Part shown: piece after piece, positions 1 through 64,000 of the stretch
Layout of the letters: the number at the start of each line of letters is the position of its first letter
Numbering within the stretch: position 1 is the first letter of the stretch
Assembly: GCF_022758235.1 (NCBI RefSeq)
Contig: NZ_JALEBG010000001.1
Location: forward strand, 62,001-126,000
From: Pontibacter liquoris
GTDB lineage: Bacteria > Bacteroidota > Bacteroidia > Cytophagales > Hymenobacteraceae
Direction: 5' to 3'
Length of the DNA: 64,000 nt
Translations under genes and position numbers: made by a program
Notes under the pieces: model-generated
The model's database searches: none
The model's input: only the letters and a program-made list of their open reading frames with translations
What the model was told of the DNA's origin: nothing

Positions 1-204
1 AGGTTTTCTGAAAGTCATTCTCCACTTGCTGCCTGATCACTATGTTATGCGACATAGATACAGTGATCATGTTGCTGTATTGCTTGGTAGCTGCTTGGGG
101 CTCTTCCAAGCACCTGTTAGTTGCGCGGACTGGGCACAGGCATAAAGGAGCATCAACCCAAATAGCAGGAGCGCTGCCAGCACATTTTTGACCGGGAAGT
201 TCAT
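1..204 (-). pseudogene. Frameshifted Bacteroidota lipoprotein, partial at window edge
   Basis: Translation from the ATG at 204 gives a lipoprotein signal (LLYAC lipobox) followed by QLTGAWKSPK, and the frame then closes at 67. Inserting one G in the GGGG run at 97-100 joins it to an open frame that continues off the left edge and reads GAWKSP-QAATKQYSNMITV-SMSHNIVIRQQVENDFQKT. The pattern of a GSWK-like start followed by a short strand and an ARQ-VEND helix resembles a small Bacteroidota lipoprotein family that I recognise only by its pattern; its function is unknown. The break lies in a homopolymer, so it could be a real mutation or a sequencing error. The 3' part lies outside the window. 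Confidence 0.55.
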
Positions 205-429
205 ACCTTTTTCATTGCGACCGGGAATTAAGTAAAACACTATAAGAAATAACTGCAAACGGGAAATTGGGATTTGATTTCAAGTAACTGTATATAAAGA
301 AGTTGTGCTTGTAAAAAGGGTGCTTGAAACACATAGAGCAAGCAATTGCCGGGTGAGAATTTTATTTATGCCGCTAAACTCTTAAGTTAAGGCACTCAAC
401 TAAACAAACGATTTACTTTACCCTTATTT

Positions 430-1731
430 ATGAGATCTGAGAAGCAGTTAGTGGTGGCGCTTGGCCTGGCGGTGCTGCTGGGCAGCAGCCCTGTGCTGGC
501 ACAGGAAAAGCCGCATGTTTTTAAAGGGGCCCGCATTATTCCCGTTTCCGGCGAGCCCATTGCACAGGGCGTACTGGTGGTGCAGCATGGCAAAATTACC
601 GCCCTAGGGCCTGTTGGCAAAGTGAAGGTGCCCAAAGATGCCGTGGAGTTTGATATGACCGGCAAGGTGCTGATGCCCGGCCTGGTAGATACGCATTCGC
701 ACCTGGGCGAAGGCTCCGGTGGCGATGGGTCGGCGGCACTGCACCCCGATGTGCGGGTGATGGATGGCATCAACCCCATAAGCGATACCTTCAAGCGGGC
801 GCTGGCCGGCGGCATTACCACCGTGAACGTGATGCCGGGCTCAGGCCATTTGATGAGCGGCCAGACAGTATACCTCAAAATGCGCGAAGGCAAGACCATC
901 GAAGACCTGACCTTCTGCACCGATGTGACCAACGGCATCTGCGGCGGCATGAAAATGGCCAATGGTACCAACCCCATGCGGCCGGCTCCTTTCCCGGGCA
1001 CCCGCGCCAAATCGGCGGCCATGGACCGCCAGCTGTTCCTGGACGCGCAGCAGTATCAGAAAAAAATAAAAGCCGCCAAAGGCAAAGCCGATAAAATGCC
1101 GGAACGCAAGCCGCAGCTCGACCCGATTGTAGAGATACTAGATGGCCGGCGCATTGTGCACTTCCACACCCACCGCTACGAAGATATTTTAACGGCCCTG
1201 CGCCTGCAAAAAGAGTTTGGCTTTAAGCTGGTGCTGCACCACGTGAGCGAAGCCTGGAAAGCGGTGGATGAGATTAAAGCAGCCGGTGTGCCTGCCTCCA
1301 TCATCACCCTGGATTCGCCGGGCGGTAAGGTCGAAGCCGTGGGCATTCACAACTCCAATGGCGCCGTGCTGGAGCGGGCGGGCGTGCTGACAGCCTTCCA
1401 TACAGACGATGGTATTACCGACTCCCGCCTGTTTATGCGCAACGTATCGCTGGCGGTGCGGGCCGGCATGAGCAAGGAAAAAGCGATTGAGGGTATTACG
1501 CTGGCCGGCGCCAAAATGCTGGAACTCGATGGCCGCGTAGGATCGCTGGAGAAAGGCAAAGATGCAGATTTTGTGGTGCTCAGCGGCGAGCCCTTCAGCG
1601 TGTACACGCACGTGGAGCAGACGTGGGTAGAGGGCAAAAAACGCTTTGACCTGGCCAACCCCGAGGATAAGAAGTTTGCCACTGGTGGCTATAATGCCTA
1701 CAATGGTGCACTGGATTTCCACACCGATTAA
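430..1731 (+). CDS. Secreted metal-dependent amidohydrolase
   Basis: A 433-residue protein with an N-terminal signal peptide (residues 1-25, ending VLAQ). The amidohydrolase fold is shown by the GLVDTHSHLG metal motif (His89, His91), a second His cluster HFHTH (His244-248), LVLHHVSEAW, and the HTDDG motif expected to supply the catalytic Asp. The C-terminal GSLEKGKDADFVVLSG strand is typical of imidazolonepropionase-like amidohydrolases. The substrate cannot be read from sequence; secreted members act on cyclic amides or peptides. A paralogue without the metal ligands follows at 1912, so the two may work as a periplasmic pair. Confidence 0.85.
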   Translation: MRSEKQLVVALGLAVLLGSSPVLAQEKPHVFKGARIIPVSGEPIAQGVLVVQHGKITALGPVGKVKVPKDAVEFDMTGKVLMPGLVDTHSHLGEGSGGDGSAALHPDVRVMDGINPISDTFKRALAGGITTVNVMPGSGHLMSGQTVYLKMREGKTIEDLTFCTDVTNGICGGMKMANGTNPMRPAPFPGTRAKSAAMDRQLFLDAQQYQKKIKAAKGKADKMPERKPQLDPIVEILDGRRIVHFHTHRYEDILTALRLQKEFGFKLVLHHVSEAWKAVDEIKAAGVPASIITLDSPGGKVEAVGIHNSNGAVLERAGVLTAFHTDDGITDSRLFMRNVSLAVRAGMSKEKAIEGITLAGAKMLELDGRVGSLEKGKDADFVVLSGEPFSVYTHVEQTWVEGKKRFDLANPEDKKFATGGYNAYNGALDFHTD

Positions 1732-1734
1732 ATC

Positions 1735-1766
1735 TGACAAAGGACATTTTGACAAAGGATAAAAGA
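1735..1766. repeat. GACAAAGGA-type low-complexity spacer repeat
   Basis: Two copies of TTGACAAAGGA-like sequence lie 6 bp apart in the spacer between the two amidohydrolase genes, followed by further TCCT/GTCT-rich text up to about 1900. Near-identical wording recurs at 50313-50344, upstream of nuoE. No coding potential is visible. Confidence 0.4.
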
Positions 1767-1911
1767 CGTTCTGAAGCAAGCACCTTATACTTGGCGAGCA
1801 AAGCAGAACGCATCGCAATTAATTTGCCGCTTCTATCTGAAAAATCCTTTGTCTAGCAGTCCTATGTCTAACATCTAACATCCTGCAACTAACAGCTAAA
1901 ACAGAGTCAAC

Positions 1912-3129
1912 ATGCATAAAAATATACAAAAGGCTTCTGCCATACTTGCCGCCGGGCTGGCCATACTTGGTGGGCAGCAGGCGCGCGCGCAGATCGCCAT
2001 CAAAGGTGAAACCGTTTATACCATGGCAGGCGCGCCGGTTAAAAATGGTGTGGTGCTGATAAAAGACGGCAAAATTGAAGCCGTAGGCGCTAACCTGGCC
2101 GTGCCGCAAAACTACAAAGTATACCAGGCCAAAGTAGTCACGCCGGGGCTGGTGGATGCCCATACTTCGGTAGGGTTGGCCGGCATTTACAACATCCCGG
2201 CCGACCAGCAGCAGCTCGAAAAAACGGCGCCGTTGCAGCCCGAGCTTCGCGCCCTGGATGCTTACGACCCTAACGAGGAGCTCATCGACTGGGTGCGCCG
2301 CTATGGTGTTACCACCATCAACACGGGCCACGCGCCGGGCGCCCTGGCCAGCGGGCAAACCATGGTCATCAAAACATCCCCGCAGGGTTTTAGAACGCTA
2401 ATGGATACCACCAGCATGGTTGCTTTTACGCTGGGATCTACCGTGGCGGAGAACTATAACTCGCCAAAGACCGCTGCCAAAGGACTGGCCATGTTGCGCT
2501 CCGAGCTGCAGGCGGCGCAGGTATACGGCAAGAAAATGGCCAATGCCGATGCCAGCAAGCGCCCGGACCGCAACCTGAAACTGGAATACCTGGCCGGTGT
2601 GCTCAGTGGCAAGTATAAGGCGCTTGTTACTGCCAACAAAGCCCAGGATATTATGGGCGCCCTGCGCCTGGCCAAAGAGTTTAACCTCAAAATGGTGCTG
2701 GATGGCGCTGCAGAAGCATACCTGCTGGTAGACGAGATAAAAGCGGCCGGTGTTCCCGTGATCATTCATCCCACTATGGCGCGCGCCAACGAAGACCTGA
2801 AGAACATGTCGTTCGAGACGGCGGGCGTGTTGGCAAAAGCCGGCATCCCGGTGGCTATCCAGAGTGGCTTTGAGGCCTATGTGCCACGCGCCCGCGTGAT
2901 CCTTTTTGAGGCAAGCGTAGCTGTAGCCAACGGTATGAGCCCCGAGCAGGCCCTGGCCGCCATTACCTCCACCCCCGCCCGCATCATTGGGCAGGAGCAG
3001 CGGGTAGGCTCGCTCGAAAAGAACAAGGACGCCGACGTGGTGCTCTTCGATGGCGATCCGTTCGAGTACACCTCGCATGTATGCGCCGTGATCATCGATG
3101 GCCAGGTGGTCAGCAACGAGTGTATGTAA
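1912..3129 (+). CDS. Amidohydrolase-family protein lacking metal ligands (probable pseudoenzyme)
   Basis: A 405-residue paralogue of the preceding amidohydrolase with its own signal peptide (ends ARAQ near residue 27). The overall fold markers remain: PGLVDAH, MGALRLAKEF, GSLEKNKDADVVLFDG. The catalytic set is gone. The HSH motif reads HTS, the HFHTH segment reads LVTAN, LVLHHVSEAW reads MVLDGAAEAY, and HTDDG reads IQSGFE. Metal-dependent hydrolysis is therefore unlikely. It may be a binding or structural partner of the active protein upstream. The frame is intact and codon use matches its neighbours, which argues against simple decay. Confidence 0.8.
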   Translation: MHKNIQKASAILAAGLAILGGQQARAQIAIKGETVYTMAGAPVKNGVVLIKDGKIEAVGANLAVPQNYKVYQAKVVTPGLVDAHTSVGLAGIYNIPADQQQLEKTAPLQPELRALDAYDPNEELIDWVRRYGVTTINTGHAPGALASGQTMVIKTSPQGFRTLMDTTSMVAFTLGSTVAENYNSPKTAAKGLAMLRSELQAAQVYGKKMANADASKRPDRNLKLEYLAGVLSGKYKALVTANKAQDIMGALRLAKEFNLKMVLDGAAEAYLLVDEIKAAGVPVIIHPTMARANEDLKNMSFETAGVLAKAGIPVAIQSGFEAYVPRARVILFEASVAVANGMSPEQALAAITSTPARIIGQEQRVGSLEKNKDADVVLFDGDPFEYTSHVCAVIIDGQVVSNECM

Positions 3130-3335
3130 GCTGCTGTGGCAGCTATTGGTCTTGGCTACCAGTAGATTAGGGTAACTTTTTGAGGAAATGCAAGTATGGG
3201 AAGGAGTTCTGCGTCTGGAATGGCTGCTTGCCCGTTAAGTATAAGGATGGATCGCGTGGCAGCTTCCGGGAGTAGCTTATTTTAGCCGGTTTGCATCCCG
3301 GAGCCCACGCATCTTTCATCCCAAATACACGACCC

Positions 3336-4394
3336 ATGACGTTCGATTCCATCGTTTCTCTACTTGCCGCCGATGCCGACAGCCTGCTGCAGCACGAAAG
3401 CAAAACCTTCTCCCGCGAGCTGTTGCACGTACCGGGACCTGACTTTGTGGAAAGGATCTTTGTGCCTTCTAACCGCAACCCGCAGGTGCTACGCAACCTG
3501 CAGCAGCTCTTCGACCACGGACGCCTCGGCGGAACGGGCTACCTGTCCATCCTGCCTGTAGACCAGGGCATCGAGCATACGGCGGGCGCCTCATTTGCGC
3601 CCAACCCGATCTATTTCGACCCGGAGAACATTATCCGGCTAGCCATGGAAGGCGGCTGCAATGCCGTGGCCACCACCTTTGGGAACCTGGCCATCTTGTC
3701 GCGGAAGTATGCGCACCGGATCCCTTTTGTGGTGAAGATCAACCACAACGAGCTGATGACCTTTCCCACCAAGTATAACCAGATCATGTTCGGTTCGGTG
3801 GAGGATGCCTGGAACCTGGGCGCTGCAGCGGTAGGTGCTACCATCTACTTTGGATCGGAAGAGTCGTCGCGCCAGATCGTGGAAGTGGCCCAGGCTTTTG
3901 AGCGGGCGCATGAGCTGGGCATGGCCACCATCCTGTGGTGCTACACCCGCAACAATGCCTTCAAAAAAGACGGCGTAGATTACCACGTCGCTGCCGACCT
4001 GACGGCGCAGGCCAACCACTTGGGCGTTACCATCCAGGCCGATATCATCAAGCAGAAACTGCCCGAAAACAACGGCGGCTTTAAAGCCATCGGTTTCGGA
4101 AAGACACATGAGAAGATGTATAGCGAGCTGGCCACCGATCACCCCATCGACCTGTGCCGCTACCAGGTAGCCAACTGCTATATGGGCCGCGCCGGCCTGA
4201 TCAACTCCGGGGGCGAGTCGAAAGGGGAGTCGGACCTGGCCGATGCAGTGCGCACGGCAGTCATTAACAAACGGGCTGGTGGCATGGGGCTGATCTCGGG
4301 CCGCAAAGCGTTTCAGAAAGATATGAACGCTGGCGTGGCGCTGCTGCAGGCCATTCAGGATGTTTACCTGGCACGTGAGATTACACTGGCGTAA
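3336..4394 (+). CDS. fbaB: Class I fructose-bisphosphate aldolase (FbaB/DhnA type)
   Basis: Cleaves fructose 1,6-bisphosphate to the two triose phosphates, or the reverse, through a Schiff base. The 352-residue length from the ATG at 3336 matches E. coli FbaB (about 350). The family is shown by [10 protein letters not shown] near residue 73, [10 protein letters not shown] near 132, [12 protein letters not shown] near 198, and ADIIKQK, whose Lys239 aligns with the Schiff-base lysine. An upstream in-frame ATG at 3291 would add 15 residues with no family match, so the later start is preferred. A hairpin terminator follows before accD. Confidence 0.85.
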
Positions 4395-4428
4395 TTTGTA
4401 GCACAACTGCAGATAATTACATATTTTT

Positions 4429-4487
4429 GTAGCCTGCCTTTTTTCCGGCACCTCTGCAGGCGCCCGGAAGGGGCAGGCTACCATTTT
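4429..4487 (+). terminator. Rho-independent terminator after the aldolase gene
   Basis: A 10-bp arm (GTAGCCTGCC, 4429-4438) pairs with 4472-4481. A second inner stem (TTCCGG/CCGGAA) lies inside it, and a CATTTTT tract follows. It separates the aldolase from accD. Confidence 0.55.
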
Positions 4488-4546
4488 TATGCCTTGCTGC
4501 AAGGTATACTTGTAAACTTTAATGTGCGGTGAGCACGCTTTGAACT

Positions 4547-5455
4547 ATGATGCCTTGGTTTAAAAGAGTAGAAAAAGGAATCCATACCCCAACCGAAGAG
4601 AAAAAAGAGACGCCCGACGGGTTGTGGTACAAGTGCCCGGCCTGCAAAACGGTGACCAGTATGGCCGAGCACCGCAAGAACCTGAGCACCTGCGTAAAGT
4701 GCGATTACCACGACCGCATCGGCTCCAAGGAATATTTCGCGATCTTGTTTGACGACAACACCTTTACAGAGCTGGATGAGAACCTGACCTCAGGCGATCC
4801 GCTGAACTTTGTAGATTCCAAGCCCTACCCGCAGCGTATAGCCGCCACCCAAAAAAGTACCGGTCTGAAAGACGCCGTGCGTTCGGGCTACGGCAAAATG
4901 AACGGGCAGGACATCACCATCGCCTGTATGGACTTTGCCTTTATCGGCGGCTCGATGGGCTCGGTGGTAGGCGAGAAGATTGCCCGCGCTGTGGACCATG
5001 CCCGTAAAACCCGTACGCCTTTCCTGATGATCTCCAAATCGGGTGGTGCCCGCATGATGGAAGCTGGTTTCTCGCTGATGCAAATGGCTAAAACCTCTGC
5101 CCGCCTGGCCTTGCTGGCCGAAGAGAAGCTGCCCTATATCTCGCTGCTCACCGATCCGACTACGGGCGGCGTAACGGCATCATATGCCATGCTGGGTGAT
5201 TTTAACATTGCCGAGCCAGGCGCCCTGATCGGTTTTGCCGGCCCGCGCGTGATCAAGGAAACCATTGGCAAAGACCTGCCAAAAGGCTTCCAGAGCGCAG
5301 AGTTTGTGCTGGAGCACGGCTTCCTGGACTTTATTGTGGACCGCAAGGCCCTGAAGCAGAAACTAAGCGATTTGCTGGCCATGCTGCGCCCTGCAGATGC
5401 AGAGGCACCGGCAGAACCCAAGCTGAAAAACGGCAAAGTGGCAAACGCATCCTAA
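4547..5455 (+). CDS. accD: Acetyl-CoA carboxylase carboxyltransferase subunit beta
   Basis: The beta half of the carboxyltransferase that makes malonyl-CoA for fatty acid synthesis in the cytoplasm. The N-terminal zinc ribbon is intact (CPAC at 30-33, CVKC at 49-52). It is followed by the crotonase-like core with [41 protein letters not shown] and [12 protein letters not shown]. The length of 302 residues is usual for AccD. The ORF opens ATGATG, so translation may begin at 4547 or 4550. accA is not nearby, which is common in this phylum. A strong terminator follows. Confidence 0.95.
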
Positions 5456-5475
5456 CGTTGGCCTTACGCTAGTAT

Positions 5476-5516
5476 AAAGAGCCGCCTTCTGGGTTATTCC
5501 GGAAGGCGGCTCTTTT
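5476..5516 (+). terminator. Terminator after accD
   Basis: A 14-bp stem (AAAGAGCCGCCTTC, 5476-5489, with 5502-5515) and a 12-nt loop, ending in TTTT. Confidence 0.85.
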
Positions 5517-5590
5517 GATACTGGCCAGCTACATTTTGGCAGTACTACCGCATCAAAAATATATTCTTAAAATATAGAAGCCTTGTTATA

Positions 5591-5598
5591 TAAGTTTG
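5591..5598 (+). promoter_or_regulatory. Candidate -7 box (TAAGTTTG) for the first OmpA-like gene
   Basis: It matches the Bacteroidota -7 consensus TAnnTTTG about 100 nt upstream of the start at 5697. No convincing TTTG -33 box sits at the right distance, so support is partial. Confidence 0.35.
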
Positions 5599-5696
5599 GC
5601 ATTAGTATTGCGTTAGGCATTGTAACGTATGGCAACATACCTAAAACAGCCCATTTAAAACAGTAAAACGATTCAACCTTTACCAAAGCAAGTATT

Positions 5697-6446
5697 ATGA
5701 AACTTATCAAAATGTCCCTCAGCTCCCTGCTGGCAGTTACGCTGTTATTTTCTTCGTGCCAGTCGTCCAAGCCTGTGGCAGGCGTAGGAAACGACGGAAC
5801 AGTAGTGAGCCAGCCAAAACCTGCCGAGAATGAAAAACCGGGCATGAAAAAAACAACCAAAGGCGGTATTATTGGTGCCGGTGGTGGTGCAGTGTTAGGT
5901 GGCCTTATCGGTAACAGATTGGGCAACACGGCAGCAGGCGCTATTATTGGGGCCGCCGTAGGAGGTGCCACAGGTGCCGTGATCGGCCGCCGCATGGACA
6001 AGCAGGCCGAAGAGCTGGAGAAAAGCATGGAGAATGCCAAAGTGGAGCGCGTAGGCGAGGCCATCCGGATCAACTTTGACTCCGGCATTTTATTCAAGAC
6101 CAACTCTGCCGAACTGAGCGCTACAGCCAAACAGGACATTCAGAAGTTTGCCCAGACGCTGCAGAAGTATGAGGGCACCAATGTGATCATCGAAGGCCAC
6201 ACGGACAACACCGGTAGCTATGAGCTGAACCAGCGCCTGTCGGAGCGCCGTGCCGAGTCAGTGGCAGCCTATGCCCGCAGCCTGGGAGTGGATGGCTCGC
6301 GCCTGCAGGCCAAAGGCTACAGCTACGATCAGCCGATTGCAGATAACAATACCGTGGAAGGCCGTAGCCAGAACCGCCGCGTAGAGATCATCATTGTTGC
6401 CAACGAGGAGCTGAAGAACGCTGCTGAAAACGGCGAAGTAAAATAA
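5697..6446 (+). CDS. OmpA-family lipoprotein with glycine zipper (copy 1)
   Basis: A 249-residue envelope lipoprotein. The signal ends in a LLFSSC lipobox. A glycine-zipper segment of alternating Gly/Ala and Ile follows (GGIIGAGGGAVLGG through AAVGGATGAVIG, about residues 58-100), which may insert in or lie along a membrane. The C-terminal OmpA domain carries GHTDNTG and RRAESV, the peptidoglycan-binding signature, and ends QNRRVEIII. The likely role is tethering the outer membrane to the cell wall. The next gene is a close paralogue in the same order of domains, separated by a terminator and about 290 bp, so each copy probably has its own transcript. Confidence 0.88.
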   Translation: MKLIKMSLSSLLAVTLLFSSCQSSKPVAGVGNDGTVVSQPKPAENEKPGMKKTTKGGIIGAGGGAVLGGLIGNRLGNTAAGAIIGAAVGGATGAVIGRRMDKQAEELEKSMENAKVERVGEAIRINFDSGILFKTNSAELSATAKQDIQKFAQTLQKYEGTNVIIEGHTDNTGSYELNQRLSERRAESVAAYARSLGVDGSRLQAKGYSYDQPIADNNTVEGRSQNRRVEIIIVANEELKNAAENGEVK

Positions 6447-6481
6447 ATCACTTGCTGCCGCAGGGCAGCAGGAAAATAAAT

Positions 6482-6516
6482 AAGCGCCTGCTCAAAGGCC
6501 GGGCAGGCGCTTTTTA
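6482..6516 (+). terminator. Terminator after OmpA-like copy 1
   Basis: A 10-bp stem AAGCGCCTGC (6482-6491) with 6503-6512, followed by a T run. Confidence 0.85.
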
Positions 6517-6739
6517 CAGCAAAGCGGCACGTGCGGCGGAACCCGCAAAATCTTTGCACGTTTAAGTATACAAAATAAGGTATATAATGTATTAAACATC
6601 AGCGGAATGGCCGTTGTGGGTTAACGCAAAGCGGCCAGGCACTGGGCAAAACAAGGGTGCAGAACCAAACTTTTACGCGTCTTTGGAGTATTATGCTCAG
6701 AATCTGACGGTTCTTTAACACTGACTTAACGAAACAATT

Positions 6740-7447
6740 ATGAAAAATTTAAGAATTTATCTATCCATTATTGCCATACTAGGTATCTTTTTCACTTCGT
6801 GTACTAAAAACCAGACAGCCAACACCAGCACTACTGAAAGGAAAGGCATGAGCAAGACTGCCAAAGGTGGCATTATTGGTGCCGGCTCTGGTGCGGTAGT
6901 AGGGGGCGTTATTGGTAGAGTAGCAGGTAACACAGCTGCCGGTGCCATTATTGGTGCCGCTGTGGGTGGTACTGCCGGTGCTGTAATTGGCCGCCGTATG
7001 GACAAGCAGGCCGAAGAACTTCGCCGTGACCTGGAAGGCGCCCAAGTGGAGCGTGTAGGCGAAGGTATCAAGATCACGTTCAATTCCGGTATCCTGTTCC
7101 AGACCAGCTCTGCACAGTTGCAGCCAGCTGCCCAAACAGATATTGCGCAGCTTTCTGAAACACTGAAGAAATACCCGGATACCAACGTGCTGATCGAAGG
7201 CCACACCGATAATACCGGTTCCCGTGAGCTGAACCAGCGTCTTTCTGAGCAGCGTGCCCAGTCGGTAGCGGATTATGCCGCCTCTATGGGTGTAGATCGT
7301 AGCCGCATGACCACCAAAGGATATGCCTTTGACCAGCCGGTGGCAGACAATTCTACAGAAGCAGGCCGTCAGCAGAACCGCCGTGTAGAGATCGCTATCT
7401 ATGCCAACGAAAAAATGAAGAAAGCTGCTGAGCGCGGTGATCTATAA
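6740..7447 (+). CDS. OmpA-family lipoprotein with glycine zipper (copy 2)
   Basis: A 235-residue paralogue of the preceding gene: lipoprotein signal with a FFTSC lipobox, GMSKTAKGGIIGAG zipper start, an Ala/Gly/Ile-rich zipper, MDKQAEELRR linker, and an OmpA domain with GHTDNTG and QNRRVEI. The zipper and the OmpA domain are the most similar parts, while the N-terminal 25 residues after the lipidated Cys differ and are shorter. That pattern fits a tandem duplication followed by divergence of the exposed spacer. Both are expected to be outer-membrane, peptidoglycan-associated proteins. Confidence 0.88.
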   Translation: MKNLRIYLSIIAILGIFFTSCTKNQTANTSTTERKGMSKTAKGGIIGAGSGAVVGGVIGRVAGNTAAGAIIGAAVGGTAGAVIGRRMDKQAEELRRDLEGAQVERVGEGIKITFNSGILFQTSSAQLQPAAQTDIAQLSETLKKYPDTNVLIEGHTDNTGSRELNQRLSEQRAQSVADYAASMGVDRSRMTTKGYAFDQPVADNSTEAGRQQNRRVEIAIYANEKMKKAAERGDL

Positions 7448-7484
7448 CCTGCATTTGTGATTAGTGAATAATTGGTGATTTTTT

Positions 7485-7520
7485 ACAGCCGCATCCCCCT
7501 GAGGGTGCGGCTGTTTTTTT
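7485..7520 (+). terminator. Terminator after OmpA-like copy 2
   Basis: Stem ACAGCCGCATCCC / GGGTGCGGCTGT (7485-7514) followed by eight T residues. Confidence 0.88.
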
Positions 7521-7592
7521 GAAAGCGCCTCCTGTTAACTCCGCACGTGCCATTTGCGTAAGCGGAGCAGTAACTTTAGGATAGAAGGGAAA

Positions 7593-7988
7593 ATGAGAAG
7601 GCGATTAACAATAGTTTGGGGAATGCTTTTGCTGCTTGCTGCCAGCGCCTGCGACCGTGGGACAGCAGCTAAAACGGACAGTGAAGGGGTTGTAAGCCTG
7701 ACTGCCGCAGGAAGTATAGCGGCGCAGGAACAGCAGGTGCAGCAAGCACTGCACCACGATGCCCGGCTTGCCCGTACCATGCCGCTCACTGAGTTTGCCC
7801 GCCATATGCATAGCCGGCAGGCCTATTATAAAAAGTTTGACGAGGTGAATTACGAGGATGACTTTGTGAAGATCGAACTGGCCGGCGAAGTGCTGAAAAT
7901 AGAAACCCCCGAGGGCAAAGCAGAATTTCATAACGACAAATCAAAGATAAGGGCAAATAACTTCAAGCGGAAGCGGGAATACCGCTAA
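7593..7988 (+). CDS. Small lipoprotein, unknown function
   Basis: 131 residues from the ATG at 7593, chosen because it starts the signal peptide directly (MRRRLTIVWGM, lipobox AASAC) and has AGAAGGGA just upstream. An in-frame ATG at 7554 would put 13 charged residues before the signal. The mature part is charged and mostly helical, with many Glu, Lys and Gln. No family is recognised. Codon pair AGT-ATA at about 7718 carries the AAGTATA heptamer described in the findings. Confidence 0.6.
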   Translation: MRRRLTIVWGMLLLLAASACDRGTAAKTDSEGVVSLTAAGSIAAQEQQVQQALHHDARLARTMPLTEFARHMHSRQAYYKKFDEVNYEDDFVKIELAGEVLKIETPEGKAEFHNDKSKIRANNFKRKREYR

Positions 7989-8081
7989 GCTGCCGTTAGC
8001 TTCCTGGCCCGGCAGGGTCGCACACTTGGCTAGTATAGCTTGAATTTCTTTCACAAGCCGCCGGCCCAGAACTACTGCCAC

Positions 8082-8720
8082 TTAGGCTTGCTCTCTCCGG
8101 TGATGCAATAGGTATGTGGCCCCCATCGCCAGCAGGGCGCCTGCCAGCGCAAGAGCCATATCTTTCTGGGCATCCCAACTATCGCCCTGCATGCCCAGGT
8201 AAGCCATTCCCTGCTGTTTACCCCCAAATACCAGGTCTGCCACAAGCCACTCCACAATTTCATACAGGGCCCCCAAGGCCAGCGTTAGCTGCAGAGGCAA
8301 AAGGTAGCGCCAGGGCGAACTTGGTTTTAAGCCATGGCCAAGCACTTCCTGCATGGGGTACGCCAGCAGCAAGCCAAAGCTAAAATGCACAATCCTGTCG
8401 TAGGGGTTGCGTTGCAGGTGGTACGTTTGCTGCAGCCACTCTCCCAAGGGGTTTTGGGCATAGTTATACTGGCTGCCGTACACATGCAGGAGCAAAAACA
8501 GGAAAATAAGCGTATAACTGCTATCGGAGAGGCGGAAGATGTTGTAAAAAGCTGCCAGCAGGATCAGCACCGAGAGCGTCAGCGAGTTTTCGGTGGCCCA
8601 GTTCAGCAGGTCGGGCGTGGTAAGCCCGGTATAAAGCCAGAAAATCACAAAAACCCCGCCGTATACTTTGTGCAGCGTAGGTACCTTTGTTTTGGCAGCA
8701 GGCATCATGACCTTCATCAT
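8082..8720 (-). CDS. DUF2238 (YjdF-like) integral membrane protein
   Basis: 212 residues with about five to six hydrophobic segments. Family signatures are the NPYDRIVHFSFGLLLAYP segment, ALYEIVEW, and GMQGDSWDAQKDMALALAG near the C terminus. YjdF-like proteins are inner-membrane proteins without an established biochemical role. The gene starts ATGATG at 8720. It stands alone between two genes of unrelated function. Confidence 0.85.
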   Translation of the reverse strand: MMKVMMPAAKTKVPTLHKVYGGVFVIFWLYTGLTTPDLLNWATENSLTLSVLILLAAFYNIFRLSDSSYTLIFLFLLLHVYGSQYNYAQNPLGEWLQQTYHLQRNPYDRIVHFSFGLLLAYPMQEVLGHGLKPSSPWRYLLPLQLTLALGALYEIVEWLVADLVFGGKQQGMAYLGMQGDSWDAQKDMALALAGALLAMGATYLLHHRREQA

Positions 8721-8869
8721 CGTGGGCGCAGCTTGTTTTAGTTCCGGAGCAGGAACAGGTTTAGATAAGACTTGTTTCAGCTGCCAGGCTTGTTTAAGAT
8801 AGTTAGCTGAATTTAGAGGTTTCGCTTATTTCGACCAATGGCTTTTGAGGCCAGGTATACGGGCCATGC

Positions 8870-9559
8870 TCATGCCATCAGCTCCTGCTGAAAGTATACC
8901 AAGCGAATAGGATTATCGTCCGGATTCTGGGACGGATCGCAGTGATACCCGAATATGTCGACGCCATTCATATAAGGCAATAGCTTTTTGTAATAGGTAT
9001 GGCTGGTGTTATCGGCATTAAAGGTAATGTCATGAAACACGCAGGTCTTCTTTTTGGGCATGCGGTTGAGTTTATCAAAAAGCGCTTCTGGCCTGCCCAG
9101 GTCGCCGGAATACGCAATGCGGTAATCGTTGTCGAATATATAAGCGTAGGTCTGGTAGCTTTCCGAGTGCTGGCCATAGGTATCCACGCACGTAATGCCC
9201 TCAAAATGCTCGATTGGTACAAAGTCAGCATACTTGTCAGGGTCTTTCAGCTGTATCTCCAGAAAAGTATAGAGCTTTTGCCTGAACTGTTCGGAAGGAT
9301 AAATGAGCACAGGCCGGCGGCTCTTTTCTATAATGGCTTTGTGGAGCAGCAGGTTAGCCAGGCTGCCGCAATGGTCGTTGTGCAGGTGCGTGAGCAGGAT
9401 GTGGTCTACCTGCTGTATCAGGTTTTTCCTGACCAGCTCCGGGTATACGGTAAACCCGCAGTCCAGCAGCAGGTGCATGTCTCCAAATGCTAAGAGCGCC
9501 GCCGAATTAAGATAGTCTGTGTCAAAAGCTCCGCCTGTTCCTAAAAATTTTATCTGCAT
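8870..9559 (-). CDS. MBL-fold metallo-hydrolase
   Basis: 229 residues of the metallo-beta-lactamase superfamily, RNase Z-like branch. The zinc motif is THLHNDHCG (about 57-65). A distal Asp sits in YSGDLGRP, and a further His is in FGYHCDPSQ near the C terminus. The N-terminal FLGTGGAF strand is typical. It is shorter than true RNase Z (about 300 residues) and lacks an obvious exosite arm, so the substrate may be a small phosphodiester or ester. Cytoplasmic, no signal peptide. Confidence 0.8.
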   Translation of the reverse strand: MQIKFLGTGGAFDTDYLNSAALLAFGDMHLLLDCGFTVYPELVRKNLIQQVDHILLTHLHNDHCGSLANLLLHKAIIEKSRRPVLIYPSEQFRQKLYTFLEIQLKDPDKYADFVPIEHFEGITCVDTYGQHSESYQTYAYIFDNDYRIAYSGDLGRPEALFDKLNRMPKKKTCVFHDITFNADNTSHTYYKKLLPYMNGVDIFGYHCDPSQNPDDNPIRLVYFQQELMA

Positions 9560-9779
9560 ACGTATACCCTGTCAAGCTGTGCTGGCAGGGCATAGGCACC
9601 CTGGCTACCACGTATAGCGAAAAATATTGCAAATAGTTGTCTGTTTAATGCTAGCTGATGCGCTAATAAAGCAAGTATAAATGCATGTAAAAACCAGGCG
9701 CAGGCAAACCCGGCAGCCGGGCGCTTTAACGCGCTTGCGGCACGTTCGTAAAGAAGAAAATCACCAAGAACCATTGCCG

Positions 9780-10487
9780 ATGGATGCGCATGATCTGCCT
9801 GCCGAAGAAAAAATAAAGCTGACCCACGAGCTGCTGAACAAAGCCTATAAACGGCTGAAACTGGATAACCGGCGCGAGCCCATGCACGAGCTGATATCCA
9901 CCATGCTCTCGCACCGCACCAACCACGTTGACGAGGAGAAAGCCTATTATACGATGCTGGAGCGGTTCGGGGATTGGGAAGGCGTGATGAACGCTGATTT
10001 TGATGCGTTGGCTGATGCCATTAAAACCACCCGCTACCCCGGCCAGAAAGTACCCCAGATACAGCAAACGTTGCGAATGATAAAAGAAAGGTGCGGCACG
10101 ATCAATATCGATTTTCTGAAGGACATGCCTGTGGACGAGGCCATTGCCTGGCTCACCAGTTTGCCGGGCGTGGGCCTGAAAACAGCCACGCTGGTGTTGC
10201 TCTTTAACTTCCATAAGCCCGTAATGCCCGTCGATACGCACGTTTTTCGGGTAAGCCAGCGCGTAGGTATACTTGGGGCTAAAGTTACAGCCAACAAAGC
10301 CCACGAGGTGCTGCTGCACTTGCTGCCCCCGGACCCGGTAGAGCTCTTTAATTACCACATTCACCTGCTCTGGCATGGGCAGCGCATCTGCACGTTCTAC
10401 AGCCCCAAGTGCGAAAAGTGCGTGCTCAGCAGCATCTGCAATTACTATGAGGACGTGCGCGAAAAAGGCGTGGACAAAGCAGCCTGA
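9780..10487 (+). CDS. Endonuclease III-like HhH-GPD DNA glycosylase with [4Fe-4S] cluster
   Basis: 235 residues from the ATG at 9780. The helix-hairpin-helix SLPGVGLKTATL contains the lysine (Lys134) that performs glycosylase/lyase chemistry in Nth. The catalytic Asp152 lies in PVDTHVFRVSQR. The C terminus has C-X6-C-X2-C-X5-C (Cys204, 211, 214, 220), the [4Fe-4S] loop of this family. The usual Arg after the HhH glycine (GVGRKTA) is Leu, so substrate choice may differ from classical Nth. An alternative start at 9681 adds 33 basic residues with no match to the family. Confidence 0.85.
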   Translation: MDAHDLPAEEKIKLTHELLNKAYKRLKLDNRREPMHELISTMLSHRTNHVDEEKAYYTMLERFGDWEGVMNADFDALADAIKTTRYPGQKVPQIQQTLRMIKERCGTINIDFLKDMPVDEAIAWLTSLPGVGLKTATLVLLFNFHKPVMPVDTHVFRVSQRVGILGAKVTANKAHEVLLHLLPPDPVELFNYHIHLLWHGQRICTFYSPKCEKCVLSSICNYYEDVREKGVDKAA

Positions 10488-10510
10488 GCGGCGGAAAGAT
10501 CAGCAACGAT

Positions 10511-10670
10511 TTTATACTTGTAAAGCCAGCTGGCAAATATCCGTTTCTTCGCAGCCGTTACAGGCATCGCTTCCTGCGCTTGCTGCAACAAGCTAAAGTA
10601 TACTTCAAGGCCCGAAGTATAAAGGAAGGATATTACCAGAACTAACAGAAGTATAAGCTTCAGGAAGTAT
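10511..10670. repeat. Dense cluster of AAGTATA/TATACTT heptamers in a spacer
   Basis: Five exact copies lie in about 160 bp between the endonuclease III-like gene and the DUF3179 gene. Two overlap as the 10-bp palindrome AAGTATACTT near 10592. The spacer (10488-10685) shows no convincing ORF, and no hairpin with a T tract was found. Confidence 0.5.
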
Positions 10671-10685
10671 GGAATTGGCGGTTGT

Positions 10686-11834
10686 TTACCACTTGGTCAT
10701 CGGGTGGAAGGTTTTCCAGCTGTGCCAGTATTCCTGGTAGGCGGTTACGCTTTTCAGGTCCGGCTGAGCGGCATCCAGCGATTTTCCAAAAAACGAATAG
10801 CGGTTCCCCTGGCTGATGAGCGTGTCGTTTTGAAGGGTAAATGCCTGCTCCCTGTTTTCTCTCGCTAACACGACAAAGCTGCTTTTGTCTTCGGAAAGTA
10901 TAACCGCAATGGGCTGGCCGTGCACCACATCGTAAATAATGCGCTCCTGCTGCAGCCTGTTCCAGTCGTACGATTTGCTGTCGTTGCCGAGAGATACGCC
11001 CACTACCCACGATTTTGGCTGCCACGAACTGGTGTCGCGGCGGGTTAACGTTCCTGTCAGCCTTCCTTTTTCGTAGGTTTTCAAACTATCATATTCTGCC
11101 TGAAATTTCTTGTCCGGTTGCATGATCAGGGTTTGCGGGTGCAGTTCCAGCCATTTGGTTAAGGTGGTTTGCATAGAGGGATATTCGGGCAACGTATGGC
11201 CGGCCAGTTTGCCTGCAACGGCCTGGCCGGTAGCCTGTCGCCACCACGAGCCGGTTGTTTCGTCCTCGAACATCGCATTGAAATGGTCCATACCTACTAA
11301 CCTGAAATTTTCAGGCTTGCCGTTCACTACAGGCTCAAACACCCGGCCTGTTCGGCAAACGGTGCAATAAGTTACCATAACCGGCTTGCCCCCTATACTA
11401 TCGCGCACCTGGTGGTGATAGCCCAGGTACTGAACGGGATACGCTTTTGCCTGCCCTTTGTAGGTTATCCCCAACACCAGCCGGTCTGGGGCAACCGTAT
11501 TCTGCGCCGCATTTGTGAGCTGCAGTTTGGTAGGCTGGTAGAACATGGTATCGGCTGCCATTTTAAAGTTGGTACCGTAGGCGATCCCGATCACCAGTAA
11601 AAGGGCCGCATAAGGCAGCCAGCGGTTCCGGCGTAGCGCACTCCGCAGCCCCAATACCACCATGGCCACAAACAGCACCCGAAAGACCCAGCGCCACGTG
11701 TATAGGAAATAGGCCAGCCCGATGCTGTTTATTTCCTGGCTGCCCGGCATGGGCATGATGAAATAAACATTGGCAAGCTCGAACAGGAGCAGTCCGGCAA
11801 TGCCCAGATAAAACAGTTTGGCTTTTCCTTTCAT
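10686..11834 (-). CDS. DUF3179 domain membrane-anchored protein
   Basis: 382 residues. Three hydrophobic segments within the first 110 residues form an anchor. The DUF3179 domain follows, with YCTVCRTG (about 174-181), MFEDETTGSWWRQATGQAVAG and an acidic C-terminal half. The CxxC-like pair and the conserved Trp-rich core are typical of this uncharacterised family, found widely in Bacteroidota and archaea. Function is unknown; redox or metal binding is only a guess from the Cys pair. It is followed on the same strand, upstream, by a small monooxygenase-like gene, separated by 38 bp. Confidence 0.8.
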   Translation of the reverse strand: MKGKAKLFYLGIAGLLLFELANVYFIMPMPGSQEINSIGLAYFLYTWRWVFRVLFVAMVVLGLRSALRRNRWLPYAALLLVIGIAYGTNFKMAADTMFYQPTKLQLTNAAQNTVAPDRLVLGITYKGQAKAYPVQYLGYHHQVRDSIGGKPVMVTYCTVCRTGRVFEPVVNGKPENFRLVGMDHFNAMFEDETTGSWWRQATGQAVAGKLAGHTLPEYPSMQTTLTKWLELHPQTLIMQPDKKFQAEYDSLKTYEKGRLTGTLTRRDTSSWQPKSWVVGVSLGNDSKSYDWNRLQQERIIYDVVHGQPIAVILSEDKSSFVVLARENREQAFTLQNDTLISQGNRYSFFGKSLDAAQPDLKSVTAYQEYWHSWKTFHPMTKW

Positions 11835-11872
11835 GGTTATAGCAGTAATGTCTTCCGTGTTCTGGCTTTAAA

Positions 11873-12187
11873 TCAGCGGATGCCTGTGCCTCCTAAGATC
11901 GTCAGTTCCTGGCCTTTTTGGGGTTGCCCTGCCAGAATGGGAGTGGCCTGCCCGATCAGTTCTCTTACCCCGGCCACTTTCAGGGAATCGTCATGGTCTT
12001 CTTTGCTATCCCATACTTCGGTTACCCAAACGGCGTCCGGCTCGTTTTTATCTTCGCTGATCAGGTATACCTGACAGCCTTTTGCCGTGGAAACCAGCCG
12101 GGAGGCCTCCAGCAAGATGGATGCAAGCTTGTCCTTTTGACCGGCGGCAGCTGTTAGTTTTCCGTGAAGCCCGTATTTCTTTGTCAT
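11873..12187 (-). CDS. Antibiotic biosynthesis monooxygenase (ABM) domain protein
   Basis: 104 residues with the ferredoxin-like ABM fold: GLHGKLTAAAGQKDKLASILLEAS at the start, then CQVYLISEDKNEP and VWVTEVWDSKEDHDDSL. Family members are small dimeric cofactor-free oxygenases or heme-degrading relatives. This one lacks features that would pick a substrate. It lies 38 bp upstream of the DUF3179 gene on the same strand, so the two are probably co-transcribed. Confidence 0.75.
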   Translation of the reverse strand: MTKKYGLHGKLTAAAGQKDKLASILLEASRLVSTAKGCQVYLISEDKNEPDAVWVTEVWDSKEDHDDSLKVAGVRELIGQATPILAGQPQKGQELTILGGTGIR

Positions 12188-12304
12188 GCTTTTGTTGGTT
12201 AGGTGGGGATTGGGAGATAGCTGATTAGTAAGAGGCTTTGGCTAACGGACTTGGCCATAAGGCGGCGTAGCTGGCTTATGGGTGTGGTTAGCCATATTGC
12301 TCTT

Positions 12305-13498
12305 TTATCTTTGATGTTTTGGTAAACACTTATGCCATTTGATTAATTGGGATGCAGCTAAACTTAAAAACTTATTAAACTGACTTAATTCTTCTGCTTT
12401 GCATTCATTTCCTTCACTTTCGTAATTTGATTTTGCATGAACAATAGAATTTCTTGTTGAGTATAAAGATTGTGCTACTCTTGTTTTTAACTCTGTAAAA
12501 TCCGTCTTTTTTCTAAGTGTCTTTGATAAATATGAAGGTAGTTCGCCTTTAATTATTTCTAAATCTATACATTTCTTGAATACTTCCTTCAGCATTCCTA
12601 AGTCATTACTTCTCTTATTATATTTCGTTACTAACTCAATAATTGATGTTAAATATTCTGAATCTGGGTCATTTACTTTAGGGTTGGAAAGTTTCTTAGC
12701 TAATTCTTCTTGTGTTTCCAGTTTAATGACAATAGGTCCAAAATATTCAAATACTTTATATAGTAACATCAATCTGATTTCTTCATTGTCTGTATGTTTA
12801 GAATTTAGATATAATTCAATTGCCTGTGTGTTATAATCGGGTAATTGATTTTCTGAAATCTTTCTTGCGATTACTTCTAATTGATTAAATTCTTTTTCTC
12901 TTGGAAAATCATTTATATTAAAAGATGGGCCTGGATGTGGATGATTATAATCAAGAAATTCAAATTTTAAATCATAAGTATTCTCAAGTTCAAACAAAAA
13001 GGAATTAATTATGTGATTACATTCTTCATCAATAGGATTTTTGTCACCAAAATTTATTTGAACGACTTGAGGATACTCTGACATAGGGGACATTCTCGAA
13101 GTCAGCTGCTTATCAATGATCGCAACCGAATGAATCAATGAAGAACTTTCAATACTTACTTTAATTTCATTGAGAGTTGTTTGAATTTTGTCCTTTGGTG
13201 GTTTGTATTTATAAGCAATTGCATTTTTATTTACTGGGTTGACAATTTGGAATGCGTATGACTTTGTTCTCAATCTACCTTTTCCTAATATTTTAACATT
13301 CTCTATCTCAGTTGCAGCTTCAATTACCTCATCAAAACCGTAATCTTTTCTTTCGTTTGTATAGATTCCTTGATAGTGATTAAATTTAACTTTCTCCTTT
13401 GTCTTATACTTTTCGAAATAAGGTTCTTCTCCTTTTGGATCCCAAATGAAGTAAATGCTTATATCATTTAGTTTGTCGATAGCTTCGTCAATAGTCAT
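12305..13498 (-). CDS. AT-rich protein with C-terminal HEPN (Apea-like) motif
   Basis: 397 residues from the ATG at 13498; a further upstream ATG at 13555 is less likely. The gene is much more AT-rich than everything around it, a sign of recent transfer. The C-terminal third is helical and ends with RNSIVHAKSNY (Arg349-His354), an exact R-N-x3-H HEPN signature preceded by LYST, as in Apea-like HEPN domains that act as RNases in defence and toxin systems. The N-terminal 200 residues match no family I recognise. No MNT antitoxin partner is adjacent. RNase activity is an inference. Confidence 0.5.
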   Translation of the reverse strand: MTIDEAIDKLNDISIYFIWDPKGEEPYFEKYKTKEKVKFNHYQGIYTNERKDYGFDEVIEAATEIENVKILGKGRLRTKSYAFQIVNPVNKNAIAYKYKPPKDKIQTTLNEIKVSIESSSLIHSVAIIDKQLTSRMSPMSEYPQVVQINFGDKNPIDEECNHIINSFLFELENTYDLKFEFLDYNHPHPGPSFNINDFPREKEFNQLEVIARKISENQLPDYNTQAIELYLNSKHTDNEEIRLMLLYKVFEYFGPIVIKLETQEELAKKLSNPKVNDPDSEYLTSIIELVTKYNKRSNDLGMLKEVFKKCIDLEIIKGELPSYLSKTLRKKTDFTELKTRVAQSLYSTRNSIVHAKSNYESEGNECKAEELSQFNKFLSLAASQLIKWHKCLPKHQR

Positions 13499-13613
13499 TA
13501 TTTCTTTTTCATTATGCCTAACTATTGTATAACAGTAAACATACGTTTTCTGCAATATGTACGAAGGTGATCGTTTCTGTTAAAAAATAGAGGGAGAATA
13601 GCATAAGAACCGT

Positions 13614-13661
13614 TTTTGGGCGCAACGGCGATTCCCTTTCACAATATAGAAAAATCGTATA
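13614..13661. repeat. 48-bp direct repeat, copy 1
   Basis: Aligns without gaps to 14665-14712 with 40 of 48 identities (both start TTTTG, contain GCGCAAC and ATTCCCTT, end GTATA). Together the copies bracket the membrane-protein gene at 13825-14538. Confidence 0.55.
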
Positions 13662-13666
13662 TAATT

Positions 13667-13688
13667 GCAATACAAACCATTGTATTGC
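13667..13688. repeat. Perfect 9-bp inverted repeat
   Basis: GCAATACAA (13667-13675) and TTGTATTGC (13680-13688) with a 4-nt loop. It follows direct repeat copy 1 at once. There is no T tract, so it is not a classical terminator. Confidence 0.45.
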
Positions 13689-13824
13689 TGCCACTGTTGA
13701 TGTTCTCACAATCAGTTCATACTCTAGCAAGAGCCATAAGAACTTAAATGCGGGCAAATAAGGAAATGCTACACAGTTTCTACTTCCGGTTAAGCAGCTG
13801 CTGTAGGTAGCTGTAGTTTATTTT

Positions 13825-14538
13825 TCAGGTGCCGGTTTCTGTATTGTTTGGATTTGCTTCCCGGTATAACTTCTCGCCTATTTTACCTTTATCTCCCAAA
13901 GCACGTCCTTTTATAAGCCAGGCTATTCCGAATACCAGCAGCGATAAACCTTCGAACAACAGTGTAGCGTATTTAAAACGGTGACAATGCGCCGAAATGG
14001 GCACCATAATGAGGAACAGAATAATAGAATATCCGCAGAAGCGGTAAATATTATTTTCGTTGATGATGCTCACAGGCGTGTTAACCTGATTTTCCTGCCC
14101 TATGGTAAAAACATTGATCGCTAAGATCGAGAATGTGCCAAACAATACGGCCGCAAAGCCATAATGCAGGTAGCCCAGGAACGCTGCGTCATACGGAATG
14201 ATGGTGTACACTTTTTCGCTAGGGTGATTGGGGCTTGTTGGTATCAGGGCAACGCCGATCGCCATAAAACCGGCAATATTAGTCAGTAAGTTGTCATTTT
14301 TCCATATCGAAACATTTCCATGGCCTTTATACCGTATCAAAAATAAGCCAACGGCGCATAAGGTTCCGGTAAAGATCTCCCTCAGGTTGGTATAATAGTA
14401 ATAACTGATAGAGGATTGTACCTGCGTTTTGAAGAAAGGGAACTGAGATAAAAGCACTAACATAACAGGCAGGCTTACTCCTAAATAGCCTATTGCTCTG
14501 CGTAGGCGCCGGTATGTATAAACATTAAAATTTTCCAT
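13825..14538 (-). CDS. Multi-pass membrane protein, unknown function
   Basis: 237 residues with about six hydrophobic segments, a charged N terminus (MENFNVYTYRRLRR), and YYYTNLREIFTGTLCAVGL in the first loop region. Similar small integral membrane proteins occur in many Bacteroidota without assigned function. GC is lower than in the core genes but higher than in the HEPN gene. It is flanked by a pair of 48-bp imperfect direct repeats, which suggests that it moves or was inserted as a unit. Confidence 0.65.
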   Translation of the reverse strand: MENFNVYTYRRLRRAIGYLGVSLPVMLVLLSQFPFFKTQVQSSISYYYYTNLREIFTGTLCAVGLFLIRYKGHGNVSIWKNDNLLTNIAGFMAIGVALIPTSPNHPSEKVYTIIPYDAAFLGYLHYGFAAVLFGTFSILAINVFTIGQENQVNTPVSIINENNIYRFCGYSIILFLIMVPISAHCHRFKYATLLFEGLSLLVFGIAWLIKGRALGDKGKIGEKLYREANPNNTETGT

Positions 14539-14579
14539 GCTTTATCTGAAAGGGCGAATTCCACAGCACGTGTGTCCGG

Positions 14580-14682
14580 TTGCTGTTGCATGCCACGGCT
14601 TTTACCCGCTCTAGGTAGGAAGGCATTTCTCTTAAATAATAGCGGTAGCAGGCAGCACAACCGGTTTTGAGCGCAACAGCAA
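14580..14682. repeat. Nested imperfect inverted repeat upstream of the membrane-protein gene
   Basis: TTGCTGTTGC (14580-14589) is the exact reverse complement of 14673-14682. Between them, GGTTG/CAACC and ACCCGCT/AGCGGT arms also pair, so a cruciform of about 100 bp is possible. The outer right arm overlaps direct repeat copy 2. Confidence 0.35.
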
Positions 14683-14712
14683 TTCCCTTCTACAATATAT
14701 TAAAATTGTATA
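14665..14712. repeat. 48-bp direct repeat, copy 2
   Basis: Partner of 13614-13661, with eight substitutions and no gaps. It lies between the membrane-protein gene start and the LD-carboxypeptidase 3' end. Confidence 0.55.
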
Positions 14713-14768
14713 GCACGGCCATACGAGGTGCTGGCTTTTCTAGGGGATAAGCAGATAATGCTCAATCA

Positions 14769-15662
14769 TTAACAATAGGCCAGTTGCACGCCTATTTCAT
14801 TCACATTCAGTTGTGCGGTGCGGCCGCAGATCATGGCCAGGTTCAGGGGCTCGTGCCCTACCGGAAAGCCAAAGCTGACTGGGTATCTATACTTGCCTGT
14901 GTGCTCCAGGATGATTTCGTAGGCTGTTTTGCCAAAGGGAATGGCATTGTCGTGCATGTCGCTCATGTCGCCGATGAGCAGGCCGGCCAGGTTGGCCAGT
15001 TTGCCGCTGCGGTCCAGGTGCACCATCATGCGGTCGATGTGGTAAAGGTATTCGTCCAGGTCTTCGAGGAACAGGATCTTGCCGTCGGTGCTGATATCGG
15101 AGCGGGTGCCGGTAAGCGTGAGCAGCATCGACAGGTTACCGCCCACCAGCTGGCCGGTAGCAATGCCGGTCCGGTTAAAGGCATGCGGCGCGGCCGTATA
15201 AATAAACTCCTCGCCAAACAATGCCCGGCGCAGCGTTTCGATGGAGGGGGCGGTACCTACTTTTGGAAAAAGCACCGGCATGATGGCATGTATACTTTCC
15301 AGCCCTAATGTATGAATGTGGCAATGCAGCGCCGTTACATCACTAAAACCCACCAGCCATTTGGGGTGCTGCTGAAACCTGCTGAAATCAACCTGGTCTA
15401 CTATGCGGGTGGTGCCGTAGCCGCCGCGGGCGCAGACAATGGCTTTTATACTATCGTCGTCCAGCATATGCTGCAGGTCCTGCAGGCGCTGGGCATCGTC
15501 GCCGGCAAACTGGTTGTAGCTGGCCCCGATGGTATTTCCCAGCACCACCTCCAGGCCCCAGCTTTCAAAAGTGCTGATGGCAAGCGCTATTTCCGGTACA
15601 GTTATTTTGCGGGCAGGGGCGATAATGGCGATCTTGTCGCCGGGGCGTAAGGATGCAGGCAT
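14769..15662 (-). CDS. LD-carboxypeptidase (peptidase family S66)
   Basis: 297 residues. Removes the terminal D-Ala from muropeptide tetrapeptides during cell-wall recycling. The nucleophile is Ser107 in VGFSDVTAL. The catalytic Glu is in LFLEDLDEYLYHIDRM, and the His is in FPVGHEPLN. CARGGYGTTRI is the conserved oxyanion region. There is no signal peptide, so it is a cytoplasmic LdcA-type enzyme. The start ATG at 15662 begins directly with the family N terminus (LRPGDKIAIIAPA). Confidence 0.9.
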   Translation of the reverse strand: MPASLRPGDKIAIIAPARKITVPEIALAISTFESWGLEVVLGNTIGASYNQFAGDDAQRLQDLQHMLDDDSIKAIVCARGGYGTTRIVDQVDFSRFQQHPKWLVGFSDVTALHCHIHTLGLESIHAIMPVLFPKVGTAPSIETLRRALFGEEFIYTAAPHAFNRTGIATGQLVGGNLSMLLTLTGTRSDISTDGKILFLEDLDEYLYHIDRMMVHLDRSGKLANLAGLLIGDMSDMHDNAIPFGKTAYEIILEHTGKYRYPVSFGFPVGHEPLNLAMICGRTAQLNVNEIGVQLAYC

Positions 15663-15783
15663 AGGATGGGTGTTTTATACTCTGAAAGCGAAGGTATGCT
15701 TTTTAGCCGACATGTGCCTGAAAAGCAAAAGTGCCTGCGTGGGTGTTACCCCAGGCAGGCGCCTGTTATTTTGTTTGGGCCGC

Positions 15784-16392
15784 TTACTTGCCAATTATTT
15801 TCAAGCCCAGGCTCAGCATGATCTGGCCGTTCTTGATATCATAGTTGCCATTTACGGCATCTTCGTAGCCGCTGTTCAGGGCCTGGTAACGCAGATCGGC
15901 TACCAGGTTGCCCACATCCACGCCAAGGCCGGCCTGCCAGCCCCATTCGGCATTGTTCATGTACTGGTCTATTTTATCGCCCTCAAACTTGCCGTTGAGC
16001 AGCACACTGGCCACTGGACCGGCATTTACGTGCACCACGTTAAACACCTTGTACCCCAGCAGCAGGGGCACGTCGAGCCGCGTAAATTTAAATTTTTCCA
16101 CGTGCAGGTCGGTGGTGTTAGGATCGTTGCTATACTCTACCTTACCGCCGGTATAAGTAAAAAGTCCCTCGGGCTGCACAAAAAGATTACCCGCTGCCAG
16201 CCGCAGAAATGCCCCGGCATGATAGCCCGTGATGTTATCGCTTTCTTTAAACTGGGTTAAGTTGTTCTTTACATTTTCTACGTCCACGCTGGAGGAGCTA
16301 ACGCCAGCCTTAATGCCCGCCGTAAAGATCTGTGCCTGCGCTGCCATACTGATGGCACAACAGGCAAGTATGGTTAAAAATAGATGCTTCAT
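15784..16392 (-). CDS. PorT-family outer-membrane beta-barrel protein
   Basis: 202 residues with a clear signal peptide (ends MAAQAQ) and a series of alternating hydrophobic beta strands, beginning FTAGIKAGVSSSSVDVENV and ending in a strand closed by LGLKIIGK. The pattern (FRLAAGNLFVQPEGLFTYTGG, VPLLLGYKVFNVVHVNAGPVASVLL, GWQAGLGVDVGNLVADLRYQ) matches the outer-membrane beta-barrel family common in Bacteroidota. Specific function unknown. Confidence 0.8.
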   Translation of the reverse strand: MKHLFLTILACCAISMAAQAQIFTAGIKAGVSSSSVDVENVKNNLTQFKESDNITGYHAGAFLRLAAGNLFVQPEGLFTYTGGKVEYSNDPNTTDLHVEKFKFTRLDVPLLLGYKVFNVVHVNAGPVASVLLNGKFEGDKIDQYMNNAEWGWQAGLGVDVGNLVADLRYQALNSGYEDAVNGNYDIKNGQIMLSLGLKIIGK

Positions 16393-16686
16393 AACTGGTT
16401 TGTTTTAAATGACACTGCTTTCTCTTGTTGTATTTCAGAGATAACGACAAACAAATAGCCTTTTAGTACGCAGCAGCATAGATATAAGGTAAACGCAGGG
16501 TGCAGGCATAATTTCAGATACCGGGTGTGGTTTTGGGGATTTATGATCTGCGCCACGGAAAGGGCAGGGCATAAAGGAGCGATGAAATTCAGCAGATACC
16601 GCCTGATCCGAATAAATAAAGCAGGCCTTGCAACCTTCTTATTGAAAAAGGGTCCTATAACAAACCTCACTTTATAAGCTGATAGT

Positions 16687-17139
16687 ATGAAACGACTCTT
16701 ACGCGCATTCACCCTCCTTTTTGTCGTTGTTTTTGCAGCGGCCTGCAATGCTGATAAAGAAGAAGTAGCGCCTGTTACCTTTACAGGAACATGGCAGTTA
16801 GCTACTTATGAGCCAGGCTTAGTTGGAAGAGTCTATTCAGCAAACGAACTCACATACCAACAGTATTATACCCTGTCTGCCGACAGCACTTTCCGCAAAT
16901 TCCGTTCTAGCGGCGAAGAAGCTACAGGTACGTTTACCAGGAAATACAGGGACGGTAAAAATTATATTGCGCTGGAATACCTGGATGTCAAAGAGCAGAA
17001 AGGCGGCTTTTCCATTGCCGCGAGTTGCTCTCCAAACCAAACCTATCTGTGCCTTAATCCTGACGGCACATTATCGGACAACAATCTTGCCTGTGATGTA
17101 GGCAATGATATTTACAAAAAAATAAAAGAAGTTAAGTAG
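16687..17139 (+). CDS. Lipocalin-like lipoprotein, unknown function
   Basis: 150 residues with a lipoprotein signal (FAAAC lipobox). The mature part begins TGTWQLATYEPG, the usual opening strand of small lipocalin-like Bacteroidota lipoproteins, then YYTLSADSTFRKF and a beta-rich body. Two Cys near the end (SIAASCSPNQTYLC) could form a disulphide. The ligand is unknown. The roughly 290-bp spacer before it holds no convincing gene. Confidence 0.65.
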   Translation: MKRLLRAFTLLFVVVFAAACNADKEEVAPVTFTGTWQLATYEPGLVGRVYSANELTYQQYYTLSADSTFRKFRSSGEEATGTFTRKYRDGKNYIALEYLDVKEQKGGFSIAASCSPNQTYLCLNPDGTLSDNNLACDVGNDIYKKIKEVK

Positions 17140-17148
17140 CGCGACATA

Positions 17149-17532
17149 CTAGCCTATAATCGCTGTTGCCTCTATCTCCACCAGTAGTTCCGGGTTGATC
17201 AGGGCGCTTACCTGGACCATGGTAGTGGCCGGTTTTATACTTTGAAAAACCTCGCCATGTGCACGGCCAACGGCTTCCCACTGGCTGATATCGGTCACAA
17301 AGATGCGGGTGCGGATCACGTCCTGCAGCGTAGCGCCGGCTTGTAGCAGGGCTTTTTCTATTTTCTGCAGGGCATACGTTGTCTGTGCGTAAGCATCTCC
17401 TTTGCCTATCACTTCATCGCCTTCGGTAGCTGTTGTGCCGGCCACCTCTACGATATTGCCTATGCGCACGGCGCGGCTGTAGCCCACCAGGTCTTCCCAC
17501 ACGGCCCCGGATGAAATGTTCTGTCGGATCAT
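17149..17532 (-). CDS. RidA/YjgF-family protein
   Basis: 127 residues of the RidA (YjgF/YER057c/UK114) family, trimeric enzymes that hydrolyse reactive imine/enamine intermediates. The signature strand is IRTRIFVTDISQWEAVG, where the Arg is the substrate-binding residue. The tail LLVEIEATAII supplies the usual Glu. The start SSGAVWEDLVGYSRAVRIGNIVEVAGTT places it in a less studied RidA subgroup. It is convergent with the upstream lipoprotein gene, with only 9 bp between the stops. Confidence 0.85.
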   Translation of the reverse strand: MIRQNISSGAVWEDLVGYSRAVRIGNIVEVAGTTATEGDEVIGKGDAYAQTTYALQKIEKALLQAGATLQDVIRTRIFVTDISQWEAVGRAHGEVFQSIKPATTMVQVSALINPELLVEIEATAIIG

Positions 17533-17859
17533 AAAGTTAGAAAGTTAGAAAGTTAACGCTCTTGCTGCGTGTTTTTGCTAGCAAGTCATTAGCTGTAGAA
17601 GTATAACTTGTTGGTTAGAGCATATACAAAGGCGAGCGCTTGATGGCTAGTTGCTGGTTGTTAATTGCTGATTCAGCTTTCAGGAGGCGCGAAAGCAAGT
17701 ATAGCTGACGGAATGCACGACAAAAGCAGAGCAACAAAGTATAACACCCCCCTCTAACCATTCAACAAACAACAATTCAGCAATTCAACAATCAACCTAC
17801 ATTTCCGATTCTCAGGTCAAAACTCGTAATTCGTAATTCTTAATTCGTAATTACAAAAG
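17533..17859. other. Low-complexity AT-rich spacer
   Basis: No gene is seen. It opens with three tandem copies of AAAGTTAG (17533-17556, the last ending in A), contains three AAGTATA heptamers (near 17600, 17697 and 17737), and ends in repeats built on CAATTCAAC and TAATTCGTAATTC (about 17760-17855). This kind of text recurs in other spacers of the window. Confidence 0.5.
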
Positions 17860-18843
17860 ATGCGCCTTCGGTCCAAACCTGTGCTTTGCAATTATTACGT
17901 TACCTACCGCTGTAACGCAAAGTGCTCGTTCTGCGACATCTGGGAGAAACCATCGCCTTATATTACGCCGGAAGATGTGCAGCAAAACCTGCGCGACCTG
18001 AAGCGGCTGGGCGTGCGGGTAATTGACTTTACTGGGGGCGAGCCCCTACTGCACCGCCAGATAGACCAGCTGCTGGGCATGGCCCACGACATGGGTTTTG
18101 TGACCACGCTTACCACAAATGGCATGCTGTACCCTAAACTAGCCGCAAGGCTGAAAGGCAAGGTAGACATGCTACACTTTTCGCTGGATGCTGCCGATAA
18201 GGAGCAGCATGATGCCGGGCGTGGCGTGGCGTGCTTTGATTTTGTGATGGAGTCGATTGAGGTGGCGAAAGCGTTGGGGGAGCGGCCCGATATCCTGTTC
18301 ACCGTATTTAAAGACAACCTGCACCAACTGGAGGAGGTCTACCAGAAGATCATACTTCCAAACAAGCTGTTGCTGATTCTGAACCCGGCTTTTGCGTATA
18401 ATGCCGTAGCTACCGGTGCGCAACTATCAGACGAGGAGCTAAGCTACATAACTGCTTTTGGCAGGCGCCGGCAGGTTTACCTCAACGAGGGCTTTATTGC
18501 GCTGCGCCGCGACGGAGGCAACCATGTGGCCAACCCGGTCTGTAAAGCAGCCAGCACCACGCTGGTCATTTCGCCGGAAAACGAGCTGGTGCTGCCCTGT
18601 TATCACCTGGGCACCAAAAGCTTTCCGATAAACGGCAACCTGTACGAAGCATACCAAAGCCAGGAAGTAACGGCGCTGAAGCAGCAGGAGGGACGGCTGC
18701 CAGCCTGCGAGGGTTGCACCATTAACTGCTACATGCAGCCCAGTTTTGCCGTGGAAGTGAACAAATACTTCTGGAAAGCCCTGCCCGGCACCCTGAAGTA
18801 TAACTACCTGAAAGGCACCTGGAAACGCCTGCTGCCGTTTTAA
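17860..18843 (+). CDS. Radical SAM protein with SPASM-like C terminus
   Basis: 327 residues. The [4Fe-4S]/SAM site is C18-X3-C22-X2-C25 in YRCNAKCSFCDIWEK. The GGEP motif follows at IDFTGGEPLLHR. The C-terminal region has NPVCKAASTTLVISPENELVLPCYH and PACEGCTINCYM, a Cys set resembling the SPASM/twitch auxiliary cluster. That architecture is typical of peptide- or cofactor-modifying enzymes. No adjacent precursor peptide is visible, so the substrate is unknown. Free-standing transcription is likely, with a spacer on each side. Confidence 0.85.
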   Translation: MRLRSKPVLCNYYVTYRCNAKCSFCDIWEKPSPYITPEDVQQNLRDLKRLGVRVIDFTGGEPLLHRQIDQLLGMAHDMGFVTTLTTNGMLYPKLAARLKGKVDMLHFSLDAADKEQHDAGRGVACFDFVMESIEVAKALGERPDILFTVFKDNLHQLEEVYQKIILPNKLLLILNPAFAYNAVATGAQLSDEELSYITAFGRRRQVYLNEGFIALRRDGGNHVANPVCKAASTTLVISPENELVLPCYHLGTKSFPINGNLYEAYQSQEVTALKQQEGRLPACEGCTINCYMQPSFAVEVNKYFWKALPGTLKYNYLKGTWKRLLPF

Positions 18844-18970
18844 GACGTTAGCTACTAGACATTAGGCACAAGACGCAGGACTTAAAAGATAATGCCAGCA
18901 AGGCTTTCACCTGGATATAGTTTGTAATTACATTCACTCATTCAAAATTCAGTTATTCAAAATTAAACCT

Positions 18971-19489
18971 ATGCCACTTATACTTCCGGTAAAAGGCGTG
19001 AAGCCGCAGATGGGCCAGGATTGCTTTATTGCTGAAAATGCCACCATGGTAGGCGATGTGCAGCTGGGGAACGAATGTTCGGTGTGGTTCAATGCCGTGA
19101 TCCGGGGCGATGTGAACAGCATCCGGATCGGGGACAAGACCAACATCCAGGACGGCGCTGTGATCCACTGCACCTTCGAAAAAGCTGCTACCACCGTTGG
19201 CAACAACGTTTCTATCGGCCACCGGGCCATTGTGCACGGCTGTACCGTAGCCGATAACGTGCTGATCGGGATGGGCGCCATTGTGATGGACCATGCCGTG
19301 GTGCAGCAGAACTGTATCATTGCCGCCGGCGCTATCGTGCTGGAGAATACTGTTTGCGAGTCGGGGTGGATCTATGCCGGCATCCCGGCTCGGAAAGTGA
19401 AACAGCTGAGCGCAGAGCAGGTGGCCGGCCTCGACAAAGTGGCCAACAATTACGTCATGTACAGCGGCTGGTTCACGGGCAAAGAATAA
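18971..19489 (+). CDS. Gamma-carbonic-anhydrase-like hexapeptide-repeat protein
   Basis: 172 residues forming a left-handed beta helix (repeats such as VGDVQLGNECSVWFNAVIRGD, IRIGDKTNIQDGAVIHC). The likely metal-binding His residues lie in VIHC and in IGHRAIVHGC, as in YrdA/PaaY-type gamma carbonic anhydrases. Substrate remains unproven; acyl-CoA thioesterase or carbonate activity has been seen in relatives. The stop codon is part of a 19-bp terminator stem shared with the convergent gene downstream. Confidence 0.87.
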   Translation: MPLILPVKGVKPQMGQDCFIAENATMVGDVQLGNECSVWFNAVIRGDVNSIRIGDKTNIQDGAVIHCTFEKAATTVGNNVSIGHRAIVHGCTVADNVLIGMGAIVMDHAVVQQNCIIAAGAIVLENTVCESGWIYAGIPARKVKQLSAEQVAGLDKVANNYVMYSGWFTGKE

Positions 19490-19530
19490 GCGCAAGAGAG
19501 GCTGGCACTGCGCCAGCCTCTCTTGCGCTT
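19488..19530. terminator. Bidirectional terminator with 19-bp perfect stem
   Basis: Arms 19488-19506 and 19512-19530 pair perfectly around a 5-nt loop. It begins inside the TAA of the hexapeptide gene and faces the 3' end of the CorC-like gene. Flanking T runs are short, so it may act mainly as an RNA-stabilising hairpin. Confidence 0.65.
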
Positions 19531-19568
19531 AACTTCCGGCCAGTGCCGGCAAGTATTAAAGCGGCCTT

Positions 19569-20882
19569 TTAGCTTTCAGTTGCTTCTGCGGCGTGGCGAA
19601 CGGTGAGCAGCACCCACTCCACTTTGCGTTCCGAGCGTTCCACTACTTTTATCTCGTATTCGTTAAATAGGGCCGCTTCGCTGATGTCTTCTGGGATCTG
19701 GCCGTAGAGCACGTTGATCATGCCACCCACGGTTTCATAATCTTCGCCTTCGGGCAGCGGATAGGGCAGGAAATCGTTGGCATCGGAGATCGCAGCCGAG
19801 CCGCTGACCTTGTACGAATACTCGCCTATTTTTTCTACGATCGGCGGTTCCTCGTCATACTCGTCCTGTATCTCGCCCACCAGTTCTTCAATAATATCCT
19901 CGATGGTCACGATGCCCGATACCCCGCCAAATTCGTCGGTGGCTACGGCCATGTGCATGTGGCGGCGCTGAAACTGCTTGAGCAGGAGGTTGATCTTCTT
20001 GGTTTCCGGCACAAAATAAGCCGGGCGCATCAGCTGCTCGATCACGATGGGCTCGCCGAGGCGCATAATGCTTAAAATGTCTTTCACGTAAAGGATGCCT
20101 ACTATATTGTCGATGTTGCCGTCGTAAACAGGCAGGCGCGAATATCCCTCCGTAAAGATCACTTCCATCAGATCCTGCTCGGCAATGTGCACATCAATGG
20201 CCACCATTTTGGTACGCGGCACCTGGATCTGCTTCACCATGCGCTCGTTAAACTGAAACACATTCTCGATCAGTTCGTGCTGCGAATCCTGGATAGCCCC
20301 GCTCTCCACACTTTGCTCAAAGAGCAGGCGCAGCTCTTCGGCCGAGTGCACTTCCGAACCGTGGGCAGGCGTTATTTTAGCCAGGCTCAATACGGCATTA
20401 GCCAGTCCGTTCAGCATCCAGATAAAGGGGCGGAAAAGCAGGTAAAAGAAGCGAAGCGGCACTGCCACGGCCAGCGCCGTGGACTCAGAGCGCTGAATAG
20501 CCAGGGATTTAGGCGCCAGCTCGCCAAAAACGATGTGTAGCACCGTAATAATCGCAAAAGAGATAGGCAACGCAATGCTGTGTGCCAGCTCCTCGCCGCC
20601 ACTGTAGCCAAAGGCGTGCATGGCCTGAATTACGATCCGGGACACCACGCTCTCTCCGATCCAGCCCAGCCCCAGCGAGGCCAGCGTAATGCCCAGCTGC
20701 GTGGCCGAAAGGTAGGCGTCGAGGTGGACGAGCATGTGCTGCGCAATTTTTGCCATGGCGTTGCCGGTCTGGGCCCGCAACTCGATCTGGGAAGCCCGGA
20801 CCTTCACAATGGCGAATTCGGCTGCCACAAAGAAGCCATTCAGAAGTACAAGAAATAAAGTCAGTAAAAGGTCTAAGGCCAT
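19569..20882 (-). CDS. CorC/HlyC-type membrane protein (DUF21 + CBS pair + CorC_HlyC)
   Basis: 437 residues. N-terminal DUF21 membrane domain (residues 1-190, about three to four segments, opening LLLTLFLVLLNGFFVAAEFAIV). Then a CBS pair (VPRTKMVAIDVH... through IEDIIEELVGEIQDEYDEE) and a C-terminal CorC_HlyC domain (SYKVSGSAAISDANDFL). CNNM/CorC relatives take part in magnesium homeostasis; the Bacteroidota gliding protein GldE is a distant cousin. The old name hemolysin is not supported by any toxin feature here. Confidence 0.88.
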   Translation of the reverse strand: MALDLLLTLFLVLLNGFFVAAEFAIVKVRASQIELRAQTGNAMAKIAQHMLVHLDAYLSATQLGITLASLGLGWIGESVVSRIVIQAMHAFGYSGGEELAHSIALPISFAIITVLHIVFGELAPKSLAIQRSESTALAVAVPLRFFYLLFRPFIWMLNGLANAVLSLAKITPAHGSEVHSAEELRLLFEQSVESGAIQDSQHELIENVFQFNERMVKQIQVPRTKMVAIDVHIAEQDLMEVIFTEGYSRLPVYDGNIDNIVGILYVKDILSIMRLGEPIVIEQLMRPAYFVPETKKINLLLKQFQRRHMHMAVATDEFGGVSGIVTIEDIIEELVGEIQDEYDEEPPIVEKIGEYSYKVSGSAAISDANDFLPYPLPEGEDYETVGGMINVLYGQIPEDISEAALFNEYEIKVVERSERKVEWVLLTVRHAAEATES

Positions 20883-21061
20883 AGTTTTTCCCAGGTGTGT
20901 TTACCTGCAAGGGTGTAAAGTTAACTAAAATACGTGCTTTTACAGTATGTAGTATACTTTGCCCCAGGCAGTTTAAAAGCATTAGCGCCAGGTAGCTGGT
21001 TCTGTTGCTCTTAAATATAGGCATTTTACGGATGCCCGTAGCGGCAGTGGGGTAAAAAACG

Positions 21062-21085
21062 AAAAGGTGCCGGATGGCACCTTTT
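21062..21085 (-). terminator. Terminator after the 95-residue gene
   Basis: A 10-bp stem AAAAGGTGCC/GGCACCTTTT (21062-21085) with a 4-nt loop. Read on the minus strand it is followed by a T-rich tract. Confidence 0.7.
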
Positions 21086-21134
21086 GCGGTTAGATATTTC
21101 TTCAGAAGGTCGTTACCAAATGGATGGGCGCCAC

Positions 21135-21422
21135 CTAGTAAGTGTTGAACAGTTCACGGGCATTATCCTGGGAAAGATGCGGCAAAAAAATTTGCTTTGC
21201 CTCCGACTCAGAAATCAGCCTGTAAATATTGCCTGAAGAAGTATCCAGGAAAGGATTGCAAAAAGAATAAATATACTCGCCTGCAAAAGTCTTATACACC
21301 ACGTGAAAGTTATGCCGCTCGTCACGCATAAGCTGCACTGCTTTAAAGACTGAGGCAAACATTTTGCCGCATTCCGTTGTTAAGATAAGCGGTTCCTCGT
21401 GTGTGTAAAGGTTTTGTATCAT
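21135..21422 (-). CDS. Small hypothetical protein
   Basis: 95 residues, no signal peptide, mixed alpha/beta, with LILTTECGKMFASVFKAVQLMRDERHNFHVVYKTFAG. No family is recognised. It is supported as a real gene by natural amino-acid composition and a terminator at the right distance downstream. A TATACTT heptamer sits directly before the start codon. Confidence 0.5.
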   Translation of the reverse strand: MIQNLYTHEEPLILTTECGKMFASVFKAVQLMRDERHNFHVVYKTFAGEYIYSFCNPFLDTSSGNIYRLISESEAKQIFLPHLSQDNARELFNTY

Positions 21423-22031
21423 ACTATACTTATTCCCGTTTTTAATTTGATATTAATAAGACAAAAGCCGCCTGCTAAAGATTCCTGGTATGCTCCTGAT
21501 TTATCTGATTGTCCGTAAACAGCTTTCTTTTAAGGGTGCAGCTAGCTCATTATCAGTTAAATGGAACGCTGTAGTGTGCAACCCTGTAATGTAGTGTGCT
21601 ATAAATGAGAGTAGATACGGGAGATATTAAAGAAGGTATATGTTTTTATATAATAATTTTATTATGTTTATTTTTATTTGGACATAATTTATACAAAAAG
21701 AGCATCTACAATTGAAATTGAAGCCTCCTGAGAGGTCTGTTTCCTTCACTGGGCTACTTCTGGCCTGGATCGGGCAGGCGCAAAATTGTACTGCCTGCAG
21801 CACAAAATATTTTCAAAGGCAAGTAGGGCGAGGAGCATGTGGCGGCTTTCTGTAGCCGGCAGGCAGGCATGAAGCCTTTTAAAATGGCTGTCTGTCCGAT
21901 AACCCGGATCTGAAATTGCCGGAGGCTGCCGTATGATGCCAAAATTCCATACTTTTGTAGTATAAATCAGTACAAAAGAACACTAACCGGCTGCGGCACA
22001 TTGCCAGCGCGGGAAAGATAACGCAAACACC
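21423..22031. other. Long spacer upstream of dsbD
   Basis: About 600 bp without a credible ORF. The middle (about 21600-21720) is strongly AT-rich. A candidate -7 box TACTTTTG (TAnnTTTG) lies at 21950-21957, about 75 nt before the dsbD start, without a clear -33 partner. Confidence 0.45.
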
Positions 22032-24248
22032 ATGTACCCACACAACATAAGAAAGCCCTTGCTCACGCTGCTGCTGTTCTGGCTCACCGTGCTCGCAGCT
22101 CAGGCGCAGATCCTGAAGCCCGCCACCTGGAGCTATGATGTTTCTAAAAAGCAGGTGGCCGTAGGCGAGGAAGTGGAGCTCATCTTCAACGCCCGCATCG
22201 ATAAGAACTGGTATCTGTACTCCTCCGACTTTGACCCGGAACTGGGCCCGATGGTGACCGAGTTCAAGTTTGCAAAAGACCCTTCGTATGAGTTGATAGG
22301 TAAGATCGTGCCTGTGCACCCGAAAAAGAAGTATGATGAGCTGTGGGAAGGAGAGTATACATACTTTACCGGCACGGGCCAGTTCAAGCAGAAGATCCGT
22401 GTGTTACAGCCTAACCTGCAGGTAAAAGGCACTTACGAGTACCAGGTATGCTCTGATGTGGATGGCAAGTGCATTCCTTTCGATGATGCCTTCACGTTTA
22501 CAAACAAGCAGATTACCGTAACGGGCACTGCCGCTCAGCCAGCCACTACCACGCCGGCGGCAAGCCAGCCAGCGCCTGCAAAAAATACCCCCACAGAAGC
22601 CCCGCAGCAGGAGCAGCCTACTCAAGCCGCCGCCCAGCCCGACGCATCGGTTGCGGCGCCTGCCACAGCACAGGACACTGCTACGAGGCCTGTTGGCACA
22701 GTAGCAGCAGCACCTGCTGAAAACACGCCCCGGTCAGCAGTTGCCACTTCTGCCGCCGTTCCGGCAGCCAGCATAAACTCAGGCAGCTTGTGGGCCTTTA
22801 TACTTGTAGCCTTTGGCTCGGGGCTGGTGGCGTTGCTTACGCCCTGTGTGTTTCCGATGGTCCCCATGACGGTGAGCTTTTTTACAGGCAGCAACTCCAG
22901 GGCGCAGGGCATTGTGAAGGCGCTGTTCTACGGGCTTTCCATCATCGCTATTTATACTATTATCGGTACCGTGGTGGCGCGCTTGTTCGGGGCCGATGGC
23001 GCCAATTTCCTCAGCACCCACTGGCTGCCCAACGTGCTGTTCTTTCTGGTGTTCGTTGTTTTTGCTATGTCCTTTTTCGGACTCTTCGAGATCACACTGC
23101 CAAGCTCTTTTTTGACTAAAGTGGATGCGCAGGCAGATAGAGGTGGCTGGGTTGGCATTTTCTTTATGGCCTTTACGCTGGTGCTGGTGTCTTTTTCCTG
23201 CACCGGCCCAATAGTGGGAAGTATACTTGTTGCCTCTGCCGGTGGCGAAACGCTGCGCCCGATAGCGGGCATGTTCGGCTTCTCACTGGCGTTTGCACTG
23301 CCCTTTACCTTGTTTGCGATCTTCCCCTCGTGGCTGAGCAGTTTGCCCAAATCCGGCGGCTGGCTTAATTCCGTGAAGGTAGTGCTGGGCTTTATTGAGC
23401 TGGCCCTGGCGCTTAAGTTTTTAAGTGTAGCCGACCAGGTCTACCATTGGCGCCTCCTGGACCGTGAAGTATACCTGGCTCTCTGGATCGTGATCTTTAC
23501 GCTGATGGGCTTTTACCTGCTGGGCAAGCTCAAGTTCTCGCACGACTCCGAGCTGAAGTATATCGGCGTGCCGCGCCTGTTCCTGGCCATTGCTACCTTT
23601 GCCTTTGTGGTATACCTGGTGCCGGGCCTGTTCGGGGCGCCCCTCAAAGCCTTATCCGGTTACCTGCCGCCGCAGTCTACCCACGACTTTGACCTAAACC
23701 GCATTGCCCACCAGAATGCCGGCGGCGGGACAAGTATAGCCAGTGCCGGAGAGCTTTGTGCCACCCCCAAGTATGGCGACCTGTTTGAGTTGCCCCATGG
23801 CCTGAAAGGCTACTTTGACCTGGAGCAGGCAAAGAAATGCTCAGAGGAGCAGGGTAAGCCCATCTTTATCGATTTTACCGGCCACGGCTGCGTGAACTGC
23901 CGCGAAATGGAAGCCAACGTCTGGTCGGACCCGGCGGTGCTTCAGCGCCTGCGCGATAACTACATCATTGCAGCCCTGTATGTGGATGATAAAACCGAGC
24001 TGCCGCAAAGCGAACGCTACGTAAGCACCTACGATCAGAAAGAGAAAACCACGATCGGCAAGAAGTATGCGGATTATCAGATCACAAAGTTCAACGTGAA
24101 CGCCCAGCCATACTATGTGCTGATGAATGCGCAGGAAGACGTGCTGGTAACGCCGATTGCCTACGACTTGAACGTCGAGAATTTTACTAAATTTCTGGAT
24201 GCCGGCGTAGCTGCCTACAAAGCTAACCGGGAGGTAGCAGCGAAGTAA
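22032..24248 (+). CDS. dsbD: Protein-disulfide reductase DsbD family
   Basis: 738 residues. It passes electrons from cytoplasmic thioredoxin across the inner membrane to periplasmic proteins. Order of parts: signal peptide (ends LAAQAQ), DsbD alpha domain with its Cys pair in YQVCSDVDGKCIPFD, a Pro/Ala/Thr/Gln-rich linker (about 155-250), a membrane domain of about eight segments with the redox Cys in TPCVFPMVP and SFSCTGPIVG, and a C-terminal thioredoxin domain with HGCVNCREME. All three Cys pairs are present. The long low-complexity linker is unlike E. coli DsbD but usual in Bacteroidota. Confidence 0.9.
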   Translation: MYPHNIRKPLLTLLLFWLTVLAAQAQILKPATWSYDVSKKQVAVGEEVELIFNARIDKNWYLYSSDFDPELGPMVTEFKFAKDPSYELIGKIVPVHPKKKYDELWEGEYTYFTGTGQFKQKIRVLQPNLQVKGTYEYQVCSDVDGKCIPFDDAFTFTNKQITVTGTAAQPATTTPAASQPAPAKNTPTEAPQQEQPTQAAAQPDASVAAPATAQDTATRPVGTVAAAPAENTPRSAVATSAAVPAASINSGSLWAFILVAFGSGLVALLTPCVFPMVPMTVSFFTGSNSRAQGIVKALFYGLSIIAIYTIIGTVVARLFGADGANFLSTHWLPNVLFFLVFVVFAMSFFGLFEITLPSSFLTKVDAQADRGGWVGIFFMAFTLVLVSFSCTGPIVGSILVASAGGETLRPIAGMFGFSLAFALPFTLFAIFPSWLSSLPKSGGWLNSVKVVLGFIELALALKFLSVADQVYHWRLLDREVYLALWIVIFTLMGFYLLGKLKFSHDSELKYIGVPRLFLAIATFAFVVYLVPGLFGAPLKALSGYLPPQSTHDFDLNRIAHQNAGGGTSIASAGELCATPKYGDLFELPHGLKGYFDLEQAKKCSEEQGKPIFIDFTGHGCVNCREMEANVWSDPAVLQRLRDNYIIAALYVDDKTELPQSERYVSTYDQKEKTTIGKKYADYQITKFNVNAQPYYVLMNAQEDVLVTPIAYDLNVENFTKFLDAGVAAYKANREVAAK

Positions 24249-24336
24249 GGTTTCTAAGTATAAAAGGATAAAATCCCTGCTGTAGCTATTTTGCTGCGGC
24301 AGGGATTTTATGTTTAGGCAAGTATGCTCTACTGTG

Positions 24337-25332
24337 TTACTTTCGCGATAAGCTTAATTGCGAGACGCCCAGCTTACCCAAGTCTTTTATAAACAAACTG
24401 TCAAATTTCTCTGCCCCACTTTGGGCCAGGTGGTTTCGGTCTGAGAAATCTTCGGATGACACCAGCGAAAGCTCCTCCCGCTGATTGTAGTCTAGAAATG
24501 GAATCTTGTTTTCCTTGGCAATACGGGCTATCTTATTGGTGTAACTGTTGTAGTTGGTCACCTTGCGCTTATATTCTTTTGTAACCGGGGTCAACACAAA
24601 AATCAACTTTGTGTTGCTCGACTTACATAAAGCGATAATCTTTTTAAGATATTCTAACTGGAAATCATTCATATTCGCTTCCAGCGGTTTCATTTTTTGC
24701 AGGTCCTCGGCATCCAGTTTATTATTTGTTGCCAAAGATTTAGTAAACCCACCAGAGATGTATTCGGAATCTCTAAACTCTTTTTGCTTAACTTGATAAA
24801 TAGGGGTGCGTAATCTTAAGATGGCATTCGCAGCTAAACTTCCAAATACTGTTCCGTTTTTCAAATCAAGAACCATCTCAAGCGTACTCTCATCGAAGTC
24901 CGAATTTGATAAAATATCGATTGAAGGTTCCACGCCATCATTCTTGGCTACACCCCAGTATAGGTCCAGCACTACATGCTTGGGCTTGCTGGTGGGCAAG
25001 TACTCCTTTAATAAATAATAAGAGTTGAAAAGCGTTTGAGCTGATGTGCCCAGGTTGAAAGCCTTTAACCCATTCTTTTCAAATATACGCACATCAAATC
25101 CTCTGTTTACCTGGGAAGACCCCACAAAAAGAATATCGACATCCGAAGCCTTTTCTGCCTCGTTCAGCCTTAGCAGGGTATAGCCTTGGCCACCTGAGGT
25201 GCTTAGCGCATTAGGTATCCAGCTGTTAAAGGTATGTGGCCCTATACTGTAACAGGCAAGTATAAAAGCAGCATAAAAGACAACAGTAGTAATAGCTACT
25301 GTTAACCCGCGTAAAAAGAATAACTTTTTCAT
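24337..25332 (-). CDS. Membrane-anchored SGNH-like protein, partner of the MBOAT acyltransferase
   Basis: 331 residues from the ATG at 25332, chosen because it begins the signal anchor MKKLFFLRG and lies 1 nt past the stop of the gene upstream. FVGSSQVNRGFD resembles the block I Ser of SGNH hydrolases, and SDRNHLAQSGAEKF supplies the expected Asp-x-x-His near the C terminus. This layout matches AlgJ/AlgX or DltD-like proteins that work with MBOAT enzymes to O-acylate extracellular polymers. Which polymer is not shown by the surroundings. Confidence 0.7.
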   Translation of the reverse strand: MKKLFFLRGLTVAITTVVFYAAFILACYSIGPHTFNSWIPNALSTSGGQGYTLLRLNEAEKASDVDILFVGSSQVNRGFDVRIFEKNGLKAFNLGTSAQTLFNSYYLLKEYLPTSKPKHVVLDLYWGVAKNDGVEPSIDILSNSDFDESTLEMVLDLKNGTVFGSLAANAILRLRTPIYQVKQKEFRDSEYISGGFTKSLATNNKLDAEDLQKMKPLEANMNDFQLEYLKKIIALCKSSNTKLIFVLTPVTKEYKRKVTNYNSYTNKIARIAKENKIPFLDYNQREELSLVSSEDFSDRNHLAQSGAEKFDSLFIKDLGKLGVSQLSLSRK

Positions 25333-25333
25333 C

Positions 25334-26815
25334 TTAGAACTGGAAATAAATAAATTCTGATTCAGAGAAACTACCGAAGAGCAAAATAGCAACAATCAAA
25401 GCGTTGTATATTGCTACGCGCACAGGAAAAGGATAGGAGGCTATACGTAGCCGCAGGCTTCCCTGCTGTTGTACAAGCTCTATAAGTATAAGCAGCACTA
25501 CAACGCCAATGGCCAGGGTAAATATCTCTTTAGACTGCCCCAGATAAAGGAGCTGAAGCCTGATGCCATCCGGATTGGCCGCAATAGCCCGGGCGCCTTC
25601 CAGCAAGCCGCTAAACATATGCGAAGAAATATACCAGGCATCATGTATGGTGTTTGCTCTAAAGAATATCCAGGCAAAGCAGACCAGCACAAAGGTGGTA
25701 CCCCATTGCAGGAACTTATGAAAGGCGGGGAACCTGTTTAACCCAACCAGATCGGCCATTTTATTGCGTGCATCGGCCGTTATGGTGCCAAATACCTGGT
25801 AGAAGCCATGCAAAGCTCCCCAGATAATGAATGTCCAACTGGCCCCATGCCACAAGCCGCTCACCAGAAACACGATAAAAAGGTTGTAATACCAGCGCCA
25901 CTTCACTACACGGTTGCCTCCCAGCGGAATGTACAGGTAGTCGCGGAACCAGGTGGAAAGTGAAATATGCCAGCGGCCCCAGAACTCTTTAATAGAGGTG
26001 GAGAAATATGGCCTGCGGAAGTTTTCCATCAGGTTAAAGCCCATTACCTGCGCTGAACCAATGGCAATATCAGAGTAGCCCGAGAAATCGCAGTAAATCT
26101 GAATAGCAAAGAAGATAGTAGCAAGGATGAGCGGGATGCCCTCATAATCTGTCGGGTTGTTGTACACTTGGTTTACCATCACAGCCAGCCGGTCAGCAAC
26201 CACTACTTTCTTAAATAAGCCCCAGGTCATTAATTTAAGGCCGTTAGCCGCATCGGCATAATTAAAATAATGCTTTCGGTGAAACTGGTGCAGCACGTTC
26301 TGAGGCCTTTCTATCGGGCCGGCCACCAGTTGGGGGTAAAACATGACGTAAAGCGCATAAATACCAAAATGGCGCTCTGCCTTCTGATTGCCTCTGTATA
26401 CCTCAAACGTATAGCTCATGGCCTGAAACGTGTGGAAAGACAGACCGATGGGCAGGAGTATTGTCAGATAGGGGATAGGGTTGGTAACACCCATCACTTC
26501 TGCTAACGAGGTAATGTTGTCGTTGAAAAAGTTAAAATACTTAAACACGGCCAGTACCCCGATGTTAGCCACTAAGCTGGCCGTCAGATACCTTTTGCGT
26601 TGCTTTTGTGTCTTGCTCTGCTCTAGCAAGATGCCGGCATAATAGTCTATTACAATCGTGAAGAACAGGATCAGAATGTAGACCGGCTTGAAAAACATAT
26701 AAAACACACAGCTGGCTGCAAGCAGCAAGGCCCACCGGAACCGATGCGGCAGCAGAAAGTAAAGTAGCGTGACTACCGGGAAAAAAATGAGGAACTCAAA
26801 TGAATTAAACAGCAT
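25334..26815 (-). CDS. MBOAT-family O-acyltransferase (AlgI/DltB-like)
   Basis: 493 residues with about ten to twelve membrane segments. Signature regions are AMSYTFEVYRG, GPIERPQNVLHQF, FCDFSGYSDIAIGSAQVMGF, EFWGRWHISLSTWFRDYLYIPLGGNR, and SGLWHGASWTFIIWG with the catalytic His. Enzymes of this type move an acyl group (usually acetyl) across the inner membrane onto exported polysaccharide or teichoic acid. It is the first gene of a two-gene operon with the SGNH-like protein, whose ATG starts one base beyond this stop. No glycan synthesis genes are nearby. Confidence 0.9.
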   Translation of the reverse strand: MLFNSFEFLIFFPVVTLLYFLLPHRFRWALLLAASCVFYMFFKPVYILILFFTIVIDYYAGILLEQSKTQKQRKRYLTASLVANIGVLAVFKYFNFFNDNITSLAEVMGVTNPIPYLTILLPIGLSFHTFQAMSYTFEVYRGNQKAERHFGIYALYVMFYPQLVAGPIERPQNVLHQFHRKHYFNYADAANGLKLMTWGLFKKVVVADRLAVMVNQVYNNPTDYEGIPLILATIFFAIQIYCDFSGYSDIAIGSAQVMGFNLMENFRRPYFSTSIKEFWGRWHISLSTWFRDYLYIPLGGNRVVKWRWYYNLFIVFLVSGLWHGASWTFIIWGALHGFYQVFGTITADARNKMADLVGLNRFPAFHKFLQWGTTFVLVCFAWIFFRANTIHDAWYISSHMFSGLLEGARAIAANPDGIRLQLLYLGQSKEIFTLAIGVVVLLILIELVQQQGSLRLRIASYPFPVRVAIYNALIVAILLFGSFSESEFIYFQF

Positions 26816-26991
26816 ACAATAAGGGGTGAAACCGTTAATTTTTTTCTTCCTGAATGGAAACTCTAAATATGATGGCCTATATACTGCTTATAGTATATTT
26901 AGGTTTTAAGTTTATAAAAAAATAGCTATAGATTTAAATAAAAGCAAGAAGGGATTCAACCATATTACCCGTAGCAGAATCCATTAATACA

Positions 26992-27024
26992 AAAAAGCCC
27001 TGCCGGTTAAGGTCAGGGCTTTTT
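26992..27024 (-). terminator. Terminator after the superoxide dismutase gene
   Basis: AAAAAGCCCTG / CAGGGCTTTTT arms around an 11-nt loop (26992-27024), T run on the minus strand. Confidence 0.85.
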
Positions 27025-27072
27025 CAAATTGGTAGGCGTATAATACCTATAACTATCGTTTAGTATCTGTCA

Positions 27073-27681
27073 CTATTTCGCTTCGTTGTAGCGGCGTGTT
27101 ACTTCTTCCCAGTTCACCACATTCCAGAAAGCGGAAATATAGTCGGGGCGGCGGTTCTGGTAATTCAGGTAATAGGCATGCTCCCATACATCCAGGCCCA
27201 GGATGGGCTGGCCGGTGCAGGCCTGGTCCAGGTTCATGATAGGCGAATCCTGGTTGGCAGTAGAGCAGATGCTCAGCTTGCCGCCCTCATTTACGCAAAG
27301 CCAGGCCCAGCCGGAGCCGAAGCGGGTGGTCGCTGCTTTGTTAAACTCTTCTTTAAAGGCATCGAAAGAGCCGAATGCACTGTTGATCGCCTCAGCCAAT
27401 TCGCCGCTAGGCTGTCCGCCACCATTTGGCGACAGAACGGTCCAGAACAGGTTGTGGTTGTAAAAGCCACCCCCGTTGTTGCGCACAGCTGTATTGCCGC
27501 CCACGTTCTGCAGAATTTCTTCGATGGATTTATTCTCCAGTTCTGTGCCCTGGATCGCGTTATTCAGGTTAGTGGTATACGCCTGGTGGTGTTTTGTATG
27601 ATGAATTTCCATGGTACGCGCATCAATATGCGGCTCCAGTGCGTCGTAAGCATACGGTAGTTTCGGTAGTTCGAAAGCCAT
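27073..27681 (-). CDS. sodA: Superoxide dismutase, Fe/Mn family
   Basis: 202 residues; converts superoxide to hydrogen peroxide and oxygen. Metal ligands are His27, His76 (GFYNHNLFW), Asp164 and His168 ([12 protein letters not shown]). The [18 protein letters not shown] signature is complete. The second-sphere Gln in STANQDSP sits where Mn enzymes place it (Gln144 here), so Mn or either metal is more likely than Fe alone, but sequence does not settle this. No signal peptide. A two-box promoter lies just upstream, overlapping the tadA 3' end. Confidence 0.93.
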
Positions 27682-27749
27682 AGTTTTATGTCTATTTATG
27701 TTTGAAAAAATGATGTTTCTACACGCTGTTAAGGTGTACGTCGTGGTTT

Positions 27750-27779
27750 CAAAGTTAGTTAATTTCTTTTACTGGCAAA
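27750..27779 (-). promoter_or_regulatory. Candidate promoter of the superoxide dismutase gene
   Basis: On the minus strand TTTG (27779-27776), an 18-nt spacer, then TAACTTTG (27757-27750), close to the Bacteroidota consensus TTTG-N19-21-TAnnTTTG. The -33 box lies within the last codons of tadA, so sod can be transcribed separately from tadA. Confidence 0.5.
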
Positions 27780-28214
27780 GAAAGCAGCCATCAGCGCGGC
27801 ACATTCCTCGGCCATAATGCCACTCACCATCTCTGTTTTCGGGTGCAGCAGGTTGCCTACTCTTCTGTAACCGCGCTTGGGCTCTGTTGTTCCGAACACC
27901 ACCCGTTGCAGCTGCGCCCAGTAACTGGCACCCGCGCACATCACGCAGGGCTCCACGGTTACATATAGGGTGCAGTCGTGCAGGTATTTGTTGCCCAGGT
28001 ATTCGGCCGCGGCTGTCAGGGCCAGCATTTCGGCATGGGCTGTTACATCGTTCAGCTTCTCGGTCTGGTTGTAGGCTTTGGCAATGATGCGGTTATTGCT
28101 CACCACCACAGCCCCGATCGGGATCTCGCCTTCTTCAAACGCATACTGGGCCTGCAGGTAGGCCTGCTGCATGTAGTGCTCATCGCTGTAGATATGTAAA
28201 AAGTCTGTCGCCAT
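27759..28214 (-). CDS. tadA: tRNA adenosine(34) deaminase
   Basis: 151 residues of the zinc-dependent cytidine/deoxycytidylate deaminase fold. HAE (His60, Glu62) and PCVMC (Cys90, Cys93) form the metal and proton-shuttle site. [22 protein letters not shown] and [19 protein letters not shown] are typical of TadA, which converts A34 to inosine in tRNA-Arg. General nucleoside deaminases share this signature, so tRNA specificity is inferred from length and C-terminal helix. Confidence 0.88.
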
Positions 28215-28317
28215 TGGTTTTTATTTGCGCAAGTATAAACAAGCGTTAAGGGTAAGTATAAAAAAAGCCCCACCAAAAGGGAAGGGCTTTCAGAGCTTTG
28301 GTTTAGCCGGTATGGGC

Positions 28318-28872
28318 CTACTCTAATTTAACAGAGGCCATGATCTGGCGGGCAGTAGCCTGCCATTCGTTTTTCATGTTTACGGGCAAATGCAGCGTAA
28401 AGATCAAAAGCTGGTCGCCTTGGATGGTGTATTCGATGATGCTGTATTTGTGTACCGGGGCCAGGTTGCTGGTTTTGCGCTCATCAGCCAGCGTAGATAC
28501 AAATTCAAAAACGATAAAGTCCTTGCCTTTGACCTGGGTGATGTCCTGGCGGATAAAGTCCACTTTCGAAAAACGCTCCAGCAGGTTTGCTTTGTAAAAC
28601 TCGCGGAGCATGCTCAGGTCCTGGGCACGGAATTGTGACGGCTTCTGGGTTACGCTGAAATCGATCTGGCCATCGGGGCTGGAATAAACAGCCAGCGGCT
28701 TCACCGGAGCGGGGTATTTGCGGGCAATGCCATCGTCGGGGAGCGGGGCGAAGTCTTTGGGCAGCTGCACCAAAATGTCCTTGCTGATCTCCACTTTCCG
28801 GAGCCTGGCTTGGCCAAAGGCTGTGCCAGCAAAAAAAATAAGCATTAAAAAAGCTAGGTATCGCATGTTCAT
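28318..28872 (-). CDS. Secreted hypothetical protein
   Basis: 184 residues with a signal peptide (MRYLAFLMLIFFAGTAFGQ). The mature part is beta-rich: ISKDILVQLPKDFAPL, FSVTQKPSQFRAQDL, GKDFIVFEFVSTL, and it ends in a helix ARQIMASVKLE. The plan resembles small periplasmic proteins of unknown role in Bacteroidota. The start may be at 28872 or at the second Met (28866). A TAGCTTTG box (28886-28893 on the minus strand) lies just upstream but leaves a very short leader. Confidence 0.6.
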   Translation of the reverse strand: MNMRYLAFLMLIFFAGTAFGQARLRKVEISKDILVQLPKDFAPLPDDGIARKYPAPVKPLAVYSSPDGQIDFSVTQKPSQFRAQDLSMLREFYKANLLERFSKVDFIRQDITQVKGKDFIVFEFVSTLADERKTSNLAPVHKYSIIEYTIQGDQLLIFTLHLPVNMKNEWQATARQIMASVKLE

Positions 28873-29044
28873 GGGTTTGGAAGGGCAAAGCTATAAAATT
28901 CGGATAATGTTTAGCGGTGCAATTTCTTTGCCAAACCCAAAACGCGGCCTTGGTTTCCGTATTGTCCCGGTTGGGGGTATCTTAAATGGCTGGCTGCCGT
29001 TAAACTTTCTAAGAGCGTTTCATCATTCATTTAAGTATAAGACC

Positions 29045-29488
29045 ATGCTGGATAATTTGATAAATAGTATAAAAGGGCAGCTTAGCGGCCAGCTGCAGGA
29101 CAAGTATCAGCTGCAACCCGACACGGCCAGCAAGTCTGTAGACCTGGCACAGGACCATCTGAAAGAAGGGCTGAAAGACCAAGCGGCCAGCGGCGACTTC
29201 GGCGGCATCATGGACATCCTGAAGGGCAACAAAGGAGCCACCGAGCATGCCGGCGTAAACAGCATGATCAGCAAGTATGTAAATGATTTGAGCACCAAAC
29301 TGGGCGTGCCCGAAAGTATAGCCCGGCAGGCAGGCCCTTTTGTGATCACCTTTATCATGCAAAAGCTGGGGTCCAAAGTGAGCGGCGAGGGAATGGGCCA
29401 GTCCGATATCATGGGCACGCTGCTGGGGAGCGGCCTCAAAGACAAGCTGCCCGGCGGACTGGGCGATAAACTGGGCGGCCTTTTTTAA
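29045..29488 (+). CDS. Small hypothetical protein, helical and Gly-rich at the C terminus
   Basis: 147 residues from the ATG at 29045. The open frame reaches further upstream to 28718, but that part overlaps the divergent secreted protein gene and reads as non-coding. The sequence is amphipathic and helical, with DLAQDHLKEGLKDQAASGDFGGIMDILKGN and a C-terminal Gly/Leu-rich tail (GSGLKDKLPGGLGDKLGG). It resembles DUF937-like proteins in style, but I cannot assign it firmly. Cytoplasmic by prediction. Confidence 0.6.
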   Translation: MLDNLINSIKGQLSGQLQDKYQLQPDTASKSVDLAQDHLKEGLKDQAASGDFGGIMDILKGNKGATEHAGVNSMISKYVNDLSTKLGVPESIARQAGPFVITFIMQKLGSKVSGEGMGQSDIMGTLLGSGLKDKLPGGLGDKLGGLF

Positions 29489-29509
29489 GCTCTTGGGATA
29501 TAAACGCAA

Positions 29510-29540
29510 AGAAGCCATACCCAGCAGGTATGGCTTCTCT
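29510..29540 (+). terminator. Terminator after the 147-residue gene
   Basis: 12-bp stem AGAAGCCATACC / GGTATGGCTTCT around a 5-nt loop, followed by a CTTTCC tract. Confidence 0.7.
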
Positions 29541-30127
29541 TTCCATTCGATTTGTAGATTTTTAAGTGCGGAAGGCTACTTAATTTACATCTCACCTTAA
29601 ACAAGTATGCCTCTGATTGCCGGAACTGGCCGGCAAGATCGTTATAATCAAATTTATAAGCTTTTTAATAATGCCAGGGCTTGCCTGAGCAGGCTGCGCT
29701 GTGCGTGAACAATGGCCGTTTGCCATCTGGCGGATCAGCAGAACGACTGCTGTCCTGTTTACGTCGGTTTCAGAACTAATCCGGCTTGTATAAAGTTTCC
29801 GGGGTCGCTGTTTTAACGCTTTTTTTCTGCTAGCCGGGCAGCAGGCCTGGCGCAGGGGCACATCTGCCACCTGAAATGGATGTTGAAATAAGCAAAATAG
29901 GTAGCCATCTCAAAATAAACTATACTAACCCTCCTTTTCTCTCGACAAATGCCGGAAAGCCGGTGTAGGCATGCCCCGGCATCTTTCCCTTTATTCCTGG
30001 AACCCTATTTTTCCGGATAAAGTAAAACAGGAAGGAAAGCCTGTGCGCCGCGCCCGTGTACGCCTGCTTACGTGGGTGCAATCCCCGTTTTACTACCCGG
30101 GCAAGTATAGTATAAACCATCAGAAAT
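29541..30127. other. Spacer without a recognised gene
   Basis: About 590 bp upstream of the glycerophosphodiesterase gene. Short open frames occur on the minus strand but have poor composition and no homology that I recognise. A pair of overlapping motifs (AAGTATAGTATA) sits at about 30104. Confidence 0.4.
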
Positions 30128-30994
30128 ATGTTGCTAAAGCCAGTTGTGTTGTGGGTGGTGCTCATGGGCGCTATCGGGGGCTCGGGTTACCTGGGCTTCC
30201 GGAGCCATCGGTCCGCGTCGAGCAGGCCCCACCCGCATGTGCTCGTGATCGGGCATGCGGGCTCCGGCTTCCTCTCGCCTGTCAGCCCGTTTAACCCCTT
30301 GCCACCCAATAGTATGGGCTCCATTAAAAAGGCGTTCGAGGATGGGGCTGACGGCGTTGAAGTGGATGTGCAGCTGAGCAAAGACAATACGCCTATCCTT
30401 TACCACGATGTGTTGCTGGATTCGTTTACCGACGCCGCGGGCCTGATCGATACGCTGCCCGCTGCCCGGGTGCTGGGCCTGCCCTACAGGGCGGGCTTTC
30501 CGTATGAGCCTTTCCAGCATGAGACCATTATCTCGCTGGAGCAGCTGCTAAAATACCTTGGTACCCGGCAGGAGCTGTCTTACCTGCAGCTGGATTTGCG
30601 CAACCGCCTGCCCGAACACCATCCGGCCTATGTCCAAACAGTGCTCCGGCTGCTGGCCAAGTATAACTACCCGCTCCCCAAAGTAGCCTTTATCTCGCCG
30701 GATGTGGCGCTGCTGGAACAGTTCAGGACTGCTGCGCCTACCGCCGTGCTGCTGCTCGATGCCGAAGGCGACTTTGAAGGAACCCGCCAAAAAGTGCTGC
30801 AGCATAGATTCCAGGGTTTTGTGATCGCCTCTAAAGTGGTACAGCGCGCCCAGGTGCAGCAGGCAAAGCAGCAAGGGCTTCAGGTTATTTTGTTTGGCGG
30901 CAGGTCGGCATCTGCTATAGCCGGAATACTGGACAAAGGCCCCGATGCCATTGAGGTAAACAATGTGCGCCGGCTGCGCAAGCTGCTGGAATAA
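30128..30994 (+). CDS. Glycerophosphodiester phosphodiesterase family protein
   Basis: 288 residues. Hydrolyses glycerophosphodiesters to glycerol 3-phosphate and an alcohol. HAGSG replaces the more usual HRGxx start but keeps the first catalytic His; FEDGADGVEVDVQLSKDNTPILYHDVLLD gives the Glu-Asp metal pair and the second His. A single N-terminal hydrophobic stretch (residues 1-22) may anchor the enzyme in the envelope. The C terminus (KGPDAIEVNNVRRLRKLL) closes the TIM barrel. An aspS promoter-like box begins about 30 nt after the stop. Confidence 0.85.
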   Translation: MLLKPVVLWVVLMGAIGGSGYLGFRSHRSASSRPHPHVLVIGHAGSGFLSPVSPFNPLPPNSMGSIKKAFEDGADGVEVDVQLSKDNTPILYHDVLLDSFTDAAGLIDTLPAARVLGLPYRAGFPYEPFQHETIISLEQLLKYLGTRQELSYLQLDLRNRLPEHHPAYVQTVLRLLAKYNYPLPKVAFISPDVALLEQFRTAAPTAVLLLDAEGDFEGTRQKVLQHRFQGFVIASKVVQRAQVQQAKQQGLQVILFGGRSASAIAGILDKGPDAIEVNNVRRLRKLLE

Positions 30995-31021
30995 ATCCCC
31001 TTTAAAAGCTATTTATTTTAT

Positions 31022-31029
31022 TAAATTTG
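31022..31029 (+). promoter_or_regulatory. Candidate -7 box (TAAATTTG) for aspS
   Basis: An exact TAnnTTTG match 33 nt before the aspS start, with a TTTA at 31001-31004 as a weak -33 box (17-nt spacer). Confidence 0.4.
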
Positions 31030-31061
31030 CCCTTATACATACATCGATTTAGAAAAGAACT

Positions 31062-32819
31062 ATGCTTCGAACTCATACTTGCGGCGAACTGCGGACAGAC
31101 AACGTTGGCGAAGAAGTTATACTTACCGGATGGGTGCAGCGCCTGCGCGACAAAGGCGGCATGCTTTGGATTGACCTGCGCGACCGCTACGGCATCACGC
31201 AACTTGCTTTTGAAGAAGGACTAACCTCCGCCAACTTATTTGAGCAGGCCCGCAGCCTTGGCCGCGAGTTCGTGATCAAGGCCGTTGGTAAAGTGGTGGA
31301 ACGCTATGCTAAAAACGATAAAATGGCTACCGGCGATATCGAGATTCGGGTGTCGCGGCTGGAGGTGATCAACCCTTCTAAAATACCGCCATTTCTGATA
31401 GAAGACGAGACCGACGGGGGCGATGACCTGCGCATGAAGTACCGCTACCTGGATCTGCGCCGCTCGCCGGTGCGCCATAATTTAGAATTGCGCCATCGTA
31501 TGATGCGCGAAGTGCGCAGCTACCTCGACAACCATTATTTTATAGAGGTGGAAACACCCGTACTCATCAAATCAACACCGGAAGGTGCCCGCGACTTTGT
31601 AGTGCCCAGCCGCATGAATGCCGGCGAGTTTTATGCCCTGCCGCAGTCGCCGCAAACCTTTAAGCAGCTGCTGATGGTAGCCGGCTTTGATAAGTATTAC
31701 CAGATCGTGAAATGCTTCCGCGACGAAGACCTGCGCGCTGACCGCCAGCCCGAGTTTACCCAAATCGACTGCGAGCTTGCTTTCGTGACCCAGGAAGATA
31801 TCCTCAACCGCTTCGAAGGCCTGATCCGGCATTTGTTCGAGAAAGTAAAAGGCGTACACATCGAGCGCCTGCCGCGCATGACGTATGCCGATGCCATGAA
31901 GTTCTACGGCTCCGATAAGCCGGACACCCGCTTCGACATGCGATTTGTGGAGCTGAACGGCATTGCCAAAAACAAAGGCTTTAAGGTGTTTGATGACGCC
32001 GAGCTGGTGGTGGGCATCAACGCCAAAGGCGCCGCCGCTTATACCCGCAAGCAGCTCGACGAGCTGACCGACTTTGTGAAGCGCCCGCAGATCGGGGCCA
32101 CCGGCCTGGTATATGCCCGCGTAAACGAAGACGGAAGTATAAAATCATCAGTTGATAAATTCTTCTCTGCCGAGGACCTACAGGCCTGGGCCGCCGCCTT
32201 CCATGCGCAGCCCGGCGACCTGCTGCTTATACTTGCCGGCCCGGCCGACAAAACCCGCAAAGCCCTGAACGAGCTGCGCCTGGAGATGGGCACGCAACTG
32301 GGGCTTCGGGATAAAAATGTGTTCTCGCCGTTGTGGGTAGTCGATTTTCCGTTGCTGGAATGGGACGAGCATTCGCAGCGCTACCATGCCATGCACCACC
32401 CGTTCACCTCGCCTAAGCCGGAAGATATCGACCTGATCGATGACCGCCCGGGCGACATCCGCGCCAACGCCTACGACATGGTGATCAATGGTGTGGAAGT
32501 AGGCGGCGGTTCGATCCGTATCCACGACCGCCGTTTGCAGGAGCAGATGTTCCGCTTGCTGGGCTTCTCCAAAGAGGAGGCAAAAGCACAGTTCGGCTTT
32601 TTGATGGAGGCTTTTGAGTATGGCGCGCCGCCACACGGAGGCATTGCCTTTGGTTTCGACCGCTTGTGCTCGCTCTTTGGCGGCTCCGATTCCATCCGCG
32701 ATTACATTGCGTTCCCGAAAAATAATTCAGGCCGCGATGTGATGATCGATGCCCCGTCGCCTATTGCGCAGGAGCAGCTCGACGAACTCCACATCCGCAT
32801 GAAGAACCTGCCGCATTAA
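31062..32819 (+). CDS. aspS: Aspartate--tRNA ligase
   Basis: 585 residues, usual for the bacterial type. N-terminal OB fold (residues 1-105, [23 protein letters not shown]). Class II motif 2 is in [16 protein letters not shown], and motif 3 is [16 protein letters not shown] near residue 530. A GAD insertion domain lies between motifs 2 and 3. The last part ends [15 protein letters not shown]. No asparagine-specific features can be judged, so it may be discriminating or non-discriminating. Confidence 0.97.
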
Positions 32820-32853
32820 GGCAGGTTTTTAGTGTGGTCAAAATACCGCTTTC

Positions 32854-33402
32854 ATGAAGATAGCCGAACAGACGTATACGCTGAAGACGGGGGAGGAGAT
32901 CCTAATCCGCGAAGGAAGTATACCTGATTCCGGGGCGCTGCTGGACATGGTGCGGGAGTATGTGCTGACAAGCAAGTTCCTGATCGTCTCGCCGGAGGAG
33001 CTGGCCCAGACCGTTGCCGATGAGGCCCGCTGGATCAAGAGCCTGCGCGATAGTCAGAACAGCCTGCTGCTGCTGGCGCTGCACGAGGGCCGCCTGATTG
33101 GCAACATTGATCTGACAGGCAGCGACGAACCGGGCGAGAACCCTACCGGCCTGATAAGTATGGGCATGCTGCAGGCTTACCGCAACAAAGGGCTGGGCTC
33201 TATTCTGCTCAAAGCAGTAGTAGACTGGGCCCGGGCCAACCACCAGTTACAGGTGCTTTGCCTCCAGGTAGTGGGGGCCAACACCGGCGCTATGAAGCTC
33301 TACCGCAAACAGGGCTTTGAGGTAGCCAACCGGCAAACCAACGGCTTCAGCGATGGGGAAGGCAACCGGAGCGACAACGTAGTCATGACCCTGAGCCTGT
33401 AG
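32854..33402 (+). CDS. GNAT-family N-acetyltransferase
   Basis: 182 residues of the GNAT fold. The acetyl-CoA binding loop is LQAYRNKGLGSILLKAV (motif A). The end strand reads NTGAMKLYRKQGFEVANRQ. Substrate unknown; a small-molecule amine is likely. It lies 34 bp after aspS on the same strand, so it may be read through from the aspS promoter. A terminator at 33459 closes the unit. Confidence 0.82.
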   Translation: MKIAEQTYTLKTGEEILIREGSIPDSGALLDMVREYVLTSKFLIVSPEELAQTVADEARWIKSLRDSQNSLLLLALHEGRLIGNIDLTGSDEPGENPTGLISMGMLQAYRNKGLGSILLKAVVDWARANHQLQVLCLQVVGANTGAMKLYRKQGFEVANRQTNGFSDGEGNRSDNVVMTLSL

Positions 33403-33434
33403 CTGCAAAGGCTACCAATATACTTTCGTTCTAT

Positions 33435-33461
33435 TATACTTTACAAGTTATACTTTACAAG
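33435..33461. repeat. Tandem 14-bp repeat built on TATACTT
   Basis: TATACTTTACAAGT occurs twice in tandem (33435-33461), next to a third TATACTT at about 33420, in the short spacer before a terminator. Confidence 0.5.
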
Positions 33462-33492
33462 GCCTGCTGCCCTCTTGGGAGCAGGCCTTTTC
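33459..33492 (+). terminator. Terminator after the GNAT gene
   Basis: AAGGCCTGCT (33459-33468) pairs with 33480-33489 and a TTTT run follows. The remaining spacer to 33718 holds no convincing gene. Confidence 0.78.
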
Positions 33493-33718
33493 GTTTGCGG
33501 AGGTTGTGAAATTGGCGCCATGGGGCTGTAACCTGCTTCCAGTCGGGTGGCTCTTTGCGGGTAATTTTAAGCAAGATTTTGCACTTGCCAGGGTAAATGT
33601 GTATCATAGGGGGAGCAAACAGTATCTTGCTACGGGAGGTGCATGCCATGTATAAAATAGGCCTCCCGCTGCTGTTGGTGCGTTGCCTGTTTTTAACCCT
33701 TCATTTCGCATTCGCTTT

Positions 33719-35458
33719 ATGGCCGATTTTCAAGTTAAGAAACAACCTAAGAAATATGATGCTGTGATTGTTGGCTCCGGTGCCGGGGGCGGTATGGCAG
33801 CGTATGTGCTGGCAAATGCCGGCCTAAAAGTATGCCTGCTCGAAGCCGGGCCCATGTATGATCCTGCTACTGACTCAGCGCAATTAAAGAACCCTTGGGA
33901 GTCGCCGCGGAGAGGCGCCAGCACCAAGTTCCGCCCTTTCGGCGATTTTGACGGCTGCTACTGGGGATGGGAAATTGACGGCGAACCCTACACCAAGGCC
34001 GAAGGCACCGACTGGGACTGGTGGCGTGCCCGCATGCTGGGTGGCCGCACCAACCACTGGGGGCGTATCTCGCTCCGTTTCGGGCCTAAAGATTTCAAGC
34101 ATAAAAGTATAGACGGCCTGGGCGAAGACTGGCCCATCGGCTACGACGACGTAAAGCCCTACTATGATAAGGTAGATAAGCTGATCGGCGTGTTTGGCAC
34201 CAACGAGGGGCTGGAGAACGAGCCCGATGGCATTTTTCTGCCGCCGCCCTTGCCGCGCCTGCACGAACTGAAGATCAAAAAGGCTGCTAACGGTATAGGC
34301 ATTCCGGTGATCCCGTCGCGCTTATCTATTCTGACCCAAAAAATAAACGAAGAGCGCGGGCAGTGCTTTTACTGCGCGCAGTGCGGGCGCAGCTGCAAAG
34401 TATACGCCGACTTCTCGTCTTCTTCCTGCCTTGTAAAACCTGCCATTGCCACCGGCAACGTGGATGTGATCCCGAACGCCATGGCCCGCGAAGTGATCAC
34501 CAATTCCGAAGGGCTGGCCACCGGCGTATCGTTCGTAAACAAGGAGGACATGCTGGATTATCAGGTAAATGGTAAAGTGGTGATTCTGGCTGCCAGTGCC
34601 TGCGAGAGCGCACGCCTTCTGCTCAATTCCGTGTCGCGGCGCCACCCTAATGGCCTGGCCAACTCCAGCGACGTGGTGGGCAAATACCTACACGACTCTA
34701 CGGGTGCCGGGGTGAGCGGCGTATTGCCTGAGCTGATGGGCCGCAAGCGCTACAACGAAGACGGCGTAGGCGGCATGCACGTCTACACCCCCTGGTGGCT
34801 GGACAACAAAAAACTCGACTTCCCGCGGGGCTATCACATCGAGTACTGGGGCGGCATGCAGCAGCCGGCCTATGGCTTTGGCTGGGGCGTAGAGGGGCTG
34901 AACGGCAAGCTGCAGATGCACGGCAAAACGAAAGAAGCCGGCGGTTATGGCAAGTCGCTTAAAGACGATTATCGTTTTATGTATGGCGCCAGCGTGGGAA
35001 TGGCCGGCCGCGGCGAAGCCATCGCGTTTGAACATAATTACTGCGAGATCGATCCCAACGTGGTGGATATGTATGGCATCCCGGTGTTGCGCTTCAACGT
35101 GAAGTACTCGGACTACGAGATAAACCAGGCCAAGCACATGAACGAGACCTTCAAGGAGATCATGCACGAAATGGGCGCAGTGATCACCTACGGAGGCGAT
35201 TCGGGACCGCATGACAACTGGGGGCTACAGGCGCCCGGCAGGATCATACATGAGGCAGGCACCGTACGCATGGGCAATGATCCCAAAAAATCGGCCCTGA
35301 ATAAATGGAGCCAGGCGCACGACTGCAAAACGCTGTTTTGCGTAGACGGAGGGCAGTTCGTGTCGCAGGGCGATAAGAACATCACCTGGACGATCCTGGC
35401 CTTGTCTATGCGGGCATCCGAGTACATTATTGATCAAATGAAAAAGCAGAACATCTAA
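33719..35458 (+). CDS. GMC-family FAD oxidoreductase, sugar-oxidising type, with Cys cluster
   Basis: 579 residues from the ATG at 33719. The FAD dinucleotide fold is VIVGSGAGGGMAAY near residue 20. The GMC active site has HEAGTVRMG and, near the end, DKNITWT. A C-X2-C-X2-C-X3-C motif at Cys216-226 (CFYCAQCGRSC) suggests an iron-sulphur cluster for electron transfer. Such GMC subunits pair with a gluconate-2-dehydrogenase subunit 3-like small subunit, as in glucoside 3-dehydrogenases. The next gene encodes exactly that partner. There is no signal peptide; export through the partner's Tat-like signal is possible. Confidence 0.85.
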   Translation: MADFQVKKQPKKYDAVIVGSGAGGGMAAYVLANAGLKVCLLEAGPMYDPATDSAQLKNPWESPRRGASTKFRPFGDFDGCYWGWEIDGEPYTKAEGTDWDWWRARMLGGRTNHWGRISLRFGPKDFKHKSIDGLGEDWPIGYDDVKPYYDKVDKLIGVFGTNEGLENEPDGIFLPPPLPRLHELKIKKAANGIGIPVIPSRLSILTQKINEERGQCFYCAQCGRSCKVYADFSSSSCLVKPAIATGNVDVIPNAMAREVITNSEGLATGVSFVNKEDMLDYQVNGKVVILAASACESARLLLNSVSRRHPNGLANSSDVVGKYLHDSTGAGVSGVLPELMGRKRYNEDGVGGMHVYTPWWLDNKKLDFPRGYHIEYWGGMQQPAYGFGWGVEGLNGKLQMHGKTKEAGGYGKSLKDDYRFMYGASVGMAGRGEAIAFEHNYCEIDPNVVDMYGIPVLRFNVKYSDYEINQAKHMNETFKEIMHEMGAVITYGGDSGPHDNWGLQAPGRIIHEAGTVRMGNDPKKSALNKWSQAHDCKTLFCVDGGQFVSQGDKNITWTILALSMRASEYIIDQMKKQNI

Positions 35459-35475
35459 GCAGAACGCATACGCTT

Positions 35476-36147
35476 ATGGACAGAAGAAAATCACTCAAAG
35501 CCATTGTGCTGGGAACCGTCTCCTCGGCATTCATACTGGAAGCTTGCGATACCAAAGAGAAGCAGACCGCCGAGGTGATGAAAGCCCCTGCGTCTACTTC
35601 CAATGCCGGCCGTATGGCCGAAGAAGTAGCGCGGTTAAAAGAGATCCGTTCCAAAAACTTCTTTACCAAGGAGGAAATGGCCACCATCACGGTGCTGGCC
35701 GATATCATCATTCCGAAAGACGAGGTAAGTGGCAGTGCCTCTGATGCGGGCGTGCCAGATTTTATCGAGTTTATAGTTAAAGACAAGCCCGAGAACCAGA
35801 CGCCCATGCGTAGCGGCCTCAAATGGCTCGATATCCAAACGCTGAATCGCCACGACAAACCGTTCCGGGAGTGCAGCGAACAGCAGCAACTGGCCCTGGT
35901 GGATGCCATTGCTTACCCTGAGCGGGCAAAACCGGAAATGAAAAAAGGCGTTACGTTCTTTAACCTGATGCGCAACCTGACTGCCACAGGCTTTTTCACT
36001 TCTGAAATAGGCGTGAAGGACGTGGGCTATGTAGGCAACCGCCCTAATCAGTGGAAAGGTGTGCCGGCCGACGTGCTGAAACAGCATAACGTGGCCTATA
36101 CCGAAAAAGAGCTGCGGGAGTGTGTGAAGTTTGAAGAAGAAGCGTAA
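35476..36147 (+). CDS. Gluconate 2-dehydrogenase subunit 3 family protein
   Basis: 223 residues. The N terminus DRRKSLKAIVLGTVSSAFILEAC combines a twin-Arg-like start with a lipobox Cys, so it should be an exported lipoprotein. The gluconate_2-dh3 domain includes FFTKEEMATITVLADIIIPKDE and MRSGLKWLDIQTLNRHDKPFRECS, with LMRNLTATGFFTSEIGVKDVGY at the end. It is the small chaperone/export subunit of the GMC enzyme encoded 17 bp upstream. It overlaps the first codons of the longer DUF1080 frame. Confidence 0.85.
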   Translation: MDRRKSLKAIVLGTVSSAFILEACDTKEKQTAEVMKAPASTSNAGRMAEEVARLKEIRSKNFFTKEEMATITVLADIIIPKDEVSGSASDAGVPDFIEFIVKDKPENQTPMRSGLKWLDIQTLNRHDKPFRECSEQQQLALVDAIAYPERAKPEMKKGVTFFNLMRNLTATGFFTSEIGVKDVGYVGNRPNQWKGVPADVLKQHNVAYTEKELRECVKFEEEA

Positions 36148-36208
36148 TCCGGTAAGCAAGTATAAAAGCAATCAGAATTTAAGTAAACGTATACCTAAGC
36201 AGCATACC

Positions 36209-36982
36209 ATGACCCACAAACTAATGATGACCGCCCTGTTGGCAGGCAGTTTTTTTATGGCACAGGCACAGCAAAAAGCAAAACCCGAAGACACCGAAGT
36301 ATGGGACCCCGCTCCCAAGGTCGTGACGCCCGGACAGGTGCAGATCGCGGCCCCTTCCGATGCAGTGATCCTCTTCGATGGCAAGAACCTGGACAAGTGG
36401 GTAATGACCGAAGACCGAAGCAAACCGGCACAGTGGACGGTGGCTGACGGGGTGATGACGGTAAATAAAAAGACCGGCAACATTGAGACGAAGGACGCTT
36501 TTAATGATTACCAGCTGCACATCGAATGGCGCATTCCGGCCAATATCACCGGCGAAGGACAGGCCCGCGGCAATAGCGGCATCTTCCTGGCCTCTATCGG
36601 TAAAGGCGATGATGGCTATGAGTTGCAGGTGCTGGACGCCTATAACAACAAGACCTACGTGAACGGCATGGCCGGCAGTATCTACAAGCAGTTTGTTCCG
36701 CTGGCAAACCCCGCCAAAAAACCAGGCGAGTGGCAAAGCTATGACGTGTTCTGGAAAGCGCCTACCTTTAACGAAGATGGCTCCGTGAAAACGCCTGCGC
36801 GCGTAACGGTGCTCTTTAACGGGGTGCTGGTAGAGAACAACGTAGAGCTGCTGGGCCCGACGCAGTATATCGGCAAGCCCTCCTACAAAAAGGCGCATGG
36901 GGCTTCGCCCATCAAACTGCAGGCGCACGGAGATAAAAGTGAGCCGATCAGCTTCCGCAATATCTGGATCAGACCGCTCTAA
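36209..36982 (+). CDS. DUF1080 (3-keto-disaccharide hydrolase-like) secreted protein
   Basis: 257 residues from the ATG at 36209, which begins a signal peptide (MTHKLMMTALLAGSFFMAQAQ). The jelly-roll DUF1080 domain contains DAVILFDGKNLDKW, FNDYQLHIEWRIP, GNSGIFLASIGKGDDGYELQVLDAY and FRNIWIRPL. DUF1080 enzymes act on 3-keto glycosides, products of C3 dehydrogenases, which fits the two genes before it. A strong terminator follows at 36995. Confidence 0.85.
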   Translation: MTHKLMMTALLAGSFFMAQAQQKAKPEDTEVWDPAPKVVTPGQVQIAAPSDAVILFDGKNLDKWVMTEDRSKPAQWTVADGVMTVNKKTGNIETKDAFNDYQLHIEWRIPANITGEGQARGNSGIFLASIGKGDDGYELQVLDAYNNKTYVNGMAGSIYKQFVPLANPAKKPGEWQSYDVFWKAPTFNEDGSVKTPARVTVLFNGVLVENNVELLGPTQYIGKPSYKKAHGASPIKLQAHGDKSEPISFRNIWIRPL

Positions 36983-36994
36983 AGGCTGTCTGCC

Positions 36995-37036
36995 GGGCGC
37001 GTCCGGGCCAGCTGTGGCCGGGGACGCGCCCTTTTT
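36995..37036 (+). terminator. Terminator after DUF1080
   Basis: GGGCGCGTCC (36995-37004) pairs with 37022-37031, with an inner GGCC/GGCC stem, then CTTTTTC. Confidence 0.85.
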
Positions 37037-37098
37037 CTTTAACCTAAAAGCCATCGGCGGGAGCGTTTAGGTCGCCCTGTTATACTTAACCACCACAT

Positions 37099-37899
37099 AT
37101 GAAAAGACGGTCATTTGTCAGAGCCTCGCTTGTGAGCTGTTCTCTGGCCGGGTTTGCACCGGCTGTAAACGGGGCATCCCGCCTATTTTCGGAAAAGAAA
37201 GGCGCCAGCCAGGAGTTTTACGAGCTTCGGGTGTATACCCTGAAAAACGAAGACCAACAGCAGCTGGTCGAAAATTATTACCAGCAGGCTGCCATTCCTG
37301 CGCTGAACCGGCTAGGCAGCAAAAACATCGGGGTATTCCGCGACCTGAAGCCCGAAGGCATCACCAAGCTGTATATTCTGATCCCGTATAAGTCGCTGGC
37401 TGATTTCGGCACCATACAGGAGAAGCTTGGGACTGATGCGGCCTACCTTAAAGCAGGATCCGCTTACCTGCAGGCGCCTGCCACAGCGCCAGCTTATGAG
37501 CGGATCGAAAGCTCTTTGATGAAAGCGTTTGCCCAAATGCCGGCACTGGCGGTGCCTGAAAAGAAAGATAGAATGTTTGAGCTGCGGCGCTATGAAAGTG
37601 CCAGCGAGAGCGCCGGCAAAAAGAAGATCGAGATGTTCAACAAAGGCGAGATCGACATTTTTAAGCGGACGGGGCTGATGCCGGTATTTTTCGGTGAGAC
37701 CCTGATCGGTGAGCAGCGCCCAAACCTGACGTATATGATCACTTTTGAGGATATGGCCAAGCACGATGCCAGCTGGAAAACTTTTGGCAGTGATCCGGAG
37801 TGGAAAAAGATCAGCAGCATCCCCGAGTATGCCGACGCAAAGATCGTATCGCATATCACGTCCACTTTCCTGACACCAACTGCTTTCTCCCAGATCTAA
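37099..37899 (+). CDS. NIPSNAP-family secreted protein
   Basis: 266 residues. A twin-Arg-type N terminus (MKRRSFVRASLVSCS, then LAGFAPAVNGA) suggests Tat export. Two ferredoxin-like NIPSNAP repeats follow: FYELRVYTLKNEDQQQL at residue about 38 and MFELRRYESASESAGKKK at about 155. NIPSNAP proteins lack an established enzyme activity. It follows the GMC/DUF1080 genes but has its own spacing and a terminator before it, so it may be a separate transcript in the same pathway. Confidence 0.82.
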   Translation: MKRRSFVRASLVSCSLAGFAPAVNGASRLFSEKKGASQEFYELRVYTLKNEDQQQLVENYYQQAAIPALNRLGSKNIGVFRDLKPEGITKLYILIPYKSLADFGTIQEKLGTDAAYLKAGSAYLQAPATAPAYERIESSLMKAFAQMPALAVPEKKDRMFELRRYESASESAGKKKIEMFNKGEIDIFKRTGLMPVFFGETLIGEQRPNLTYMITFEDMAKHDASWKTFGSDPEWKKISSIPEYADAKIVSHITSTFLTPTAFSQI

Positions 37900-37931
37900 C
37901 GTATGCGCTCCATTTGGGCGCTTTAGCACAC

Positions 37932-37975
37932 TGGCCTGCTTATACTTCTTTACAAGTATGAGCAGGCCATTTTTT
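37932..37975 (+). terminator. Terminator whose stem carries TATACTT
   Basis: TGGCCTGCT plus TATACTT (37932-37947) pair with 37954-37969 with one mismatch, then six T. The window-wide heptamer thus forms the upper stem. Confidence 0.8.
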
Positions 37976-37986
37976 GCCGCACAATA

Positions 37987-38184
37987 TCAGAGAGTCATGT
38001 CGTGCTCGGTGGCCGTATCAGGGTCCAGGGTTACGGTCGTATCAGCTTCGGAAGGCATGGTGGTGCTGTCGTTGAGCTTCTCGGTGGTGCCATTACCCTG
38101 ATCTTCATTCTTGTTCTGCTCACCGCAGGCCGAAACGGTGGTAAGTATAAAGGCCAGCAGGGCTGCTCTCAGTATATTCTTCAT
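37987..38184 (-). CDS. Small acidic lipoprotein
   Basis: 65 residues. Signal MKNILRAALLAFILTTVSAC with lipobox SAC, then a short Asp/Glu/Thr-rich tail (GEQNKNEDQGNGTTEKLNDST) with no fold that I recognise. Such small lipoproteins are common in this phylum. FILTT is encoded with ATA-CTT, one of the motif copies. The plus-strand frame over the same DNA is rejected. Confidence 0.6.
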   Translation of the reverse strand: MKNILRAALLAFILTTVSACGEQNKNEDQGNGTTEKLNDSTTMPSEADTTVTLDPDTATEHDMTL

Positions 38185-38291
38185 AGTGTGTTCCTCCTTG
38201 CTTTTAGATGTTCTCCCTACTTACGCAAAGCGCCGGAGAAGGGCGTGGGTTTGAAAGCTTTGGAACGGAATAAGCCTCCTGCTGAGCTGTT

Positions 38292-38327
38292 TATACTTAT
38301 ACTTATACTTATACTTATACTTACACT
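38292..38327. repeat. Tandem hexamer array (TATACT)5-TACACT
   Basis: Five exact TATACT units followed by one TACACT, giving five overlapping TATACTT heptamers, in the spacer between the small lipoprotein and nuoN. Confidence 0.8.
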
Positions 38328-38355
38328 TGCGGCGGCGATCAAAGCAGGTAAAAAC

Positions 38356-38390
38356 AAAAGCGGCTGCCCTTTTCAGAGCAGCCGCTTTTT
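38356..38390. terminator. Terminator at the end of the nuo block
   Basis: AAAAGCGGCTGC pairs with GCAGCCGCTTTT (38356-38389), with a T run on the minus strand. It closes the nuoK-N unit and can serve both directions. Confidence 0.8.
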
Positions 38391-38412
38391 AACTATAAAT
38401 AACGTTATTTTC

Positions 38413-39798
38413 CTACAGCAGGTCGCTTACCAGGGCAGGCGCTATGCCCAGCAAGATGGTAAACACTGTGATAAAGATCAGCACAAAAGAAGCAAAGCTG
38501 CCCATGCGGATCTTCTCTACATTACCAGCCGGATGCATATACATGGCGATCACAACTTTAAAGTAATAGTAAATACCTACTGCTGCCATCAGCACTGCCA
38601 CTACCACCAGCCACATCAGGCTGGCATCCTGCACCACGGCCGAGAAGATAAACAGCTTGCCGAAGAAACCGGCCGTTAGCGGAATACCGCCCAGTGAGCA
38701 CATGGCAACCGTCATGGCAAAAGCCAGCAGCGGGTTTGTTTTGCCCAGGCCATTAAAGGCTTCAAAGGTTTCGTTGCCCTCGCGCTGGGCGGCTACATAC
38801 TTGAGCACGGCAAAAGCCGCCACCGTGGCCAGCGAGTAAGAAAGCGCGTACAACATAATGGAGGCGTCTGAGCGCTCATTAAAGGCAACCAGGGCCATCA
38901 GCAGGTAACCTGCATGCGATACGCTGGAGTAAGCCAGCATACGCTTGGCGTTGTGCTGCACCACTGCGCCGATGTTGCCCACCACCAGGGTAAGCACCGT
39001 AATGGCGATCAGGGTCGGGAACCAGGCGGCATACGATGCGGCAAACGCCGCTGCCATCAGTTTATAGAAAGCGGCCACACCGGCAATCTTCACCACCGTA
39101 GACATGAACCCGGTGAAAAGGGTAGGGGTGCCTTCGTATACATCGGGTGCCCAGAAGTGGAACGGCGCAGCAGATATTTTAAAGGAGATACCAATAACGA
39201 TGAGCAGCAAGCCCAGCGTGAACATGGCCGTCATGGTACCATCGTTTGTGGCGGCTGCAGCGGCAATGTCGGTCAGGTAAAAAGAACCGGTAGCGCCGTA
39301 GATCAGCACCATGCCAAACAGCAGGAAGCCCGTAAAGAAAGAGCCCATCAGAAAATACTTCAGCGCCGCTTCGTTCGAGCGGATGCGCTGTTTATCGCTG
39401 CCGGCCAGCACATACATGGCAATAGAAAGGATCTCGATGCCCACAAACAGCATCAGCAGGTTCTCGTAGCTCACCATCATCACGGCGCCTACCAGCGAGA
39501 AAAGCAGCAGCGAGTAGAACTCGGCCAGGTTCTCGTTTTCTTCTTCTACATAACGTTGCGAGAAAGGGATCAGCAGCAACGTGGTTAGCACCATAATGCC
39601 GGTAAACGCCACCGCATAGTTATCGATGGTGAGCATGTGGTTAAAGTAGCTCTGCGCATCGTTCCAGCGAAGCAGGTTGGCGCCAAACACGACCGCCAGA
39701 AACAGCAGTGCCAGGGGCAGCAGTATCCTTTTAGACTTCATAAACCCAACAAAGAGGTTAATGACGCCGAAAACGGATAGAAGGATGATTGAAGTCAT
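38413..39798 (-). CDS. nuoN: NADH-quinone oxidoreductase subunit N
   Basis: 461 residues, about fourteen membrane segments of the antiporter-like fold. LKYFLMGSFFTGFLLFGMVLIYG and RMLAYSSVSHAGYLLMAL are signature helices. Forms one of the proton-pumping arms of complex I. Last gene of the nuo block; the start is 36 bp after the nuoM stop. Confidence 0.95.
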   Translation of the reverse strand: MTSIILLSVFGVINLFVGFMKSKRILLPLALLFLAVVFGANLLRWNDAQSYFNHMLTIDNYAVAFTGIMVLTTLLLIPFSQRYVEEENENLAEFYSLLLFSLVGAVMMVSYENLLMLFVGIEILSIAMYVLAGSDKQRIRSNEAALKYFLMGSFFTGFLLFGMVLIYGATGSFYLTDIAAAAATNDGTMTAMFTLGLLLIVIGISFKISAAPFHFWAPDVYEGTPTLFTGFMSTVVKIAGVAAFYKLMAAAFAASYAAWFPTLIAITVLTLVVGNIGAVVQHNAKRMLAYSSVSHAGYLLMALVAFNERSDASIMLYALSYSLATVAAFAVLKYVAAQREGNETFEAFNGLGKTNPLLAFAMTVAMCSLGGIPLTAGFFGKLFIFSAVVQDASLMWLVVVAVLMAAVGIYYYFKVVIAMYMHPAGNVEKIRMGSFASFVLIFITVFTILLGIAPALVSDLL

Positions 39799-39834
39799 GT
39801 CGTTTTATTCCTGTAAAACTCGTTATTCTTATTC

Positions 39835-41298
39835 TTAGCGTTTGATCACGTTCAGCAGCGCATGTATAGCCGGCTCCGAAAAGGTCAGAAAAGTATTCGG
39901 GAACAAACCGATCCAGAACACCATTACAACCAGCGGAATCAGCACGGCTTTCTCGTTAAAGGTCAGGTCCGCGAACACCTCGGTGTGGGAGGACCGTGAG
40001 CCGAACATCACGCCCTGGAACATGCGCAGCATGTATACCGCCCCCAGTATAATGGTAAGGCCGGCAATAGCGCCCATCCAGCCGTTGAACTGGTAAACAC
40101 CCGACAGCAGCAGAAACTCGCCCACGAAACCGCTGGTGAGCGGCAGCGCGATAGAGGCCAGCAATAGCACCATAAAATTGATCGACAGCGCCGGCGTGGT
40201 TTGCGTAATGCCACCCAGGCTGGTAATATCGCGGGTTTGGGTGCGGTTATAGATGATGTCGATGATAAAGAACAGGCCGGTAACCACCACGCCGTGGCTC
40301 AGCATCTGGATCACGCCGCCCTGCAACCCCTGCTCGTTCAGGGTAAAGATACCTGCCGAGATAAGGCCTACGTGGGCGATGGAAGAGTAAGCAACCAGGC
40401 GCTTCAGGTCGCGCTGGCGGATGGCAATGATGGAAGCGTACACGATGCCGATGATAGAAAGGATCAGCACCACTTCGTCCCACTGGCTCACGCCTAGCGG
40501 CACCACCGGCAACAGCCAGCGCAGCACACCATAGATACCCATTTTGAGCATAATGCCCGACAGTAGCATGGTGCCTGGCGTCGGCGACTCGGTGTAGGTA
40601 TCGGGCTGCCAGGTATGGAACGGGAACACCGGCATTTTAATGGCAAAGGCAATGAAGAGGAACCAGAAGATCCAGCTTTGTGAGCTGCTGCTCAGGGCCA
40701 GATCATAAAAGGCGGTCAGGCTGGCAGAGTGCGGCGAGGTTGCCGTTGCACCCGTCTGGAAGTATAAGTATACAAAAGCAGCCAGCATCAGCAGCGAGCC
40801 GAAGATGGTGTACACAAAGAACTTAAAGGTAACCGGCACCCGGTTGGCCCCGCCCCAGATAGCGCAGATAAAGTAGATCGGAATGAGGGCAAGCTCCCAG
40901 AAGAAGTAAAATAGGAACGCATCCAGGGCCACAAACACGCCCAGCAGGCCCGTTTGCATAAACAGGATGAGTGCGTAGAAAACGTTCGGGTTTTTATACG
41001 TGTGCTTGAAAGACGACAGGATGATGAGCGGCACCAGGAACGTGGTCAGCAGTACCATCAGCAGGCTGATGCCATCGATGCCGATAATAAAGCCGATGCC
41101 GGCGCTGGGCACCCACGGAATATTCAGGGCATATTGAATGCTGCCACTCTCGGTGTTAAAGGTTGAGGTAGCAAAAAGCGCCAGGGCAAATTCCACGAGC
41201 GCTGCGATAAAAGCCACTCTCTTGGCACTTTGTCCTTTTATCAGCAGCACGAGCAGTGCGGCCAGGGCAGGCCAGAAAAGTAATAGAGCTGTAATCAT
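39835..41298 (-). CDS. nuoM: NADH-quinone oxidoreductase subunit M
   Basis: 487 residues, antiporter-like membrane subunit. WELALIPIYFICAIWGG, FPFHTWQPDTYTESPTPGTMLLSGIMLKMGIYG and KRLVAYSSIAHVGLISAGIF carry the conserved Glu, Lys and His of the proton path. The start lies 12 bp after the nuoL stop. Confidence 0.96.
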   Translation of the reverse strand: MITALLLFWPALAALLVLLIKGQSAKRVAFIAALVEFALALFATSTFNTESGSIQYALNIPWVPSAGIGFIIGIDGISLLMVLLTTFLVPLIILSSFKHTYKNPNVFYALILFMQTGLLGVFVALDAFLFYFFWELALIPIYFICAIWGGANRVPVTFKFFVYTIFGSLLMLAAFVYLYFQTGATATSPHSASLTAFYDLALSSSSQSWIFWFLFIAFAIKMPVFPFHTWQPDTYTESPTPGTMLLSGIMLKMGIYGVLRWLLPVVPLGVSQWDEVVLILSIIGIVYASIIAIRQRDLKRLVAYSSIAHVGLISAGIFTLNEQGLQGGVIQMLSHGVVVTGLFFIIDIIYNRTQTRDITSLGGITQTTPALSINFMVLLLASIALPLTSGFVGEFLLLSGVYQFNGWMGAIAGLTIILGAVYMLRMFQGVMFGSRSSHTEVFADLTFNEKAVLIPLVVMVFWIGLFPNTFLTFSEPAIHALLNVIKR

Positions 41299-41310
41299 CT
41301 TCTAAGAACC

Positions 41311-43269
41311 TTATCCGATAAAGAAGTTTAAAAATAGAATCAGGGCGATGCTGCACACCATTACCAGCAGGTAAAAGCTGATGGCCCCGCTCTGTGCGTA
41401 GCGCAGCGTGCGGCCGCTAAGTATAACAAACTTACCCACGCCGTTCACAAGGCCATCTACCAGCACCACGTCCACAAAGCGGTACACAGTATGGGAGAGC
41501 CACATTACCGGGCGCACGATGAGCGTGTTGTACAGTTCATCGATATAATATTTGTTGTAAAGCAGGTTGTGCACAGGAGCCAGGTGGGCACCTTCTTCGG
41601 CGGGCACTTCCTCTTTTTTGATGTACATAAAGTAGGCAATGATAATGGCCAGCACAGCTACACCCACCGAAACCGCCATCAGAATGAATTCCAGTTCGTG
41701 TGAGATAGCGCCGGTTTCGAAGGCTGCCGGGTTAATGCCCCGCGCATAAGTATAAAGCGGTGCTAGGTACTCGCCCAACACGTGCTTGGCACCAAATACC
41801 TCCGGAATGCCCAGGAAGCCACCAACGGTAGCAAGTATGGCCAGCACGATCAACGGAATGGTCATCACGGCAGGCGATTCGTGCAGGTGATGTTTCTGCT
41901 CTGCTGTGCCGCGGAACTTGCCAAAGAAGGTAAGGAACAGGGCCCGGAACATGTAGAAGGCCGTCATAAAGGAGGCCAGCACCCCGATGCCCCACAACAC
42001 CTTGTTGTGCTCGAATACGTGGGCCAGCAACTCGTCTTTAGAGAAGAAACCGGCAAACGGCGGAATACCGGAAATAGCCAGCGTACCGATCAGGAAGGTG
42101 ATAAAGGTGATAGGAAGTACTTTGCGCAGACCGCCCATGCGGCGCATGTCCTGCTCGTTGCTCATGGCGTGGATCACAGAACCGGCACCCAGGAAGAGCA
42201 GCGCTTTAAAGAATGCGTGCGTGAGCACGTGGAACATCGAAGAAGAGAAGGCCATCACACCCAGCGCCAGAAACATATAGCCTAGCTGCGATACGGTAGA
42301 ATAAGCCAGCACCTTTTTGATATCGTTCTGCACCAAGCCGATGGTGGCAGCCAGAAGCGCGGTAGCCGCACCGATAATAGCGATCACATCCAGGGTGGTA
42401 GGAGCAAGTATAAAGAGCACGTTCGAGCGGATCACCATGTAGATACCGGCCGTTACCATGGTAGCAGCGTGGATCAGGGCCGAAACCGGCGTAGGACCCG
42501 CCATCGCATCAGGCAGCCAGGTAAACAAAGGGATCTGCGCGCTTTTACCCATTGCCCCGATAAAGAGGAACATAGTAATGGCGATCATCACGGGTGTGTC
42601 CAGGCCGGTCATTTTGCTGGCCTCGGCAAACACCTGCGGGTAACTCACGCTGCCGAACGTAATAAAGATCAGGAAAATGCCCAGCAGAAAGCCCAGGTCC
42701 CCGATACGGTTCATGATAAAGGCTTTCTTGGCGGCGTTGTTATAGTTGGTGTTCTTGTTCCAGAAGCCGATGAGCAGGTAGGAGCAAAGGCCTACGCCTT
42801 CCCAGCCCACAAACATCATTACATAGTTGGAGCCCATCACCAGCAGCAGCATCGAGAACATGAACAGGTTCAGGAACGAGAAGAACTTGCCGAAGCCTTC
42901 GTCGTGGCTCATGTAGCCGGCCGAGTAAAGGTGGATCAGAAAACCAATGCCTGTCACCATCAGCAGCATGAGCAGCGTGAGCTGGTCAATGAGGAAAGAG
43001 AAACCGATATGCAGGGTGCCCGCCGAGATCCAGTTGTAGTAATCTACGGTATAAGGCTGGCTGCCATTGGCTTTGAAATCAAGGAACAGGTAGATGGAAA
43101 TCAGGAAGGAGGCCAGCACGGTGGCGCAGCCAATCAGTCCTACCAGGCCTTTGGCAATTTTGCGGTTGCCCAGCCCATTCACGATAAAGCCAAGCAGTGG
43201 CAGCAACGGAATAAGCAAACAGAGCAGTGCCATGTCCTGGTTTATGCTGGGCATTACTATCTCTTGCAT
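41311..43269 (-). CDS. nuoL: NADH-quinone oxidoreductase subunit L
   Basis: 652 residues, the distal antiporter-like subunit with a long C-terminal extension that holds the lateral helix region. Signature regions are VGWEGVGLCSYLLIGFW, IPLFTWLPDAMAGPTPVSALIHAATMVTAG, and KKVLAYSTVSQLGYMFLALG. The C-terminal 200 residues (from about 450) carry further segments and a charged linker. All pump residues visible in the first 400 residues are present. Confidence 0.97.
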   Translation of the reverse strand: MQEIVMPSINQDMALLCLLIPLLPLLGFIVNGLGNRKIAKGLVGLIGCATVLASFLISIYLFLDFKANGSQPYTVDYYNWISAGTLHIGFSFLIDQLTLLMLLMVTGIGFLIHLYSAGYMSHDEGFGKFFSFLNLFMFSMLLLVMGSNYVMMFVGWEGVGLCSYLLIGFWNKNTNYNNAAKKAFIMNRIGDLGFLLGIFLIFITFGSVSYPQVFAEASKMTGLDTPVMIAITMFLFIGAMGKSAQIPLFTWLPDAMAGPTPVSALIHAATMVTAGIYMVIRSNVLFILAPTTLDVIAIIGAATALLAATIGLVQNDIKKVLAYSTVSQLGYMFLALGVMAFSSSMFHVLTHAFFKALLFLGAGSVIHAMSNEQDMRRMGGLRKVLPITFITFLIGTLAISGIPPFAGFFSKDELLAHVFEHNKVLWGIGVLASFMTAFYMFRALFLTFFGKFRGTAEQKHHLHESPAVMTIPLIVLAILATVGGFLGIPEVFGAKHVLGEYLAPLYTYARGINPAAFETGAISHELEFILMAVSVGVAVLAIIIAYFMYIKKEEVPAEEGAHLAPVHNLLYNKYYIDELYNTLIVRPVMWLSHTVYRFVDVVLVDGLVNGVGKFVILSGRTLRYAQSGAISFYLLVMVCSIALILFLNFFIG

Positions 43270-43315
43270 CTGGTTTTAGAGTTTAAGAAGGTATTCAGGG
43301 AGAAAAATAAAGGGA

Positions 43316-43645
43316 CTACCATTTGAGTTCGTTCAGCAGCTGCACGTCAGTGGAGCGTGTATTGCGGTAGGTCATCACGATAATGGCCAGCCCCACACAT
43401 ACTTCAGCGGCCGCCACAGCCATGATAAAGAAAACGAATACCTGTCCGCTGGAATCAGCGCGGTAAGAGGCAATGGCGGTAAGCAGCAGGTTTACGGCGT
43501 TGAGCATCAGCTCCACACACATAAAAATGACGATCGCATTGCGGCGGGTCAATACGCCGATCACCCCGATAGCAAACAGGGCCGTGCTGAAGTATAAATA
43601 GTAGTTAAGCGGAATAGTTCTGATAATATCAGGTATCTGGTTCAT
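43316..43645 (-). CDS. nuoK: NADH-quinone oxidoreductase subunit K
   Basis: 109 residues with three membrane segments. The conserved Glu residues are in [15 protein letters not shown] and [15 protein letters not shown]. It is the first gene of the distal nuo half. About 1.9 kb, including a plus-strand gene, separates it from nuoJ, so it cannot be simply co-transcribed with nuoA-J. A TAACTTTG box precedes it. Confidence 0.95.
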
Positions 43646-43697
43646 GGTAAGTGGGCCTGAACGTATTAGGAGTTATAACAATCCAAAAATCAAGTCG

Positions 43698-43705
43698 CAA
43701 AGTTA
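43698..43705 (-). promoter_or_regulatory. Candidate -7 box (TAACTTTG) for nuoK-N
   Basis: An exact TAnnTTTG match on the minus strand, identical to the sod box, about 53 nt upstream of the nuoK start. No good TTTG -33 box at 19-21 nt. Confidence 0.4.
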
Positions 43706-43746
43706 TCCCCATTTTTTAAAAATCCATAACATATTTCCTATTCTTC

Positions 43747-43950
43747 TTAGCTGTTTCGATAACCGGGCTGCTTGTTTTGGTACAATTCGACAAATGCAGT
43801 GGCAATGCCGAAATAGTCCGCTTTAAGCTGCAGTAAATCCAGTCCGGCCGCACCTGCAGCCTGCTTGCCGCTATCTCCGGTGCAGGCGGCCACAGCAGCA
43901 TCAGGGTTGGTGGGGCATGTTCGGGCGCGCCAAACTTTACGTATGACGGT
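43747..43950 (-). other. Open frame with coding-like text but no ATG (possible gene remnant)
   Basis: Between stops at 43953 and 43747 the minus strand reads 67 codons with natural composition, including CPTNPDAAVAACTGDSGK and LDLLQLKADYFGIATAFVEL. There is no ATG; a GTG at 43893 would give 48 residues. It may be the tail of a gene lost when the nuo operon was split, or a short gene with a GTG start. No family recognised. Confidence 0.3.
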
Positions 43951-43971
43951 TTATACTTCTAAAGAACTTCT

Positions 43972-45006
43972 ATGCGCTTGTTTAAAACGATGGCTATACT
44001 CTTCTCTGCGGCTTCGCTGGCAGGCTGCCAGCAAAAATCAACGCCCGTTTCTTCTCTCCCCGCGGAGGATATGGAAGCGGTGATACAGAAAAAGGTCTTC
44101 TACCAGGATCTGCCTTCCGGTTCAGGCATCGAGGCAGCCGGAACGGGTTTTTATGTGGTGGGCGATGACTCGCCTTATTTATACTTGCTGGATGCCAGCT
44201 ATACGATTGTGGAGAAAACCGCCTTGTTCGATACGACCAGCTTTGCCAGCGGCCGCATCCCCAAGCTGGAAAAGGCAGACCTGGAAAGTATGGCCCACTT
44301 CCGCTACAAAGACGCCGATTACCTGCTGCTGCTGGGGTCGGGTTCTGCGGCCACGCGCAACAAGGCGTTTATCGTAAAGCAATCTGCCCCGGCGGAGCAA
44401 GTACGGGCCCTGGATATCAGTCCTTTTTATACTTTCCTGCAAAAGATACTGGCCCGCCATAGCAGCGAAGTGCTCAACATTGAAGGCCTGGCTGCCGACG
44501 ATGCGCATTTTTACCTCTTGCAGCGCCGGCTGGCTCCTGGCGTAAACACCATTTTCCGATTCGACAAAACAAAATTGCTCGAGTACCTGATGGAAGGGCG
44601 CGCGTTGCCCGATGCAGCGACCTTCTACATCCGTCTGCCGCAGCTAGGGCCTTATGAGGCCGGCTTTTCGGGTGCCTGTATCTACGATGACAAGCTGTTC
44701 TTTTCCGCTTCTATTGAGCAGTCGCTTAACCCGGTGGATGACGGGGACGTGCTAGGCAGTTTTATCGGTTTTATCCCGCTTTATACTTTAGGAAGAGCCG
44801 GCAATGCCACCGAACCCCTTTCGGTTACAGCCTTGCCGCTCCACCATGCCGACGGCTCGCTGTATACCGGCAAAGCAGAATCGGTGGTAGTGCAGGAAAA
44901 AGACGAGAACGGCGGCTATAAAGCCCTGCTGGTGTCTGATGATGATCTGGGCCACACTGAACTACTGGAGGTAACGCTGCAACCGAAGACTAAAGTGAAG
45001 GAATAA
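43972..45006 (+). CDS. Lipoprotein of unknown function inserted in the nuo block
   Basis: 344 residues. Signal with lipobox LAGC. The mature protein is beta-rich and resembles a secreted propeller-like hypothetical of Bacteroidota (possibly DUF6929): GFYVVGDDSPYLYLLDASY, MAHFRYKDADYLLLLGSGS, NIEGLAADDAHFYLLQRRL and FSGACIYDDKLFFSASIEQSLNPVDD. It runs opposite to the nuo genes and sits between nuoK and nuoJ. No link to complex I is seen. Function unknown. Confidence 0.65.
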   Translation: MRLFKTMAILFSAASLAGCQQKSTPVSSLPAEDMEAVIQKKVFYQDLPSGSGIEAAGTGFYVVGDDSPYLYLLDASYTIVEKTALFDTTSFASGRIPKLEKADLESMAHFRYKDADYLLLLGSGSAATRNKAFIVKQSAPAEQVRALDISPFYTFLQKILARHSSEVLNIEGLAADDAHFYLLQRRLAPGVNTIFRFDKTKLLEYLMEGRALPDAATFYIRLPQLGPYEAGFSGACIYDDKLFFSASIEQSLNPVDDGDVLGSFIGFIPLYTLGRAGNATEPLSVTALPLHHADGSLYTGKAESVVVQEKDENGGYKALLVSDDDLGHTELLEVTLQPKTKVKE

Positions 45007-45573
45007 GTATGAATAAAGTAGAAGGAATAACGGAAAGGCTTAATCCTTTCCTTGTCATCCTAGAAGGATTTTGTGGGCAAGTTGCGGAGGCTCCTCTATA
45101 CTTCAATTTGCAAAGCAAGAGCAAGCTTTTCGCCTCGCCGGCGGGGCCTTCCTTTTCTCCTTGATGGGAGTAGGGGCCCTCGATAAGAGAAAAGTAAGCA
45201 AAAGAATCAAGACGATTTTGAATCGAGGGCCCCTACCCCCACTCGCTGAACGCTCAAACAAAAAATCGTCAAATACTGCACCTGGCTCAAGTGTTCGCTT
45301 GAACGGAGGTAAGCCACACTTTTTGTTAAACGCTATGGCCTTCGCTCGCCTCTGGCGAGTGTGCGAAATTTCGTGGCGTCCCGCCATGTACTGACATAAA
45401 CAAATCAAATTGGCCGGAGGCCGCCGAATAGCTCACACTCGCCGGAGGCGAGCGAGGGCAGAAACAAAAAAGCCGGCACATCCGCGCCGGCTTTATACTT
45501 TATATGATATTGACCAAGCATCCGCTTGTGCCTTGTTCTATCAACTAAATTGATTCTTTGTAGCGGCTCGTTT
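45007..45573. repeat. Repeat-rich spacer between the inserted lipoprotein and nuoJ
   Basis: No convincing gene. It contains a GTCATCCT-type element near 45053 (compare 48818-48893), a perfect 15-bp inverted repeat 45170-45184/45222-45236 (GTAGGGGCCCTCGAT), and a 21-bp inverted repeat with one mismatch, 45343-45363/45434-45454, whose arms are themselves hairpins (CTCGCC...GGCGAG). It also holds two copies of the CAAGCGTCCGCTTG-like palindrome (45288-45301, 45515-45528). It looks like a composite of dispersed intergenic elements. Confidence 0.6.
45465..45494 (-). terminator. Terminator after nuoJ
   Basis: AAAGCCGGC (45469-45477) and GCCGGCTTT (45486-45494) with an 8-nt loop. On the minus strand a CTTTTTTG run follows. 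It lies about 80 nt past the nuoJ stop and would end the nuoA-J transcript. Confidence 0.75.
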
Positions 45574-46089
45574 TTAGAAGTGGCGTTCGCCTACTTCTCT
45601 CTTGCCCAGCATAACGGCACCCACCATGGCTACCAGGAACAGCACCGAGGCCAGCTCAAAAGGCAGCAGGTATTGGGTAAACAGCACGGCGCCCAGGTTC
45701 TCCACCATACCTGTCTGCGAGGTAAAGGTGTCGGCATCGTAGCCCGCTACGGTTGTGTCTTTTAACGCTGCGAACATCACCACGAAAAGCAGGCCACCAG
45801 CAATAGTACCGGCAAACTTGCTCAGCGTAGAAGCTTTTACAGCAGTATCCGAATGCTTATTCATGTTCAGGAACATGATCACGAACAGGAAAAGCACCAT
45901 AATGGCGCCGGCATATACGATGATGTTCACGGCCGCCAGGAACTGCGCATTCAGCAGAATATAATGGCCCGAGATGGTAAAGAACGTAATGATCAGGAAC
46001 AGCACGCTATGCACCGGGTTTTTGGAAATTACCACCATCAGGGCGCACAGCAGCGTAAGGGAAGCAAGAAAGAAAAAAAGACTCTCCAT
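45574..46089 (-). CDS. nuoJ: NADH-quinone oxidoreductase subunit J
   Basis: 171 residues with five membrane segments; NPVHSVLFLIITFFTISGHYILLNAQFLAAVNIIVYAGAIMVLFLFVIM is the conserved core, given here as its start NPVHSVLFLI and end VYAGAIMVLFLFVIM. Part of the membrane arm near the quinone channel. Four bases separate it from nuoI. Confidence 0.94.
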   Translation of the reverse strand: MESLFFFLASLTLLCALMVVISKNPVHSVLFLIITFFTISGHYILLNAQFLAAVNIIVYAGAIMVLFLFVIMFLNMNKHSDTAVKASTLSKFAGTIAGGLLFVVMFAALKDTTVAGYDADTFTSQTGMVENLGAVLFTQYLLPFELASVLFLVAMVGAVMLGKREVGERHF

Positions 46090-46093
46090 CAGA

Positions 46094-46603
46094 TTATTTT
46101 GTTTCAGTGGTTTTCAGAGGCTCTACCAGGCGGTCTTTGCCATAAATGAACTCGTCGCGCTCGTAACGGGCCGGCGCAAGTTTATCGTCTTGTAAGAAAA
46201 TGGCAGCTTTCGGGCAGGCTTCTTCACAAAGGCCGCAAAAGATGCAGCGCAGCATGTTCACCTCGTATGTCACCGCATACTTCTCTTCGCGGTACAGGTG
46301 CTCTTCGCCTTTCACGCGCTCGCCGGCCGTCATGGTAATGGCTTCGGCAGGGCAGGCCACGGCACAAAGGCCGCAGGCGGTGCAACGCTCGGCGCCATTC
46401 TCATCGCGCTTCAGCACGTGCAGGCCACGCCATACATCGCTGCGCTCGCGTGTTTGCTCAGGGTACTGTACCGTTGCTTTTTTCTTGAAGAAGTGTTTTA
46501 TGGTAATGCCAAGCCCCTGGGCAATAGCAGGCAGGTACGCGCGCTCCGCGAACGTCATCTCCTTCTTCTCCAGTTGCTTTCTTCTATTAGATAGTGGTTC
46601 CAT
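46094..46603 (-). CDS. nuoI: NADH-quinone oxidoreductase subunit I
   Basis: 169 residues with two [4Fe-4S] motifs, CTACGLCAVACP and CIFCGLCEEACP (clusters N6a and N6b), linking the peripheral arm to the quinone site. The N-terminal helix (GLGITIKHFFKKKATVQYPEQ) is typical. Translation may start at 46603 or at the second Met (MTFAERAYLP, 46558). Confidence 0.95.
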   Translation of the reverse strand: MEPLSNRRKQLEKKEMTFAERAYLPAIAQGLGITIKHFFKKKATVQYPEQTRERSDVWRGLHVLKRDENGAERCTACGLCAVACPAEAITMTAGERVKGEEHLYREEKYAVTYEVNMLRCIFCGLCEEACPKAAIFLQDDKLAPARYERDEFIYGKDRLVEPLKTTETK

Positions 46604-46677
46604 TTCTTTCTGCTTATGAGTGTTGGCGTGTGTCTGATCTTTTAACAGCGATCAGGGGGCCAACATTCAAGTTTAAG

Positions 46678-47733
46678 TTAAAATAAGTAATCTTTTAGCA
46701 GAACCCCGCCGCCTGTCAGGATAATGTTCAGGATAGCTAGCGGGATAAGGATCTGCCAGCCCAGCTTCATGAGTTGGTCGTAGCGGAAACGCGGAAGCGT
46801 CCAGCGAACCCACATGAAGAAGAAAATGAACAGGAATATCTTGGTAAACATTGCGGCTACGCCTACCAGCGTTACCACGTTGTTGCCCAGTACCGGGTCC
46901 GTAAAGGCCTGGCGCAGGTTGTCCATGAACGGGAAGTTGTAAGCGCCAAAGTATAGCGTCGACATCACAGCTGAAGCTACAAAGATGTTGATATACTCAG
47001 CAAACAGGTACATGCCCAGTTTCATGGAGCCATACTCGGTATGGTAGCCACCGATCAGTTCGGCCTCCGATTCCGGTAAGTCGAACGGCGTACGGTTTGT
47101 TTCGGCAAAGGAGCACACCAGGAAAATAATGAAGCCCAGCGGCTGGTACCAGATGTTCCAGTTAAAACCGTGCTGCTGTTCTGCTATTTCACGCAACGAC
47201 AGCGAGCCGCTCAGCATCAGCACTGCAATCAGCGTAAGGCCCATGGCCAGTTCGTAGCTGATGTTCTGCGATGCCGCCCGGATAGCGCCCAGCAGCGAGA
47301 ATTTGTTGTTCGAAGCCCAGCCCCCGATCATCAGGCCATAAACGCCCAGCGACACGACGCCAAACACATACAACACGCCAATGTTTACTTCTATGGCCTG
47401 CAGGTATATTTCGCGGCCACCGATCAGCAGCATGTCGCCAAATGGAATCACTGCGCTCGACATAGTCGCTACCAGCATGGCAATGCCGGGCCCGATGATG
47501 AACAGCGCCTTGTTTGCTTTGGCTGGGATAAAGTCCTCTTTAAAGAACAGCTTGCCGGCATCAGCCAGCGGCTGCATCAAACCGGCAGGGCCGGCGCGGT
47601 TCGGGCCTACGCGGTCCTGGATAAAGGCGGCTATTTTACGCTCAAAGTAGGTAGAGTACGTCGCTATCAGCAGTGTGATACCGAAAATCACCAGAATGTA
47701 AATCCCTTTGTATAGTAGGTCTACTGACTCCAT
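46678..47733 (-). CDS. nuoH: NADH-quinone oxidoreductase subunit H
   Basis: 351 residues, eight membrane segments forming the quinone entry chamber. Signatures: ERKIAAFIQDRVGPNRAGP, AETNRTPFDLPESEAELIGGYHTEY and RWTLPRFRYDQLMKLGWQILIP. The charged loop residues of the E-channel are present. Starts three bases after the nuoG stop. Confidence 0.97.
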   Translation of the reverse strand: MESVDLLYKGIYILVIFGITLLIATYSTYFERKIAAFIQDRVGPNRAGPAGLMQPLADAGKLFFKEDFIPAKANKALFIIGPGIAMLVATMSSAVIPFGDMLLIGGREIYLQAIEVNIGVLYVFGVVSLGVYGLMIGGWASNNKFSLLGAIRAASQNISYELAMGLTLIAVLMLSGSLSLREIAEQQHGFNWNIWYQPLGFIIFLVCSFAETNRTPFDLPESEAELIGGYHTEYGSMKLGMYLFAEYINIFVASAVMSTLYFGAYNFPFMDNLRQAFTDPVLGNNVVTLVGVAAMFTKIFLFIFFFMWVRWTLPRFRYDQLMKLGWQILIPLAILNIILTGGGVLLKDYLF

Positions 47734-47736
47734 ATG

Positions 47737-48717
47737 TTATTCCTGCGGCAGGCTTTTCTTGGTAGATACTGGTAAATTAGGTACGATCGGTACGTTGATC
47801 ACCGGCAGCTCGTAATGGTTAGCCGAGATAACCGAATGCCGGTCGATGTGGCGCGGACCTTCGATGGTCCAGTCGCTTACCTCCTTTTTATCAAAGCGGC
47901 AGGTGTTACAGATAAACTCTTCCACCTCGTTGTACTGGTCCTTGCGGGCTGTTACCCGAAGTACGGCATCGCCGCGTGTCCAGAGCGTTACTTTACCAGA
48001 GCAGGTCGGGCAGTCGCGGTGCGCATCCAGCGGCTTTGTGAACCATACGCGGTTTTTAAAGCGCCAGGTTTTGTCTGTCAGCGCGCCCACCGGACACACA
48101 TCAATCACGTTGCCGGAGAACTCGTTATCCACAATGTTCTCGATATATGTTCCTATCTCGGCCGCATCGCCACGACCCAGCACACCATGCACACGCTCAG
48201 GCGTCAGTTGGTCGGCGGTATACACGCAGCGGTAGCACAGGATGCAGCGCGTCATGTGCAGCTGGATGTATGGGCCCAGATCCACTTTGTTAAAGGTGCG
48301 GCGCTCTTCCTCGTAGCGGGTGGCGCTCACGCCATGCTCGTAGGAGAGGTCCTGCAGGTTGCACTCGCCGGCCTGGTCGCAGATAGGGCAATCCAGGGGG
48401 TGGTTGATGAGTAGCATTTCCACGATGCCTTTGCGGGCGTTGAGCACTTCTTCGTTGGTGGTGTTCTCCACTACCATGCCGTCCTGCACCTGCGTGATGC
48501 ACGAGGCAACCAGCTTGGGCATAGGGCGGGTGTCTTTGGCAGAGCCCTGTGTTACTTTTACCAGGCACACGCGGCATTTGCCACCGCTGCCTTTCAGCGG
48601 TCCGTAATAACACATGGCGGGCGGCACTACTTTGCCTCCTATTTTTCTAGCGGCCTGCAGGATGGTAGTTCCATCTTCTACCTCTATCTCGATGCCGTCT
48701 ATCGTTACTTTAGCCAT
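47737..48717 (-). CDS. nuoG: NADH-quinone oxidoreductase subunit G, short form
   Basis: 326 residues: a [2Fe-2S] ferredoxin-like domain (CYYGPLKGSGGKCRVC), the HPLDCPICDQAGEC His-Cys3 cluster N5, then CILCYRC...VCPVGAL for N4, and a C-terminal Cys4 (CPTC...CNTC). The molybdopterin-like domain of longer NuoG proteins (about 700-900 residues) is absent. The short form is usual in Bacteroidota and keeps all clusters needed for electron flow, so this is not a truncation. Confidence 0.9.
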   Translation of the reverse strand: MAKVTIDGIEIEVEDGTTILQAARKIGGKVVPPAMCYYGPLKGSGGKCRVCLVKVTQGSAKDTRPMPKLVASCITQVQDGMVVENTTNEEVLNARKGIVEMLLINHPLDCPICDQAGECNLQDLSYEHGVSATRYEEERRTFNKVDLGPYIQLHMTRCILCYRCVYTADQLTPERVHGVLGRGDAAEIGTYIENIVDNEFSGNVIDVCPVGALTDKTWRFKNRVWFTKPLDAHRDCPTCSGKVTLWTRGDAVLRVTARKDQYNEVEEFICNTCRFDKKEVSDWTIEGPRHIDRHSVISANHYELPVINVPIVPNLPVSTKKSLPQE

Positions 48718-48817
48718 TTTAATTATCGTTATTCGTTATTCGTTGTTCGTTATTGGCAAACACTCCAAACGATTTAAGCTATACTTTCCTTTTCAGGATA
48801 TTTATACTTTCATTTTT

Positions 48818-48893
48818 TGTCATCCTGAAAGGATCTTGGTTGAAGGGAACTTAGGCCTTTGCTATTATCCCACAAGTTTCTTTCAGAATGACA
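48818..48893. repeat. Intergenic inverted repeat, TGTCATcCTGAAAG type
   Basis: Arms 48818-48831 and 48880-48893 (TGTCATCCTGAAAG / CTTTCAGAATGACA, one mismatch) enclose a 48-nt segment. A related GTCATCCTAGAAGGATTTTG segment is at about 45053. Located in the 192-bp gap between nuoF and nuoG. Confidence 0.6.
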
Positions 48894-48909
48894 AAAGTGT
48901 ATTTATTTT

Positions 48910-50256
48910 TTAGGCTACAATTTCCGCCAGCTGGCCACGGTAAACTGCGCCCGGTAAAGTTGCCTCTTTCGGGTGCTTGATGTGCCACTCGAATTCGTCG
49001 CGGAAGTGGCGGATAGCAGCCGCTACCGGCCATGCGGCCGCATCGCCCAGCGGACAGATCGTGTTACCCTCAATCTGCTTGGCTACGCTTACCAGCAGGT
49101 CGATGTCCTGCTGATGGCCGTGGCCATACTCGATGCGGTGCAGCACTTTCTCCATCCAGCCGGTACCCTCACGGCATGGGCTACACTGGCCACACGACTC
49201 ATGATGATAGAAGCGGGCATAGTTCCACGTGTTACGCACAATGCACTGGTCCTCATCAAACACGATAAACGCGCCCGAGCCCATCATAGAGCCTGTCACA
49301 AAACCGCCGTCAGCCAGCGATTCGTACGTCATCAGGCGGTCTTCGCCGGCAGCGGTCTTCAGTATAAGGTTCGCAGGCAGGATCGGAACGGAAGAACCTC
49401 CCGGCACCACGGCCTTCAGCTGCTTGCCCTTCCAGATGCCACCGCAGTACTGGTCTGAGTAGATAAATTCTTCTACCGGCACGCCCAACTCGATCTCAAA
49501 TACGCCCGGGTTGTTGATGTTACCGCTGGCCGAGATCAGTTTAGTGCCCGTGCTGCGGCCAATGCCTATTTTGGCATACTCGGCGCCGGTGTTGTTCACG
49601 ATCCACGGCACCGCGCAGATCGTTTCCACGTTGTTTACCACCGTAGGGCTCTGGAACAAACCTTTCACTGCCGGGAACGGCGGCTTGTTGCGCGGGTTGC
49701 CGCGTTTGCCCTCCAACGATTCCAGCAGGGCTGTTTCCTCGCCGCAAATGTAGGCGCCCCCTCCGGGCGCAACATGCAGGTCCAGGCTATAGCCGGAGCC
49801 CAGTATGTTTTTGCCCAGTAGACCGGCTGCGTATGCTTCCGCAATCGCTTTTTCAAGTATGCGCAGCACAAACATAAGCTCGCCGCGGATGTAGATATAG
49901 GAGGTGTTGGCTCCCAGCGCATAGCTCGAGGTGATCATTCCTTCGATTAGCGCGTGCGGGTTGTGCTCCATAAACCAGCGGTCCTTAAAGGTGCCCGGCT
50001 CCGACTCGTCGGCATTGCAAACGAGGTAGCGCGGAATACCTTCGGGCTTAGCCAAAAAGCTCCATTTCATACCTGTCGGGAAGCCGGCGCCCCCACGACC
50101 ACGCAGGCCGGAGGTTTTTACCTCTTCCACCACCTCATCCGGAGTCATCGTTTTCAGGGCTTTCTCTACCGAGCGGTAGCCGCCCTGCTTACGGTATACT
50201 TCCAGCGTTTCGATGCCGGGTACGTTGATATGTTCGGTTAGTATTTTAAGTCCCAT
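48910..50256 (-). CDS. nuoF: NADH-quinone oxidoreductase subunit F
   Basis: 448 residues. Binds NADH and FMN: GLRGRGGAGFPTGMKWSF and GAGAYICGEETALLESLEG-type loops (here GGGAYICGEETALLES). The C-terminal ESCGQCSPCREG plus a distal Cys (NTICPLGDAA) hold cluster N3. The site where electrons enter complex I. Confidence 0.97.
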   Translation of the reverse strand: MGLKILTEHINVPGIETLEVYRKQGGYRSVEKALKTMTPDEVVEEVKTSGLRGRGGAGFPTGMKWSFLAKPEGIPRYLVCNADESEPGTFKDRWFMEHNPHALIEGMITSSYALGANTSYIYIRGELMFVLRILEKAIAEAYAAGLLGKNILGSGYSLDLHVAPGGGAYICGEETALLESLEGKRGNPRNKPPFPAVKGLFQSPTVVNNVETICAVPWIVNNTGAEYAKIGIGRSTGTKLISASGNINNPGVFEIELGVPVEEFIYSDQYCGGIWKGKQLKAVVPGGSSVPILPANLILKTAAGEDRLMTYESLADGGFVTGSMMGSGAFIVFDEDQCIVRNTWNYARFYHHESCGQCSPCREGTGWMEKVLHRIEYGHGHQQDIDLLVSVAKQIEGNTICPLGDAAAWPVAAAIRHFRDEFEWHIKHPKEATLPGAVYRGQLAEIVA

Positions 50257-50312
50257 TGTAGCAGGATGTATGTATGGCCGCTTTTATACTTAAGGCTGCC
50301 GGTTTGCTATAC

Positions 50313-50344
50313 TTGACAAAGGATTTTTTGACAAAGGACAAAAG
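50313..50344. repeat. GACAAAGGA-type spacer repeat (second locus)
   Basis: TTGACAAAGGA twice within 32 bp in the nuoE-nuoF gap, the same wording as at 1735-1766. Confidence 0.4.
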
Positions 50345-50398
50345 AGATAAAGGATTAGGTCTTTTGTCTGCCTGTCTTTTGTCACAAAGTCCAAAAAC

Positions 50399-50932
50399 TT
50401 ACTTCTGATGATAAGGCGTTTCAACCGGGGTGTTGCGCATCATCTCCAGGAACTCGTCTACCCGCTGTTCGCTGTCGATGTTCTCGTAGAATTTTTCACG
50501 CACCTGCAACATCGGCCCTGATCCGCAGGAAGCCAGGCATTCTACCGGCTTAAGCGTAAACATGCCGTCAGTGCTTGTTTCGCCTTCTTCGATGTTGAGC
50601 TTCTGCTTCAGCGTTTCGATCAGCTGGTCGGCGCCACGCAGGCAGCAAGGGCCCGTGCGGCATACTTCCAGCACGTGCTTGCCAACCGGCTTAAGGTTGA
50701 ACATGGTATAGAACGTGGCTACCTCGTATACTTCGATGGGCTGGATGTGCAGGATCTCGGCAATGGTGTCCATTGCTTCGGGGCTTACCCAGCCGCCCAG
50801 CTCAGCCTGCGCAACGTGCAGGATCGGGAGCAGGGCAGACTTCTGCCGGCCCTCGGGGTAATGGCTGATGTAGCGCTGCATTTCGGCCATGGCCGCATCA
50901 GAAAACGTCACTTTGTTTATAGTCTCTGCCAT
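50399..50932 (-). CDS. nuoE: NADH-quinone oxidoreductase subunit E
   Basis: 177 residues from the ATG at 50932 (MAETINKVTF); the longer frame to 51016 would overlap nuoD. The thioredoxin-like [2Fe-2S] fold has VCRTGPCCLRGA and ECLASCGSGP (cluster N1a). The N-terminal helix bundle (YPEGRQKSALLPILHVAQAELGG) contacts NuoF. Confidence 0.95.
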   Translation of the reverse strand: MAETINKVTFSDAAMAEMQRYISHYPEGRQKSALLPILHVAQAELGGWVSPEAMDTIAEILHIQPIEVYEVATFYTMFNLKPVGKHVLEVCRTGPCCLRGADQLIETLKQKLNIEEGETSTDGMFTLKPVECLASCGSGPMLQVREKFYENIDSEQRVDEFLEMMRNTPVETPYHQK

Positions 50933-50993
50933 TTTTAGATTGTCATCGATCCTCTTTGCAGGGAGCAATGTGAAATGGTATATAAATGAATGT

Positions 50994-52238
50994 TTAAGCG
51001 TCCAGCTCGCCGGCAATTACGTTCAGGCTGCTCAGCGTCAGGATCGCATCCGCCAGCTGGCCGCCTTTGATCATCTCGGTGTAAGCCTGGTAGTAAATAA
51101 AGCAAGGGCGACGGAAGTGCAAACGGTATGGTGTGCGGCCACCGTCAGAGATCAGGTAAAAGCCCAGCTCGCCATTGCCACCTTCCACGCTGTGGTATAC
51201 TTCGCCCACCGGAATATCAGCCTCGCCCATCACAATTTTAAAGTGATAGATCAGGGCTTCCATGCTGCGGTATACTTCCTGCTTTGGCGGCAGGTAAAAG
51301 TGCGGCGCATCGGCGTGGTAAGAGCCTTCGGGCAGGTTGTTGTAGGCCTGCTCAATGATCTTTAAGCTTTGCCATACTTCCTCGTTGCGCACCAGGAAGC
51401 GGTCATAAGTATCGCCTTTGGAGCCTACCGGTATTTCGAACTCGAAGTCCTCGTAAGACGAGTAAGGGTTCATTACGCGCACGTCGTAGTCTACGCCGGT
51501 TGCCCGCAGGTTAGGGCCCGTAAAGCCATAGCTCAGTGCACGCTCGGCCGAGATAGCACCTACGTCAGTTGTTCTGTCGATGAAGATCCGGTTGCGGGTA
51601 AACATCTTCTCAAACTCGGCCCATACTTTAGGGAAGCGCTTGAGGAACTCGCCGATCAGGTGCAGGGCTTTGGGCGAAAGATCGCGCTCCATGCCCCCGA
51701 TGCGACCCATGTTGGTGGTCAATCGGGCGCCGCATACTTCCTCGTAGATATCGTAAATGTGCTCGCGCTCCTGCATCACGTATAGGAAGCCGGTAAAGGC
51801 GCCGGAGTCCACCCCCAGGATCGAGTTACAGATCAGGTGGTCAGAGATACGGGCCAGCTCCATCATGATCACGCGGATGTACTGCGCACGCTTCGGAATG
51901 GTGATGCCGAGCAGCTTTTCTACTGTCATATGGTAGCCCATGTTGTTGATAGGCGACGAGCAGTAGTTCATGCGGTCGGTGAGCGGCGTGATCTGGTAGA
52001 ACGGCCGGCGTTCCGCTATTTTCTCGAAGGCCCGGTGAATGTAGCCGATGGTGGGCACTGCGTCCACGATCTTCTCACCGTCCATCTGCAGGATATTCTG
52101 GAAAATACCATGCGTGGCCGGGTGGGTGGGGCCCAGGTTCAGCGTGGTAAGGGGCCGCTCCTCCGTCAGGGCTAGGCCATGTTTCAGGCGGAACTGCTCC
52201 ATTTCGGTAAGCGCTGCGGTTTTATTTTCAGTAGCCAT
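50994..52238 (-). CDS. nuoD: NADH-quinone oxidoreductase subunit D
   Basis: 414 residues, the 49-kDa-type subunit lining the quinone pocket. [15 protein letters not shown] contains the quinone-site His, and [28 protein letters not shown] and RAPCF-like tail (here [13 protein letters not shown]) are typical. It is a separate gene, not fused to nuoC as in enterobacteria. Confidence 0.97.
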
Positions 52239-52302
52239 GCTATTGTGTCCTTTGTTAGCTGCCGGTTATACCTGTTCTAAAGTAGGGCGGCAGTAAATTG
52301 GC

Positions 52303-52809
52303 TTAACGCCCGAAAAACGTATCTATCTTATCTTCCCTTGTCTGGTCTTCCAGCGGGTATTGCTTCAGCATTGGGTGGTACTCCATCTCTTCGATGTTCA
52401 GGATCCGGGTCAGGTTCGGATGGCCTGTAAAGATAATGCCATAGAAGTCAAATGCCTCGCGCTCCATCCAGTTGGCGGCTGCGTAGAGGTTGGTCAGCGT
52501 AGGCATCACCGGGTCGCTGATAGGGAAGAACACCTTGATGCGCACACGGTAATTATAGCGCAGGCTGTGCAGCTGGTACATCATGCACAGCTCCTTGTCC
52601 TTCTGGTCAGGGTAATGGATACCGCACATGGTGGTGAGGAATTGGATCTGCAGGTCCGCATCATCGCGCAGATATTGGATCAGATCGATGATGGTTTCGC
52701 GGGTGGTCTGAAACGTCATAATGCCATCCGGGTTCACTGCATCCCAGATGTTATCGATCCCAAACTTATCGATGATCTTGCCGAGTACGTTTTCGTTCGT
52801 AAGCTCCAT
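52303..52809 (-). CDS. nuoC: NADH-quinone oxidoreductase subunit C
   Basis: 168 residues, the 30-kDa-type subunit. The signature is EREAFDFYGIIFTGHPNLTRIL near the C terminus. Three bases separate it from nuoB, so translation is probably coupled. Confidence 0.95.
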   Translation of the reverse strand: MELTNENVLGKIIDKFGIDNIWDAVNPDGIMTFQTTRETIIDLIQYLRDDADLQIQFLTTMCGIHYPDQKDKELCMMYQLHSLRYNYRVRIKVFFPISDPVMPTLTNLYAAANWMEREAFDFYGIIFTGHPNLTRILNIEEMEYHPMLKQYPLEDQTREDKIDTFFGR

Positions 52810-52812
52810 TGC

Positions 52813-53367
52813 TTATTTAATGTTGTAAGAGGCTAAAAGGGCCTGGTATTCCGGTGAGTTGCGGCGGCGCAGCGATTCGTTTGCTGCCAGGTCCTGCACG
52901 CGCATCAGCCCGTCCAGGATCTGTTCAGGGCGAGGCGGGCAGCCCGGCACGTACACGTCTACCGGTACTACACGATCGATGCCCTGCAGCACGGAGTAAG
53001 TATCGAAAATGCCGCCGGAAGAGGCACAGGCACCCACGGCAATCACCCAGCGCGGCTCGGCCATCTGCTCATACACCTGCTTTACCACAGGGCCCATCTT
53101 TTTGGCAATGGTACCCATCACCATCAGGATGTCGGCCTGGCGCGGCGAGAAGCTGGGACGCTCCGAACCGAAACGGGAAATATCATAGTTGGCTCCCATG
53201 GTAGCCATGTACTCAATACCGCAGCAGGAGGTAGCAAACGGCAACGGCCACAGCGAGTGCTTGCGGGCCAGCCCGATTACTTTCTCGAAAGAGGTGGCAA
53301 AAAAGCCGGCACCGGATATGCCATCGGGTGCGTCTACTAATTTGATATCGTTATTTGATTCGCTCAT
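52813..53367 (-). CDS. nuoB: NADH-quinone oxidoreductase subunit B
   Basis: 184 residues. Carries cluster N2 next to quinone: FATSCCGIEYMA (tandem Cys), VGACASSGG, and VPGCPPRPEQILDGL give the four Cys ligands. Complete family length. Confidence 0.97.
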   Translation of the reverse strand: MSESNNDIKLVDAPDGISGAGFFATSFEKVIGLARKHSLWPLPFATSCCGIEYMATMGANYDISRFGSERPSFSPRQADILMVMGTIAKKMGPVVKQVYEQMAEPRWVIAVGACASSGGIFDTYSVLQGIDRVVPVDVYVPGCPPRPEQILDGLMRVQDLAANESLRRRNSPEYQALLASYNIK

Positions 53368-53449
53368 TTTAAGGATAGTTTGATTTCACAAGTGCAGGCG
53401 CCTGGTGCCCAATGTTTCAACACCAGCTGACTTGTAAAAGTTTAAAGTC

Positions 53450-53833
53450 CTATTCCCACTTCAGGATGCCTTTTTTGATCACATAGAAGAAACCGGCCAG
53501 CAACAGGCCCATGAACACGAGCATCTGCAAAAAGCCGTCCAGTCCGAAGCTCCGGAAGTTTACCGCCCAGGGGTACATAAAGATGATCTCGACATCAAAC
53601 AGTACAAAAAGGATGGCCGTCATGAAGTACTTATAGGAGATAGGCGTACGGGCATCACCCACCGACTCGATACCACTTTCCCAGGCGGCGCCTTTTACGG
53701 CACTGTTGCGCTTTGGCCCCAGCAGGTGTGTGAGCGTGAGTGCAAAAATCACAAAGCCAAGGGCGGCCATAAACTGAATCAGGATTGGCAGGTAGTCTGA
53801 TGGCACATACTGCTGATTTACAGCTGGTTCCAT
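53450..53833 (-). CDS. nuoA: NADH-quinone oxidoreductase subunit A
   Basis: 127 residues from the ATG at 53833 (MEPAVNQQY); the longer frame to 53893 would run across the promoter boxes. Three membrane segments; KGAAWESGIESVGDARTPISYKYFMTAILFVLFDVEIIFMYPWAV is the conserved core, with its ends KGAAWESGIES and FDVEIIFMYPWAV. First gene of the nuo block. Confidence 0.95.
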   Translation of the reverse strand: MEPAVNQQYVPSDYLPILIQFMAALGFVIFALTLTHLLGPKRNSAVKGAAWESGIESVGDARTPISYKYFMTAILFVLFDVEIIFMYPWAVNFRSFGLDGFLQMLVFMGLLLAGFFYVIKKGILKWE

Positions 53834-53863
53834 AATATGGTTGTATTTTCTGAGATTAGACAG

Positions 53864-53894
53864 CAAAATTAGGGATAAATCATCAACAATCAAA
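53864..53894 (-). promoter_or_regulatory. Promoter of the nuo operon
   Basis: On the minus strand TTTG (53894-53891), a 19-nt spacer, then TAATTTTG (53871-53864). Both boxes and the spacing fit the Bacteroidota consensus. The -7 box lies about 31 nt before the nuoA start. An AAGTATA heptamer overlaps the -33 box. Confidence 0.65.
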
Positions 53895-54357
53895 AGTATA
53901 AATCCGAAGTAAAAAGTATAAAATGTGGTGTGCTAGCGGGAGTTAGAAGCAGGAAAAGATACTGATCTGAAGCAGGATTTACAGGACTTTAGGATTTGCA
54001 GGATGAAGGGGAAGTATGCACAAGCAGCGGACAAAGGGAAAGTATACATCAACAGTAGCGGAAGACCTCGCAGCGTGCGCAGCTCCTGCGGGTGTCTGGC
54101 CGAGAAAAGCTGTTGCTACTTGCACAGACGCTCGCAGGTCTGAAAGACACTGCGAGGTCTTTGGAGGACCCTGCATTTTATAGTGCAAGCGTCCGCTTGT
54201 ACCTTGCTGCAACCACCTCATGGTGCCAGTACAAGCGGACGCTTGCGCCAGTAGCTGAATTTTCGCCTAAGAGGATAGCTAGTATAAGGCAAGATGCAGC
54301 TCAAAAGGCATCCAGTAAATCCGTTCATCCTGTAAATCCCGATGCTGACAAAAACAA
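53895..54357. repeat. Repeat-rich spacer between nuoA and pruA
   Basis: No convincing gene. It contains AGACCTCGCA (54063-54072) inverted at 54151-54160, and a perfect 18-bp inverted repeat 54185-54202/54229-54246 built on CAAGCGTCCGCTTG. Several AAGTATA copies lie here. The same palindrome occurs in the nuoJ-K spacer. Confidence 0.6.
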
Positions 54358-54388
54358 AGCGGCCATACTTGCTGGAAGTATGGCCGCT
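54358..54388 (-). terminator. Terminator after pruA
   Basis: Perfect 13-bp stem AGCGGCCATACTT/AAGTATGGCCGCT with a 5-nt loop; on the minus strand it runs into TTTGTTTTTG. The stem contains the CATACTT variant of the window motif. Confidence 0.75.
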
Positions 54389-54413
54389 GCTTAAGTATGA
54401 AGGCAAGTATAAT

Positions 54414-56051
<1,638 letters not shown>

Positions 56052-56428
56052 GCGTTTATAATTAGAATTATAAGTATGAGTTAAGGTATTCAGGAGGCGG
56101 CTGCGGTAGGGGCAGCTGCCTCACATGCAAAGGTACGGGGATTTCCGGTAAAAGCCGAATCCGGCCGGGGTATCTGCCTGGCCGCCACGACAGGCACTGC
56201 ACGGCAAGCGGAGCGCTCCGCCTGCAAAAATTGGATCGATTCTTATCTGCTAAAGTATGACGCCCTGCCGATTGCAGCAACGCGATAGGCTGCAGGAATG
56301 CTGTAGCAGGAGGGTTTTTAAACCGGGTATTCTGAAAAAGAGTGGCAGGTACAGAACCATTATTGCACTGTTTCCCGTAAACAACCTTCCGGCACCGCAA
56401 ATTGGAGCCGTTTTAAAACGAACATACT
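56052..56428. other. Spacer between pruA and a divergent small gene
   Basis: About 377 bp without a credible ORF. It has a perfect 14-bp palindrome GCGGAGCGCTCCGC at 56208-56221. No promoter box with both elements was found. Confidence 0.4.
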
Positions 56429-56851
56429 ATGAAAAAGAGCAATAGCACCTACGGTAAAATAATGCTGGCCCTGGCTCTGGGATTTTCCTTCGCCGCCGAG
56501 GCCACTAACAATACGTTTACGCTGACCGACAGCGGAAAAGCGGCCATAGAACGCCAGCAGGAAGACAGCGCAACAAAGTTGCAGCAGGAACTGCTGGGAC
56601 AGTATGCCGATATCAACGCGCTGACGGCAACCAACCTGCGGCAGGCCTATATTACGCTGCTGGAGAACGTGCGCAGCAAGCATGCCACCTGGACCGATCA
56701 GGACTGGGCCAAAGCACAGGCTGTGGTTAACAAACTGGACGCTAAGAAAAATACGCTGGAGAAACAGCTGGGCGTAGACGACAAAGGCAAGATCAAGTTA
56801 CTGCAGGGCGAACTGAGAACCCTCGAAACCAAAGCCGACGCCAAAGACTAA
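56429..56851 (+). CDS. Small secreted helical protein, unknown function
   Basis: 140 residues. A signal peptide (MKKSNSTYGKIMLALALGFSFAAEA) is followed by a helical Lys/Asp/Gln-rich body, with TNLRQAYITLLENVRSKHATWTDQDWAKAQAVVNKLDAKK. It looks like a periplasmic coiled-coil-prone protein. No family recognised. A very strong hairpin follows. Confidence 0.6.
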   Translation: MKKSNSTYGKIMLALALGFSFAAEATNNTFTLTDSGKAAIERQQEDSATKLQQELLGQYADINALTATNLRQAYITLLENVRSKHATWTDQDWAKAQAVVNKLDAKKNTLEKQLGVDDKGKIKLLQGELRTLETKADAKD

Positions 56852-56867
56852 GCGCGCAAGTATAAAG

Positions 56868-56924
56868 TATAACTAAAGAGCCCGGCCATACTGAACGCAA
56901 GTATGGCCGGGCTCTTTAGTTATA
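56868..56924. terminator. Bidirectional terminator with 25-bp perfect stem
   Basis: Arms 56868-56892 and 56900-56924 pair fully around a 7-nt loop, between convergent genes. The stem contains GGCCATACT/AGTATGGCC, again close to the AAGTATA motif. Confidence 0.8.
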
Positions 56925-56963
56925 ACTGAATCTGGCAGGAATGGCGCTACGGGTACGAGGCGC

Positions 56964-58118
56964 TTACTCTGCCGAGGCGGCGGTAGCAGACTGCTGTTTT
57001 ACGCGGTACATCACATCCAGCAAGCCTTCGTCAGGGTTATCGCCTGAAAGCTCCCAGAACATGATGCCGCCCAGGTTATGCTTCAGCGCATAATCTGTTT
57101 TCCGGGCAATGGACAGCGAATCGTCGTAGGTGGCGAAAAGCTGCTTTTGAGCGTTGTAGCTGTAAGGGGCCTGCGCCGTAGAATCCCAGTAGGTGGTAAA
57201 GCCGGTATTGGCCGTAAGATAATTGCCCAGGACGTTGTAGTTTATTGCCTCCTTAAACTTGCCTGGCTGGTACATCCCGTTCAGCTGGTTTGGCACAGCC
57301 TCCCACACGCGGGCATAAAAAGCGGCACCCACCACAATTTTGCGGGCAGGCACGCCAATCGAATCCAGGTACTGCACGGCATTGTCGATCGATTCTACCT
57401 GACTAGCGGTAGAGTAGAGCGGGGTATGATTGCCTGTTACGGTGCTATTGCCATTTACCAGGTCGTAGCTCATCAGGTTTACGTAGTCCAGCAAGGGCAT
57501 GATCTTTTCCCATTCCACCGACTGCTGCAGGTACGTGTTAAAGCCACCGGCAGCAAACGAAATGAGGTAGTCATCGCCCATGGTTTTACGAAGCTGCTGC
57601 ACCAACGCGGTAAAATTCTGTTTGTCTTCGGGCGCAAAACGGTGGCCCGGAAAGCCTGCAATCGTAGGGTATTCCCAATCCAGGTCGATGCCGTCGAGCT
57701 TATACTTCTCCGAAATGGCTTTTACGGAACGGGCAAATTCCTCGCGGCCCTGTTGGGTTGCAAACACATCCGAGCAGGTCTCGCAGCCGCCCCAGCCACC
57801 CAGCGAGAACATGATCTTGAGGTCCGAGTGCGCTTTCTTCAAAGAAACCAGGTAGGTAAGCGAGGTGCTATCCTGCGGCGTTGGGTGGTTGAGCGCGTTG
57901 CCTTCCAGGTGAAAGAAGCTATAGATAATGTGCGTCAGCTGGCTTGCCGACTGGGCATCGATGGTGGCAGGCCGGCCGGTGTAGTAGGCCATGATGGCAA
58001 AGTCCTGCCGGCCTGCAGCGTCAGCAGTTGTTTCGGCAGGCGTGGTCTTGCAGGCCATAACAGACAGGGCCAGCACTGCCAGCAGGAGATTTCTAAAGCG
58101 TACAGGCACAACGTTCAT
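56964..58118 (-). CDS. GH18 family lipoprotein (chitinase-like)
   Basis: 384 residues from the ATG at 58118, chosen because it begins the lipoprotein signal (lipobox VMAC, Cys23). The GH18 catalytic motif LDGIDLDWEYP (Asp142, Glu149) is complete, with SLGGWGGC just before. The protein is likely exposed on the outer membrane and cleaves chitin or a related N-acetylglucosamine polymer. No carbohydrate-binding domain is fused and no susC/D pair is adjacent. Confidence 0.88.
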   Translation of the reverse strand: MNVVPVRFRNLLLAVLALSVMACKTTPAETTADAAGRQDFAIMAYYTGRPATIDAQSASQLTHIIYSFFHLEGNALNHPTPQDSTSLTYLVSLKKAHSDLKIMFSLGGWGGCETCSDVFATQQGREEFARSVKAISEKYKLDGIDLDWEYPTIAGFPGHRFAPEDKQNFTALVQQLRKTMGDDYLISFAAGGFNTYLQQSVEWEKIMPLLDYVNLMSYDLVNGNSTVTGNHTPLYSTASQVESIDNAVQYLDSIGVPARKIVVGAAFYARVWEAVPNQLNGMYQPGKFKEAINYNVLGNYLTANTGFTTYWDSTAQAPYSYNAQKQLFATYDDSLSIARKTDYALKHNLGGIMFWELSGDNPDEGLLDVMYRVKQQSATAASAE

Positions 58119-58396
58119 CGTATAAGTTTGAATGGCATTGTTGGACAAAGGAAATTATGACTAAAGATATCTATGCGTAAAATCTCCTAGTATAGCCACT
58201 GAAGGGATGACTATACTCTATCTTGAAGAAATCTGCTGCTGCTAAATTCATAAAGCACGCTAAGCACCTCTCTTCCTGACGTTCGGGAAGACAGCTATTG
58301 CTTGGTATGAGCGTACCTGGAAGCCAGCTAGGGCTTTTAAGTTAAGCCAATTAAGTACTTTTTTGCTGAATTTATACTATAAAGTAACGCCTCCTC

Positions 58397-59098
58397 CTAC
58401 AATATCTCCATCAACTGGCTCAGGCAGCTGATCTCGTAAGTTGGCTTGGGCCGCAACTTCGCCTTTATCTTATCGGGGTTAAAGTATACCTGGTCGATGC
58501 CGCTGGTGCGGGCGCCCTGTATGTCGCATTCCAGGTTATCGCCGATCATCAGGCACTCTTCTGCCTTGCCCCCGATCCGCTCCAGGACATGGGTAAAAAT
58601 GCGTTTATCGGGCTTTTTGTAGCCGCAGCACTCCGAGGTCACCACCTCCTGGAAATACCCGTTTAGCCGGGCGCCGGCCATTTTGATGTGCTGCATATCT
58701 TTAAAGCCATTGGTAATTATATGCAGGCCATACTTGGGTTGCAGGTAGGTGAGCACATCATGCGTAAACGGAAATACGGCTGTTTTGGTGGGGCACAGGT
58801 CCGTGTACGCTCTGCTGATATCTTTGGGCACTTCGTGGTGCTGCAGGCCCAGGCCCATCAGGGTTTTATAAAAGCGGGTATCGCGCAGCTCTTTCTGGTC
58901 TATTTTGCCTTTGTTGTAAAGGTCCCAGAGGCGGTTGTTCACGGCTTTATACTTCTTGTAAAAGGAGGCACGGTCGAAGCGGCCAAAGCGGGCCAGGTTA
59001 TACTGCTCGTATAAAGTATACAGGGTTTCTTCGGAGTTCTTCTCAAAATCCCATAAGGTATGATCCAGGTCGAAGAGAAGGTGGGTGTATGTTTTCAT
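58397..59098 (-). CDS. HAD-family phosphatase, YjjG-like nucleotidase
   Basis: 233 residues. Motif I is LFDLDHTLWDFEKNSEETL, with the nucleophile and acid Asp. Motif II is IITNGFKDMQ, and motif IV is MIGDNLECDIQGARTSGIDQVYFNP. The motif I wording fits YjjG-type pyrimidine nucleotidases, which clear non-canonical pyrimidine nucleotides. Cytoplasmic. Confidence 0.85.
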   Translation of the reverse strand: MKTYTHLLFDLDHTLWDFEKNSEETLYTLYEQYNLARFGRFDRASFYKKYKAVNNRLWDLYNKGKIDQKELRDTRFYKTLMGLGLQHHEVPKDISRAYTDLCPTKTAVFPFTHDVLTYLQPKYGLHIITNGFKDMQHIKMAGARLNGYFQEVVTSECCGYKKPDKRIFTHVLERIGGKAEECLMIGDNLECDIQGARTSGIDQVYFNPDKIKAKLRPKPTYEISCLSQLMEIL

Positions 59099-59237
59099 AT
59101 AAGTGGCGCTAACGGCGTATAAGAGATAAAGCGCAGCGGCGGCAAAAGGTTTAGCCGGTGCGCCGGAAAGGCTCCCGGCCCTGGTGCAATAAAAAAGGAT
59201 CTGAAATGGTTATTAAACGAATTGGCCTGGCCCGTGT

Positions 59238-59624
59238 CTAAGGAACAGGCCAGCGGCGGGTCAGGATCTTGTTGGCGGCCAGCTCGCGGTTAGAGTACAG
59301 GATGCGGTACGTTTCTACATCTTTGTGCAGCAGCGTGTCGCGCTCCAGGTATTTAAAGATCTGCGTTACAAAATCAGCGGCTTCGTCTTTTATGGTATAG
59401 TATACCCATTGGTCGAGCTTGCGGGAGGTTACTAGGCCGGCATTGCGCAGGTAAGCCAGGTGGCGCGAAGTTTTGGTTTGCGTAAAGTCCAGCACGTGCT
59501 CCAGGTCTGAGGTGCACATCTCTTTGTTCCGCACAATGAGGTGAAGAATGCGGATGCGGGATTCATCAGCCAGGGCTTTAAAAACCTGTTCGCCAAAAGA
59601 AAGATTAAAGTGTTTGAGCCTCAT
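59238..59624 (-). CDS. ArsR-family winged-helix repressor
   Basis: 128 residues. FKALADESRIRILHLI and TQTKTSRHLAYLRNAGLVTSRKLDQWVYYTIK form the helix-turn-helix and wing. There is no CxCxxC arsenic-type metal site in the helix, so the signal is unknown. It is divergent from the next gene (59700), so it may control both. An exact TAATTTTG box precedes it. Confidence 0.87.
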   Translation of the reverse strand: MRLKHFNLSFGEQVFKALADESRIRILHLIVRNKEMCTSDLEHVLDFTQTKTSRHLAYLRNAGLVTSRKLDQWVYYTIKDEAADFVTQIFKYLERDTLLHKDVETYRILYSNRELAANKILTRRWPVP

Positions 59625-59645
59625 AAATTATGTTCGCAGCATAAA

Positions 59646-59675
59646 CAAAATTAGGCAAAAGCTGCTATTATAAAA
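59646..59675 (-). promoter_or_regulatory. Candidate promoter of the ArsR gene
   Basis: TTTT (59675-59672), 18-nt spacer, TAATTTTG (59653-59646) on the minus strand, leaving about 21 nt to the ATG. It sits in the divergent intergenic region. Confidence 0.45.
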
Positions 59676-59699
59676 GAATTAATGATATTATTGTAGAGC

Positions 59700-60362
59700 A
59701 TGAACCCACTTCCTCAAAACCATACATGGCGTTTTAAATCCCTGCCAGGGCTGTTATTGCTCTTTTTAATAGGCTTGTGGCTAGCCTTGCCGCAACAGGC
59801 AGCCGCGCAGGGGCAGAAGCGGGTGGTGCAATTATCGGGGTTTGTGGCCGTGGGCGATAGCCTCTACGGTGTGGCCGGCGTGAGCGTGTATGTGCCCGGT
59901 ACCAATCGGGGTACCCAATCTAACCAGTATGGCTTTTTCTCGGTGCCCGTGCTGACGGGCGATAGCGTTGTGTTCAGCGCCATTGGGTATAAAAAGCAGT
60001 ACCTCCGCATCCCGAAAAGTTACAGCAGCAACAGCTACTCCATTATTATGCAGATGCAGGAAGACCCCACCGAGCTGCCTACGGTGGATGTGTTTCCGTG
60101 GGCCACAGAGCGCGATTTCCGCATAGCTGTGGCCAATGTGAAGTTGCCGGACGAAGGCCGCGCCATTGCCACCCGAAACCTGGACCCCGAACGCCTGGAA
60201 GAGCTTTTCCGGACAACGCCGATGGATGGCAATGCCAACTTCCGGTTCTGGAGCCAGCAACAACAGCAACAGCAGCAGACACGCTATTTATACCCTACTA
60301 TCAGTCCCTTTGCTATCCCGGCGCTAATTGATGCCATTTTTAAGGGCAACCCCGATAAGTAA
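59700..60362 (+). CDS. Secreted carboxypeptidase-like regulatory domain protein
   Basis: 220 residues. Signal peptide ends QAAAQGQ. The beta-sandwich CarboxypepD_reg-like domain follows: VQLSGFVAVGDSLYGVAGVSVYVPGTNRGTQSNQYGFFSVPVLTGDSV, here named by its start VQLSGFVAVGD and end YGFFSVPVL. The C-terminal part is less structured, with a Gln-rich run (WSQQQQQQQQT). It is similar in design to the plug-preceding domains of TonB-dependent receptors but is free-standing. Confidence 0.78.
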   Translation: MNPLPQNHTWRFKSLPGLLLLFLIGLWLALPQQAAAQGQKRVVQLSGFVAVGDSLYGVAGVSVYVPGTNRGTQSNQYGFFSVPVLTGDSVVFSAIGYKKQYLRIPKSYSSNSYSIIMQMQEDPTELPTVDVFPWATERDFRIAVANVKLPDEGRAIATRNLDPERLEELFRTTPMDGNANFRFWSQQQQQQQQTRYLYPTISPFAIPALIDAIFKGNPDK

Positions 60363-60637
60363 AGTATGCTCATCCGGCAGCAGTACAATGCTGCCATACC
60401 TGTAAAAATTCGTTTAGCTTTTCGTTTGCTTGTGCCCGCGCTTACGCGGGTGTCCGGTATTGCCCGTGCGGCAGCATAAAGCCACTGGCGGCTGCCAGGC
60501 CATGGCCGTTACAGCTGCCGGAAACCAACATTCTTGTGTTTCGTTATTCGCTTGGGCGGTAAAATGCGTACAATGCTAAAGCGCCCTGATGCAGGCACCT
60601 GATACCTGCTGTTGTTAAAGCTAAACTAGAAACACCT

Positions 60638-61984
60638 ATGCTTGAACCTGATAAGCTCTCTCTTAATATTCCGGACACGACAAAACCCCGGGTCGTGATC
60701 ATTGGCGGTGGATTTGGCGGAATAAACCTTGGCAAAAAACTCAAATGCAAGGATTTCCAGGTCGTTATGTTCGATAAGCAGAATTACCACGGCTTTTGGC
60801 CGCTGCTGTACCAAGTGGCTACCGCTGGCCTGGAACCGGACTCGATTGCCGAGCCGCTGCGCAAAATGTTCGGAAGCGATGAATTTGAGGATTTCCACTT
60901 CCGCCTGGTGCGCGTTACCAACATCAACCCCGAAATTAAAACGGTTTCGACACTGGTAGGAGACCTGCCCTACGATTACCTGGTGATCGCCACAGGCACT
61001 AAACCCAACTATTTCGGCAACGAGCAGATCAAGAAGTTTTCGTTCCCGCTCAAGCAGATACCCGATGCACTGAACCTGCGCAGCCAGATGCTGCAGGTCT
61101 TTGAGCAGGCCAATATGACCAACGACCCGGAAATCAGGCAGAGCCTGATGAACTTTGTGATCGTGGGCGGCGGCCCGACGGGCGTGGAGCTGGCTGGTGC
61201 GCTGGCCGAGATGCGCCGGCACGTATTGCCAAACGACTACCCGGGCGTGGACTTCCGCAAGATGAATATTTACCTGGTAGAAGGTATGGATCGTGTGCTA
61301 CCGCCCATGTCGGTGGAGGCAAGCGAGAAAACCTACAAATACCTCCTTGAGAAGGGCGTTATCATCAAGTTGAATACCCTGGTGGAGTCTTATGATGGCA
61401 CTACGGCGGTGCTCAAGAATGGCGAGCAGATCCAGACCAACACCCTCATCTGGGCAGCCGGCGTGTCCGGGGCACTGATCGACGGCCTGCCGCCGGAGTC
61501 GGTGGAGCGAGGCCGGATACTGGTAAACGAGTATAACCAGGTGCTAGGCTTCAATGATATCTTTGCCATCGGCGATATTGCCTTTATGAAAACGGAGGAG
61601 TTCCCGCGCGGGCATCCGGGCGTAGCGCAGCCTGCCATACAACAGGGGCAGCTGCTGGCTAAAAACCTGCCAAGGCTTATCCGGGGCGAAGCGCTGGAGC
61701 CGTTTAAGTACTTCGACAAAGGTTCATTGGCTATTATTGGACGGAACCAGGCCGTGGCCGACCTGCCAAAGAACATCCACCTGAGCGGCTTTTTTGCCTG
61801 GGTTACCTGGCTGTTTGTGCACATCATGTACCTGATCGGCTTCCGCAACAAGCTGGTGGTGCTCAGCAACTGGGTTTACAAGTTCTTTACGTACGAGAAC
61901 GGCACCCGCCTGATCATCCGTCCTTATGTGCGCAAAGGCGACCGGAAAACAAGGCACTTTATCAACAAGTATAACGCCGATTAA
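60638..61984 (+). CDS. Type II NADH:quinone dehydrogenase (NDH-2)
   Basis: 448 residues. FAD site VIIGGGFGGINLGKKL near residue 17 and NAD site VIVGGGPTGVELAGALAEM near 170. The C-terminal region (about 370-420) has hydrophobic segments (GFFAWVTWLFVHIMYLIGFRNKL) that bind the membrane, as in NDH-2. It moves electrons from NADH to quinone without pumping. The genome therefore has both NDH-2 and complex I. Other FAD-dependent pyridine nucleotide oxidoreductases share the fold. Confidence 0.88.
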   Translation: MLEPDKLSLNIPDTTKPRVVIIGGGFGGINLGKKLKCKDFQVVMFDKQNYHGFWPLLYQVATAGLEPDSIAEPLRKMFGSDEFEDFHFRLVRVTNINPEIKTVSTLVGDLPYDYLVIATGTKPNYFGNEQIKKFSFPLKQIPDALNLRSQMLQVFEQANMTNDPEIRQSLMNFVIVGGGPTGVELAGALAEMRRHVLPNDYPGVDFRKMNIYLVEGMDRVLPPMSVEASEKTYKYLLEKGVIIKLNTLVESYDGTTAVLKNGEQIQTNTLIWAAGVSGALIDGLPPESVERGRILVNEYNQVLGFNDIFAIGDIAFMKTEEFPRGHPGVAQPAIQQGQLLAKNLPRLIRGEALEPFKYFDKGSLAIIGRNQAVADLPKNIHLSGFFAWVTWLFVHIMYLIGFRNKLVVLSNWVYKFFTYENGTRLIIRPYVRKGDRKTRHFINKYNAD

Positions 61985-62064
61985 CAGGGGAACTGTTGGA
62001 TGGCTATACTTGCTGCCTGGTTATTTTCTGCGTGCGTGCAGGTGGCGGCCTGACCGGCAAGTAT

Positions 62065-62106
62065 AAAAAAAGCCCCCGGATCATACCTGATCCGGGGGCT
62101 TTTTTT
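62065..62106. terminator. Strong bidirectional terminator
   Basis: 18-19-bp stem (AAAAAAAGCCCCCGGATCA, 62065-62083) with TACC loop and matching arm to 62106, with A and T runs on the two sides, between convergent genes. Confidence 0.92.
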
Positions 62107-62123
62107 ATGAAGCAGCAAGGGGT

Positions 62124-64000
62124 TTACTGCGCGGTGTTCTTTTGAGTGCCGGTGTTGCCGGTGGCGCGCTGCTTTTGCATCGGGTTCTGCTGCTGCCGTT
62201 CCTGCTGCTTAAACAACTCGAAACGCGATGGCGCCATGCGGCGTGGGTACGCGTTGTTCGACAGATCGGTGTCGGCTGTTTGCAGGTAAGGGTCCAGCTC
62301 GAAGCTGACAACGGGCTTTTCTGTAACAAATACCTTCGTGATCTCCTCGTTGTTATAGCGCCAGATCTCGGCTGGTACGTTTACCACTTCTTCGGAGCCA
62401 TCTTCGTACTGCATGCGCACGATCAGAGGCATTACCAGACCGCCCAGGTTCTTAAAGCCTACTTCGTAAAAGTTAAGGCCGGATTCCAGTATTTTCTTCT
62501 GTTCCGGGGTGATGTCTTTCATAAACGTCTGGTACGTGGCTTTGTCAGCGGCTGTCGTGGCCAACGGGTCGTAGCTGTTGTAAAAATCCTTCAGTTCCGG
62601 ATTCTGCTCTACCAACGTTTTCTGAATATCCTTCAGGTTGCGCTGCTGCGATAAGGTTTGCGGGGTTTTGTTCTGCTGCTCGCGCTTGCGGGCATTCACA
62701 AATTCCGGGTCCTGCGCATCGATCGTGTACCACTTCACGTCACCAATGGCAAGGTCGGTGTGGTCGGTGGTATAAAACCAGCCTCTCCAGAACCAGTCCA
62801 GGTCCACACCCGAGGCATCTTCCATGGTACGGAAGAAGTCGGCCGGCATCGGATGTTTAAAGGCCCAGCGGTTGGCATATTCTTTAAAGGCGTAGTCGAA
62901 CAGCTGGCGGCCCATAATGGTTTCGCGCAGGATATTAAGGCCTGTAGCCGGTTTGCCATAGGCGTTGTTGCCAAACTGCAGGATAGACTCCGAGTTGGTC
63001 ATGATGGGCACCATGGTGTTTTTGGCACCGCTCATGTAATTTACAATTTTAGCAGGCTCGCCGCGGCCGGATGGGTAGTTGCGCTCCCATTCCTGCTCGG
63101 TCAGGTATTGCATAAAGGTGTTCAGGCCTTCGTCCATCCACGTCCACTGGCGCTCGTCGGAGTTCACGATCATCGGGAAGAAGTTGTGCCCTACTTCGTG
63201 TATCACCACCGAGATGAGGCCATACTTGGTACGGTCAGAATACGTGCCGTCGGCCTCGGGGCGGTAGCCGTTAAAGCTGATCATTGGGTACTCCATGCCA
63301 CCTACCGGGCCGTGCACCGAAATGGCTACCGGGTACGGATAGTCGATGGTGTGCTTGGAATAGGTGCGGACTGTGTGGGCTACGGCCTGCGTGGAATACT
63401 GCCCCCAAAGCGGGTTGGCCTCTTTCGGGTAGTAAGACATGGCCAGCGTGTTTTTGCCGCCTACGCTTACGTTCATGGCATCCCAGATAAACTTGCGGGA
63501 GCTTGCCCAGGCAAAGTCGCGCACATTCTTAGCCTGGAACACCCAGGTCTTTTTACCTTTGGCGTGGTTTTTCTCAGCTTTGGTTGCTTCTTCCTGCGTC
63601 ACTACTACCACCGGCTTGTCGCTCTTGGCGGCATCGGCCCAGCGTTTCTGCTGCGTAGAGGTAAGCACCTGGCTGGCGTTCTGCAGCTCGCCGGTACCGG
63701 CCACCACATGGTCGGCGGGTACGGTCAGGCTCACTTTGTAATCGCCGAAGGGCAGCGCAAACTCGCCGCTTCCCAGGAACTGCTTGTGCTGCCAGCCATT
63801 TACGTCGTCGTATACGGCCATGCGCGGAAACCACTGCGCCATTTCATAGAGGTAGTTGCCATCCTCCGGAAAGAACTCGTAACCTGAGCGGCCACCCAGT
63901 GTTTTCTGGTTATTGATGTTGTGGTGCCAGTTGATGTTGAAGACAAAGCTCTGCCCGTGCTTCAGTGGGCCCGGCAGGTCCACGCGCATCATGGTGTTGT
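62124..64000 (-). CDS. M1-family metallopeptidase, partial
   Basis: The frame continues to the right edge of the window, so the N terminus is missing (at least 625 residues seen). The zinc site is IHEVGHNFF, with the third ligand Glu in WMDEGLNTFM. GPVGGMEYPMISF is the GxMEN-like substrate loop in altered form. The C-terminal part is long and Gln/Asn-rich (NPMQKQRATGNTG at the end). Bacteroidota M1 enzymes of this type are periplasmic or surface aminopeptidases. Confidence 0.87.
   Translation of the reverse strand, partial: NTMMRVDLPGPLKHGQSFVFNINWHHNINNQKTLGGRSGYEFFPEDGNYLYEMAQWFPRMAVYDDVNGWQHKQFLGSGEFALPFGDYKVSLTVPADHVVAGTGELQNASQVLTSTQQKRWADAAKSDKPVVVVTQEEATKAEKNHAKGKKTWVFQAKNVRDFAWASSRKFIWDAMNVSVGGKNTLAMSYYPKEANPLWGQYSTQAVAHTVRTYSKHTIDYPYPVAISVHGPVGGMEYPMISFNGYRPEADGTYSDRTKYGLISVVIHEVGHNFFPMIVNSDERQWTWMDEGLNTFMQYLTEQEWERNYPSGRGEPAKIVNYMSGAKNTMVPIMTNSESILQFGNNAYGKPATGLNILRETIMGRQLFDYAFKEYANRWAFKHPMPADFFRTMEDASGVDLDWFWRGWFYTTDHTDLAIGDVKWYTIDAQDPEFVNARKREQQNKTPQTLSQQRNLKDIQKTLVEQNPELKDFYNSYDPLATTAADKATYQTFMKDITPEQKKILESGLNFYEVGFKNLGGLVMPLIVRMQYEDGSEEVVNVPAEIWRYNNEEITKVFVTEKPVVSFELDPYLQTADTDLSNNAYPRRMAPSRFELFKQQERQQQNPMQKQRATGNTGTQKNTAQ

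Follow-up and report, generated by a model that had tools for sequence, protein, structure and literature searches.

Complex I genes and the interrupted nuoJ–nuoK junction

The 64,000 nucleotides of Pontibacter liquoris DNA analyzed here (the window) carry the complex I genes nuoA–nuoJ and nuoK–nuoN, all on the minus strand, on the two sides of an interrupted junction between nuoJ and nuoK (J|K), as judged by open reading frames and profile matches. The canonical nuo operon of the E. coli type runs from nuoA to nuoN. The same gene order is found in the window, whereas nuoC and nuoD are separate genes here, unlike in the E. coli type, and a terminator, an opposite-strand gene and a putative new promoter lie between nuoJ and nuoK. 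The features of the locus are as follows.

38413–43645, minus strand: downstream complex I unit nuoK–nuoN (open reading frames and NCBIfam), with nuoK 43316–43645, nuoL 41311–43269, nuoM 39835–41298 and nuoN 38413–39798
43698–43728, minus strand: putative nuoK promoter (conservation), with a −33-like TATG at 43725–43728, N19 and the −7 box TAACTTTG at 43698–43705
43750–43920, minus strand: 57-codon open frame with a stop at its end, the "possible gene remnant" (open reading frame)
43972–45006, plus strand: gene for a putative DUF6929 (PF22000) lipoprotein of 344 aa with a propeller-like predicted fold (Pfam, 3e-80)
about 45120–45300, no strand: dispersed palindromic repeat, present at 20 or more sites genome-wide, this copy counted and two partial copies among them
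45338–45459, no strand: long imperfect palindrome with arms of 49 nt (80%), pieces of which recur elsewhere in the genome
45469–45494, minus strand: intrinsic terminator after nuoJ, with an 11 bp stem and a T tail (−19.5 kcal/mol, z −2.86)
45574–53833, minus strand: upstream complex I unit nuoA–nuoJ (open reading frames and best NCBIfam matches), with nuoA 53450–53833, nuoB 52813–53367, nuoC 52303–52809, nuoD 50994–52238, nuoE 50399–50944, nuoF 48910–50256, nuoG 47737–48717, nuoH 46678–47733, nuoI 46094–46603 and nuoJ 45574–46089
53864–53894, minus strand: putative nuoA promoter TTTG-N19-TAATTTTG (consensus match), with the −33 element at 53891–53894 and the −7 element at 53864–53871

The nuo names are those of the best HMM matches, which for nuoA, nuoC, nuoG and nuoJ do not reach the curated cut-offs of the NCBIfam models listed, and the starts of nuoA and nuoE are internal ATG codons of our choice. 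Despite its sub-cut-off NCBIfam match, nuoJ scores far above the Pfam cut-off (Oxidored_q3, 7.6e-43); nuoK matches Oxidored_q2 (4.2e-30) as well as an NCBIfam model. As a control from the same genome, two paralogous J–K pairs show gaps of only 29 and 47 bp between the matched ends.

Between the DUF6929 gene and nuoJ, the spacer (45007–45573) holds the dispersed repeat, whose count is a lower bound as 40 of 92 candidates were scored, a second long hairpin and the terminator, which combines a GC-rich stem with a T run and is more stable than shuffled sequences. Given its symmetrical A/T ends, this terminator may serve the convergent DUF6929 gene as well. Neither of two tested spacer ORFs gave a Pfam match above cut-off. 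A TATACTT motif was considered as a source of terminator dyads, an idea modelled on uptake sequences, which are known as terminator dyads elsewhere; its inverted pairs are not in excess, and the candidate was dropped.

An earlier note on this DNA had described the opposite-strand lipoprotein gene, a repeat-rich spacer, a terminator at 45465–45494 and a box before nuoK. These features are all present, at coordinates that were correct to within a few bases, and the plus-strand reading frame encodes DUF6929, a putative lipoprotein by sequence. The possible gene remnant, on the other hand, is unproven: a search of 58 other genomes returned nothing related to the 57-codon frame at E ≤ 0.1, and the collected loci gave no convincing relative (best outside match E 0.27).

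The DUF6929 gene and its place in the genus

The DUF6929 assignment is supported by the profile over its full length, with 269.9 bits against a Pfam gathering cut-off of 27 and an alignment of residues 47–336 to profile positions 2–286 of 286. The protein of the window begins with a signal-like N-terminus containing LAGC, and Cys19 is invariant in 18 aligned DUF6929 proteins of Pontibacter and Botryobacter, referred to below as the genus; a lipobox pattern of our own matched 25 of 63 N-termini, a count that includes repeats of the same genome. An AlphaFold model built with 18 sequences is mostly β (pLDDT 86, pTM 0.85), and the best ten PDB matches in Foldseek are mostly β-propellers (glutaminyl cyclase, NHL, WD40). 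With TM-scores of 0.36–0.46 by query length, these matches are too weak to assign a function. The open-licence papers searched contained no mention of DUF6929.

Of 50 genus genomes, 48 show the order nuoJ, opposite-strand DUF6929 gene, nuoK within a single contig (43 from loci that were read and five, G011, G015, G016, G026 and G029, from coordinates). The remaining two genomes have a contig break, with nuoJ on another contig and DUF6929 adjoining nuoK, so that there are no counterexamples. This conserved physical interruption rules out a species-specific insertion or an assembly artefact. The J–K distance amounts to 1356–2605 bp in 47 genus genomes and 10,858 bp in one; in genome G027, the spacer is larger by about 9.5 kb and includes a type II NADH dehydrogenase-like gene (PF22366) and a DUF4142 gene.

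For comparison, a nuoK-centred set of 80 loci was assembled that comprises 17 loci from Pontibacter/Botryobacter, 4 from Adhaeribacter, 6 from Rufibacter, 32 from Hymenobacter (including three Hymenobacter MAGs and one Hymenobacteraceae MAG), 15 from the Spirosoma group, three from other Cytophagales, two from Sphingobacteriaceae and one from a Bacteroidetes MAG. In the numbering of all collected loci, L031–L060 come from the same genomes as L001–L030. An opposite-strand DUF6929 gene adjoins nuoK in all 17 Pontibacter/Botryobacter loci, two of which have no nuoJ on the short contig stretch remaining, and in none of the 63 others.

Elsewhere in the family, DUF6929 is a common resident. PF22000 was detected in 185 of 204 family genomes, in 184 of them above the cut-off and in most as a single match among the matches listed, whereas 14 control genomes gave no match. 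Outside the genus, 28 loci were examined; the gene there has other neighbours, which are mostly constant within each genus: g25 and g27 have one DUF6929 neighbour in common (16/16 loci), and the remaining genera differ. The 18 genus proteins form a single clade (support 96/95) in a tree with long branches and weak deep forks, in which g23 is not one clade and from which one of four g27 proteins was dropped by the length filter. Since the gene is usually single-copy across the family, lies elsewhere in other genera and forms one genus clade, it was probably moved into the nuo locus as a resident family gene rather than imported. An acquisition by horizontal transfer could be argued from the long branches and from the differing neighbours in most genera, yet it is very unlikely in view of the distribution over nearly the whole family, the clean controls, the single genus clade and the two spacer ORFs lacking a Pfam match. 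Nothing was found that ties DUF6929 to complex I, its neighbours differ in the other genera examined, and hence the gene is probably a bystander at the nuo locus.

Transcription signals and the junction in related genera

The promoter consensus of the Bacteroidota sigma-A factor consists of a −7 element TAnnTTTG and a −33 element TTTG (PMC7366714), and a further paper gives the same −7 element (PMC9723704). A scan for sigma70 sites returned 7 promoter-like sites in 40000–50000 against 7.9 expected; it is uninformative, as E. coli-type hexamers do not apply, and was therefore replaced by the Bacteroidota −7 box. The −7 consensus fits both TAACTTTG, which sits 60 nt ahead of the nuoK ATG in the window, and TAATTTTG before nuoA. 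The two putative promoters differ at −33, where nuoA has the expected TTTG at N19 and nuoK has TATG at the same spacing. Among the 47 genus genomes surveyed (three of the 50 had no suitable locus), the nuoK box is kept in 44, at 58–66 nt upstream of the ATG, and the other three have TAACTTTA, with the last base changed, at the same place. TTTG is not the −33 element in these 44, which carry TATG at N19 in 39 cases, TTAT in 4 and TAGG in 1.

For the wider comparison, a strict box was defined as TA[AC]CTTTG at 15–130 nt upstream of the start and a loose box as TAnnTTTG. The loose form occurs within the last 150 nt in 3.9% of single-base shuffles, which keep base composition only, and random stretches of 115 nt contain the strict box in 0.6% and the loose box in 2.7% of cases. 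Before nuoK, the strict box was found in 16 of 17 Pontibacter/Botryobacter loci, 3 of 4 from Adhaeribacter (L079 being the exception), 8 of 8 from Rufibacter and 2 of 2 from g24, as well as in 29 of 32 Hymenobacter and 12 of 15 Spirosoma group loci, where the loose box reaches 31/32 and 15/15. The 8 Rufibacter loci comprise the six of the set above and two from further genomes. The registered sequence around the box appears similar by eye in Pontibacter, Rufibacter and g24. In these groups, the strict box is absent before nuoI, nuoJ and nuoL wherever this could be assessed (the Spirosoma loci hold no nuoI or nuoJ). Upstream of DUF6929 itself, the loose form is present in 10 of 17 loci and the strict box in none. 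In some lineages, the strict box also stands elsewhere than before nuoK: it precedes nuoH in both g24 loci and nuoJ in two of the three outer loci (two Sphingobacteriaceae, one Bacteroidetes MAG). As none of the latter three has the strict box before nuoK, the transcription boundary may lie elsewhere than at J|K in another lineage. In the three other Cytophagales loci, the strict box before nuoK is lacking and the loose box occurs in two.

A strict scan recovered the terminator after nuoJ in 28 of 42 genus loci (one of 43 was lost for lack of room; the shuffles keep base composition only), in 7 of 14 loci from Adhaeribacter, Rufibacter and g24, and in 9 of 11 from Hymenobacter, while a looser scan over 200 nt gave 34/43 for the genus and 11/14 for Adhaeribacter, Rufibacter and g24. 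The same strict scan found nothing after nuoH, nuoI and nuoK in all three sets (0/27, 0/41 and 0/43 in the genus), nothing after nuoL and nuoM in the two assessable sets (Adhaeribacter/Rufibacter/g24 and Hymenobacter), and a terminator after DUF6929 in 4 of 42 genus loci. Read-through past nuoJ may nevertheless occur, given that the strict scan leaves 14/42 genus genomes and 7/14 of the Adhaeribacter, Rufibacter and g24 loci without a terminator. In a contrast set of loci from other families with linked nuoJ and nuoK, only 2 of 32 have a loose box before nuoK (L207, and L204 with the box overlapping the end of nuoJ), and among 34 loci (these 32 plus L122 and L124) a strict terminator follows nuoJ in 2/34, nuoI in 2/29 and nuoK in 1/34.

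In Adhaeribacter, J and K are 149–150 bp apart with no ORF of 60 codons between them, a hairpin lies near nuoJ in 4/4 loci by the looser scan and a box near nuoK in 3/4. Seven of the 8 Rufibacter loci have 246–361 bp between the two genes and no ORF longer than 85 codons there, and Rufibacter latericius L095 has 917 bp with a 166-codon opposite-strand ORF; in g24, the distances are 747 and 869 bp, with ORFs of 138 and 64 codons. DUF6929 is absent from J|K in all Adhaeribacter and Rufibacter loci examined. In the nuoL tree, the Spirosoma group, Hymenobacter and Pontibacter form three separate clades, with Rufibacter and Adhaeribacter placed beside Pontibacter (89/94).

Across the 80 loci, J|K spans less than 400 bp in 12, 400–1000 bp in one and more than 1 kb in 26; nuoJ is absent from at least 3 kb of upstream sequence in 37, and four could not be judged. 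Other junctions are mostly below 400 bp (I|J 39/39, H|I 37/39, K|L 79 with one locus lacking nuoL, M|N 56/56 assessable), and L|M is also often open, mainly in Hymenobacter, with 51 close, 6 at 400–1000 bp, 20 absent and 2 not assessable. In Hymenobacter, nuoJ lies outside the up to 8 kb of upstream sequence covered in 21 of 32 loci. Hymenobacter and the Spirosoma group are split at the same J|K as Pontibacter and have the −7 consensus before nuoK, yet the gene next to nuoK differs from that in Pontibacter, being an ECF sigma factor gene in Hymenobacter (3 of 4 proteins tested) and an RNase_T exonuclease gene in the Spirosoma group (2 of 2).

Outside the family, 70 genomes of the order have nuoK at E ≤ 1e-22, of which seven without nuoJ at that cut-off were excluded, and in 41 of the remaining 63 nuoJ and nuoK are linked. 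In f11, which we infer to be the Spirosoma family, all 16 genomes are split (8 on one contig, 8 on different contigs). Different contigs, which alone are no proof of a split, also separate the two genes in five of seven f20 genomes (the other two are linked) and in one of 15 from f15; for the five f20 loci, the DNA directly upstream of nuoK was read and contains no nuoJ. Eight other families have J and K linked in 39 of 40 sampled genomes. In the f20 and f11 loci where nuoJ does not adjoin nuoK, TAnnTTTG occurs 32–39 nt before nuoK in 8/8, five of them with TATATTTG. J|K is thus a repeated break point, in Hymenobacter, the Spirosoma group and part of f20, nearly always accompanied by a nuoK box, although related genomes do not count as independent break events.

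Probable order of events and what it means

Taken together, these distributions make it likely that complex I is encoded in two transcription units whose seam at J|K is older than the insertion, and that DUF6929 moved in later. The units nuoA–nuoJ and nuoK–nuoN would meet at a terminator that follows nuoJ by some 10–85 nt and a sigma-A promoter of the housekeeping type, whose −7 box lies about 60 nt ahead of nuoK, so that RNA polymerase would stop after nuoJ and restart before nuoK. Such a seam was probably present already in the common ancestor of Pontibacter, Rufibacter, Adhaeribacter and Hymenobacter (the last with TACCTTTG), in which J and K would still have been neighbours. In the Pontibacter/Botryobacter ancestor, DUF6929 would then have moved between terminator and promoter in opposite orientation, and the same spacer would later have gathered repeats and, in a single species, some 9.5 kb of extra DNA. 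This stretch would lie outside both nuo transcripts and could therefore take up the gene and the repeats. The proposal builds on gene order, on the conservation of both signals and on their presence in relatives without DUF6929 at J|K, all read directly from the sequences, as are the one DUF6929 match in most family genomes and its different neighbours in the loci examined outside the genus; from these, we infer functional signals, two mRNAs, the ancestral states and a single move event.

The earlier note had held that the inserted gene split the operon and that complex I should therefore come from two transcripts. The second part agrees with the terminator and the conserved box, while the insertion as its cause does not, and cause and effect are probably reversed, both signals being present in relatives that lack DUF6929 at the junction. 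The note had suggested dating the insertion by synteny with related genera, and had taken the same arrangement throughout the order as a mark of ancestry. The exact arrangement turns out to be genus-wide only, J|K is broken in other lineages too, which goes halfway towards what the note had named as counter-evidence, and the transcription boundary probably predates the insertion, as the box and, in part, the terminator occur in Adhaeribacter and Rufibacter without DUF6929.

An insertion together with flanking DNA, with promoter and terminator arising or arriving along with it, would be compatible with the near-constant presence of both signals in the genus (44/47 for the box, 34/43 for the terminator by the looser scan). 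It is nevertheless most improbable, since the same box precedes nuoK in 3/4 Adhaeribacter, 8/8 Rufibacter and 2/2 g24 loci, all free of DUF6929 at J|K, and 7 of these 14 have the terminator even by the strict scan. Somewhat more credit, although it is still rather unlikely, is due to a leaky seam with partial termination, where long nuoA–nuoN RNAs would run antisense through DUF6929, lower its expression and keep the two units partly coupled. The genus genomes without a strict terminator and the short J–K distance of 1.36–2.6 kb in 47 of the 48 same-contig genomes speak in its favour, but the window terminator is strong and a hairpin is found in most of the genus.

It could also be that the whole group descends from a split state and that nuoJ and nuoK were re-joined in Adhaeribacter and Rufibacter. 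These two genera are indeed flanked in the nuoL tree by the Spirosoma group, Hymenobacter and Pontibacter, all of them split, and the reading of the linked state as ancestral rests on parsimony. Re-joining would, however, have had to bring back identical neighbours in identical order and orientation, and the linkage of J and K in nearly all genomes of eight other families and in two of seven from f20 likewise makes this highly doubtful. A further and quite unlikely proposal concerns the reason for the seam rather than its age, namely selection for separate control of the pumping arm (NuoK, L, M, N), which could, for instance, tune how much full relative to partial complex is made. J|K, which divides the antiporter-like distal arm from the rest of complex I, would then be a functional module boundary and no random weak spot, where a regulatory opening came first and physical breaks followed, probably in four lineages.

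Operon fragmentation with internal promoters, part of the "life-cycle of operons", belongs to general operon evolution. The nuo locus resembles it in that a contiguous operon was broken by an opposite-strand gene and rearrangement, and the distal genes would stay expressed from an internal promoter; the difference would be that terminator and promoter came first and that physical breaks followed later, repeatedly at the same junction. It is a case of ordinary operon evolution that is unusually well resolved, and the order of events can be inferred because an intermediate, with transcription apparently split and the genes adjacent, is preserved in related genera. The open-licence literature on nuo splits and operon evolution, searched at abstract level, yielded no paper on this case. 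The loci form a natural series that leads from linked genes lacking both signals, through linked genes that have terminator and promoter, to broken junctions. In this series, the question can be asked whether operons split transcriptionally first and separate physically afterwards, and gene order alone is an unsafe basis for concluding that an insertion split an operon. For Pontibacter, the prediction is that the pumping arm of complex I could be expressed separately from its electron-input part.

Repeated elements in the nuoJ–DUF6929 spacer and the window

The spacer between the plus-strand DUF6929 gene and nuoJ (45007-45573) holds two palindromic elements, and a short heptamer recurs throughout the window:

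45120-45300: dispersed palindromic repeat, found at no fewer than 20 places in the genome (at least 20, window copy included)
45338-45459: second long hairpin with arms of 49 nt, fragments of which recur elsewhere in the genome
43952, 44180, 44428, 44782 and 45494, for example: TATACTT/AAGTATA, listed in both orientations across the whole window

The heptamer TATACTT was observed 100 times in the 64 kb, compared to 5.2 expected copies; 44 of the 100 are not within any ORF of 100 codons or more. CATACTT counts were raised too (45). An excess of inverted TATACTT pairs was not found. Genome-wide, TTATACTT reached a count of 4036 vs. 126 for the reversed pattern that served as control. Strong enrichment of TTATACTT is restricted to a part of the genus (Pontibacter/Botryobacter), with up to 7030 copies in genome G013; many other genomes have only 260-790, and in G026 the count scarcely exceeds its control. 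Heptamer enrichment was not seen in the examined loci of Adhaeribacter, Rufibacter, Hymenobacter and Spirosoma.

NuoG and additional nuoK/nuoJ-like pairs

The NuoG encoded at 47737-48717 is short (326 aa), and its match to the NuoG model, which has 606 positions, is confined to positions 1-260; the protein's C-terminal part is therefore either absent or encoded at another place. The same genome contains two more nuoK/nuoJ-like pairs, each closely linked (G000:C1:1318591-1319417 and 3153599-3154392), which probably belong to other complex I-like or antiporter/hydrogenase clusters.

The nuoJ–nuoK region and DUF6929 in other genomes

In the genus member G027 (locus L183), approximately 9.5 kb of extra DNA, at about 2.1-11.5 kb of the locus, separates nuoJ from the DUF6929 gene and carries a type II NADH dehydrogenase-like gene. 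Outside the genus, the neighbours of DUF6929 genes (loci L153-L180) are mostly constant inside a genus and differ between most genera. In the Hymenobacter loci L083, L099 and L109, nuoK is adjoined by an ECF sigma factor gene on the opposite strand, an identity found for three of the four Hymenobacter proteins tested. In several Hymenobacter genomes (e. g. G088, G101, G125 and G136), roughly 80-100 kb lie between nuoJ and nuoK and the two genes are on opposite strands, which suggests an inversion. In two of the three outer loci (L122, L124 and L125; two Sphingobacteriaceae and a Bacteroidetes MAG), the TA[AC]CTTTG box, the strict form of the Bacteroidota sigma-A -7 box, precedes nuoJ instead of nuoK. 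The boundary in those loci may thus lie one gene further upstream, before nuoJ.
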